Of a DNA stretch of 32,617 nt, positions 1-32,617 are shown piece by piece (within the stretch, counting starts at the first letter, position 1; every line of letters starts with the position of its first letter). The notes beneath the pieces are model-generated. The model was not told the origin of the DNA, did not search any database, and saw only the letters and a program-made list of their open reading frames with translations. The position numbers and the translations under genes were made by a program. Source of the stretch: Bacillota bacterium (GTDB taxonomy: Bacteria > Bacillota > Clostridia > RUG12999); NCBI GenBank assembly GCA_030705675.1, contig JAUZPZ010000006.1, positions 1 through 32,617 on the forward strand. The letters are read 5' to 3'.

Positions 1-778
1 CAATTGCAATCTTTCCTTTATGAAGAATCAAACTTATTAAATATGTGCCAAGAGTTGCACCGCATAGAGCCAAAATTGTATTAATCGCTGTTATTTGAAC
101 TTGCTCAGGAGCTACGACAGCACAACAAAAGCTCGGCCAAAAAATCCATAGCACCATTGAACCTAACATCGAAAATCTATCAGAAGTAGCATCACTTTCA
201 ACGTTTAGACTTCTGTGTTTTAAAGCAGTTAATGCAACTGCAAGTCCCAACCCAAAATATGCGCCGAATGTATGTATTATAATAGACCCTGCGGCATCTA
301 CAAAACCTTTAGTGACCACTAATCCGCCATCACAAACAAGCCACTCATTTAGCATATAAAAAGGTACGATTATAGCTCCGATGAGTGCATATTGATATAA
401 CCGTAACCGTCCCAAGACTGCACCCATTGCTATAAGCGCTGCGGCTGCTGCAAATTCTGCATATAAAATCGACTTAATACTATCAGCGGGAATTGCTTCG
501 CTGGATAATACTCCCGTAGAGCGAATAAACATGTATAAAGGCAAAGCAGTTGCAACTATTAAGTATGTACCGGTTATTGCACTAAAGCCATACTTTTTCA
601 CAAACACCATTAAAAATCCAAAACCAACCAACAACATAGCAAGAATACCAATAGAAAAATTATATTGTTGCACCTGTCTTACATTCTCCACACCCAGCGC
701 CCAGCATTGAGAAGCTTGTAATTGCAACATTACAACTACCAAACTAACTAAACCTATTTTCTTTTTCAATTCAATCAT
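1..778 (-). CDS. Rh/Amt-family ammonium transporter, N-terminal part (cut by window edge)
   Basis: This reading frame is absent from the ORF track because it runs off the left edge; 259 codons are visible from the ATG at 778. The product has a hydrophobic N-terminus and successive membrane segments. It carries the stretch DAAGSIIIHTFGAYFGLG, which is typical of the Rhesus-type branch of Amt/Rh ammonium channels, including a conserved His in the permeation path. It should conduct ammonia/ammonium across the cytoplasmic membrane. The AAAGGA motif abuts the ATG with no spacer. The in-frame TTG three codons later (769) would sit about 9 nt from that motif and is a realistic alternative start. A consensus promoter lies about 310 bp upstream, so the mRNA has a long leader. 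No glnB/glnK partner is visible; it could lie beyond the window. Confidence 0.85.
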   Translation of the reverse strand, partial: MIELKKKIGLVSLVVVMLQLQASQCWALGVENVRQVQQYNFSIGILAMLLVGFGFLMVFVKKYGFSAITGTYLIVATALPLYMFIRSTGVLSSEAIPADSIKSILYAEFAAAAALIAMGAVLGRLRLYQYALIGAIIVPFYMLNEWLVCDGGLVVTKGFVDAAGSIIIHTFGAYFGLGLAVALTALKHRSLNVESDATSDRFSMLGSMVLWIFWPSFCCAVVAPEQVQITAINTILALCGATLGTYLISLILHKGKIAI

Positions 779-1085
779 TCCTTTGCAATTGTTAAATGTA
801 ATATTTAGTACTTTAAGCTGCTCCCCTTTCAAATCTAATTCTCATGGTTAGTTTTTACCCATTAATATAACTCTTCCTCACCTATTTTAATTAAGATATG
901 TACGTGATTAGACATAAGATATCCGCTTGTTGCCTTATGTCTAATTATACAGTATCTCTAAGAATTTTTGATAGTCTTTTGAATCGTTAAAAATAATCTA
1001 TTGATTTATCCCTCTTAGCATCACATGATAAATTCCTGATGGGCTTTTCTCTCGCATACTTCTCGGTATTTATCGTCACCCCGAA
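779..1085 (-). promoter_or_regulatory. Long structured 5' leader of the ammonium transporter mRNA
   Basis: About 300 nt lie between the promoter and the transporter start. The leader holds GATAAAT (1074-1068), ATTTATC (1033-1027) and a second GATAAAT (1010-1004), so the middle heptamer can pair with either flank. CATCA (1041-1037) and TGATG (1023-1019) interleave with the second pairing, an H-type pseudoknot arrangement. A 12-bp perfect hairpin follows at 945-907. A short ORF MGKN-stop (862-848) preceded by a GAGGAAGAG ribosome-binding-like sequence lies further down. I could not match this to a known riboswitch class, and regulatory function is inference. Confidence 0.4.
907..945 (-). repeat. 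12-bp perfect inverted repeat (RNA hairpin) in transporter leader
   Basis: ATTAGACATAAG and CTTATGTCTAAT are perfectly complementary across a 15-nt loop. No T-run follows on either strand, so this is not a canonical intrinsic terminator. It could be an RNA structural element of the leader or a protein-binding inverted repeat. Confidence 0.6.
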
Positions 1086-1089
1086 AGAG

Positions 1090-1118
1090 ATTATACCATA
1101 ACTACGCTTTGTTGTCAA
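1090..1118 (-). promoter_or_regulatory. Consensus sigma-A promoter for the ammonium transporter
   Basis: On the minus strand TTGACA (1118-1113) is followed after exactly 17 bases by TATAAT (1095-1090). Both hexamers match consensus. Transcription would start near 1083 and run about 300 nt before the transporter start. Confidence 0.8.
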
Positions 1119-1223
1119 CACTAAAAACTCACCCAAATTTTCCGCTACAATTTCTAAGTTGCTTGCGTTGGGACGTCCCCTTGTGCTTTGGGGATTTTCA
1201 TCCCGGCTATTGACAAAGAACCT

Positions 1224-1341
1224 AATAAAAACGACCGTTTTCTATAAAAAAACGGTCGTTTTGGGCGAGGAGAACGAAATAGATGCCTGTTGTTTTATAA
1301 GGCTAAATGTGTAAAAATAGGCACGTCCGCAACAACACCTT
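1224..1341. repeat. 118-bp hairpin-bearing intergenic repeat, copy 1
   Basis: This block matches 4127-4244 over 118 positions with four differences that I could count and no gaps. It begins with a strong hairpin whose arms are ACGACCGTTTT and AAAACGGTCGT, flanked by A and T runs so that it could terminate transcription on both strands. It ends with GTCCGCAACAACACC. A related CGTCCCCAACAACACC follows immediately at about 1345, so the tail is duplicated. It lies 42 bp after the stop codon of the 803-aa protein gene. It may be a small non-autonomous mobile or REP-like unit; no transposase is in view. Confidence 0.85.
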
Positions 1342-1382
1342 TTTCGTCCCCAACAACACCCTTTGTGATAAAGTAATCTTCC

Positions 1383-3794
1383 TTAATTCCCTGAAACCTG
1401 CGCCTTCTTCCATGTAAAGAAGGCTTGGTAAGCTAAATCGTTTCGTGTCTTAAACCGGTTTTTCAGCGACTCGGTGCTTTGATTGGTATGAGAATTTACC
1501 ACAGTGTCTAACAGTAGATCCCTGCACTTTATGCTGCTCATGGTATAAACAAGAGCCGCATTTTTCATCTTTTCCTCCAGTTCCTTGGAAAGTGGCATTT
1601 TTTCGCCCTTCGCTTGGGCAAGGAGCATTTCATACTCTGTCGCCGCTAAGCTTTGGATACTGTTCATCCCTGAGAACGCCAGCCATGAGTTGGTTGCTTC
1701 TATAAAGTCCTTTGCGAAAAACTTCAAAACTGCCAGATAAATGGTACCGGACAAGGAAGTGATCTTATCTGCCGAAAAGCCATTAGTAATGATCCATTTG
1801 ATGGATTCCTTGATTGTGTTGTCCAAAGCGGAAGTTTTCATAGCAGAAATGATCTGATCCTTGCTGCTCTCTTTATATTTTTCAATAATTCCCTTTGAAA
1901 GGGAAACGATCAACTCCTTGTCTGCCGATGCATTATTTGTAGCAGAAAGCTGACCGATAAACGCCTCGTAATTTTCCCCTACGATATTATAGGTATCAGC
2001 AATGGTTTTGAGCAAAATCAGTTCGGCAAGGGTATCGTTTGTCGTCGATAGCCCAACTGTCAGGCCAAAATCTGTAAACTCGCCGCCTACATCTTTTATC
2101 AGCTGATTGAGATTTGCGCCGCTGCCCTTTACTTCCTTATACAGCTCAATAATATCGCTGCTAAAAGAGATAAAATTATCTCCGTTTTCCTGAACGGTTT
2201 CAATTGCTTCTAAATTCTTTTGCAGCATGGTTTTTAACTCGTCCTGCGTGGGCACAAGAAGTCGGGTAATGGCATCCTCTATAGCTTCCCGTTTGTTATT
2301 GCTTCCAAAAAGGTCGGCAAAATCGAAGTCGGCGAGATCGGCGCCCGTTTCTACTAATGCCGCGCCAACACTGGTCAGATACACATACTCCCTGTATTCC
2401 TTTTCGTTCATATTCAGATCATCTTTATAGTTATATTCCCATATTTTGTGGCCATCGTCGGCTATGGGGTTTGAAAATACCGTAAAAGCCTTGTTTTTTA
2501 CTAAATTATTTACGTTTAAACGGTAAAAATCACTGGTAATAAAAACCGTCTGGGTATTATCATCCCAATCCACTCCCGCGCTGAAGCCCTCCGCAACAGC
2601 ACGCACAGGAACCAGTGTTCTGCCGTTTACCACCTTGGGCGCCACATCCAGAGTAACCCTTTTGTCGTTGACGCTGATCACAGGGTCACCTACCCGCATA
2701 ATGATTGAGGAATTGCCTTTAACTGCAGTAACTGTTTGTGTACTCTCATTCCAACTAACAACCGCCCCCAACGCTTCAAAGATGGCACGCAGAGGTACAA
2801 GTGTCCGCCCATTGTCCAGCGCAGGCGGCTGGTCGAAGCTGATCTGCCTGCCGTCGATCATAACCCCAATAGACTTTTGTGCAGCGCTGCCTTTGCGCAG
2901 GGTTACATAGTCCGCCAACCTGGTTTCCGCCGGGATACAAACCGACTTATCGCAGTAAAATGTATAAATGCTATTGGCAGGGCTGATAAAAGGATCAATT
3001 GAAGCCTGATATTCATCCTCCGTTACTTCTTTTCCGTCAAAGATAAAGGTGCCTTTGCCAGTTTCATAGGGCTGTTCACTATAAAACAGGATTTCTCCTT
3101 CGGAAAGCTGATCGTTTTCTAGCTTAAATAGCATGGCTCCGCTGGCACCCGTACCCATACCCCCGAAGGTGATAAAACTATTTTTCTCGCCCCATTGATA
3201 AAGGTGGGCGTTTACCGTTCCCAGATCGACACATGCGCCATTTTTATATGTGAATACGTTGTAAAATCCATAAGCAGCCAAAAACAGCTCAGGTGTGCCA
3301 TTTTCATCAACATCGTATAGGGCAAAATTAAAGGAGCTGTTATCATTCTTATAGCCCTTGATCAGCTCAAGGTAGGCATCCTCCCAAGGCTCCTTAGAAG
3401 GTAGGGGGGAATCGGTTTTGCGGAATACCGCACCCGTCTCAACAGTCACAAGCTTATTTTCCGATTCAAAAACCAAATTACCATTTATATCTCTCATGGT
3501 AAAGGAAAAGTCCTTAAAGCCTTCGTTACCTGTAACGATGCAGTCGGCATGGGTGTCATCGGCAGAGTAGCATCCGTTCAAATGATAAAAGCCCTCGTAC
3601 ATATTAATGGTTATAGTAAAGGTGTTGTCTGGATAAAAGGTAATAGCGTTGCCGTCAGCCTCCCATAAAAAGCTCTGCACCTGCTGGTATGTACCGTTAA
3701 AGGCTGTATCTGCAGCTTCTGCCTTTAAAATTGGTATACTGTTGATCATAAGTATATTCAAAGCTAAGATTAAGCACATCCATTGTTTTTTCAT
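1383..3794 (-). CDS. Secreted protein with copper-amine-oxidase N-terminal-like domain
   Basis: This 803-aa protein starts with a lysine-rich n-region, a hydrophobic core and an AEA-A type cleavage region near residue 28, so it is probably exported. Residues 1-300 include a short YDVDENGTPELFLA motif resembling secreted beta-propeller or calcium-loop sequences. Residues about 309-422 match the Cu_amine_oxidN1 stalk family (PF07833), with twin motifs NGRTLVPLRAIFEALGA and NGRTLVPVRAVAEGFSA. In Gram-positive bacteria this domain is a wall- or protein-associated module and does not imply amine oxidase activity. Residues 430-803 are mostly predicted helical and I recognise no domain there. The start is supported by AAAGGAGG 8 nt upstream. 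No SLH or sortase motif is visible. The biological role is unknown. Confidence 0.85.
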   Translation of the reverse strand: MKKQWMCLILALNILMINSIPILKAEAADTAFNGTYQQVQSFLWEADGNAITFYPDNTFTITINMYEGFYHLNGCYSADDTHADCIVTGNEGFKDFSFTMRDINGNLVFESENKLVTVETGAVFRKTDSPLPSKEPWEDAYLELIKGYKNDNSSFNFALYDVDENGTPELFLAAYGFYNVFTYKNGACVDLGTVNAHLYQWGEKNSFITFGGMGTGASGAMLFKLENDQLSEGEILFYSEQPYETGKGTFIFDGKEVTEDEYQASIDPFISPANSIYTFYCDKSVCIPAETRLADYVTLRKGSAAQKSIGVMIDGRQISFDQPPALDNGRTLVPLRAIFEALGAVVSWNESTQTVTAVKGNSSIIMRVGDPVISVNDKRVTLDVAPKVVNGRTLVPVRAVAEGFSAGVDWDDNTQTVFITSDFYRLNVNNLVKNKAFTVFSNPIADDGHKIWEYNYKDDLNMNEKEYREYVYLTSVGAALVETGADLADFDFADLFGSNNKREAIEDAITRLLVPTQDELKTMLQKNLEAIETVQENGDNFISFSSDIIELYKEVKGSGANLNQLIKDVGGEFTDFGLTVGLSTTNDTLAELILLKTIADTYNIVGENYEAFIGQLSATNNASADKELIVSLSKGIIEKYKESSKDQIISAMKTSALDNTIKESIKWIITNGFSADKITSLSGTIYLAVLKFFAKDFIEATNSWLAFSGMNSIQSLAATEYEMLLAQAKGEKMPLSKELEEKMKNAALVYTMSSIKCRDLLLDTVVNSHTNQSTESLKNRFKTRNDLAYQAFFTWKKAQVSGN

Positions 3795-4014
3795 CTTAAT
3801 AACCTCCTTTTAAAATATGTAACCAGTCATAATATCACTTTTTAAATAATAACCTTAATAATTATATCAAATGCACCTTAATTTGTCAATGAGATGGATT
3901 TTCATTCCATAATTTACATATGTCCCATTTTCTTGCATTTCGCCGAAAGGTTTAGAAGGGGGATCGGGGGGTCTAAATTTTACGACACCACTCAATCAAA
4001 ATTGAATTTGGAAA
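3795..4014. other. Intergenic stretch upstream of the 803-aa protein gene, no gene seen
   Basis: Apart from the ribosome binding site of the downstream gene (3803-3810), this AT-rich stretch holds no supported gene. The 63-aa ORF on the plus strand has no ribosome binding site or recognisable product. It must contain the promoter of the minus-strand 803-aa gene, but no convincing -35/-10 pair stands out. Confidence 0.5.
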
Positions 4015-4040
4015 CAAAAAAGAGCAGTTTAAAACTGCCC
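4015..4040 (-). terminator. Intrinsic terminator, minus strand
   Basis: On the minus strand GGGCAGTTTTAAACTGCTC is followed by TTTTTTG. It lies 87 bp beyond repeat copy 2 and would stop transcripts that read past the giant adhesin gene and that repeat. Confidence 0.5.
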
Positions 4041-4126
4041 ATTTTCTTATCAGATTTTATGGTTATGACATCAACCAAACTGTAAAACAAACCTTCATTG
4101 AATTATAAATATTAGATAATTATTAT

Positions 4127-4244
4127 AATAAAAACGACCGTTTTCTATAAGAAAACGGTCGTTTTGGGCGAGGAGAACGAAATAGATGCCTGTTGTTTTA
4201 TAAGGCTAAATGTGCAAAAATAGGTACGTCCCCAACAACACCTT
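4127..4244. repeat. 118-bp hairpin-bearing intergenic repeat, copy 2
   Basis: Second copy of the element at 1224-1341, in the same orientation relative to its gene, differing at four positions. It lies 42 bp past the stop codon of the giant adhesin, the same distance as copy 1 from the 803-aa gene. The hairpin is conserved, including its A and T flanks. Confidence 0.85.
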
Positions 4245-4249
4245 ACACC

Positions 4250-4283
4250 AAAAGCCCCACAAAAATTTGTGGGGCTTTTTTTG
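4250..4283. terminator. Bidirectional-type terminator after the adhesin gene
   Basis: AAAGCCCCACAAA pairs with TTTGTGGGGCTTT across a tiny AT loop. On the minus strand it ends in TTTT four bases past the adhesin stop codon; the plus strand has the longer T run. It probably ends the adhesin transcript. Confidence 0.8.
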
Positions 4284-4286
4284 ATT

Positions 4287-7200
4287 TTATTTTAAATTTT
4301 CAATAATTCTCATGAACACCATTGCTGCCTGTGCTCTTGTCGAATTATCCTGTGGAGCAAAGCTTCCGTCTGCATCTCCTGTTATTATGCCATTATTTGA
4401 TGCCCATACTACTGCACCTTTTGCATAATCGGAAATACTTGCATTATCAGTATAATCTGTTTTGCCTGATACTGATATATCATATCCTTTATACTTAGCA
4501 TATCTGTAAATGATTGCCACCATTTGCTCACGAGTAATATTCTCTTTTGGAGCGAACTGTGTTTCAGATATACCTTTTACAATACCGTTTTCGCTTGCCC
4601 ATGAAACTGCTTTTTCATAGTAGGCCCCGTTTTCAAGGTCATTAAATAATGATGTGTTTGCATTTGGTTCATTTTCTATTCTGTAAAGAACAGTAACAAA
4701 CATCGCCCTTGTTACATCACCGTTTGGCTCAAATGCAGAGGAAGTAGTACCCAACATAAATCCCTTTTCATTTACGAACTTAACCGCCTCATAGAACCAA
4801 TCATTTTCATTCACATCACTAAACGGATTTTTCCACTCTGATGGCTCAATCTTTTTAAATTTTGCAGTAATTGTACCGGCTGATGTTATCTTCTCAAATG
4901 TGTATTCATTCACTTTTCCAATACTTTCGCCGTTTACTAATACATCCTCAATTTCGTAACCTTCATTGGGTATAATCGTAAATGTTTTGCTTTCATCTTT
5001 ATTTACACTAACGGTTTCAGGGCTAATTCTGCCACCATCAGCCTGTGTAACGGTGATTTTATAAGTTGTGATATCAGCACTTCCGCCACCGCCTCCGCCT
5101 GAAGATCTTGGTATAACGCTTAGAGGTGATCCGCTGATAGCGTAATTTGAATTTGTTATTACTGCAACAGAATATGTGCTACCTGGTGTAAAGCTTCCGC
5201 TTAGTATATAAGCTGTGTTATTGCTGCTTGCGGTTGCACTTGCAATGTTAACCGCTGTACCGTCTAATGTAACAACAAAGTTGTCCTTGGTAAGTCCTGA
5301 AATTGCTTTGTCAAGTACTACTGTTATATAACTGCTTCTTGCAGACCCTGCACTTATTGTAACATGGAGTGCTGTAACTGTTAAGTTTGCTAATGTGCCG
5401 TCAGTATAACTGTAATTTATTTCATAATTGCCGCTATTTGCTCCGCTTGCAGTAATTACATCTGCATGCAGTCCTACATTTGTTTCCTTTGTAATACTTG
5501 CATCATAGGTAAATACAGGCTTATTAGTTAGATCTGCCTCTGTTTCGCCATTTACAAAACCAACATATTCATATGCAGGATTTGCATTTTCGTCACCGTA
5601 TTCTCGGCTTGCATCACTTACCTTAATATTAAGCGGTGCTTTTGTTATGGTAAGTTTTCCTTTTGTATCGGAAATTACCAAATCATAGTTTGTGTCATCC
5701 TTTAATGTTTTGCCTTCCTTAACCGCAAGGGTAATCGGATATTCGCCTGCATTTGTTTTTGTGCCTGCAATATCTGCATCGCTTGTTAAGACAAACATAT
5801 TTGAGATTTTTGCAATATAATCTGCATTTAATTCATCATCGCCTATAAGTCCCGTAATGTAATAGCTTGGATTTTCCTGTCCGTAAACCTTGCTTAAATC
5901 GTGTGCCGTTACAGTTGCTGTTGCTTTGTTGATATACATTGTAACTGTTTCCCCACCCGTATAGCTTGGATGATTTATGCTGTATGTTACAGTATATACT
6001 CCTGCTTGTTTAGGCTCTGTAACAGATGAATCAGTTGTTAATGTATAAGTGATGTCAATATTTTTATTTTCTCCCGAAAGTATCGGAACAAAATTTGCAT
6101 CATCTGAAATAAGGGTAATATCCTGTCGCTCGGCATTATACACCTTTACCAAATCAGCAGGTTTTAGCGCAATGGCTTTCTTTGATGCATTAAGCTTAAA
6201 TGTTGCGCTTATTCCACTTTCGTAGTTGGTATCGGTAATTGTTGCCGTAATTGTTGCCTCGCCCATTTTAAATATTTTTACATTACCGTTTTCGTCAACG
6301 CTTGCAACGTTATTGTCACTGCTAACCCATTCTACCTTAGGCTGTGCATTATCATAGTAAGCATGAAGCGTGAAGATGTCGCCCACTGTTACAGAGTTAT
6401 TTGAACCTGTAATGTAGAAGTTTCCGCCATTTGCTCCTGTAATCATAAGTATTCCTGTGTTGTTGTAATCAAATTCATAGTTATCTGCTCTTCCGCCTGA
6501 TACTGTGATTTCATATCCGTCTGTTTTTACAGGTGAAGAAGCGTTTGCAATGGTTGTTGCAAGTGGTTCTAAAAGTAGATCGCTTGCGGTTTCTCCGTAT
6601 TCAAAGCCTGTATAAGCAAGTGTGAATAATGGGTTTGCTTCACCGTATTTACGGTTTTTGTCATCTGCTTTTACCTCAAGTAATTTCTTTTTAATTACAA
6701 ATGACGCACTTGCCGCATAGGTTTCATAATTGTCGCCTGTGTATGTTGCGGTAACAACATAATCTCCTGCTTTTGTTGGCTTTTTGCCATCAAATGTAGA
6801 GTATTTAACTGAAACATTAACTCCGCTTGGTGAATTATCATAGCTTGCATCATTTAACGTTTCACCATAAGTACAACCATCTTGGGTAATCTCAAGACCG
6901 CTCATAGTTGCCTTATTTATTGTAAGGACTGCTCTTGATGAGCCCTTGTAATTTCCTGTTGCGTTAACTACAACATTGTATGTGCCTGCATTTGTTGGAA
7001 GTGCCTGGCTACCGTTATAGGTAACATCATAAGTTACATTTGCTACATCAGGTGTTACAAGGACTTCTGCGGTTCCTTCGTCATAGGTTTTCACTAAATT
7101 GTCAATTACAAATCCTGTTGTTTTTGCTTGGGGTATAAATACAACCTTTGCTGTTTTTTCTGTAAAGTTTGTATCATCTTTTTTAGTTGCTGTGATTGTA

Positions 7201-10200
7201 ACCTTTTCATTTACAGCTCCGTCAATACTTACAAAGCCGTTACTGTCAACTGTAACACTGCTCTTATCTGATGTCCATACAACATTTCCTGTACCGCTTC
7301 CACCGATTGCTTCCAATGTGAATTTATCGGTATATTCGATTGCCCCCGGAAGACCTACGATTGTAATTTGCTCCTGTGATGCCTGAGCAATTACCATAGA
7401 AATATCTTGCTGAGTTGTAGTATAGTTTGCATTGTCGTTTAGTAAAATTTTAACTGTATAATCGCCGGCTTCACTTGGTATATCACTTAGCTGTACGTTA
7501 TCTTTTAAGTACTCAACAGTGTAATCTGAAAATACTCTGCCAAACTCGTCAACGCCTGATATTGCTACCTGCTTTTCATCACCGTCATACTTAAAGGTTG
7601 CCGTTCCAACAGTGAAATTTACATTGACTGGAGTAATATCAGCCGTTTCAGTTGCTGTTTTTGCACTATCTGCAAGCTTATAGTTTCCAGCCTTTACACC
7701 TGTAATGCCATTTGCTGTGAAGGTTACTATTTTGCCTGTGCCGGATAGTTCATCATTAAACATAGCACTTCCTACAACATTTACCTGACCCTTATCTAAA
7801 TCAAAGATTCCGTTTACGTCGGTTACCGTTGCGGTTGCAACATTTGTGCCATCATATTTCTTGCTGTCTGCCGAAATTGTAAAGCCTGTAATATTCGCCC
7901 TGTCAATGTTAACTGTTGTTTGAAGGGTTGTTGTAGAAAGTGTATAAAAATCTTTTTTATCACCTTGTAATGCAATACCGCTTACATATACCATTTTGTC
8001 CGTTCCTGCATCTGCATTTGCCATAGCACCTGTTCCGATGGCAGATATGTCTTCACCCAATCCATTGGAAAGATTGATTTGTACCGCTACATTGTTTGTT
8101 GCATCATATTCCCTGTCTGTTGCAGTTGCAGTTGGTGTAAGCACTCTTTGGTAAACCGTAAATGTTTTTGTTGCGATTTTTGGTGCATAGCCGTCTTTTG
8201 TACTTGTTGCGGTTATTGTAACCGTTCCTGTGCCTGTTGCAACAACATTTCCATCTGTATCAATCGTTGCCGGAGCGTTTAGATTTAGAGAATATGCCAC
8301 TGTACCGCTTGCACCTTGTGTGGTTACCTTGAAGGTATCACCGTAATATACTCTGTCAGGCACACTTTCAATTGAAAATACTTCCTGAACAGCTTCTTTT
8401 ATTACAAGCTTTGCGGTAAATGGTTTTACAGCATAGTTATTTTCAACACTTGGATTTAAAACAACTGTTATTGTATATTCGCCAACATTTTTAACATTTT
8501 CAACGCCATTGTATTTAACCGTGTAATTTGAGCTGTCAAACACTTCGCCATTTGCCATTGCAGAAATATCAACCTTTTGGAAGGTATCATCAAATGTGCG
8601 AGTTGTTGTGCTTGCACAAATTATGCTTACGGTTGCTTTTGATATTTTTGCCGTTGTTGTTCCCATAATGCTTCCACCGTCAAGCACATAATTATCTGCA
8701 TCCCTACCTGTAAGACCTGTGATTTTATAGCTTACATTTGCATTGTCATTTGCATCTGCAGATGCAAATGAGCCTATTACATTTGTGCTTACATCACCAC
8801 TTATGTTTACTGTTGATACAGTTAATGAAGCATCTATATTGCCATTAAATATTTTGTCATTTGCTTTGACATTAAAATCGTTTGCTGTTAGTGTTTTGGG
8901 ATTTACAGTTAGGGTTGCACTTTCATAAATTATACTATATTTATCGGATGTAAGTCCGCTTGGGGTTATTTTGTATTCCCCTACTCTTCCGCCGTTTGTA
9001 TAGTTTGTTGTAAATGTCAGTGTTCCCGAAAAATCATTGGCAGAAAGTCCGTCGCTATATGTTACACTTCCGTTTGATGCATCCCAAGGAGTACCAAATG
9101 TATGCGTTTTATCCTGCGCTGTTATTGTAACTTGTTTTTTTGTAACAACCAAGCTATAACTTGCAAAAACATCTGAGGTTCCGCTAAGAGTTGATGCCGC
9201 CATAATAGTTGTCGAGCCGTCTTTTAAGATTGTTACTTCGCCTGTTGTGCTGTTTACAATTGCTACATTTGTATTAGTGCTTAAATATGTTACTGTGCTT
9301 GCGTTTGCGTTTGTAAGTGTGTTTGTAAATTTATTATCACCTACTAACTTATTTACAATTCCTTCACCAAAGTAAATTGGTTTTTGCTGTGCTGTTTGGG
9401 ATTTTATTGTCATATACCCAACATTATCATAGCTTGAAATGGTCGGCAGTGTTGTATTTGTTACTACAAACTTATTTTTTATTGTGTAATTGGCATTTGT
9501 GCCTGCGAAGTCTATAACATACAGATACTTTGCAGAGGATACTGCTTTTGTAACAGGTGTTGTACTTGTCAAAACATCTTCATTTTCATTTACAAGATAG
9601 TATTTTATACTAAAATCTGATTTAGTAAGCAGTGTACCTGTATTATCTATGCTTATGCCCTTTGCTGTTCCGTCATAAACCTGTTCTTGCCCTGATATTG
9701 TAAAATTCACAGCTTTTTGATTTACTACCTGAGTTAATGGGTCGGACGTTTTTGCATTGTAATTACTATCACCGCCGTACTCTGCTGTAATAGTGTGAGT
9801 TATGGCATCCAAATCGCTCTTTTTAAGTGTTGCAACACCGTTTGAAAGTGCAACTGTTGCCAGTACTGTATTTCCGTTTTTAAAGGTGATATTTCCTGTT
9901 GGTATTGCCCCACTTGTACCTACTTTTGCAGCGGTTGCAGTAAAAGTAACCTCATCTTCGTATATACTTGGATTTTTAGAAAATGTCAAGGTTAAACTTC
10001 CAGCATCTGCTTTGTTTATTGTGTAATTTCCAAGGATTAAATTTAATATGTCCAGATAGTTTGTTGCGTTTGACACATCAATAGTTACGGCATATGTTCC
10101 CGGCACCGTTGGTGGAGTAGTTGATTTTGTATAGCTTGTAGGGCTTACTCCTTCGTAATATGTCGTAATGGTTCCCGTGCCTGTTTTTGGTGTTACAGTT

Positions 10201-12665
10201 ATACCTTGAGGATTTCCGTTATATGTTTTTGATGTTAAATCATAATTAAAATCGGTCGTTTCCGATGTTTTTTTGTTTATAGTAAGTGTTCCTTTATTTA
10301 TCGTAACATTATAGTTTGTACTTGCACTTGTTCCTGTGATGTCATAAGTTTCTACATCTGAGGTTTGGGTTGCAGTCGTAGCACCTGTAATTGCAAGTGC
10401 TGTGTTCGTGTCACTATTTCCTAATGAACCGCTTGTAATTGTAAAATCAAAGGTTGGATTTGCATCTCCATAATTGCGGCTTTTATTATTCATTGTGATG
10501 GTGATTGCAATTTTATTTACCGTCACTAAAGTTGGCGGACTTGTTGTAACTGTTTTTGTTTGGCTATTGTCCGTTCTTGTTGTTGTAACGTCACAAACAT
10601 AGTAATATGAACCAACACTTTTCCCCGTAGGGATATTATAGGTTGCTGAAGTTGCGCCGTCTACTTTCGATTTACCGCTTCCGTCACTATTACAAGTGTA
10701 CCATTGATACCCTGTTATTGTATGCCCTGTTGCAGGTGTTGCAGTAATACTGATATTTCCGCTTGTGTATCCGTATGTTAGCGTAGTTCCCGCCGTGCTG
10801 ACTGTTGGAGCAGTAGCAGGTATTGCTACAGCATTTGCTGTTAAATCATATTTTTGATTGACTGTGATAGCACGGTCTGTCATGGTTGTGTCATTATCGC
10901 TCCATTTGTCCCATGTGTAGCCCGAACTTATTGTTGCACCAATTTTAACAGTTTCACCTTTTAAATATGTGCCAGCACCTGAAACGTTTTTAATACCTGT
11001 ACCTGCGCTTAATCCTACATCATAGTAATTAACCGCCATGCTGGTGTTTGAACTTGAAACACTGCCAGTATTTATATATGTGCCTGCACTATTTTTTGCC
11101 CAAACATACATAGTGGTATCTGGGTCGATTCCGCTAAATGTGAATACACCATTTGAAGGTGTTGCAGTTTTTTTATTAAGATCGGGAGTAGATGCAGATG
11201 TTGATAAAACAACTTTGTCACTTGCAACATCCGTCCACACACTGCTATTTTTGTTGACTGTTACAGTTGCATCATATAAATTTCTTTCCCAAACAGCATA
11301 GCATGTGTTTGCAACAGAACCTAATATTGTGGTTGCAGTAACATTTGCAGTCGTGGCCGTTTTTGAGGATGCCCATCCCTTGAAGGTGTAGTCTGTTCTT
11401 GATGGGTTATTGGCCGGCAAACTATCAACGGTATTGCCTGTTACCATGGTAAAGGAAGAAGCACTTCCTCCGTTTGCGTTAAAACAAATCGTTTTATAAG
11501 ATGTATATTGTTCCGCTGCGGTATTGTTAGTACCACCGCTTACGCCGGCACTGCCATTAGATGGCACATAGCCTCCATCACCACCATAAGGAATAGCTAT
11601 TCCTCCGCCAAAACCATTACTAACTCTTCCATCGTCCGCATTGCTTGCAAATGTACCATCGCTGGAGTTGGACGAACCATAATTGCTAGGTGCACCTCCG
11701 CTTGCGCCAGAATAGGTATATGTACTTCCAAAAAATGCATATGCTATGGCTCTGCCGCCGCCACCGCCACCACCGCCACGAGCCGAGCCATTACCGCCGC
11801 ATCCGCCACCGCCGCCGCCGACATAGCAAGGAGATGAGCCATCGCTTCCTCCAGCACCACCATTAGAGCCCATATATCCACCTTGTCCGCCTGTTCCGAT
11901 TAGTTGACCTGCGTAACCTGCGCCGCCGCCGCCACCGCCGCCGCCACCGGCACGTGCAGCTGCTCCAAATGAACTCCAAGCCGCACTACTGCCGCCGTTT
12001 CCGCCAGAGCCGGCATTTCCGCCAGCACCTGCCGTTAGATTTAATGTTAAATTTGATGTATCAATGCCTATTTTTCCACATGGGTCTGCAGTAATACTTT
12101 GATACGCTTCTGTCTGACCATTACCGCCGTTTGTTCCAATGGCTGCGCCGCCACCGCTACCTCCATAGCCACCATTTCCGCCGGAGCCGGCTTCATCCGA
12201 AGTAGCATTGGCACCGTTATAGCCATTTTCGCCATCACTACCTTTACCACCATTTACATTTAATACATTTGTTGTTCCTGCATAACCGACAATTTTTAAT
12301 GAACATTTTTCAGTAACTAAAATTCCGGCACCGCCGGGATAAAGTGTACTGGCACCATTTGCTCCCTGCACCGTTACCGTGCCCTTTACAACTAATGTAA
12401 CATCAGCTGTATAGTTCGTAAATGCATTACCGGTTATAGAAATACCGGGATTACTTAAACTTTCGGCTACAATAGTAGCATTATCAAGGAGATACACTCC
12501 GGAGTCCATTATGTTTTGTCGACCCAAACTTCCGCTAAATGTACCTGTATATGTAAAATTACTATCATACACGGGGTCTGCCGCACTTGCAGTTATCACT
12601 TCCACAGGCAACAGGCTTATTGCCATTGCCAAGGTTAAAACTAAGCTTAAAATTTGCTTTTTCAT
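4287..12665 (-). CDS. Giant SLH-anchored repetitive surface adhesin
   Basis: The 2792-aa product has a signal peptide (cut after ASAA, about residue 29). A glycine-rich low-complexity region spans about 138-380 with runs up to nine Gly. An InlB/Listeria-Bacteroides-type repeat lies near 392-458 (FNANGG...YTFKGWA...YAVW), with a second related one near 560-610. A long array of MBG (YGX-type), YDG and bacterial Ig-like modules follows to about residue 2500, shown by recurring signatures such as NYGDANPTF, REYDATNNV, KKYDGTNVA, RKYGEANPLF and KVYGQENPSY. After a GGGGGG linker and another InlB-like module come three SLH domains (about 2614-2792). SLH domains bind pyruvylated secondary cell-wall polymer, so the protein should stand on the cell surface; adhesion or matrix binding is inferred. 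AGGGGG precedes the ATG. No sortase motif is present. Confidence 0.93.
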   Translation of the reverse strand: MKKQILSLVLTLAMAISLLPVEVITASAADPVYDSNFTYTGTFSGSLGRQNIMDSGVYLLDNATIVAESLSNPGISITGNAFTNYTADVTLVVKGTVTVQGANGASTLYPGGAGILVTEKCSLKIVGYAGTTNVLNVNGGKGSDGENGYNGANATSDEAGSGGNGGYGGSGGGAAIGTNGGNGQTEAYQSITADPCGKIGIDTSNLTLNLTAGAGGNAGSGGNGGSSAAWSSFGAAARAGGGGGGGGGAGYAGQLIGTGGQGGYMGSNGGAGGSDGSSPCYVGGGGGGCGGNGSARGGGGGGGGRAIAYAFFGSTYTYSGASGGAPSNYGSSNSSDGTFASNADDGRVSNGFGGGIAIPYGGDGGYVPSNGSAGVSGGTNNTAAEQYTSYKTICFNANGGSASSFTMVTGNTVDSLPANNPSRTDYTFKGWASSKTATTANVTATTILGSVANTCYAVWERNLYDATVTVNKNSSVWTDVASDKVVLSTSASTPDLNKKTATPSNGVFTFSGIDPDTTMYVWAKNSAGTYINTGSVSSSNTSMAVNYYDVGLSAGTGIKNVSGAGTYLKGETVKIGATISSGYTWDKWSDNDTTMTDRAITVNQKYDLTANAVAIPATAPTVSTAGTTLTYGYTSGNISITATPATGHTITGYQWYTCNSDGSGKSKVDGATSATYNIPTGKSVGSYYYVCDVTTTRTDNSQTKTVTTSPPTLVTVNKIAITITMNNKSRNYGDANPTFDFTITSGSLGNSDTNTALAITGATTATQTSDVETYDITGTSASTNYNVTINKGTLTINKKTSETTDFNYDLTSKTYNGNPQGITVTPKTGTGTITTYYEGVSPTSYTKSTTPPTVPGTYAVTIDVSNATNYLDILNLILGNYTINKADAGSLTLTFSKNPSIYEDEVTFTATAAKVGTSGAIPTGNITFKNGNTVLATVALSNGVATLKKSDLDAITHTITAEYGGDSNYNAKTSDPLTQVVNQKAVNFTISGQEQVYDGTAKGISIDNTGTLLTKSDFSIKYYLVNENEDVLTSTTPVTKAVSSAKYLYVIDFAGTNANYTIKNKFVVTNTTLPTISSYDNVGYMTIKSQTAQQKPIYFGEGIVNKLVGDNKFTNTLTNANASTVTYLSTNTNVAIVNSTTGEVTILKDGSTTIMAASTLSGTSDVFASYSLVVTKKQVTITAQDKTHTFGTPWDASNGSVTYSDGLSANDFSGTLTFTTNYTNGGRVGEYKITPSGLTSDKYSIIYESATLTVNPKTLTANDFNVKANDKIFNGNIDASLTVSTVNISGDVSTNVIGSFASADANDNANVSYKITGLTGRDADNYVLDGGSIMGTTTAKISKATVSIICASTTTRTFDDTFQKVDISAMANGEVFDSSNYTVKYNGVENVKNVGEYTITVVLNPSVENNYAVKPFTAKLVIKEAVQEVFSIESVPDRVYYGDTFKVTTQGASGTVAYSLNLNAPATIDTDGNVVATGTGTVTITATSTKDGYAPKIATKTFTVYQRVLTPTATATDREYDATNNVAVQINLSNGLGEDISAIGTGAMANADAGTDKMVYVSGIALQGDKKDFYTLSTTTLQTTVNIDRANITGFTISADSKKYDGTNVATATVTDVNGIFDLDKGQVNVVGSAMFNDELSGTGKIVTFTANGITGVKAGNYKLADSAKTATETADITPVNVNFTVGTATFKYDGDEKQVAISGVDEFGRVFSDYTVEYLKDNVQLSDIPSEAGDYTVKILLNDNANYTTTQQDISMVIAQASQEQITIVGLPGAIEYTDKFTLEAIGGSGTGNVVWTSDKSSVTVDSNGFVSIDGAVNEKVTITATKKDDTNFTEKTAKVVFIPQAKTTGFVIDNLVKTYDEGTAEVLVTPDVANVTYDVTYNGSQALPTNAGTYNVVVNATGNYKGSSRAVLTINKATMSGLEITQDGCTYGETLNDASYDNSPSGVNVSVKYSTFDGKKPTKAGDYVVTATYTGDNYETYAASASFVIKKKLLEVKADDKNRKYGEANPLFTLAYTGFEYGETASDLLLEPLATTIANASSPVKTDGYEITVSGGRADNYEFDYNNTGILMITGANGGNFYITGSNNSVTVGDIFTLHAYYDNAQPKVEWVSSDNNVASVDENGNVKIFKMGEATITATITDTNYESGISATFKLNASKKAIALKPADLVKVYNAERQDITLISDDANFVPILSGENKNIDITYTLTTDSSVTEPKQAGVYTVTYSINHPSYTGGETVTMYINKATATVTAHDLSKVYGQENPSYYITGLIGDDELNADYIAKISNMFVLTSDADIAGTKTNAGEYPITLAVKEGKTLKDDTNYDLVISDTKGKLTITKAPLNIKVSDASREYGDENANPAYEYVGFVNGETEADLTNKPVFTYDASITKETNVGLHADVITASGANSGNYEINYSYTDGTLANLTVTALHVTISAGSARSSYITVVLDKAISGLTKDNFVVTLDGTAVNIASATASSNNTAYILSGSFTPGSTYSVAVITNSNYAISGSPLSVIPRSSGGGGGGSADITTYKITVTQADGGRISPETVSVNKDESKTFTIIPNEGYEIEDVLVNGESIGKVNEYTFEKITSAGTITAKFKKIEPSEWKNPFSDVNENDWFYEAVKFVNEKGFMLGTTSSAFEPNGDVTRAMFVTVLYRIENEPNANTSLFNDLENGAYYEKAVSWASENGIVKGISETQFAPKENITREQMVAIIYRYAKYKGYDISVSGKTDYTDNASISDYAKGAVVWASNNGIITGDADGSFAPQDNSTRAQAAMVFMRIIENLK

Positions 12666-12687
12666 TTTTTTAATCCCCCTGTTTCAT

Positions 12688-12897
12688 TTATTTTTTTGGA
12701 TAATAGCAAATTCCAACATCTAACGGTTTTGGCTTATCAAGATGAAAATCCGCATAAATGCAGTACCAGCACTCCTGTAAAACTGCGCCGCTGCGCGGAG
12801 TAAACGCGGGGCATCGTTGCCTTGGCCATACATTGCCGTCCCGATTGGGCACATCAAGCGGCAAATCCTCTTTTCGTCGCATTGTTTGCATTTTCAT
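12688..12897 (-). CDS. Small Cys-containing protein of unknown function (69 aa)
   Basis: The ORF track begins at a GTG (12906), but AAGGAG sits 8 nt before the ATG at 12897, so I use that start. The 69-aa product has no signal peptide or membrane segment. It is rich in Pro, Arg and aromatic residues, with a C-terminal cluster CWYCIYADFHLD and a final GICYYPKK. The CxxC plus later Cys could bind metal or form disulfides. I do not recognise a named family. It ends 22 bp before the adhesin start on the same strand and lies just after the terminator of the Agr-like operon, so it is probably co-transcribed with the adhesin. The residue pattern and ribosome binding site argue for a real gene; its role is unknown. 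Confidence 0.65.
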   Translation of the reverse strand: MKMQTMRRKEDLPLDVPNRDGNVWPRQRCPAFTPRSGAVLQECWYCIYADFHLDKPKPLDVGICYYPKK

Positions 12898-12966
12898 CTG
12901 TTTCACTCCTTCAGTGTGCTTGTTTTAGACAGGTTTATTTATTCATATTCTACCATAAAAGTACAA

Positions 12967-13001
12967 AAAAACAGGTCTCTGCATGAAAAAGACCTGTTTT
13001 T
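12967..13001 (-). terminator. Terminator of the AgrC/AgrA-like operon
   Basis: On the minus strand AAAAACAGGTC and GACCTGTTTTT form an 11-bp stem around a 13-nt loop, ending in TTTTTTTG. It lies about 60 bp after the kinase stop codon. Confidence 0.8.
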
Positions 13002-13061
13002 GCATAAAAATGACATATTCTATTTTATTTTATCGATTGACAAAGAAAAAAATCTGTGATT

Positions 13062-14354
13062 TTAAATCTGAACCCGCACGCGGAATATATCATTTTCCGC
13101 TGTGTATTCGATGGCACCGTTTTGCTTTTCCACAAAGGCAAGGATGCTTTTGGTGCCGGTGCCGTGTCCATCTTCTTCGGACGTGGGATAGCCGTTTTGG
13201 TCAAAGACTACCTCGCCGGTATAAGAATTTTCTACCTGTAACAGGATACGTCCTGTAAAAACGGCGGTCATACCGATAAACCGACGTTCGTTGTACGACT
13301 GTTTTTCGCAAGCATGTATGGCGTTTTCCAAAAGGTTTGCCATCACCATTGCAAGCTCCAGACTGCCTACACCCGGCTCGACAGGAATATCCAATTTTGC
13401 GGTAAAGTCTACCCGTGCTCGTTCACAAAGCCCCGCATAATAGGAAACAACTGCACCCGCCGCCGCGTTTTCGCAATAGCGAGCCGGACTTGCGGTAAAT
13501 GTTTTGTTCTGCCGCTCAAGCAGAGCCATTGCCTCGCTTGCCTTGTCCTGATGCAAAAGCTCCAACATGGTATTGTTAAAGTGCCTGCGATCATGCTGAA
13601 CAATACTCATCTGCCTTACTGCTTCGTCCATAACCAATAGTTTTTTCTCCATAGCCTCAGTAGAAATTTCTAAAATCTCTTTATCCTTTTGCATTTTTAT
13701 ATTTTTATTCATTAAACTATTCTCGTGCAACTGATTTTTTAACGAATAAAAAATCGAAAAATATACGAATATTGCAAGAAAAACAAGAAGAATTAGAGGC
13801 ACCATTTGTTCTTTGAGCATTGTCACTACATCATGAGCAGATACAAAATACCATATAATATTTATAAATACTCCCGTTACAAGGAGCAGATATACATTCC
13901 ATTGTTCAGATATTTTTATATATAGCGGACGCAAATCTTTCCAAAAAAATAGTATTATTGTTCCAAAAATAATAAATCGCAGAAAAGTAATTGCGTAATA
14001 TGGATATGGAAATAAATCACACAAATAATAAGAAATCACAACCGCAATTGCATAAACATTCATAGCTGTTATACAGTTAAACAGCCATTGCATTATATTC
14101 TCTTTAAAAAGTGGTTTGACGCAGATACTTACAATTACAAAATACAAAATATCAAATTTAGAAAGAGTGGTATAATCCCTTGTCATATAAAAGTATAGAT
14201 TTGCAACAAGATCTATAGCAACGATAGTAATCATTGTAGCGATTTGTGTTTTTTTGCCGAATTTAGGCTGTGCTAAAGTGAACAGCAATATCACCAGCAT
14301 AGTGGTGGTAACAGACGACCTTACAAGATCATGCAACAGGCTGGTCAGCGACAT
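13062..14354 (-). CDS. AgrC-like membrane sensor histidine kinase (GHKL family)
   Basis: The 430-aa protein has about six to seven hydrophobic membrane segments in residues 1-200 and a short coiled linker. The phospho-acceptor motif is IVQHDRRHFNNT, with His near residue 254. The C-terminal GHKL ATPase has the N-box-type NLLENAIHA and the G-box GHGTGTKS near 395-402 (HATPase_c_5 type). This is the layout of peptide-sensing AgrC/ComD kinases. Its ATG overlaps the regulator's stop region by 10 bp, with GGAAGGGGG 9 nt upstream inside that gene, so the pair is translationally coupled. Neither an AgrB processing protease nor an AgrD-type pheromone gene is in the window, so the ligand is unknown. 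The pair points away from the adhesin locus terminator but is directly adjacent to it. Confidence 0.9.
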   Translation of the reverse strand: MSLTSLLHDLVRSSVTTTMLVILLFTLAQPKFGKKTQIATMITIVAIDLVANLYFYMTRDYTTLSKFDILYFVIVSICVKPLFKENIMQWLFNCITAMNVYAIAVVISYYLCDLFPYPYYAITFLRFIIFGTIILFFWKDLRPLYIKISEQWNVYLLLVTGVFINIIWYFVSAHDVVTMLKEQMVPLILLVFLAIFVYFSIFYSLKNQLHENSLMNKNIKMQKDKEILEISTEAMEKKLLVMDEAVRQMSIVQHDRRHFNNTMLELLHQDKASEAMALLERQNKTFTASPARYCENAAAGAVVSYYAGLCERARVDFTAKLDIPVEPGVGSLELAMVMANLLENAIHACEKQSYNERRFIGMTAVFTGRILLQVENSYTGEVVFDQNGYPTSEEDGHGTGTKSILAFVEKQNGAIEYTAENDIFRVRVQI

Positions 14355-15085
14355 AGTGATTTGCCCCCTTCCAGCATATAGTCAAAGTAGGCCTTACGCA
14401 CCTCCGCATACTGCTTTTGGGCAATGGGTACGCACATGCCCCCGCGCATTGTGAATTCCTTATCACTGATCCCCTCCACGCGGTTCATGTTTACCACATA
14501 GGAAATGTGCGGCTGCAAAAATCGGCGGTCAAAAAGCAGCGGTGCGATATATTCGGAAAAGGAACCTCGAATAGATACTGATTTCACCGTTTCGCCGCTT
14601 GTCAATAAAAATTTCACAGCAAGTCCGTCGCGCTTACAGCAAACGATGGAAGAATAGGACAAAACGTGCATACCGTCTTTTGTTTTGACCGGAAAGGTGT
14701 GTTCGTCCGACACGTCGATTTTGGAAACGGCAAGGGTAAGTGTATCGAAAAACGCCTTCTTGTCAAGCGGTTTTAATAGATAGTTGACTGGATTTGCGGC
14801 AAAGGATTCCAGTGCATACTCCGGTGCGGTGGTAATGTAGACGATCTGCGCCTCACGGTCACTGCGGCGGATGTTGCGCCCCAACTCCACACCGTGGATC
14901 ATGGGCATGACCATATCAAGCAGATAGATGTGAAACCGTTCTGTTTCACAGGCGGTAAGCAGCTTGTCCGGGTGAGAAAAGGTATGCACCTCGGCAGCAA
15001 GCCCTTTTTGTTCTATGTATTCGTTTGTCAATGCATGGATTAGCTTTAGCTGATCAGGCATATCGTCACAGATTGCAATTTTCAT
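14345..15085 (-). CDS. AgrA/LytTR-family response regulator
   Basis: I place the start at the ATG at 15085 (MKIAICDDMP), not the upstream start in the track, because AAGGAG precedes it at about 9-10 nt and the receiver fold begins there. The 246-aa protein has a CheY-like receiver with acidic pair DD at 7-8, phospho-acceptor Asp57 in YLLDMVMP, and the conserved Lys105 in LLKPLD. A LytTR DNA-binding domain follows at about 135-240. LytTR regulators bind repeated 9-bp sites upstream of genes for secreted or quorum-sensing products. It is the first gene of a two-gene operon with the GHKL kinase. Its targets are not visible; the neighbouring adhesin is a candidate by position only. Confidence 0.9.
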   Translation of the reverse strand: MKIAICDDMPDQLKLIHALTNEYIEQKGLAAEVHTFSHPDKLLTACETERFHIYLLDMVMPMIHGVELGRNIRRSDREAQIVYITTAPEYALESFAANPVNYLLKPLDKKAFFDTLTLAVSKIDVSDEHTFPVKTKDGMHVLSYSSIVCCKRDGLAVKFLLTSGETVKSVSIRGSFSEYIAPLLFDRRFLQPHISYVVNMNRVEGISDKEFTMRGGMCVPIAQKQYAEVRKAYFDYMLEGGKSLCR

Positions 15086-15272
15086 GTTATTATTTCTCCT
15101 TGATTTATATACGTTAAACTGATTTTTGCATTTTTGTGAGCAAAATTGGCTGCTTGCAAAGCTTGAATCAAATGCACTGCCACCAATGCTTGCAAATTTT
15201 AAGAGGATTTGACTTATCGGACAAATAAAACCCAAAAGCAGTATCTGTTGCCGATTTTAGCGAACTAAAATT

Positions 15273-15530
15273 CTACATAAGAGTTGGGACTGCCCCAGTA
15301 CTCTCTAACATTTTTACTAAATAAGATAGGTTTTTAATTTCAAATACGCAAATTGGTGTACTATGCTTGAGTACACCAATTTGCTCCATGTTTTCGTTAT
15401 CGTTATAATAAAAGGCATGGGTCAGTGCATTTGCCATATTTTTAAATATATCTAATATCCAATCATATTTTTCGCCGTATTTTTTTGAAAAAAGACTGTA
15501 TAATAAATGTTGGGGTAAGAAAATAGAGCC
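15273..15530 (-). pseudogene. Coding-like remnant without a start codon (up to 85 codons)
   Basis: An open frame runs from just after a TAA at 15533-15531 to a TAG at 15275-15273. The translation has ordinary protein-like composition, with pieces such as KKYGEKYDWILDIFKNMANAL and VFEIKNLSYLVKMLESTG. There is no ATG, GTG or TTG with a ribosome binding site; the first ATG is codon 32. It may be the C-terminal remnant of a lost gene, or chance. A perfect 15-bp inverted repeat (15348-15362 / 15370-15384) lies inside it. I recognise no family. Confidence 0.3.
15348..15384. repeat. 15-bp perfect inverted repeat
   Basis: GCAAATTGGTGTACT and AGTACACCAATTTGC are separated by 7 nt. No T-run follows, so it is not a typical terminator. 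It lies in the gap between the response regulator gene and the tRNA operon. Confidence 0.7.
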
Positions 15531-15531
15531 T

Positions 15532-15561
15532 TAAAAAAATTACCGCCCATGAGGGCGGTAA
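15532..15561 (-). terminator. Terminator of the tRNA operon
   Basis: On the minus strand TTACCGCCC, a TCAT loop and GGGCGGTAA are followed by a run of seven T. It lies about 43 bp past the tRNA-Cys 3' end and is a strong intrinsic terminator. Confidence 0.9.
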
Positions 15562-15603
15562 CATTGATGTTGTGACGACATACAGCGATGTCTCCACAAA
15601 AAT

Positions 15604-15677
15604 TGGAGGCGCCACCCAGATTTGAACTGGGGGTGAAGCTTTTGCAGAGCTCTGCCTTACCACTTGGCTATGGCGCC
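15604..15677 (-). tRNA. tRNA-Cys (GCA)
   Basis: The minus strand folds as a full cloverleaf: acceptor GGCGCC..GGCGCC, anticodon loop CTGCAAA, T-arm CCCAG/CTGGG with TTCAAAT, and an encoded CCA end. It is the last gene of the five-tRNA operon. Confidence 0.95.
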
Positions 15678-15778
15678 ATATAAATATTATATTAAAACAA
15701 AACTTAACTAATACCTCGTTTAAGTACCTACGTTTAAAAAACTGATAAAAGACGCATATTCATGCGCCTTTTATCAAG

Positions 15779-15853
15779 TGGAGCGGAAGACGAGATTCGA
15801 ACTCGCGACGTTCACCTTGGCAAGGTGACGCTCTACCACTGAGCCACTCCCGC
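15779..15853 (-). tRNA. tRNA-Gly (GCC)
   Basis: Cloverleaf on the minus strand starting GCGGGAG, anticodon loop with GCC between CACCT and AGGTG arms, GTTCGAATC T-loop and encoded CCA. Confidence 0.96.
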
Positions 15854-15870
15854 ATGTAAAAATTATTTTT

Positions 15871-15946
15871 TGGTGCCTCCGGGCGGAATCGAACCACCGA
15901 CACGGGGATTTTCAGTCCCCTGCTCTACCGACTGAGCTACAGAGGC
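15871..15946 (-). tRNA. tRNA-Phe (GAA)
   Basis: Cloverleaf on the minus strand starting GCCTCTG, anticodon loop CTGAAAA between GGGGA and TCCCC, GTTCGATTC T-loop and encoded CCA. Confidence 0.96.
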
Positions 15947-15957
15947 ATAAAAAATAA

Positions 15958-16034
15958 TGGCGACCTGGATGGGGGTCGAACCCACGACCTCTAGCGTGAC
16001 AGGCTAGCGTTCTAACCAACTGAACTACCAGGCC
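15958..16034 (-). tRNA. tRNA-Asp (GTC)
   Basis: Cloverleaf on the minus strand starting GGCCTGG, anticodon loop CTGTCAC between CTAGC and GCTAG, GTTCGACCC T-loop and encoded CCA. Confidence 0.96.
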
Positions 16035-16072
16035 ACATTTTATGCTTGTGCTTATTAATAGAAAGGGTAGTG

Positions 16073-16148
16073 TGGTGGGCACAATAGGGCTCGAACCTAT
16101 GACCCTCTGCTTGTAAGGCAGATGCTCTCCCAGCTGAGCTATGCGCCC
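16073..16148 (-). tRNA. tRNA-Val (TAC)
   Basis: Cloverleaf on the minus strand starting GGGCGCA, anticodon loop CTTACAA between TCTGC and GCAGA, GTTCGAGCC T-loop and encoded CCA. It is the promoter-proximal gene of the tRNA operon. Confidence 0.96.
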
Positions 16149-16182
16149 ACATTGGTTCCGACCTTTCTTTGCAACAGTATCT

Positions 16183-16211
16183 ATTATACAATATTTTTGA
16201 TTGATTGTCAA
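16183..16211 (-). promoter_or_regulatory. Consensus promoter of the tRNA operon
   Basis: On the minus strand TTGACA (16211-16206), exactly 17 bases, then TATAAT (16188-16183), about 35 bp before the tRNA-Val 5' end. Confidence 0.9.
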
Positions 16212-16280
16212 GGGTTTTTTATATTATTTTTTTAAAAAAATTAAATTTACAACTCTATATCTTTAATTCTCGCATAAAAT

Positions 16281-17153
16281 CTATATTCTGCTAACTATTT
16301 CTTCAAGTTCATCTCTATTAAATTTATATTTCCTGCCGCAAAAATAACAACCAATCTCCGCTTCCCCGTCTTCTTCTATTATCTTTTCAATCTCGTTTTT
16401 CCCAATTGAAATAAGTGCCCTTTCTATGCGTTCTTTTGTACAGTTACATTTATATTCCGTCGTGACCTCGGTATTCTCTGTCAGTTCAAATCCTTTCAAT
16501 ACTCCCTCTATAAGTTCTTCCGGCGTCGCACCTTCGGCAATCAAACTGCTTACAGGTTTGACCGTTGCAAGATTTTCTTCTATTCTTTTTATTTCTTCCT
16601 CTGTTGCATCGGGCATCAGCTGAACAATATATCCTCCAGCCGCCTTTACACTCCAGTCCTTATCCACAAGAACGCCAAGCGCAACTACTGACGGAACCTG
16701 TTCCGACACGCCATAATAATAGGCAATATCTTCGGCTATCTCACCTGTTTGCAGCTGAACTCTGCCCACATAAGGTTCCTTCATCTTCATATCTCTTATA
16801 ACGGTCAGATACCCTTTGCCAACGGCACTGCCTACATCAAGCTTTCCGGCATATTTAGGAGGGATATCGACCGCCGGGTTTCCTACATATCCGCGGACAT
16901 TTCCAAAGCAGTCTGAAACTGTAACTATACTTTCTATAGGTCCGTCTCCACGCACTTGCAATGAAATCGTCTCATTAACATTTTTAAGAGTTATTCCCAT
17001 CATTGCGTTTGCTGTAAGCATACGCCCAAGAGCTGCCGTAACTACCGGATATGTGTCATGTATTTTCCGGGCATGCTCCACAAGCTGTGTAGTATCCGCC
17101 GCAAAAGCCCGTACATGCCCTTCTTTGTCAGATAATCTTATAATTCTATCCAT
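16281..17153 (-). CDS. hslO: Hsp33 redox-activated chaperone
   Basis: The track's start is too far upstream. The ATG at 17153 (MDRIIRLSDK) has GGAG 6 nt before it and gives 290 aa, the normal Hsp33 length. The protein holds unfolded proteins in the cytosol under oxidative stress. Its switch is a zinc site made of CNC (Cys236, Cys238) and CYFC (Cys269, Cys272) with a 30-residue gap; all four cysteines are present. On oxidation the zinc is released and the chaperone is activated. It starts 20 bp past the DJ-1-family gene stop codon. With that gene it forms a stress-protein pair, plausibly in one transcript with the upstream rbgA. An alternative ATG at 17183 overlaps the DJ-1 gene but has no good ribosome binding site. 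Confidence 0.95.
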   Translation of the reverse strand: MDRIIRLSDKEGHVRAFAADTTQLVEHARKIHDTYPVVTAALGRMLTANAMMGITLKNVNETISLQVRGDGPIESIVTVSDCFGNVRGYVGNPAVDIPPKYAGKLDVGSAVGKGYLTVIRDMKMKEPYVGRVQLQTGEIAEDIAYYYGVSEQVPSVVALGVLVDKDWSVKAAGGYIVQLMPDATEEEIKRIEENLATVKPVSSLIAEGATPEELIEGVLKGFELTENTEVTTEYKCNCTKERIERALISIGKNEIEKIIEEDGEAEIGCYFCGRKYKFNRDELEEIVSRI

Positions 17154-17172
17154 ACTTTTCTCCAATTGAATT

Positions 17173-17715
17173 TTATGCTCCATACTGCATGCTTTCACTG
17201 ATTTTATTTGAATTTTCTTCATTTGTAAGAATAGACAGCAGTTTAAACCCAAACAAATGTGCCGTGCCCGCGCCTCTTGATGTGATAATACATCCATCTT
17301 CCTCAACAGCGCTTTCAGTATAAATGCAGTCTGTCATATCCTTCTTATACGACGGAAAACTTGTTGCCCTTTTTCCTTTTAGCAGTCCATAATCGTAAAA
17401 TATCGACGGAGCCGCGCAAATTGCCGCAATTATTCCGCCGTTTTTATATGTTTCACCTATTGTTTTTTCCACAATTTCGCTTTTTCCAAGATTAGTGGCG
17501 CCCGGCATACCACCCGGAAGAATAATGCACTCCGCGCCCGCACTCATACTTTTAAATGTAATATCCGCAATAACAGATATGCCATGAGATCCCGTAACTA
17601 TCTTCTCATTTGTTATCGAAACCGTTTTGATTTCCACTCCGCCCCGGCGCAAAATATCTACCACTGCAAGAGCTTCAATTTCCTCAAAACCATCCGCAAG
17701 AAATAAATATACTAT
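17173..17715 (-). CDS. DJ-1/PfpI-family protein with apparent AUA start codon
   Basis: The track starts at an internal GTG (17664), which removes the first beta strand. The frame stays open upstream for 17 codons and encodes the expected family N-terminus IVYLFLADGFEEIEA, beginning with ATA at 17715, where relatives have Met. GGAGGA lies 6 nt before that ATA, and no ATG, GTG or TTG lies between the preceding TGA and the internal GTG. Started at ATA, the protein is 180 aa, the usual length, with Glu12 (equivalent to DJ-1 Glu18) and the nucleophile-elbow Cys100 in AAICAAPS. The family includes glyoxalase or deglycase-like and redox-sensing proteins; the exact activity is not predictable. The gene starts 12 bp after the rbgA stop codon. 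Confidence 0.8.
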   Translation of the reverse strand: MVYLFLADGFEEIEALAVVDILRRGGVEIKTVSITNEKIVTGSHGISVIADITFKSMSAGAECIILPGGMPGATNLGKSEIVEKTIGETYKNGGIIAAICAAPSIFYDYGLLKGKRATSFPSYKKDMTDCIYTESAVEEDGCIITSRGAGTAHLFGFKLLSILTNEENSNKISESMQYGA

Positions 17716-17727
17716 TTTTCTTCCTCC

Positions 17728-18573
17728 TCATTCCGGCAGTTCCAGAGTTATTGTTCCTATTTTACATTCACGGAATTCATTGAGCACCATGTTTGCTCCG
17801 CGAAAATAGTTATATTCGCCCTTTCCCTGCAAAAATCCACGTTTATCGCAAATTTCTTCCAATATTTCATAGCCTTTTTTATCTTTAATATCTGCAATTT
17901 TATATCTCTCGCACAAATTTTCCGAATAATTGTCGCGCAAATATTCAAGCAATATACATGCAAGTTCTTCCACGTCTATAATTTCGTCCTTTATCGCTCC
18001 TGTAAAAGCCAGACGTAAAGCTATTTTCTCATTATCAAATTTCGGCCAAAGTACCCCCGGCATATCCAACAATTCCACGCCGTCCTTCATTCTTATCCAC
18101 TGCTGTGACTTTGTGATTCCGGGGCGATCCCCCGTTTTTGTCCCCGCCCGTCCTGCAATTTTATTTATAAATGAAGACTTTCCCACATTTGGAATACCGC
18201 ACACCATTATTTTTACACTGCGGTTTATTCCGCGCTTTTTGTCTCTTTCAATTTTTTCTGCCAGCACTTTTTTTGCAATTGTGTTCAGCTTTTCAAGTCC
18301 TTTTCCGTTAATGCTGTTTACCCCAATAACAGAAATACCCCGTTTCTCAAAATACTCAACCCACTTACGTGTTGCTTTTTCATCCGCCATATCTACTTTA
18401 TTCAGAATCAAAACTCTCGGTTTTTCCCCTATTATTTTATCAATTTCAGGGTTACGCGACGAAAGAGGCAATCTGGCATCAACAAGCTCTGCCACAACAT
18501 CTACTATTTTCATACTCTCGGACATAAGGCGTCTGGTCTTCGCCATATGTCCCGGAAACCATTGCAATTCCAT
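17728..18573 (-). CDS. rbgA: Ribosome biogenesis GTPase RbgA (YlqF)
   Basis: The start is set at the ATG at 18573 (MELQWFPGHMAKT), where AAAAGGAG lies 8 nt upstream, rather than 18 codons earlier as in the track. The 281-aa length is typical. RbgA is a circularly permuted GTPase that binds the 45S precursor and completes the large ribosomal subunit. The permuted order is visible: G4 LNKVD comes first, then G1 GIPNVGKSS and G3 DMPGV. The N-terminal WFPGHMAK motif is the family signature. It lies downstream of rplS and the signal peptidase gene, the same neighbourhood as in Bacillus subtilis, where ylqF follows sipS and rplS. Confidence 0.96.
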   Translation of the reverse strand: MELQWFPGHMAKTRRLMSESMKIVDVVAELVDARLPLSSRNPEIDKIIGEKPRVLILNKVDMADEKATRKWVEYFEKRGISVIGVNSINGKGLEKLNTIAKKVLAEKIERDKKRGINRSVKIMVCGIPNVGKSSFINKIAGRAGTKTGDRPGITKSQQWIRMKDGVELLDMPGVLWPKFDNEKIALRLAFTGAIKDEIIDVEELACILLEYLRDNYSENLCERYKIADIKDKKGYEILEEICDKRGFLQGKGEYNYFRGANMVLNEFRECKIGTITLELPE

Positions 18574-18600
18574 ATTTGTGGCTCCTTTTCCATAACTTTT

Positions 18601-18632
18601 AAAAATAAAGGGGTGTTTATTATACACCCCTC
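18601..18632 (-). terminator. Terminator between signal peptidase gene and rbgA
   Basis: On the minus strand AGGGGTGT, a 7-nt loop and ACACCCCT are followed by TTATTTTT. It would end or attenuate the signal peptidase transcript before rbgA. Confidence 0.75.
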
Positions 18633-18642
18633 GTCAATACTG

Positions 18643-19359
18643 TTATCGTTCTATATCTTTGAAACTCGTTCCAATCTTATTTACAGGCCATACTCTTACA
18701 ACGGCTTTACCCAATATATCGTTTATAGGAACCACTCCAACAGCGTCATAACGGCTGTCATAGCTGTTATTTCTGTTGTCTCCCATTACAAATACGCAAT
18801 TTTTTGGAACAACTTCAGATGATTTTCCCGTTTTGCTGAAATCACCAAACCTGTCAGGCTCTATCGTAGCCATAACATAAGGTTCGTCTAAGGTCTTTCC
18901 GTCCACTATTACAAGACCTTTCTTATAATCAAAACTTACTGTTTGCCCTTCAGTTGCAATTATGCGTTTTACATACGGAGTCTCAGGACTGTTAACAGGT
19001 CTGAATATAATTACATCACCATATTTAAGCGAGTCATTGCTGAGTCTTGACACTACCATGCGTTCAGCATTATGAAGCGTAGGTTCCATCGACTGTCCGT
19101 CAACATAAACCATTGTAAATACAAAGGTGCGCAAAAACATAGCCACAACAAAAGCCACAACAAGAGCCTGAACCCATTCAAAAATCTCCGTACCCACAGA
19201 ACTTCCTTCTTTCGGCTCTTCCTTTTTATTTTCCGCTGCAAGACCTGTAGTTTCCGCTGTAGACACAGTATCCTCATTGGACACCGTGATGTCTTCCTCG
19301 GATATATTATTTTCGGGAATATTATTTCCGTCTTCGGGAACTTTGTTTTCTTCTTCCAT
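18643..19359 (-). CDS. lepB: Signal peptidase I
   Basis: The 238-aa membrane protease removes signal peptides from exported proteins such as the two surface proteins in this window. It begins with an unusually long acidic, low-complexity cytosolic extension (residues 1-55), followed by one membrane anchor (about 60-84). The catalytic Ser90 is in DGQSMEPTL and the general-base Lys131 is in YVKRIIA. The GDNRNNSYDSR box matches the family. The start is supported by AAAGGA 7 nt upstream. Gram-positive genomes often carry several paralogues (sipS, sipT and others), so the symbol lepB is used in the general sense. Confidence 0.95.
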   Translation of the reverse strand: MEEENKVPEDGNNIPENNISEEDITVSNEDTVSTAETTGLAAENKKEEPKEGSSVGTEIFEWVQALVVAFVVAMFLRTFVFTMVYVDGQSMEPTLHNAERMVVSRLSNDSLKYGDVIIFRPVNSPETPYVKRIIATEGQTVSFDYKKGLVIVDGKTLDEPYVMATIEPDRFGDFSKTGKSSEVVPKNCVFVMGDNRNNSYDSRYDAVGVVPINDILGKAVVRVWPVNKIGTSFKDIER

Positions 19360-19393
19360 ATTAATTTCCTTTCATAATCTATCAAGAAAATAA

Positions 19394-19424
19394 AAGAGGA
19401 CGCCGCGATACGGCACCCCCTCAA
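19394..19424 (-). terminator. Terminator after rplS
   Basis: On the minus strand GAGG..GTGCCG, a TATCG loop and CGGCGTCCTC are followed by TTTTATTTTC. It lies between rplS and the signal peptidase gene and probably separates or attenuates them. Confidence 0.7.
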
Positions 19425-19459
19425 ACGCTGTTTCAGAGCAGGCCGCTCTCAAACCATTT

Positions 19460-19810
19460 TTATCGACCAAGCTTTTCTTTAACTTTAGCAGCCTTACCGA
19501 CTCTGTCACGCAGATAATACAAACGGGCACGTCTTACCTTACCTGCTCTTATAACTTCAACAGCCGCTACATTCGGTGAATGAATAGGGAAAGTTTTTTC
19601 AACGCCGCATCCATGCGCCATACGTCTAACAGTGAAAGTTTCTGAGATGCCGCCATTTTTTTTGCGGATAACCGTACCTTCAAACATCTGTATTCTTTCT
19701 CTTGAACCCTCAACGATTTTGTTGTGTACTCTTACTGTATCACCAATTTCAAAAGCAGGAATTTCTTTTTTCATCTGCTCCTGACCGATTGCCCTTACGA
19801 TTTCAAGCAT
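19460..19810 (-). CDS. rplS: Large-subunit ribosomal protein L19
   Basis: The 116-aa sequence is a full-length bL19: [29 protein letters not shown] at the N-terminus, the [10 protein letters not shown] core and the C-terminal [19 protein letters not shown]19 sits at the interface of the 30S and 50S subunits. AAGGAGA lies 8 nt before the ATG. A consensus promoter and a leader of about 70 nt precede it, and a terminator follows. The usual rimM-trmD partners upstream are absent here; instead the gene has its own promoter and an acyltransferase gene lies further upstream. Confidence 0.98.
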
Positions 19811-19882
19811 ATTTTTCTCTCCTTATTTCATAGGCATTCGTGCAACAAAACCATGGTCGCAGAGGACTACCCGTAATTACAT
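19811..19882 (-). promoter_or_regulatory. Probable L19 (rplS) leader RNA
   Basis: The transcript between the rplS promoter and its ribosome binding site carries a GC-richer structured patch (GGGTAGTCCTCTGCGACC...TTGCACGAATGCC) unlike the AT-rich surroundings. Low-GC Firmicutes have an autogenous L19 leader at this position. Assignment rests on position and general appearance, not on a covariance search. Confidence 0.55.
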
Positions 19883-19888
19883 TTCCAT

Positions 19889-19917
19889 ATTATATCACAA
19901 ATTATCTTCATTGTCAA
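19889..19917 (-). promoter_or_regulatory. Consensus promoter of rplS
   Basis: On the minus strand TTGACA (19917-19912), 17 bases, then TATAAT (19894-19889). Confidence 0.9.
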
Positions 19918-19985
19918 GTACTTTTACGCTCAAAAATACATTTTTTTCAGCAGTCGATTTTGTGCAAAAATATCATGTGTAAGCT

Positions 19986-20012
19986 GTAAAAAGTAGCGGT
20001 ATACCGCTACTA
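19986..20012 (-). terminator. Probable terminator of the acyltransferase gene
   Basis: A 20-bp perfect palindrome, AGTAGCGGTATACCGCTACT, is followed on the minus strand by TTTTTAC. It lies about 165 bp past the acyltransferase stop codon. The intervening AT-rich bases show no gene. Confidence 0.7.
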
Positions 20013-20176
20013 TAGAAATCCCCCGGATTAGTATTTATATTACATTCTCTAAATAAATGAATAGGCTTTCAAATATAATTCATATATAAATCTTACAATT
20101 TTATAATCCTCATAACGATATATTGCACCTTTTATTTTTCACTTATATTCTGGCGCATTTGCGCTATTTTTAATCT

Positions 20177-20692
20177 TTATACAGTCTTTTTAGGTCTATA
20201 TCCTATAATTTTACTGTCCGGCGGAAAATCGCCTTTGACCACTGTACCAGCACCCACTACGCTATTGTCGCCAATTTTCGTATTCCGCAAAATTACGGCA
20301 TTTGCTCCTACCCATACGTTATTTCCGATTATTATAGGTCCGGTCAAAAATTCGGAGTCCTTATTTTTATAGTTATGGTCATGGTCTACAATAACAACAT
20401 TATTTCCAAACTTACAGTTATTGCCTATCTCGATCCTATCTTTACATGTGACCGCTCCGTTTATATTAAAAAAGCAATAATCCCCTATTTTTAACTGACC
20501 GGCATTCACCCCTATGTAAAGTCCGTTACTATTATAGTTTTGCCTGCCCAAGACTACCGTACCGCCATTTTTCACTTTTAAATTAATTCCCCAAAATTTT
20601 TGAATCATACTTCCGGAGATTTTACCCGGGTATCTTAATTTTAAAAAAAGCATTCTAATAAAATTTATACCATAAAGAAAAATTTTATGCAT
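20177..20692 (-). CDS. Left-handed beta-helix (hexapeptide) acyltransferase
   Basis: The start is placed at the ATG at 20692 (MHKIFLYG), which has GGAAGGG 6 nt upstream; the track's start is a TTG five codons earlier. The 171-aa product has a basic hydrophobic N-terminal helix. From about residue 45 it has imperfect hexapeptide repeats such as IGVNAG, IGNNCKFGNNV, IGNNVWVGANAVIL and IGDNSVVGAGTVV, which build the trimeric beta-helix of O-acetyl and N-acetyltransferases. The conserved His pair region VDHDHNY fits the catalytic histidine of the maltose/galactoside/WbbJ-type acetyltransferases. It probably transfers an acetyl group from acetyl-CoA to a sugar of the cell envelope. The substrate cannot be told. 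It stands alone with its own terminator. Confidence 0.88.
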   Translation of the reverse strand: MHKIFLYGINFIRMLFLKLRYPGKISGSMIQKFWGINLKVKNGGTVVLGRQNYNSNGLYIGVNAGQLKIGDYCFFNINGAVTCKDRIEIGNNCKFGNNVVIVDHDHNYKNKDSEFLTGPIIIGNNVWVGANAVILRNTKIGDNSVVGAGTVVKGDFPPDSKIIGYRPKKTV

Positions 20693-20786
20693 AAATATCC
20701 CTTCCAAACCTCTAATATTAATTCCTTATTATTTATTTTATAGCATTTTTGTATTTTTGTCAATGAAAAAAGCTTTTTTTATAGGT

Positions 20787-20818
20787 AAAAACCGACAAAA
20801 TTTTATTCTGTCGGCTTT
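20787..20818 (-). terminator. Terminator overlapping the tepA-like stop codon
   Basis: On the minus strand CCGACA and TGTCGG pair across a loop that contains the TAA stop codon, followed by TTTTTACC. Confidence 0.7.
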
Positions 20819-21495
20819 TGATTGTCTGCATTTTTTATTTCATAAAGTTTATTTATAGCGTCGCAAATAGTGCCGACGCTGTCAATAATTCCTTCTTTAA
20901 CGGCTTCGTCGCCGCTTAAAATTGTCCCCACATCGGTTGCTATCATTTTGGTATTCATCATAAGCTCTTTTAATCTGTCATTGCTTATTTTGCTGTTACG
21001 GACAATAAATTCGTTTATTCTGTCCTGCATTTTTTCAAGCATACAAAATGTCTGGGGCGAACTTATTACCGTACCGCTTAGCCTCACAGGATGCAAAGTC
21101 ATTGTTGCGGTAGGTGTTATAAAAGAATATTTTGAAGACACGGCAAGTGGTATTCCTATACTGTGCCCCCCGCCGATAACCAGAGAAACCGTAGGTTTTT
21201 TTATACCCGATATCATTTCGGCGATTGCAAGTCCCGCTTCCACATCTCCTCCCATTGTGTTAAGCATTATAATCACACCGTCTATCGAATCATCTTCCTG
21301 TATATTTACAAGCAGCGGTAAAAGGTGTTCATATTTTGTAGTTTTATTTTCAGGCGGCAAAACATTGTGTCCTTCAATTTGTCCTATAATTGTCAGACAG
21401 AAAAACTTTCCCCGGCTCCCGTTTATTAATGCCATCCCGTAGTCATGGACATTTTCGTTCTTTTCTTCTTTATTTACATTTTTCTCATCGCTCAT
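20803..21495 (-). CDS. tepA: ClpP-like protease of the TepA family
   Basis: I start at the ATG at 21495 (MSDEKNVNKE) because GGAGGTG lies 6 nt upstream; the track's start is a GTG inside that motif. The 230-aa protein has the ClpP/crotonase fold: a hydrophobic strand IDGVIIMLNTMGGDVEAGLAIAE, the nucleophile region GGGHSIG with Ser, and the active-site His in TLHPVR. TepA (YmfB) proteins are ClpP-related serine peptidases in Firmicutes, reported to aid protein export or to degrade signal peptides. The charged N-terminal 20 residues are not a signal peptide, so it should be cytosolic or membrane-associated. It diverges from the aroE operon across a promoter gap of about 110 bp. Confidence 0.85.
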   Translation of the reverse strand: MSDEKNVNKEEKNENVHDYGMALINGSRGKFFCLTIIGQIEGHNVLPPENKTTKYEHLLPLLVNIQEDDSIDGVIIMLNTMGGDVEAGLAIAEMISGIKKPTVSLVIGGGHSIGIPLAVSSKYSFITPTATMTLHPVRLSGTVISSPQTFCMLEKMQDRINEFIVRNSKISNDRLKELMMNTKMIATDVGTILSGDEAVKEGIIDSVGTICDAINKLYEIKNADNQKPTE

Positions 21496-21541
21496 TATTT
21501 GCACCTCCGTTGTTATTAAGCTTATTATTGCACTTTAGTAC

Positions 21542-21570
21542 TTGATTATACACTATTTTTATGTTATACT
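21542..21570 (+). promoter_or_regulatory. Probable promoter of the aroE operon
   Basis: TTGATT, 17 bases, then TATACT, 36 bp before the aroE ATG. The same segment on the minus strand contains TATAAT (21550-21545), suggesting overlapping divergent promoters with the tepA-like gene. Confidence 0.65.
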
Positions 21571-21606
21571 TAATCTTAAGAAAATTTTTACAAGGATTGA
21601 TTTTTT

Positions 21607-22449
21607 ATGCATAAACATTTTGCAGTGCTCGGATATCCAATAGGTCACAGTCTTTCCCCTGCTTTGCATAATGAAATATTTGATATGAAGGGGCTTGATT
21701 GTTCATATGAGGCATTGCTTATGCCTTCTGAAAACCTGGCGGAAGAATTTTTTATGCTTTCAAAAAAATACGCAGGTTTCAATCTGACAATTCCTCTGAA
21801 AGAAAAGGTTATACCCCTTCTCGATAAAATAGACCCGTTCGCGAAAACTCTTGGCAGTGTCAACACTGTAAAATGCACAGAAAACGGTACAATAGGGTAT
21901 TCTACTGATATGGCGGGTTTTATGCGTTCTATGGACGCAAACGGGATAAACTTAACAAAAAAGAAAGTGCTTATTATCGGCGGTGGCGGCGTTGCACGCG
22001 TAATTGCCTTTGCCTGCGCTGAAAATCTTTGTGATATAACAATAGCTTTGCGTAATACGTCAAAATCGGCGCCTCTTTTGAAGGAAATCAAAACCCGCTT
22101 TGGCATAAATGCGGCAGTTGTTCCTATTGATGACATATCGGGAAGTTTTGATTTGCTTCTTCAATGTACTCCCGTGGGTATGTTTCCCCACCCCGATTTT
22201 TGCCCTGTTTCGGACAAGGTAATAGGTAATTGCAAAGTAGTATTTGACACTATATACAACCCTTTTGAAACGCTTATTATAAAAAAAGCCGCACAGCTTG
22301 GCGTAAAGACGGTAAACGGACTTGAAATGTTGGTTTACCAGGGTCTTGTTTCTCAGGAAATATGGCTGGGTCTTGAGTTTTCGAAAGCTGAAACAGACCA
22401 TCTTATTGCACTTTTGTCTAAAAAATTAATTTCGGAGGCACGCAAATGA
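21607..22449 (+). CDS. aroE: Shikimate dehydrogenase
   Basis: The 280-aa enzyme reduces 3-dehydroshikimate to shikimate with NADPH in the cytosol. The substrate site shows GYPIGHSLSP at the N-terminus, the catalytic Lys in FNLTIPLKEK, and Asp in the GYSTDMAGF loop. The nucleotide-binding loop is IIGGGGVARV, and the C-terminal NGLEMLVYQG helix is typical. AAGGA precedes the ATG at about 10 nt. It is the first gene of a plus-strand operon, and its last four bases (ATGA) overlap the start of aroK. Confidence 0.97.
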   Translation: MHKHFAVLGYPIGHSLSPALHNEIFDMKGLDCSYEALLMPSENLAEEFFMLSKKYAGFNLTIPLKEKVIPLLDKIDPFAKTLGSVNTVKCTENGTIGYSTDMAGFMRSMDANGINLTKKKVLIIGGGGVARVIAFACAENLCDITIALRNTSKSAPLLKEIKTRFGINAAVVPIDDISGSFDLLLQCTPVGMFPHPDFCPVSDKVIGNCKVVFDTIYNPFETLIIKKAAQLGVKTVNGLEMLVYQGLVSQEIWLGLEFSKAETDHLIALLSKKLISEARK

Positions 22450-22958
22450 AAAATATTTCACTGATAGGTTTTATGGCGTGCGGAAAAAGTACAATAGGGC
22501 GCGTTCTTGCCCACGAAATGAAATATTCTTTTGTTGACATTGATAAGAAAATCGAAAAACGACAAAAAATGAAAATCTCAAAAATATTTGATACGCACGG
22601 CGAGGAGTATTTCCGCAAAGTCGAGACAGAAACTCTTGAAAAATATCTTCTTAAAGAAAAAACCGTTATTTCTACGGGCGGAGGAATTGTGCTCAACCCG
22701 AAAAATGTCGATATTCTTTATGAAAATTCCTTTGTCGTCTTTTTAGACGTACCTTTTGATATACTGGCGGAACGCGCCGCGGCAAATAATCAACGGCCTC
22801 TTTTCCGCGAAAGGGAAGCGGCCTACAAGTTATGGAGTGAACGGTATCCCATATACCGAAGCGCCGCCCATTTCATTATTAACGAGAATGAGGACATCAT
22901 ACTTAAAACCGTACACCGTATAATGGCAGAATATTATAATTATATGAAAAATCTTTGA
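22446..22958 (+). CDS. aroK: Shikimate kinase
   Basis: The 170-aa kinase phosphorylates shikimate at O3 with ATP, the step after AroE in chorismate synthesis. Motifs: P-loop GFMACGKST (Ala where many relatives have Gly), DID (residues 31-33 region), the GGG motif ISTGGGIV, and the lid-region NNQRPLF. The ATG overlaps the aroE stop in ATGA, so translation is coupled. The pairing with aroE supports the assignment over other small P-loop kinases. Confidence 0.97.
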   Translation: MKNISLIGFMACGKSTIGRVLAHEMKYSFVDIDKKIEKRQKMKISKIFDTHGEEYFRKVETETLEKYLLKEKTVISTGGGIVLNPKNVDILYENSFVVFLDVPFDILAERAAANNQRPLFREREAAYKLWSERYPIYRSAAHFIINENEDIILKTVHRIMAEYYNYMKNL

Positions 22959-22974
22959 CGGCGGGGGTCTTAAA

Positions 22975-25038
22975 ATGAACGGTGAAAACGAATACCTTTT
23001 AAAAGACATAACCTATGTAAAGGGCGTGGGCGAAGCAAAAGCAAAGCTGCTTGCCCGGCTCGGAATTTTCACCCTTTATGATATGCTCTGGTTTTTTCCC
23101 CGGTATGTCGAAGACAGAACTGAAATAAAACCCGTTTCCTCCCTTAAAGACGGCGAAACCGCTTGTATTTGCGCCGAAATTTATTCCGATGCGCAAGTAA
23201 TACGCGTTCGTTCCAATATGACGATATACTCTGTAATTGTAAAAGACGGTATGGATATTGCTACCATGATGTGGTTTAATAATAAATATATTAAAACTGC
23301 TTTCAAGCTTGGTGAAAAATACAACTTTTACGGCAAGGTTTCCAAAAAATTCGGGAAAATCCAAATGACCGCCCCAACCTATGAGGCATCAGAAAATAAT
23401 TTGCATACCGGACGTGTAGTGCCGGTATATTCACTTACGGAAAATTTACCTCAGAAAACAATTCGTATGGTGGCGAAAAACTGTGTTGACATGACGAAAG
23501 GCTGCATACATGAATATCTGCCCGATTATGTCAGAAAAGAATACAATCTATGCGAAATAAACTGGGCAATTTCCTCAATACATTTTCCCGAAACTGCGGG
23601 TGATTACGAATCCGCAAGACGAAGACTTGCCTTTGAAGAACTGCTTTTTATGCAATTGGGGCTGCTCCATCTGCGCCGGGCAAAAAAAAAGTACGGCGCG
23701 CCTGTGATAGATGGCTCGGCATATGCTGAGGAATTTATGAAAAAGGTCCCGTTTGAATTTACAAACGCGCAAAAAAAGGTATGCGATGAAATCCTGCACG
23801 ATATAAAATCCGGCATTGCCATGAGCAGGCTTATACAGGGAGATGTAGGTTCGGGTAAAACTATTGTGGCATTCTTTGCAATGCATTGCTGTGTTCGAAA
23901 TGGCAGGCAAGCCGCTCTTATGGCTCCCACCGAAGTACTTGCGCGCCAACATTATACCGCGTCACTTAGTTTTTTTGATGAAAAAGAAGTCGCTTTACTT
24001 ACCGGAAGCACCACCCCTTCTGAAAAGAAAAAAATACTTGAGCAGATAAAAGCCGGCAATATAAAAGTTATTATAGGCACTCATGCTTTATTGGAAGACA
24101 ATGTGGAGTTTTCAAACCTTTCGCTTATTATAACCGATGAACAGCATCGTTTTGGTGTAAATCAGCGGGCCTGCCTTGCAAAAAAAGGCAATACTCCGCA
24201 CGTGTTGGTAATGTCCGCCACTCCTATTCCGCGGACTTTGGCACTAATTTTATACGGAGATTTAAATATTTCGGTAATTGACGAATTGCCGCCCGGCCGC
24301 AAAACTGTGGATACTTTTGCCGTAAACGAGGATATGCGGGCTCGTATAGAAAAATTTACAGATAACGAAATAAGCAAAGGCAGGCAAGTATTTGTGGTAT
24401 GTCCGCTTGTCGAAAATTCGGAGAAGGTTGACTTGCAATCTGCCGTAAATCTTTACGAGCGTCTGCGTGATAAAGTGTTTTCAAACAGAAGAGTGGCTCT
24501 TTTGCACGGAAAAATGAAACCTTCCGTAAAAAACGCCGTAATGAAGGATTTTGCGGATGGAAAAACCGATATACTTGTTTCCACCACCGTAATTGAAGTG
24601 GGAATAAATGTACCAAACGCTTCTCTTATGATTATAGAAGATGCCCAGCGTTTCGGTCTGTCCACTCTTCATCAGTTGCGCGGAAGGGTAGGGCGCGGAA
24701 GCGACAAGGCTTACTGTATAATGATAGCCGATGCCGTAACCGACATCACAAAGCAGCGCCTTAATGTAATGTGCAGTACAAACGATGGTTTTGTAATAGC
24801 AAACAAGGATTTGGAGCTGCGCGGCCCCGGTGATTTTTTGGGAGTGCGCCAGCATGGTTTACCGGATCTGAAAATTGCAAACCTTGCAACGGACGGAGTT
24901 TTATTAAAAGAAGCAAATATCTGCGCGAAAAAAATACTTGAAAAGGACCCCTCTTTATTGCAAAAAGAACATTTAGGGATTAAAAGGAAAATAAACGATA
25001 TGTTCAAAGAAGGGGCAAAAGCCGGCATAATCAGCTGA
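22975..25038 (+). CDS. recG: ATP-dependent DNA helicase RecG
   Basis: The 687-aa protein remodels stalled replication forks and branched DNA. It has the N-terminal wedge/OB region (about 1-200, beginning DITYVKGVGEAKAKLLARLG). The superfamily 2 helicase core has Walker A GDVGSGKT, the Walker B variant DEQHRFGVNQR, motif III MSATPIPRT, and motif VI QLRGRVGRGS. The GPGDFLG segment near 610 is RecG-specific. It starts 16 bp after aroK, with a GGGGG-type ribosome binding site, and length is normal. Confidence 0.98.
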   Translation: MNGENEYLLKDITYVKGVGEAKAKLLARLGIFTLYDMLWFFPRYVEDRTEIKPVSSLKDGETACICAEIYSDAQVIRVRSNMTIYSVIVKDGMDIATMMWFNNKYIKTAFKLGEKYNFYGKVSKKFGKIQMTAPTYEASENNLHTGRVVPVYSLTENLPQKTIRMVAKNCVDMTKGCIHEYLPDYVRKEYNLCEINWAISSIHFPETAGDYESARRRLAFEELLFMQLGLLHLRRAKKKYGAPVIDGSAYAEEFMKKVPFEFTNAQKKVCDEILHDIKSGIAMSRLIQGDVGSGKTIVAFFAMHCCVRNGRQAALMAPTEVLARQHYTASLSFFDEKEVALLTGSTTPSEKKKILEQIKAGNIKVIIGTHALLEDNVEFSNLSLIITDEQHRFGVNQRACLAKKGNTPHVLVMSATPIPRTLALILYGDLNISVIDELPPGRKTVDTFAVNEDMRARIEKFTDNEISKGRQVFVVCPLVENSEKVDLQSAVNLYERLRDKVFSNRRVALLHGKMKPSVKNAVMKDFADGKTDILVSTTVIEVGINVPNASLMIIEDAQRFGLSTLHQLRGRVGRGSDKAYCIMIADAVTDITKQRLNVMCSTNDGFVIANKDLELRGPGDFLGVRQHGLPDLKIANLATDGVLLKEANICAKKILEKDPSLLQKEHLGIKRKINDMFKEGAKAGIIS

Positions 25039-25050
25039 GGAGGAATTAAA

Positions 25051-25539
25051 ATGGAAAGACGGGACAAAACAAATTATTATCTTGATATCGCTGAAACGGT
25101 ATTGGAACGCGGCACTTGCATGAGACGAAATTACGGCGCCATTATCGTGAAAAACGATGAAATTATTTCAACCGGTTATTCCGGAGCACCGCGGGGACGT
25201 AAAAATTGCAGTGAGCTTGGGTTTTGCTTACGCGAAAAACTGGGCATTCCACGCGGTGAAAGGTATGAAAAGTGCCGCTCCGTACACGCGGAAGCAAACG
25301 CAATTATAAGCGCTTCGCGGCGCGATATGATAGGCGCAACCATTTACCTTGTGGGCAGAGATATACCGTCCGGGGAACTTGTTGAAAATGCAAATTCATG
25401 CTCTATGTGTAAACGGCTTGTAATAAATTCGGGAATTGACCGGGTAATAGTAAGAGATACTCCCGATACATATAGAGCGATAAAAGTTCAGGATTGGATT
25501 GACAATGACGAATCACTCGGAAGTGATTTCGGATATTAA
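25051..25539 (+). CDS. Deoxycytidylate (dCMP) deaminase, ComEB-like
   Basis: The 162-aa zinc enzyme converts dCMP to dUMP, feeding thymidylate synthesis. The zinc ligands and catalytic Glu are in VHAEANAII, and the two cysteines are in SCSMCKRLV. The insert GYSGAPRGRKNCSELGFCLRE, with its extra Cys and substrate contacts, is typical of dCMP deaminases rather than cytidine or guanine deaminases. AGGAGG lies just before the ATG, 12 bp after the recG stop codon. It closes the aroE-aroK-recG operon and is followed by a strong terminator. Confidence 0.94.
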   Translation: MERRDKTNYYLDIAETVLERGTCMRRNYGAIIVKNDEIISTGYSGAPRGRKNCSELGFCLREKLGIPRGERYEKCRSVHAEANAIISASRRDMIGATIYLVGRDIPSGELVENANSCSMCKRLVINSGIDRVIVRDTPDTYRAIKVQDWIDNDESLGSDFGY

Positions 25540-25594
25540 GTATCTTATATGTTTAAAAATAGTCAGTCACATGGCGGCGGTGTTTGCTATTGTA

Positions 25595-25643
25595 AAAGGG
25601 ACTGTATCACAATTAACTTTGTGGTGCAGTCCCTTTGTTTTTA
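25595..25643 (+). terminator. Terminator of the aroE-aroK-recG-dCMP deaminase operon
   Basis: AAAGGGACTGTATCACAA pairs with TTGTGGTGCAGTCCCTTT (one or two wobble pairs) across TTAACT, followed by GTTTTTATTT. The long stem may also stop the convergent exporter transcript. Confidence 0.88.
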
Positions 25644-25662
25644 TTTGGTAAACCTTTTAGTT

Positions 25663-26508
25663 TTATATTCCGGCAGCTTGAAGTATAAGACCTGATATAA
25701 CTCCTATTGCATAGAGCATAAACAGAATAACGAAGTTTTGTTTCATCCTCTTGTTTAATTGAAACAAAACTATAAGTCCCACTCCCGCTCCGGCGCACAA
25801 GCCGCCAGTCAACGCGCCGAAAGTTATACCGCCGATAGTATAAAGCTTGGTAAGCGCAACAGACGCCGCACAGTTTGGAATAATCCCTATAACAGGTGTT
25901 ATAAAAGGCTGAAGCCACTCATGTTTTGTAATAAATTCAAAAACCCCTCCGGCATACTTCAAAAGAAATCCGAGTGCAATTGAAATTATAAATATGAATA
26001 CAAATATCTTTATAGAATGAATTACCGCCGATTTCAGTATGCCTTCGCCGCACGGCTCACAATTGCCATGATAATGGCGATGCTCGTGACTTTCTTCGTC
26101 GCATGGCTTGCCCGCGGGCGCTCTGCGCAGCATAATATCAATTAAAATTCCCGCCACCACCGCAATCACAAGCTTTACAATTATGAGAAGAAGCATATCC
26201 TTAAAACGCTTAGGATCTGCAAGAAGTATGGGAACAGCCTCATCCGATGTAGAAATGAAAACTGCCATAAGGGTACCTATTGTTATTGCTTTTTGTGAAT
26301 ACAATTCAGACGCAATAACAGAAAAACCGCACTGAGGAATGCATCCGAACAGTCCCCCGAAAAAAGGACCCGCTTTTTCCGATTTCATAAAAAAGTGATG
26401 TACCCAATTGTTATTTTTATGTTCAAGATATTCAATTAAAAGATATATCAAAAACAATACCGGTAAAAGCTTCAGCGAATCAATCAGCGCGTCAAGTAAA
26501 ATATCCAT
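25663..26508 (-). CDS. PF11449-type metal/metalloid exporter
   Basis: This 281-aa polytopic membrane protein matches the family annotated variously as arsenic efflux protein or putative manganese transporter (PF11449). It has two similar halves, each with a conserved proline/cysteine motif in a membrane segment: GCIPQCGFS (56-63) and GIIPNCAAS. Between them lies a His/Cys-rich cytosolic loop (about 130-156) with HEHRHYHGNCEPCGEG, a likely metal-binding stretch. It should move a soft or transition-metal species out of the cell; the substrate cannot be set from sequence. AGGAG lies 5-6 nt before the ATG. Its promoter is embedded in a 14-bp inverted repeat, suggesting ligand-responsive repression. 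It lies downstream of the DUF3343/desulfurase pair. Confidence 0.85.
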   Translation of the reverse strand: MDILLDALIDSLKLLPVLFLIYLLIEYLEHKNNNWVHHFFMKSEKAGPFFGGLFGCIPQCGFSVIASELYSQKAITIGTLMAVFISTSDEAVPILLADPKRFKDMLLLIIVKLVIAVVAGILIDIMLRRAPAGKPCDEESHEHRHYHGNCEPCGEGILKSAVIHSIKIFVFIFIISIALGFLLKYAGGVFEFITKHEWLQPFITPVIGIIPNCAASVALTKLYTIGGITFGALTGGLCAGAGVGLIVLFQLNKRMKQNFVILFMLYAIGVISGLILQAAGI

Positions 26509-26526
26509 AAATACTCCTAAAAAAAA

Positions 26527-26574
26527 TTATTGACATATGTTTATTTTACCACAAACCGCCACATATGTCAATAA
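26527..26574. promoter_or_regulatory. 14-bp inverted repeat operator at the exporter promoter
   Basis: TTATTGACATATGT and ACATATGTCAATAA are perfect inverted copies separated by 20 bp. Each arm contains the self-palindrome ACATATGT, spaced 28 bp centre to centre. One arm covers the -35 box and the other sits just past the -10 box, the layout of a repressor operator. Regulator identity is not visible. Confidence 0.7.
26543..26571 (-). promoter_or_regulatory. Promoter of the exporter gene
   Basis: On the minus strand TTGACA (26571-26566), 17 bases, then TAAAAT (26548-26543), about 35 bp before the exporter start. Confidence 0.75.
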
Positions 26575-26586
26575 CCGAAACAAATA

Positions 26587-27711
26587 TTAAGTTCTATGGT
26601 TTACAATATTGTTTATTGCATTAAGAGCAATTTTCATTTCTTTTTTGGTATTAAAATATCCCGGAGTAAGACGTACCGTTCCGCTTTTTATGGTTCCGTA
26701 AGCATTATGTGCGGCAGGGGCGCAATGCAAACCGCTACGCACGGCTATATCGTATTTTTCATCAAGAATAAGAGCGATTTCCGATGGGTCAATACTGTCC
26801 GCAGTAAAGCTTACAGCTTCTCCATAATCTTTTAAAAGCGGGCACAAAAGGTGCACGCCGTTCATATTCCCAAGTCCCTCTCTTAAAATTGAGGTCAGTT
26901 CGTATTCTTTTTCCATAATGTTTTGCTGACCTTCGGAATTTATAAAAGCTATTCCTTTTGAAAGACCTGCTATCCCTACAAGATTAATCGTTCCGCTTTC
27001 ATAATAATCGGGCATTGTTGTAGGCTGAATCATACTTTCCGAATCACTGCCGGTCCCTCCGAAACAAAGAGCCTGCGGCAATATATTATGCAAATACATT
27101 CCGCCTGTTCCCTGTGGTCCAAGCAACCCTTTGTGACCCGGAAAAGCTACCGACGCTTTAAGCTTTTTTACATTTACTTCAAAATGTCCCATAGATTGTG
27201 AACAATCTATAAGTAGCGGTATTCCCGCTTCGGCACAAATATTTCCTGCTTTGTACACATCATTTATTGCGCCGCTTACATTGGAAACATGATTTATTAT
27301 AACAAACTTTGTGCCATTTAACATATTTTTAAGCGCGTCCATATCGGAAGTGCCATCTTCATTAAGCGGTAAAACAGATATTTCAGCGTTGCTTGCGTAA
27401 AGAGGACGCATTACTGAATTATGTTCAAGCGGAGATACAATTACTTTATCACCGTCTTTTACCATACCGCGGATCATAATATTAAGCCCTTCCGTAGCAT
27501 TTTTTGTAAAAACTATGCTTTCCGGGTTATCCGCGTTTATAAAATCCGCAAGAGCAATCCGGCATTCCAAAGCAATTTCCATTGCCTCACGGGCCTTTTT
27601 ATGTGCAGAACGTCCCGCGCTTGCACCGCAATATCTTATATAATAATTTACACCATCATAAACTGCCGGCGGTTTTGGAAATGAAGTCGCTCCGTTGTCA
27701 AGGTAAATCAT
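26587..27711 (-). CDS. Cysteine desulfurase-like class V aminotransferase
   Basis: The 374-aa PLP enzyme has the class V fold: IYLDNGATSFPKPP at the start, the PLP-binding Lys194 in FPGHKGLLGPQG, and a mobile-loop Cys330 in SGLHCAPAAH. It should remove sulfur (or selenium) from cysteine (or selenocysteine) as an enzyme-bound persulfide. The sequence resembles the EF2568-type subfamily rather than IscS or SufS; in other bacteria that subfamily often sits with selD and DUF3343 in selenium-related clusters. It overlaps the DUF3343 gene by 4 bp (ATGA), so both are translated together. No selD, iscU or sufBC is visible, so the final acceptor is unknown. Confidence 0.88.
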   Translation of the reverse strand: MIYLDNGATSFPKPPAVYDGVNYYIRYCGASAGRSAHKKAREAMEIALECRIALADFINADNPESIVFTKNATEGLNIMIRGMVKDGDKVIVSPLEHNSVMRPLYASNAEISVLPLNEDGTSDMDALKNMLNGTKFVIINHVSNVSGAINDVYKAGNICAEAGIPLLIDCSQSMGHFEVNVKKLKASVAFPGHKGLLGPQGTGGMYLHNILPQALCFGGTGSDSESMIQPTTMPDYYESGTINLVGIAGLSKGIAFINSEGQQNIMEKEYELTSILREGLGNMNGVHLLCPLLKDYGEAVSFTADSIDPSEIALILDEKYDIAVRSGLHCAPAAHNAYGTIKSGTVRLTPGYFNTKKEMKIALNAINNIVNHRT

Positions 27712-27983
27712 ACTTGTGCCCCCCCGAACAGCTTTTTATAGCGTATTTCCCCTTCTTGTTGTGTATCAAGATATATACCGCGCGTACGCAGACCTGTTAA
27801 TGTTAATATTTTTCTTACCGCCTCAAGTGCGTTTTCTGTGGTTTTCACACTGTAATTGCAGCCACCCGTAATCAGTTTTGTCGGAGTCTGTATTACTTTT
27901 GCGACAAACCCTTCTTTTGTAAGTCCTTCTTTGAGGCGAACCGCACTTGTAGATGAAGAAAACAATATAATAATGCTTTTCAT
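27708..27983 (-). CDS. DUF3343 small protein (putative Se/S carrier)
   Basis: The 91-aa soluble protein matches DUF3343 (PF11823), described as a putative selenium/sulfur carrier. It has a ferredoxin-like pattern with SIIILFSSSTSAVRLKEGLTKEG at the N-terminus and the conserved Cys in ITGGCNYSV, a possible persulfide or selenide acceptor site. GGGGAGG precedes the ATG. The stop codon overlaps the start of the cysteine desulfurase-like gene, matching the known pairing of these families and supporting sulfur or selenium delivery between them. Carrier function is inferred from context. Confidence 0.85.
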   Translation of the reverse strand: MKSIIILFSSSTSAVRLKEGLTKEGFVAKVIQTPTKLITGGCNYSVKTTENALEAVRKILTLTGLRTRGIYLDTQQEGEIRYKKLFGGAQV

Positions 27984-28130
27984 TTTCTTCCTCCCCTTAA
28001 TTTCATTTGAGGGACTAATTTGCCCCTATACATTTTATTCTGAGCAGTCTTTGTCCGTTACCGTTTAACATTTTTAAATACACGAGCATATGATAATTTT
28101 GATTAACATTTGAGAGGAGAATTAAACCCT

Positions 28131-28583
28131 ATGGAACTTTCTACAATGCAGACACTGAGGACATACATAGACGGGGAACTTAAAGGAAATCTTACTTATT
28201 CCCAGCTCGCAAAAATCGCCCCTTTTGCAGAAGACAGAAAAATTTTAATGTCAATGGCGGAAGATGAATTAAAACACGCAAACATGTTTAAAAACATATA
28301 CTTAAAAATGTTTGGAAGAAACTATTCGCCGGATATAACCGTTGAACCCATTTCCGGAGATTATTACAACAATTTGCGTGAAATGGTCATGGATGAAGGC
28401 AATGATTTTCGTACATATGCGCATGAGTATATGAACACGCGGAACGAAATGCTTCGCAACGCTTACGCTACCGCCGCAGTTGATGAAAATGTTCATGCCG
28501 ACAGACTACTTATGCTTCTTTCCAAAGAGGGCGAAAAGCCAAAATCAGAGGAAAATTCAGACGAAAAAGTCCATATGCTGTAA
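28131..28583 (+). CDS. Ferritin-like/rubrerythrin-type di-iron protein
   Basis: The track starts at a TTG (28110) that forms part of the ribosome binding site; the ATG at 28131, 11 nt after AGGAG, gives 150 aa. The helical protein shows paired Glu/His motifs expected of a four-helix di-iron centre: AEDELKHANMF and AAVDENVHADRL, with further Glu in helices 1 and 3. It lacks the rubredoxin-like Cys domain of full rubrerythrin, so it is a stand-alone ferritin-like protein. A role in peroxide or oxygen tolerance or metal handling is likely but not specific. It diverges from the DUF3343 gene. Confidence 0.8.
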   Translation: MELSTMQTLRTYIDGELKGNLTYSQLAKIAPFAEDRKILMSMAEDELKHANMFKNIYLKMFGRNYSPDITVEPISGDYYNNLREMVMDEGNDFRTYAHEYMNTRNEMLRNAYATAAVDENVHADRLLMLLSKEGEKPKSEENSDEKVHML

Positions 28584-28751
28584 ATATCCCGCCGCAGTTA
28601 AGGAATTGTACATATACTATTAAAACGTTTAAATGAAATAAAATGTTACAGTAATTTTTAAAAATATCTTGAAAATTATAAACGAAGATATACATTATTG
28701 TTTTTTTAACACTTATATTTTAATCGAAATTTCTGAAAATAAAGCCAGATA

Positions 28752-28799
28752 AAATAAAGGAGCACGGTTGCCCCTGAGGGCAGCCGTGCTCCTTTATTT
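28752..28799. terminator. 22-bp near-perfect hairpin terminator
   Basis: AAATAAAGGAGCACGGTTGCCC pairs with GGGCAGCCGTGCTCCTTTATTT (one G-T wobble) around CTGA. It could end the ferritin-like gene transcript on the plus strand (170 bp after its stop) and, with TTTATTTTAT, a minus-strand transcript ending at 28803. Confidence 0.8.
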
Positions 28800-28802
28800 C
28801 TC

Positions 28803-28919
28803 TCAATCGGTCATTTTGGCTGTTTCTATAAAACCTTCTGTTGACCCGCCGCCATCTACCCGCTTTTTATTCTTAATACCTGCACTGCGCCGCCCGTAAG
28901 CCCAATAGGCGGAACCCAC
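28803..28919 (-). pseudogene. Coding-like fragment ending at the 22-bp hairpin
   Basis: A minus-strand frame ends in TGA at 28805-28803, four bases before the 22-bp hairpin on that strand. It translates to a basic then acidic stretch including YWAYGRRSAG and VDGGGSTEGFIETAKMTD. It is richer in GC than the surrounding bases. The only start is a GTG at 28919 with no ribosome binding site; the frame closes upstream at a TAA. It may be a decayed gene end or chance. I recognise no family. Confidence 0.25.
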
Positions 28920-29098
28920 AAAAACAGAAGAATATAACTTTTATGTTTGTTTTCATAGCATTTAAAAATTTATTTATTTATAAAATTTCCTCTTTAAATT
29001 TTTTTATTTTATTATTGCAAATATATTATGTCGAGGTGTTTTTGTAATATCTTTCAATTTACATGCATATAATATTAAATACACATATTTTTTAATTT
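28920..29098. other. AT-rich intergenic stretch, no gene seen
   Basis: Very AT-rich sequence upstream of the 48-aa gene. It should hold that gene's promoter, but several AT-rich -10-like boxes prevent a clear choice. Confidence 0.4.
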
Positions 29099-29115
29099 TA
29101 TCGGAGGTTACTGTA

Positions 29116-29262
29116 ATGAATGATAAAAATACAACTATACCCATTAAGAGAAAAAATGATATATATTCATCGGAAAAGTCAGAGGATTTCAGTCATATAA
29201 AAGGAGATGTGGACGATTTTATTTTTTCTTTTCTTGATAACAAAAAACACTCGGAGAAATAA
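29116..29262 (+). CDS. 48-aa acidic/charged protein of unknown function
   Basis: This gene is too short for the ORF track. GGAGG lies 8 nt before the ATG at 29116, and the 48-aa frame ends in TAA just upstream of a terminator. The product is charged and hydrophilic for its first two thirds (many Lys, Asp, Glu, Ser), with an aromatic patch DDFIFSFLDNKK near the C-terminus that could be a short amphipathic binding helix. There is no signal peptide, Cys or membrane segment. I recognise no family. The strong ribosome binding site and terminator-flanked position support a real monocistronic gene. Confidence 0.6.
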   Translation: MNDKNTTIPIKRKNDIYSSEKSEDFSHIKGDVDDFIFSFLDNKKHSEK

Positions 29263-29277
29263 AAGAGTATTTACCTT

Positions 29278-29316
29278 TAAAAAAAGAGAGTCCGCGAAAA
29301 CGGGCTCTCTTAAAAT
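29278..29316 (-). terminator. Terminator of the phosphofructokinase gene (convergent)
   Basis: On the minus strand AAGAGAGCCCG, a TTTTCG loop and CGGACTCTCTT are followed by a run of T. It also lies 20 bp past the 48-aa gene on the plus strand and can serve both. Confidence 0.85.
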
Positions 29317-29326
29317 TTTTGCGCTT

Positions 29327-30523
29327 TTATCTGTCTCCGAATGAAATACCCAGCGTTCTTGCAAGCTCCATCAATTCGCCATTGACGTCAACAGGTCTGA
29401 AATTGCTGTGCATATCGTTGGAGGGAATAACATCCTCAAGAGGAACAGTAACCAGTTTGCCACCGCGAAGGGCAACCATGTCGGATACTTTTCCGTCATC
29501 CATAAGTGCCTCAACCGCCTTTTTACCATAACGGGCACAAAGAATTCGGTCGTATGCCGTAGGAGTTCCGCCGCGCTGTACGTGTCCAAGAACTGTGCAA
29601 CGTGCTTCAACATCCATAATTGTATCACTTATTGCATATCCATTTTCATCACGATTATTGTTAAGTATATCCTGAACAGCCTCGGCAACCGCGTCGCCCG
29701 CGCCTTTGAACTTAAACCCGTCTGGTGAAAGGTCTGTCTCAACACCTGTTTTTCCGCCTGTAGGCAAAGAAACGCCTTCCGCAACAACAATAAGACCATA
29801 CTGACGCTCACTTTTGAGAGCGGCTTTTGCCTTTGCCGCAACTTTTTCTATATCATAAGCAATTTCAGGAATGAGGATTACATCCGCCGCTGACGCAATA
29901 CCTGTAGTTAAAGCAATATGCCCTGCCTCACGTCCCATAACCTCAAGCACCATTATACGGTGGTGGGCAAGTCCCGTTGTATTTATACATTTAATTGCTT
30001 CAACACAACGGCTTACCGCTGTATCAAAGCCAAAGGTTGTGTCCGTTAAATTAAGGTCGTTATCAATTGTTTTGGGTACGCCTATTACCGGCACTCCCAT
30101 TCTCGCAAAATCACGGCCTGATGTAAGGGTACCGTCCCCTCCTATTATAACAAGTGCGTCTATACCCATTCTGTTAAGATTGTCAACGGCGACCTGCGAA
30201 AGATTATCATAAATCGGTTTGCCGTCGGCGCCTTTTATAATTCCGTTCTTGTCACGGCGCGGATACTTAAACAAGTTATCTTTATTTGAATTATAAAGAA
30301 TTGTACCGCCGCGCGCAATTATATTTCCAACTTCTGCGGCGTCAAGACGGACAATCTGTTTTTCGCCCAGATATAATCCCCGATAGCCATTCTTTATTCC
30401 AACCACTTCAAGTCCGTATTTTGTAACAGCAGTTTTTGCCACTGCCGCAATTACGGCATTAAGTCCCGGGCAGTCACCGCCGCCTGTCATTACGCCTATT
30501 TTTTTTATTTCTTTTTTATTCAT
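29327..30523 (-). CDS. pfkA: 6-phosphofructokinase, mixed Gly/Lys (group III-like) type
   Basis: The enzyme phosphorylates fructose 6-phosphate to the 1,6-bisphosphate in glycolysis. Its 398 aa exceed the about 320 of the E. coli/Bacillus ATP enzyme and fit the longer mixed-substrate group. The phosphoryl-donor loop reads IIGGDGTLTS, with Gly131 at the position (E. coli 104) that is Gly in ATP enzymes and Asp in pyrophosphate enzymes. The next motif is PKTIDND, with Lys151 at the position (E. coli 124) that is Gly in ATP enzymes and Lys in pyrophosphate enzymes. The substrate motif MGREAGHIAL and catalytic Asp154 are present. The Gly plus Lys combination argues for ATP use, but this is inference. 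AAAAGGAG lies 9 nt before the ATG. Confidence 0.95.
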   Translation of the reverse strand: MNKKEIKKIGVMTGGGDCPGLNAVIAAVAKTAVTKYGLEVVGIKNGYRGLYLGEKQIVRLDAAEVGNIIARGGTILYNSNKDNLFKYPRRDKNGIIKGADGKPIYDNLSQVAVDNLNRMGIDALVIIGGDGTLTSGRDFARMGVPVIGVPKTIDNDLNLTDTTFGFDTAVSRCVEAIKCINTTGLAHHRIMVLEVMGREAGHIALTTGIASAADVILIPEIAYDIEKVAAKAKAALKSERQYGLIVVAEGVSLPTGGKTGVETDLSPDGFKFKGAGDAVAEAVQDILNNNRDENGYAISDTIMDVEARCTVLGHVQRGGTPTAYDRILCARYGKKAVEALMDDGKVSDMVALRGGKLVTVPLEDVIPSNDMHSNFRPVDVNGELMELARTLGISFGDR

Positions 30524-30590
30524 GCTAAATCGCTCCTTTTATTCTGATGAAAGGCAAAATACACCCTGATTATCTTTTTTTCCCTATAAT

Positions 30591-30619
30591 ATTCTATACG
30601 GATTTTTAAAATTTTGCAA
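30591..30619 (-). promoter_or_regulatory. Probable promoter of pfkA
   Basis: On the minus strand TTGCAA (30619-30614), 17 bases, then TAGAAT (30596-30591), about 70 bp before the start codon. Confidence 0.5.
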
Positions 30620-30790
30620 TATTTTTAATGTGTTTTGTCCTAATTTTATAAGTTGTTTGCCTTCAAATGCATTATTTTATAAGCCAAGGAAAACTCAATT
30701 TATATTCTATACAGTTTTTTATATTTTAGTGCAATATTATTGACAAAATCATATAAACCACATCTGTATAAAATTCAGTTAATGCATATT
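30620..30790. other. AT-rich intergenic stretch, no gene seen
   Basis: No supported coding frame, RNA gene or repeat was found between the pfkA promoter and the hairpin at 30795. Confidence 0.5.
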
Positions 30791-30820
30791 TAAAAAAGCA
30801 AGCCGTTTTCGGCTTGCTTT
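30790..30820 (-). terminator. Probable terminator downstream of yebC
   Basis: AAAGCAAGCCG, a TTTT/AAAA loop and CGGCTTGCTTT are followed on the minus strand by a T run. It lies about 150 bp past the yebC stop codon. The AT-rich bases between them show no supported gene. Confidence 0.75.
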
Positions 30821-30971
30821 GCAAAGTAGCAGAATAAAAAAGGTCAATTGAAACCCACCGCACTTTGATGGCATATGACCACGTATAAATATTATTACAA
30901 TGTATAAATATTACACGGAAACCGACTTTAATTTAGCACAAAAAATTTTTAGTTCGTCCTTGTTTATATAT

Positions 30972-31715
30972 TTACTCGCTGTACTCGTCAGCGTTTTCCC
31001 AATTGTGATAAACATTTTGAATATCATCATTATCTTCAAGGCTTTCAAGCAGCTTACTCATCATTTTCATATCTCGCTCATCTGTAAGTTTGATATAGTT
31101 CTGAGGAATCATTGTAACCTCTGCCGTAGCAAGAGTATATCCCTTTGATTCAAGCGCATCCACAATAAGGGTAAAATCCTCGGGGGCAGTAACAATTTCA
31201 TAGCATTCGTCACCAGCCTCAAAGTCCTCCGCTCCCGCGTCAAGAGCGTCCATCATAAGCGTTTCCTCGTCTACGCTTTCATCCTTCTCCACAATTATAT
31301 CGCCCTTTTTGTCAAACATCCAGGACACGCATCCAATTGCGCCAAGGTTGCCGCCGAATTTATCAAAATAATGCTTTATATCGCCGGCTGTACGGTTTTT
31401 ATTATTTGACAATGTCTCGACAATTACGGCAGCGCCTTTTGGACCATAACCTTCATAGGTCATTTCCATATAATCGTCGTTGCCCGCTTCTCCTGCCGCT
31501 TTTTTTATACATCTTTCAATATTGTCATTTGGCATATTGTTGGATTTTGCTTTATAAACTATATCTTTAAGTTTAAAATTAGAAGCCGGATCGGGACCCC
31601 CGTTTTTTACACAAACTGCAATTTCTCTGCCCAGCTTTGTAAAAATTTTGGCTCTTTCGCCATCCGTTTTCTCTTTTTTATGTTTAATGTTTGCCCATTT
31701 ACTATGTCCTGACAT
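30972..31715 (-). CDS. yebC: YebC/PmpR-family protein
   Basis: The 247-aa protein begins MSGHSKWANIKHKKEKTDGERAKIFTKLGREI, the hallmark of this near-universal family, and has the internal signature YEGYGPKGAAVIVETLSNNKNRT. YebC proteins were described as DNA-binding transcriptional regulators; some members have since been linked to translation of proline-rich stretches. Which role applies here cannot be told. The acidic C-terminal half (EDFEAGDECYEIV) is normal. AGGAGG precedes the ATG, with a promoter just upstream, so it is probably a single-gene unit. Confidence 0.97.
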   Translation of the reverse strand: MSGHSKWANIKHKKEKTDGERAKIFTKLGREIAVCVKNGGPDPASNFKLKDIVYKAKSNNMPNDNIERCIKKAAGEAGNDDYMEMTYEGYGPKGAAVIVETLSNNKNRTAGDIKHYFDKFGGNLGAIGCVSWMFDKKGDIIVEKDESVDEETLMMDALDAGAEDFEAGDECYEIVTAPEDFTLIVDALESKGYTLATAEVTMIPQNYIKLTDERDMKMMSKLLESLEDNDDIQNVYHNWENADEYSE

Positions 31716-31764
31716 AAATGTTCCTCCTATATGAAAATCGATTAAAAATCAGACATCAACATTC

Positions 31765-31794
31765 ATTATACCACATTTTTCCGAAAAAAGTCAA
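31765..31794 (-). promoter_or_regulatory. Promoter of yebC
   Basis: On the minus strand TTGACT (31794-31789), 18 bases, then TATAAT (31770-31765). Confidence 0.8.
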
Positions 31795-31866
31795 GGACTT
31801 TTCTTACATTTAATCATTTACCGAAAATCCGATGCCAATAATAGTCCCATTTTTATTTGAAAAGTA

Positions 31867-31895
31867 TTGATTTTTGTATATTTTTATGATACAAT
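31867..31895 (+). promoter_or_regulatory. Promoter of the AraC-family gene
   Basis: TTGATT (31867-31872), 17 bases, then TACAAT (31890-31895), about 34 bp before the GTG start. Confidence 0.65.
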
Positions 31896-31928
31896 CAAGA
31901 CAGATATTGATATTTAGAAGGTGAGCTT

Positions 31929-32617
31929 GTGAAAGAATTACACAATGCAACGTATGAAGCCATTCGTGATATTGACGCAAAAGCGCATGTTTCTTTATGT
32001 CATAGCGGATGTTCTCCGCATTTTCATTCCAGTTTTGAAATTCTTTACGTTATTGACGGGGAATTCAACATAATTATAAATGACAAATCAAAAATCCTTC
32101 GCGGCGGCGATGTTGCGGTTTCGCTTGACTGTGATATACACGCTTACACAAAGGGAAAATTAAAAGGTAAATATTATGTGCTTTTTATTCCTCCCACATA
32201 CACTTCAGGGTTTTTAAAGGCTATCGAAAAAAAATCCATAGAATCGCCTTTTATTACGGATAAAACAATTACCGACGAACTTCTTCACTGTATTGAGCAG
32301 ATCCACCAGGATAAAACCAACGAGTTTTTGGTTTCCGGGTATGTCGAAGTAATTTTTGGACTAATACTCAAAAATATACGGTTTTCCGAAGTGTCAGTTT
32401 CAAAAGACGACAAAATTCTGCCCCTGAAAATAATAACATATCTTTCCGAACACTACCTTGAAGATGTAACCCTGCGTAATATTGCCGAAGAGCTTGGTTA
32501 CAACAGTTATTATATTTCAAAATTTTTTAACAGTTATTTTAGATGCAGCTTTACGGATTACATAAATATGTTAAGGCTTAGGCGTTTTATTAATATTCAA
32601 CAGGAGTCGGACAGGAA
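31929..32617 (+). CDS. AraC-family transcriptional regulator (cut by window edge)
   Basis: The frame begins at a GTG with AGAAGGTG a few bases upstream and runs off the right edge after about 229 codons, so it is missing from the track. The N-terminal part is a small cupin-like sensory domain (CSPHFHSSFEILYVIDGEFNI, a His-containing beta-barrel pattern). From about residue 160 the AraC/XylS helix-turn-helix domain follows: ITYLSEHYLEDVTLRNIAEELGYNSYYISKFFNSYF, with the second helix-turn-helix partly cut. Such regulators respond to a sugar or similar ligand and usually control adjacent transport or catabolic genes, which would lie beyond the window. The ligand is unknown. Confidence 0.88.
   Translation, partial: MKELHNATYEAIRDIDAKAHVSLCHSGCSPHFHSSFEILYVIDGEFNIIINDKSKILRGGDVAVSLDCDIHAYTKGKLKGKYYVLFIPPTYTSGFLKAIEKKSIESPFITDKTITDELLHCIEQIHQDKTNEFLVSGYVEVIFGLILKNIRFSEVSVSKDDKILPLKIITYLSEHYLEDVTLRNIAEELGYNSYYISKFFNSYFRCSFTDYINMLRLRRFINIQQESDR

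Follow-up and report, generated by a model that had tools for sequence, protein, structure and literature searches.

Paired REP-like repeats beside putative terminators in a Clostridia genome

RAYT-linked repeats have been described mostly from Proteobacteria and Cyanobacteria. The locus described here, from a bacterium of the class Clostridia, carries a repeat that can be compared with several of the known families. In the TIRtrons of Di Nocera and colleagues, TIRs with a GGGGWSAS motif stand around a TIRYT/RAYT gene (PMC3733652); the text of that paper mentions no Firmicutes, and it also covers the CGTC REPs, which have a stem of 8-9 bp, a loop of 4-5 nt and no associated transposase gene. 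The GTAG-REPs and the REPINs/BIMEs of E. coli and Pseudomonas (PMC3116915, PMC8266576) are short intergenic palindromes, found mostly behind genes and associated with RAYTs, traits that the repeat of this locus has in common with them. What is new in the present case is that the repeats recurrently stand directly before a terminator, and that one copy lies at the edge of a gene common to another family.

The repeat pair and its modules

The window is the whole stretch of DNA that was analysed, positions 1 to 32,617 of contig JAUZPZ010000006.1 (assembly GCA_030705675.1). A repeat search of the window reported a sole pair of direct repeats of 119 nt, 97% identical and 2903 nt apart from start to start, with a similarity (E = 1.4e-51 when searched against the 1.92-Mb genome) that is far outside chance. 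A first-pass annotation of this DNA had noticed two near-identical blocks with four mismatches, and this is borne out, the repeat being 119 nt long and the mismatches lying at 1248/4151 (A/G), 1312/4215 (T/C), 1322/4225 (C/T) and 1329/4232 (G/C). The same orientation behind exported-protein genes, which it had also claimed, holds as well, since both copies and both genes are on the minus strand. The features of this part of the window are the following.

1223 to 1341, minus strand: copy 1 of the 119-nt repeat (REP core, linker and terminator when read in gene direction)
1228 to 1262, minus strand: putative intrinsic-terminator hairpin of copy 1
1264 to 1285, minus strand: right-hand motif of copy 1, CATCTATTTCGTTCTCCTCGCC; in genome G012, too, this motif lies before terminators
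1307 to 1330, minus strand: REP/TIR core of copy 1 (GCGGACGTGCCTATTTTTACACAT)
1345 to 1362, minus strand: extra REP half (GGTGTTGTTGGGGACG) adjoining copy 1
1383 to 3794, minus strand: gene of a putatively exported protein with a copper amine oxidase N-terminal domain; copy 1 lies behind it
4126 to 4244, minus strand: copy 2 of the 119-nt repeat
4131 to 4165, minus strand: putative intrinsic-terminator hairpin of copy 2, homologous to the tRNA-Leu terminator on contig C206
4167 to 4188, minus strand: right-hand motif of copy 2
4210 to 4233, minus strand: REP/TIR core of copy 2 (GGGGACGTACCTATTTTTGCACAT)
4250 to 4279, minus strand: perfect hairpin forming the SLH gene's own separate terminator, in the gap from the stop codon to copy 2
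4287 to 12665, minus strand: gene of a surface protein with SLH/MBG/Big domains; copy 2 lies behind it

The products of the genes at 1383-3794 and 4287-12665 both look exported, with N-termini that resemble signal peptides when judged by eye; the protein of the first gene, used as a query, gave no relatives. Read in gene direction (minus strand), each copy is composed of three modules: a REP/TIR core (GGTGTTGTTGGGGACGTGCC, which is GGTGTTGTTGGGGACGTACCTATTTTTGCACAT in copy 2), a linker (TTAGCCTTATAAAACAACAGG, with the 3' part CATCTATTTCGTTCTCCTCRCC) that ends in the right-hand motif, and an intrinsic terminator at the 3' end of the copy, formed by the hairpin AAAACGACCGTTTTC...GAAAACGGTCGTTTT and then a T-rich run (TTTTTATT). 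The strong hairpin that had been noted in both copies is present at 1228-1262 and 4131-4165. Folding z values are about -3.4 to -4.5 for the two copies as DNA, and -4.6 and -5.3 as RNA with short flanks. With a stable stem-loop followed by a T-run in the direction of the gene, the hairpin looks like an intrinsic terminator that would end transcripts. Module (iii) shares with intrinsic (rho-independent) terminators the perfect A-tract stem-loop, the T-rich run and a position behind genes in gene direction, but it differs from ordinary ones in that copies 1 and 2 have one and the same terminator sequence, which is nearly that found behind a tRNA-Leu gene on contig C206 of the same genome.

A tail said to be repeated once more beyond copy 1 is found there as an extra CAACAACACC, present as GTCCCCAACAACACC at 1346-1360. 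The copies had also been described as placed identically, 42 bp behind the stop codon; this distance is right for one of them and is 41 bp for the other, and the placement is not the same in kind, the spacer on the side of copy 1 carrying the second REP half and spacer 2 consisting of the second gene's own terminator (4250-4279). Because the two spacer sequences are unrelated, the near-equal spacing looks like a coincidence.

A core shared with the flanks of RAYT genes

The sole Y1_Tnp gene detected in the own genome lies on contig C159 (948-1715), encodes HVH and YIHQNP motifs and is enclosed by inverted repeats (921-951 versus 1771-1798 and 1993-2023), and these flanking repeats align with both window copies over about 30-37 nt; C159 comes from the same draft bin, which has 6% contamination. 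For module (i), the same sequence is found inverted around a Y1_Tnp gene in the same genome, and the link to an IS200/RAYT transposase, which had been proposed as a check, is supported: the GGGGACGTGCC core frames RAYT genes as inverted pairs both on C159 and in another genome of the class. At locus L053 the core stands before a Y1_Tnp gene with an inverted copy just behind the gene, and at L057 a Y1_Tnp gene lies downstream of the core. The layout on C159 is the one that Di Nocera and colleagues named a TIRtron (PMC3733652). The RAYT of C159 (255 aa) has HuH and Y...NP motifs and weak C-terminal helix-turn-helix matches, which recall the TnpA-REP subclass 2.1 of Quentin and colleagues (PMC6006769). 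In the C159 region (L033:900-2100), next to the inverted GGGGACGTGCC repeats around the RAYT, upstream tandem GGTGTCATGGGGACG units are seen that resemble the doubled REP half at copy 1.

The repeat resembles TIRtron ends (PMC3733652) in being a short G-rich repeat with a GGGGAC core that occurs as inverted pairs around a Y1 gene and also as single intergenic copies. It differs from them in that its core, GGGGACGT, is not GGGGWSAS, fitting positions 1-6 but having G for A at position 7 and T for S at position 8, and in that the window copies have this core at a single end, with a linker and a terminator attached. Compared with the GTAG-REPs, REPINs and BIMEs, in which a GTAG/GTGG foot lies 0-2 nt from a stem of 7-20 bp, the window repeat has no GTAG foot (GTTG precedes GGGGAC), a weak stem of at most about 4 consecutive pairs, no inverted REP pair and a very low copy number, with two full copies, about four core-only loci and the RAYT flanks where a REP family would be found in many copies. 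The letters CGTC do occur in the window core beside the weak stem, as in CGTC-tagged REPs (PMC3733652), but the stem is about 4 bp and the loop 8 nt long, and an identity with that family was dropped on stem and loop size and on the absence of a transposase in CGTC REPs. Since the GGGGWSAS motif is inexact and the GTAG foot absent, the claim is limited to a RAYT-flanking repeat and does not place it in either published set; within this limit, a REP-like nature of the repeat, one of the options raised in the first-pass annotation, is supported by sequence comparison. A repeat of Clostridia is in this way tied to its likely enzyme through inverted flanking copies.

In the own genome (G000, a 1.92-Mb draft in 225 contigs with 6% contamination), a genome search gave only the two full copies, the REP core alone at C159:5001, C159:357, C157:10848 and C173:360, and the terminator alone behind tRNA-Leu on C206. 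None of three same-genus genomes has a match to the element, and with two full copies in the genome the suggested recent spread of a 118-bp mobile unit is not supported. Nor was a target-site duplication, which had been named as a feature to look for, observed at the copies; IS200-type elements make no target-site duplication. Restriction of the block to these two sites, which had been named as evidence against a mobile unit, is what is found within the own genome, but relatives exist in another family. They are in G012, a genome of a different family in the same class that was sampled as 761 kb in stretches (the same-genus genome G002 as 680 kb) and that contains about eight full or partial relatives: C147:1445, C65:909, C89:3867 and C89:3716, and for the right-hand part C89:418, C129:987, C65:2049 and, weakly, C85:11563. 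In the order of G012, the searches took in four genomes. Across the class, the REP core was matched in 10 of 391 genomes, the own genome included, and the right-hand motif beyond chance-level single hits in only 2 of the 391. Phage and plasmid records, exact-pattern scans of IMG/VR and an exact scan of the genome collection gave no relatives of the element, and Rfam scans of the window and of related contigs, with a permissive scan of 780-1380, returned only tRNA and 5S or chance matches. In G012, another dispersed palindromic repeat, made of GATTTCACCGTGCC / GTGAAATCC blocks, adjoins several of the element copies (L038:480-540 and 3925-4060; L039:860-910).

Terminators at the edge of the repeat

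The right-hand motif was aligned over eight loci, and at these a terminator follows directly after the motif. Seven of the eight pass a strict automatic test. Of 4000 random positions 15 pass it, and of 4000 positions taken from the 150 nt that follow long ORFs 107 do. These ratios are descriptive only, because the loci are not fully independent (copies 1 and 2 have a common terminator) and because a further G012 copy, at C89:3867, is cut inside the motif, with the terminator absent there. The G012 terminators are wholly different in sequence and in length, and since these relatives carry other hairpins, the hairpin would normally lie outside the repeat. From this adjacency we infer a selectivity of the repeat for terminators, and if the preference for the terminator edge is real, it shows harm avoidance by a small selfish repeat. 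A wider proposal is that a composite repeat of Clostridia lodges selectively at the 5' edge of terminators as safe insertion sites, and that recombined repeat-plus-terminator segments act as seams for the exchange of surface-protein and transporter genes between families; we put it forward tentatively and regard it as rather unlikely.

The linker and terminator could instead be a functional RNA element of the 3' UTR, such as a regulated or stabilised mRNA end or a family of 3'-derived small RNAs, kept under selection with the REP core as a passenger. In favour of this, the right-hand motif is kept across two families, invariably oriented with the gene and followed by a terminator, and the pairing in an imperfect hairpin that has TCTATTT as its loop exceeds that of slid controls. 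However, the covariation signal is weak, its score being reached by 28 of 500 shuffles, an RNAalifold consensus of the element holds no compensatory pair, and Rfam gave no match to it. As the motif is found in 2 of the 391 genomes only and the upstream genes are unrelated, a selfish repeat fits better than a conserved regulator, and the RNA-element explanation is judged distinctly improbable. The idea that the right-hand motif derives from a tRNA-like sequence was discarded on visual inspection.

Origin of the pair and the edge of the amt block

Two further stretches of homology bear on how the copies came to their places.

4028 to 4174, minus strand: copy 2's terminator and the flank downstream of it, with a homologous stretch (75.5% over 147 nt) at C206:5834-5959 that lacks the REP part
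1 to 1228, minus strand: ammonium-transporter (amt) block with 86.5% DNA identity to G012:C142, the homology ending at the outer edge of copy 1

The homology to C206 covers copy 2's terminator plus about 100 bp of the sequence that follows, and matches the stretch behind the tRNA-Leu gene. As C206 has both terminator and flank without the repeat, these two belong together independently of the repeat, while copy 1 has only repeat and terminator, and not the further flank, in common with copy 2. Two independent insertions are unlikely to give one common terminator, because the relatives have different ones, and the most likely source of the pair is a single repeat-plus-terminator segment that was duplicated or recombined. 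Of the three origins that had been offered for the pair, a REP-like element with an IS200/RAYT link and recombination between neighbouring loci are thereby kept, the latter fitting the shared terminator best, and recent spread is not. That its homology runs past the terminator into the flank common to C206 makes copy 2 the likelier parent. At three of the four differing sites the derived base is apparently in copy 1 (compared with G012 and C206), which agrees with a direction from copy 2 to copy 1 and is too little to prove it. In principle, the 119-bp direct repeats could also allow the loss of the gene between them (1342-4126), as had been suggested, though no such junction was seen in searches that did not extend to strain variants. 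On C206 (L036:3821-6034 in G000), a C5 cytosine methyltransferase gene and its neighbours lie close behind the tRNA-Leu gene. The flank shared by copy 2 and C206 looks by eye like the C-terminal part of a serine recombinase, but nothing was found for it among plasmids, in PDB or in Pfam, and this reading is not used as evidence.

The same observations bear on the possibility that the terminator moves with the repeat, all 119 nt forming a single mobile unit, a MITE with a built-in terminator and a stem that evolves fast through compensatory substitution, with copies 1 and 2 as a recent transposition pair. It would explain why the outer edge of the terminator is where both copies stop and why a terminator stands behind every well-preserved relative, but the G012 relatives' terminators are unlike in both sequence and length, the copy-2 terminator is also found behind tRNA-Leu, where its downstream flank accompanies it and the repeat is missing, and the genome has just two full copies; we consider such a unit unlikely.

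The amt block (1-1228) comprises the amt gene and about 450 bp upstream of it, with its counterpart at G012:C142:8008-6775 (L075). The amt protein is 90-91% identical to that of G012, whereas two congeners offer only proteins of about 30% identity and the third has none. The G012 alignment stops at the outer edge of copy 1, and the G012 amt gene has no adjoining repeat. For the remaining genes of the window, the best matches in the sampled stretches of G012 have 24-48% identity, and the window from about 15.8 to 28 kb is 56-88% identical to and syntenic with same-genus G002. On these values an origin of the whole contig from a G012 relative, which the 91% amt match had suggested, is rejected. 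Since amt resembles the G012 gene and the rest of the genes side with the genus, horizontal acquisition of the amt block is probable, and the edge of the block coincides with the repeat. Such a change of affinity at a repeat could also be produced by the assembly, if a draft of 225 contigs with 6% contamination had joined G012-like sequence on the amt side to the own genome at the repeat, given that the left end is about 90% identical to another family, the part from about 15.8 to 28 kb follows the same genus and the switch lies at the repeat. However, the amt gene of G012 has no adjoining repeat, so that a G012-like genome offers no obvious overlap, and the four mismatches to copy 2 and the additional REP half show that copy 1 is no collapsed duplicate; an artefact of this kind seems very improbable.

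The reading that we moderately favour is a RAYT-family REP/TIR repeat in the 3' UTR against the A-tract of a terminator, with the pair formed by segmental duplication or recombination, likelier from copy 2, and with the same segment edging the acquired amt block. Each copy would be a REP/TIR-type palindromic repeat that abuts the terminator A-tract in the 3' untranslated region, in gene direction. Its REP part would most likely owe its spread to a RAYT/TIRYT enzyme that works in trans on hairpins of single-stranded DNA, with no use to the host required. After insertion, repeat and terminator would have been copied together by recombination, and recombination may have used the repeat-plus-terminator segment as the edge of the amt block; both the mobilisation by a RAYT and this use of the repeat are proposed from sequence. 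Against this preferred reading, the window REP stem is degenerate and lacks a GTAG foot, the match to the RAYT flanks is about 30 nt only, the amt gene of G012 stands without a repeat, and the outer terminator edge, where the common block stops, is also where a terminator-including unit would end. No Y1_Tnp gene was detected in G012 (about 94% complete), so that mobilisation by a resident RAYT is not supported there, and no empty orthologous site was found, the left flanks differing between loci. The repeat at the edge of a block shared across families suggests that such repeats may act as recombination seams.

Two smaller features were seen in the same window. Upstream of amt, a 12-bp perfect inverted repeat at 907-945 (ATTAGACATAAG / CTTATGTCTAAT), for which Rfam gave no match, keeps both arms in G012 with a loop that differs by an insertion, and is possibly a regulatory hairpin of the transporter gene. 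Five tRNA genes (15604-16148) lie where the synteny with G002 begins, at the point where contig C14 of G002 starts, and the part of the window to their left (1-15600), with the SLH, kinase and regulator genes and the amt part, may be an island.
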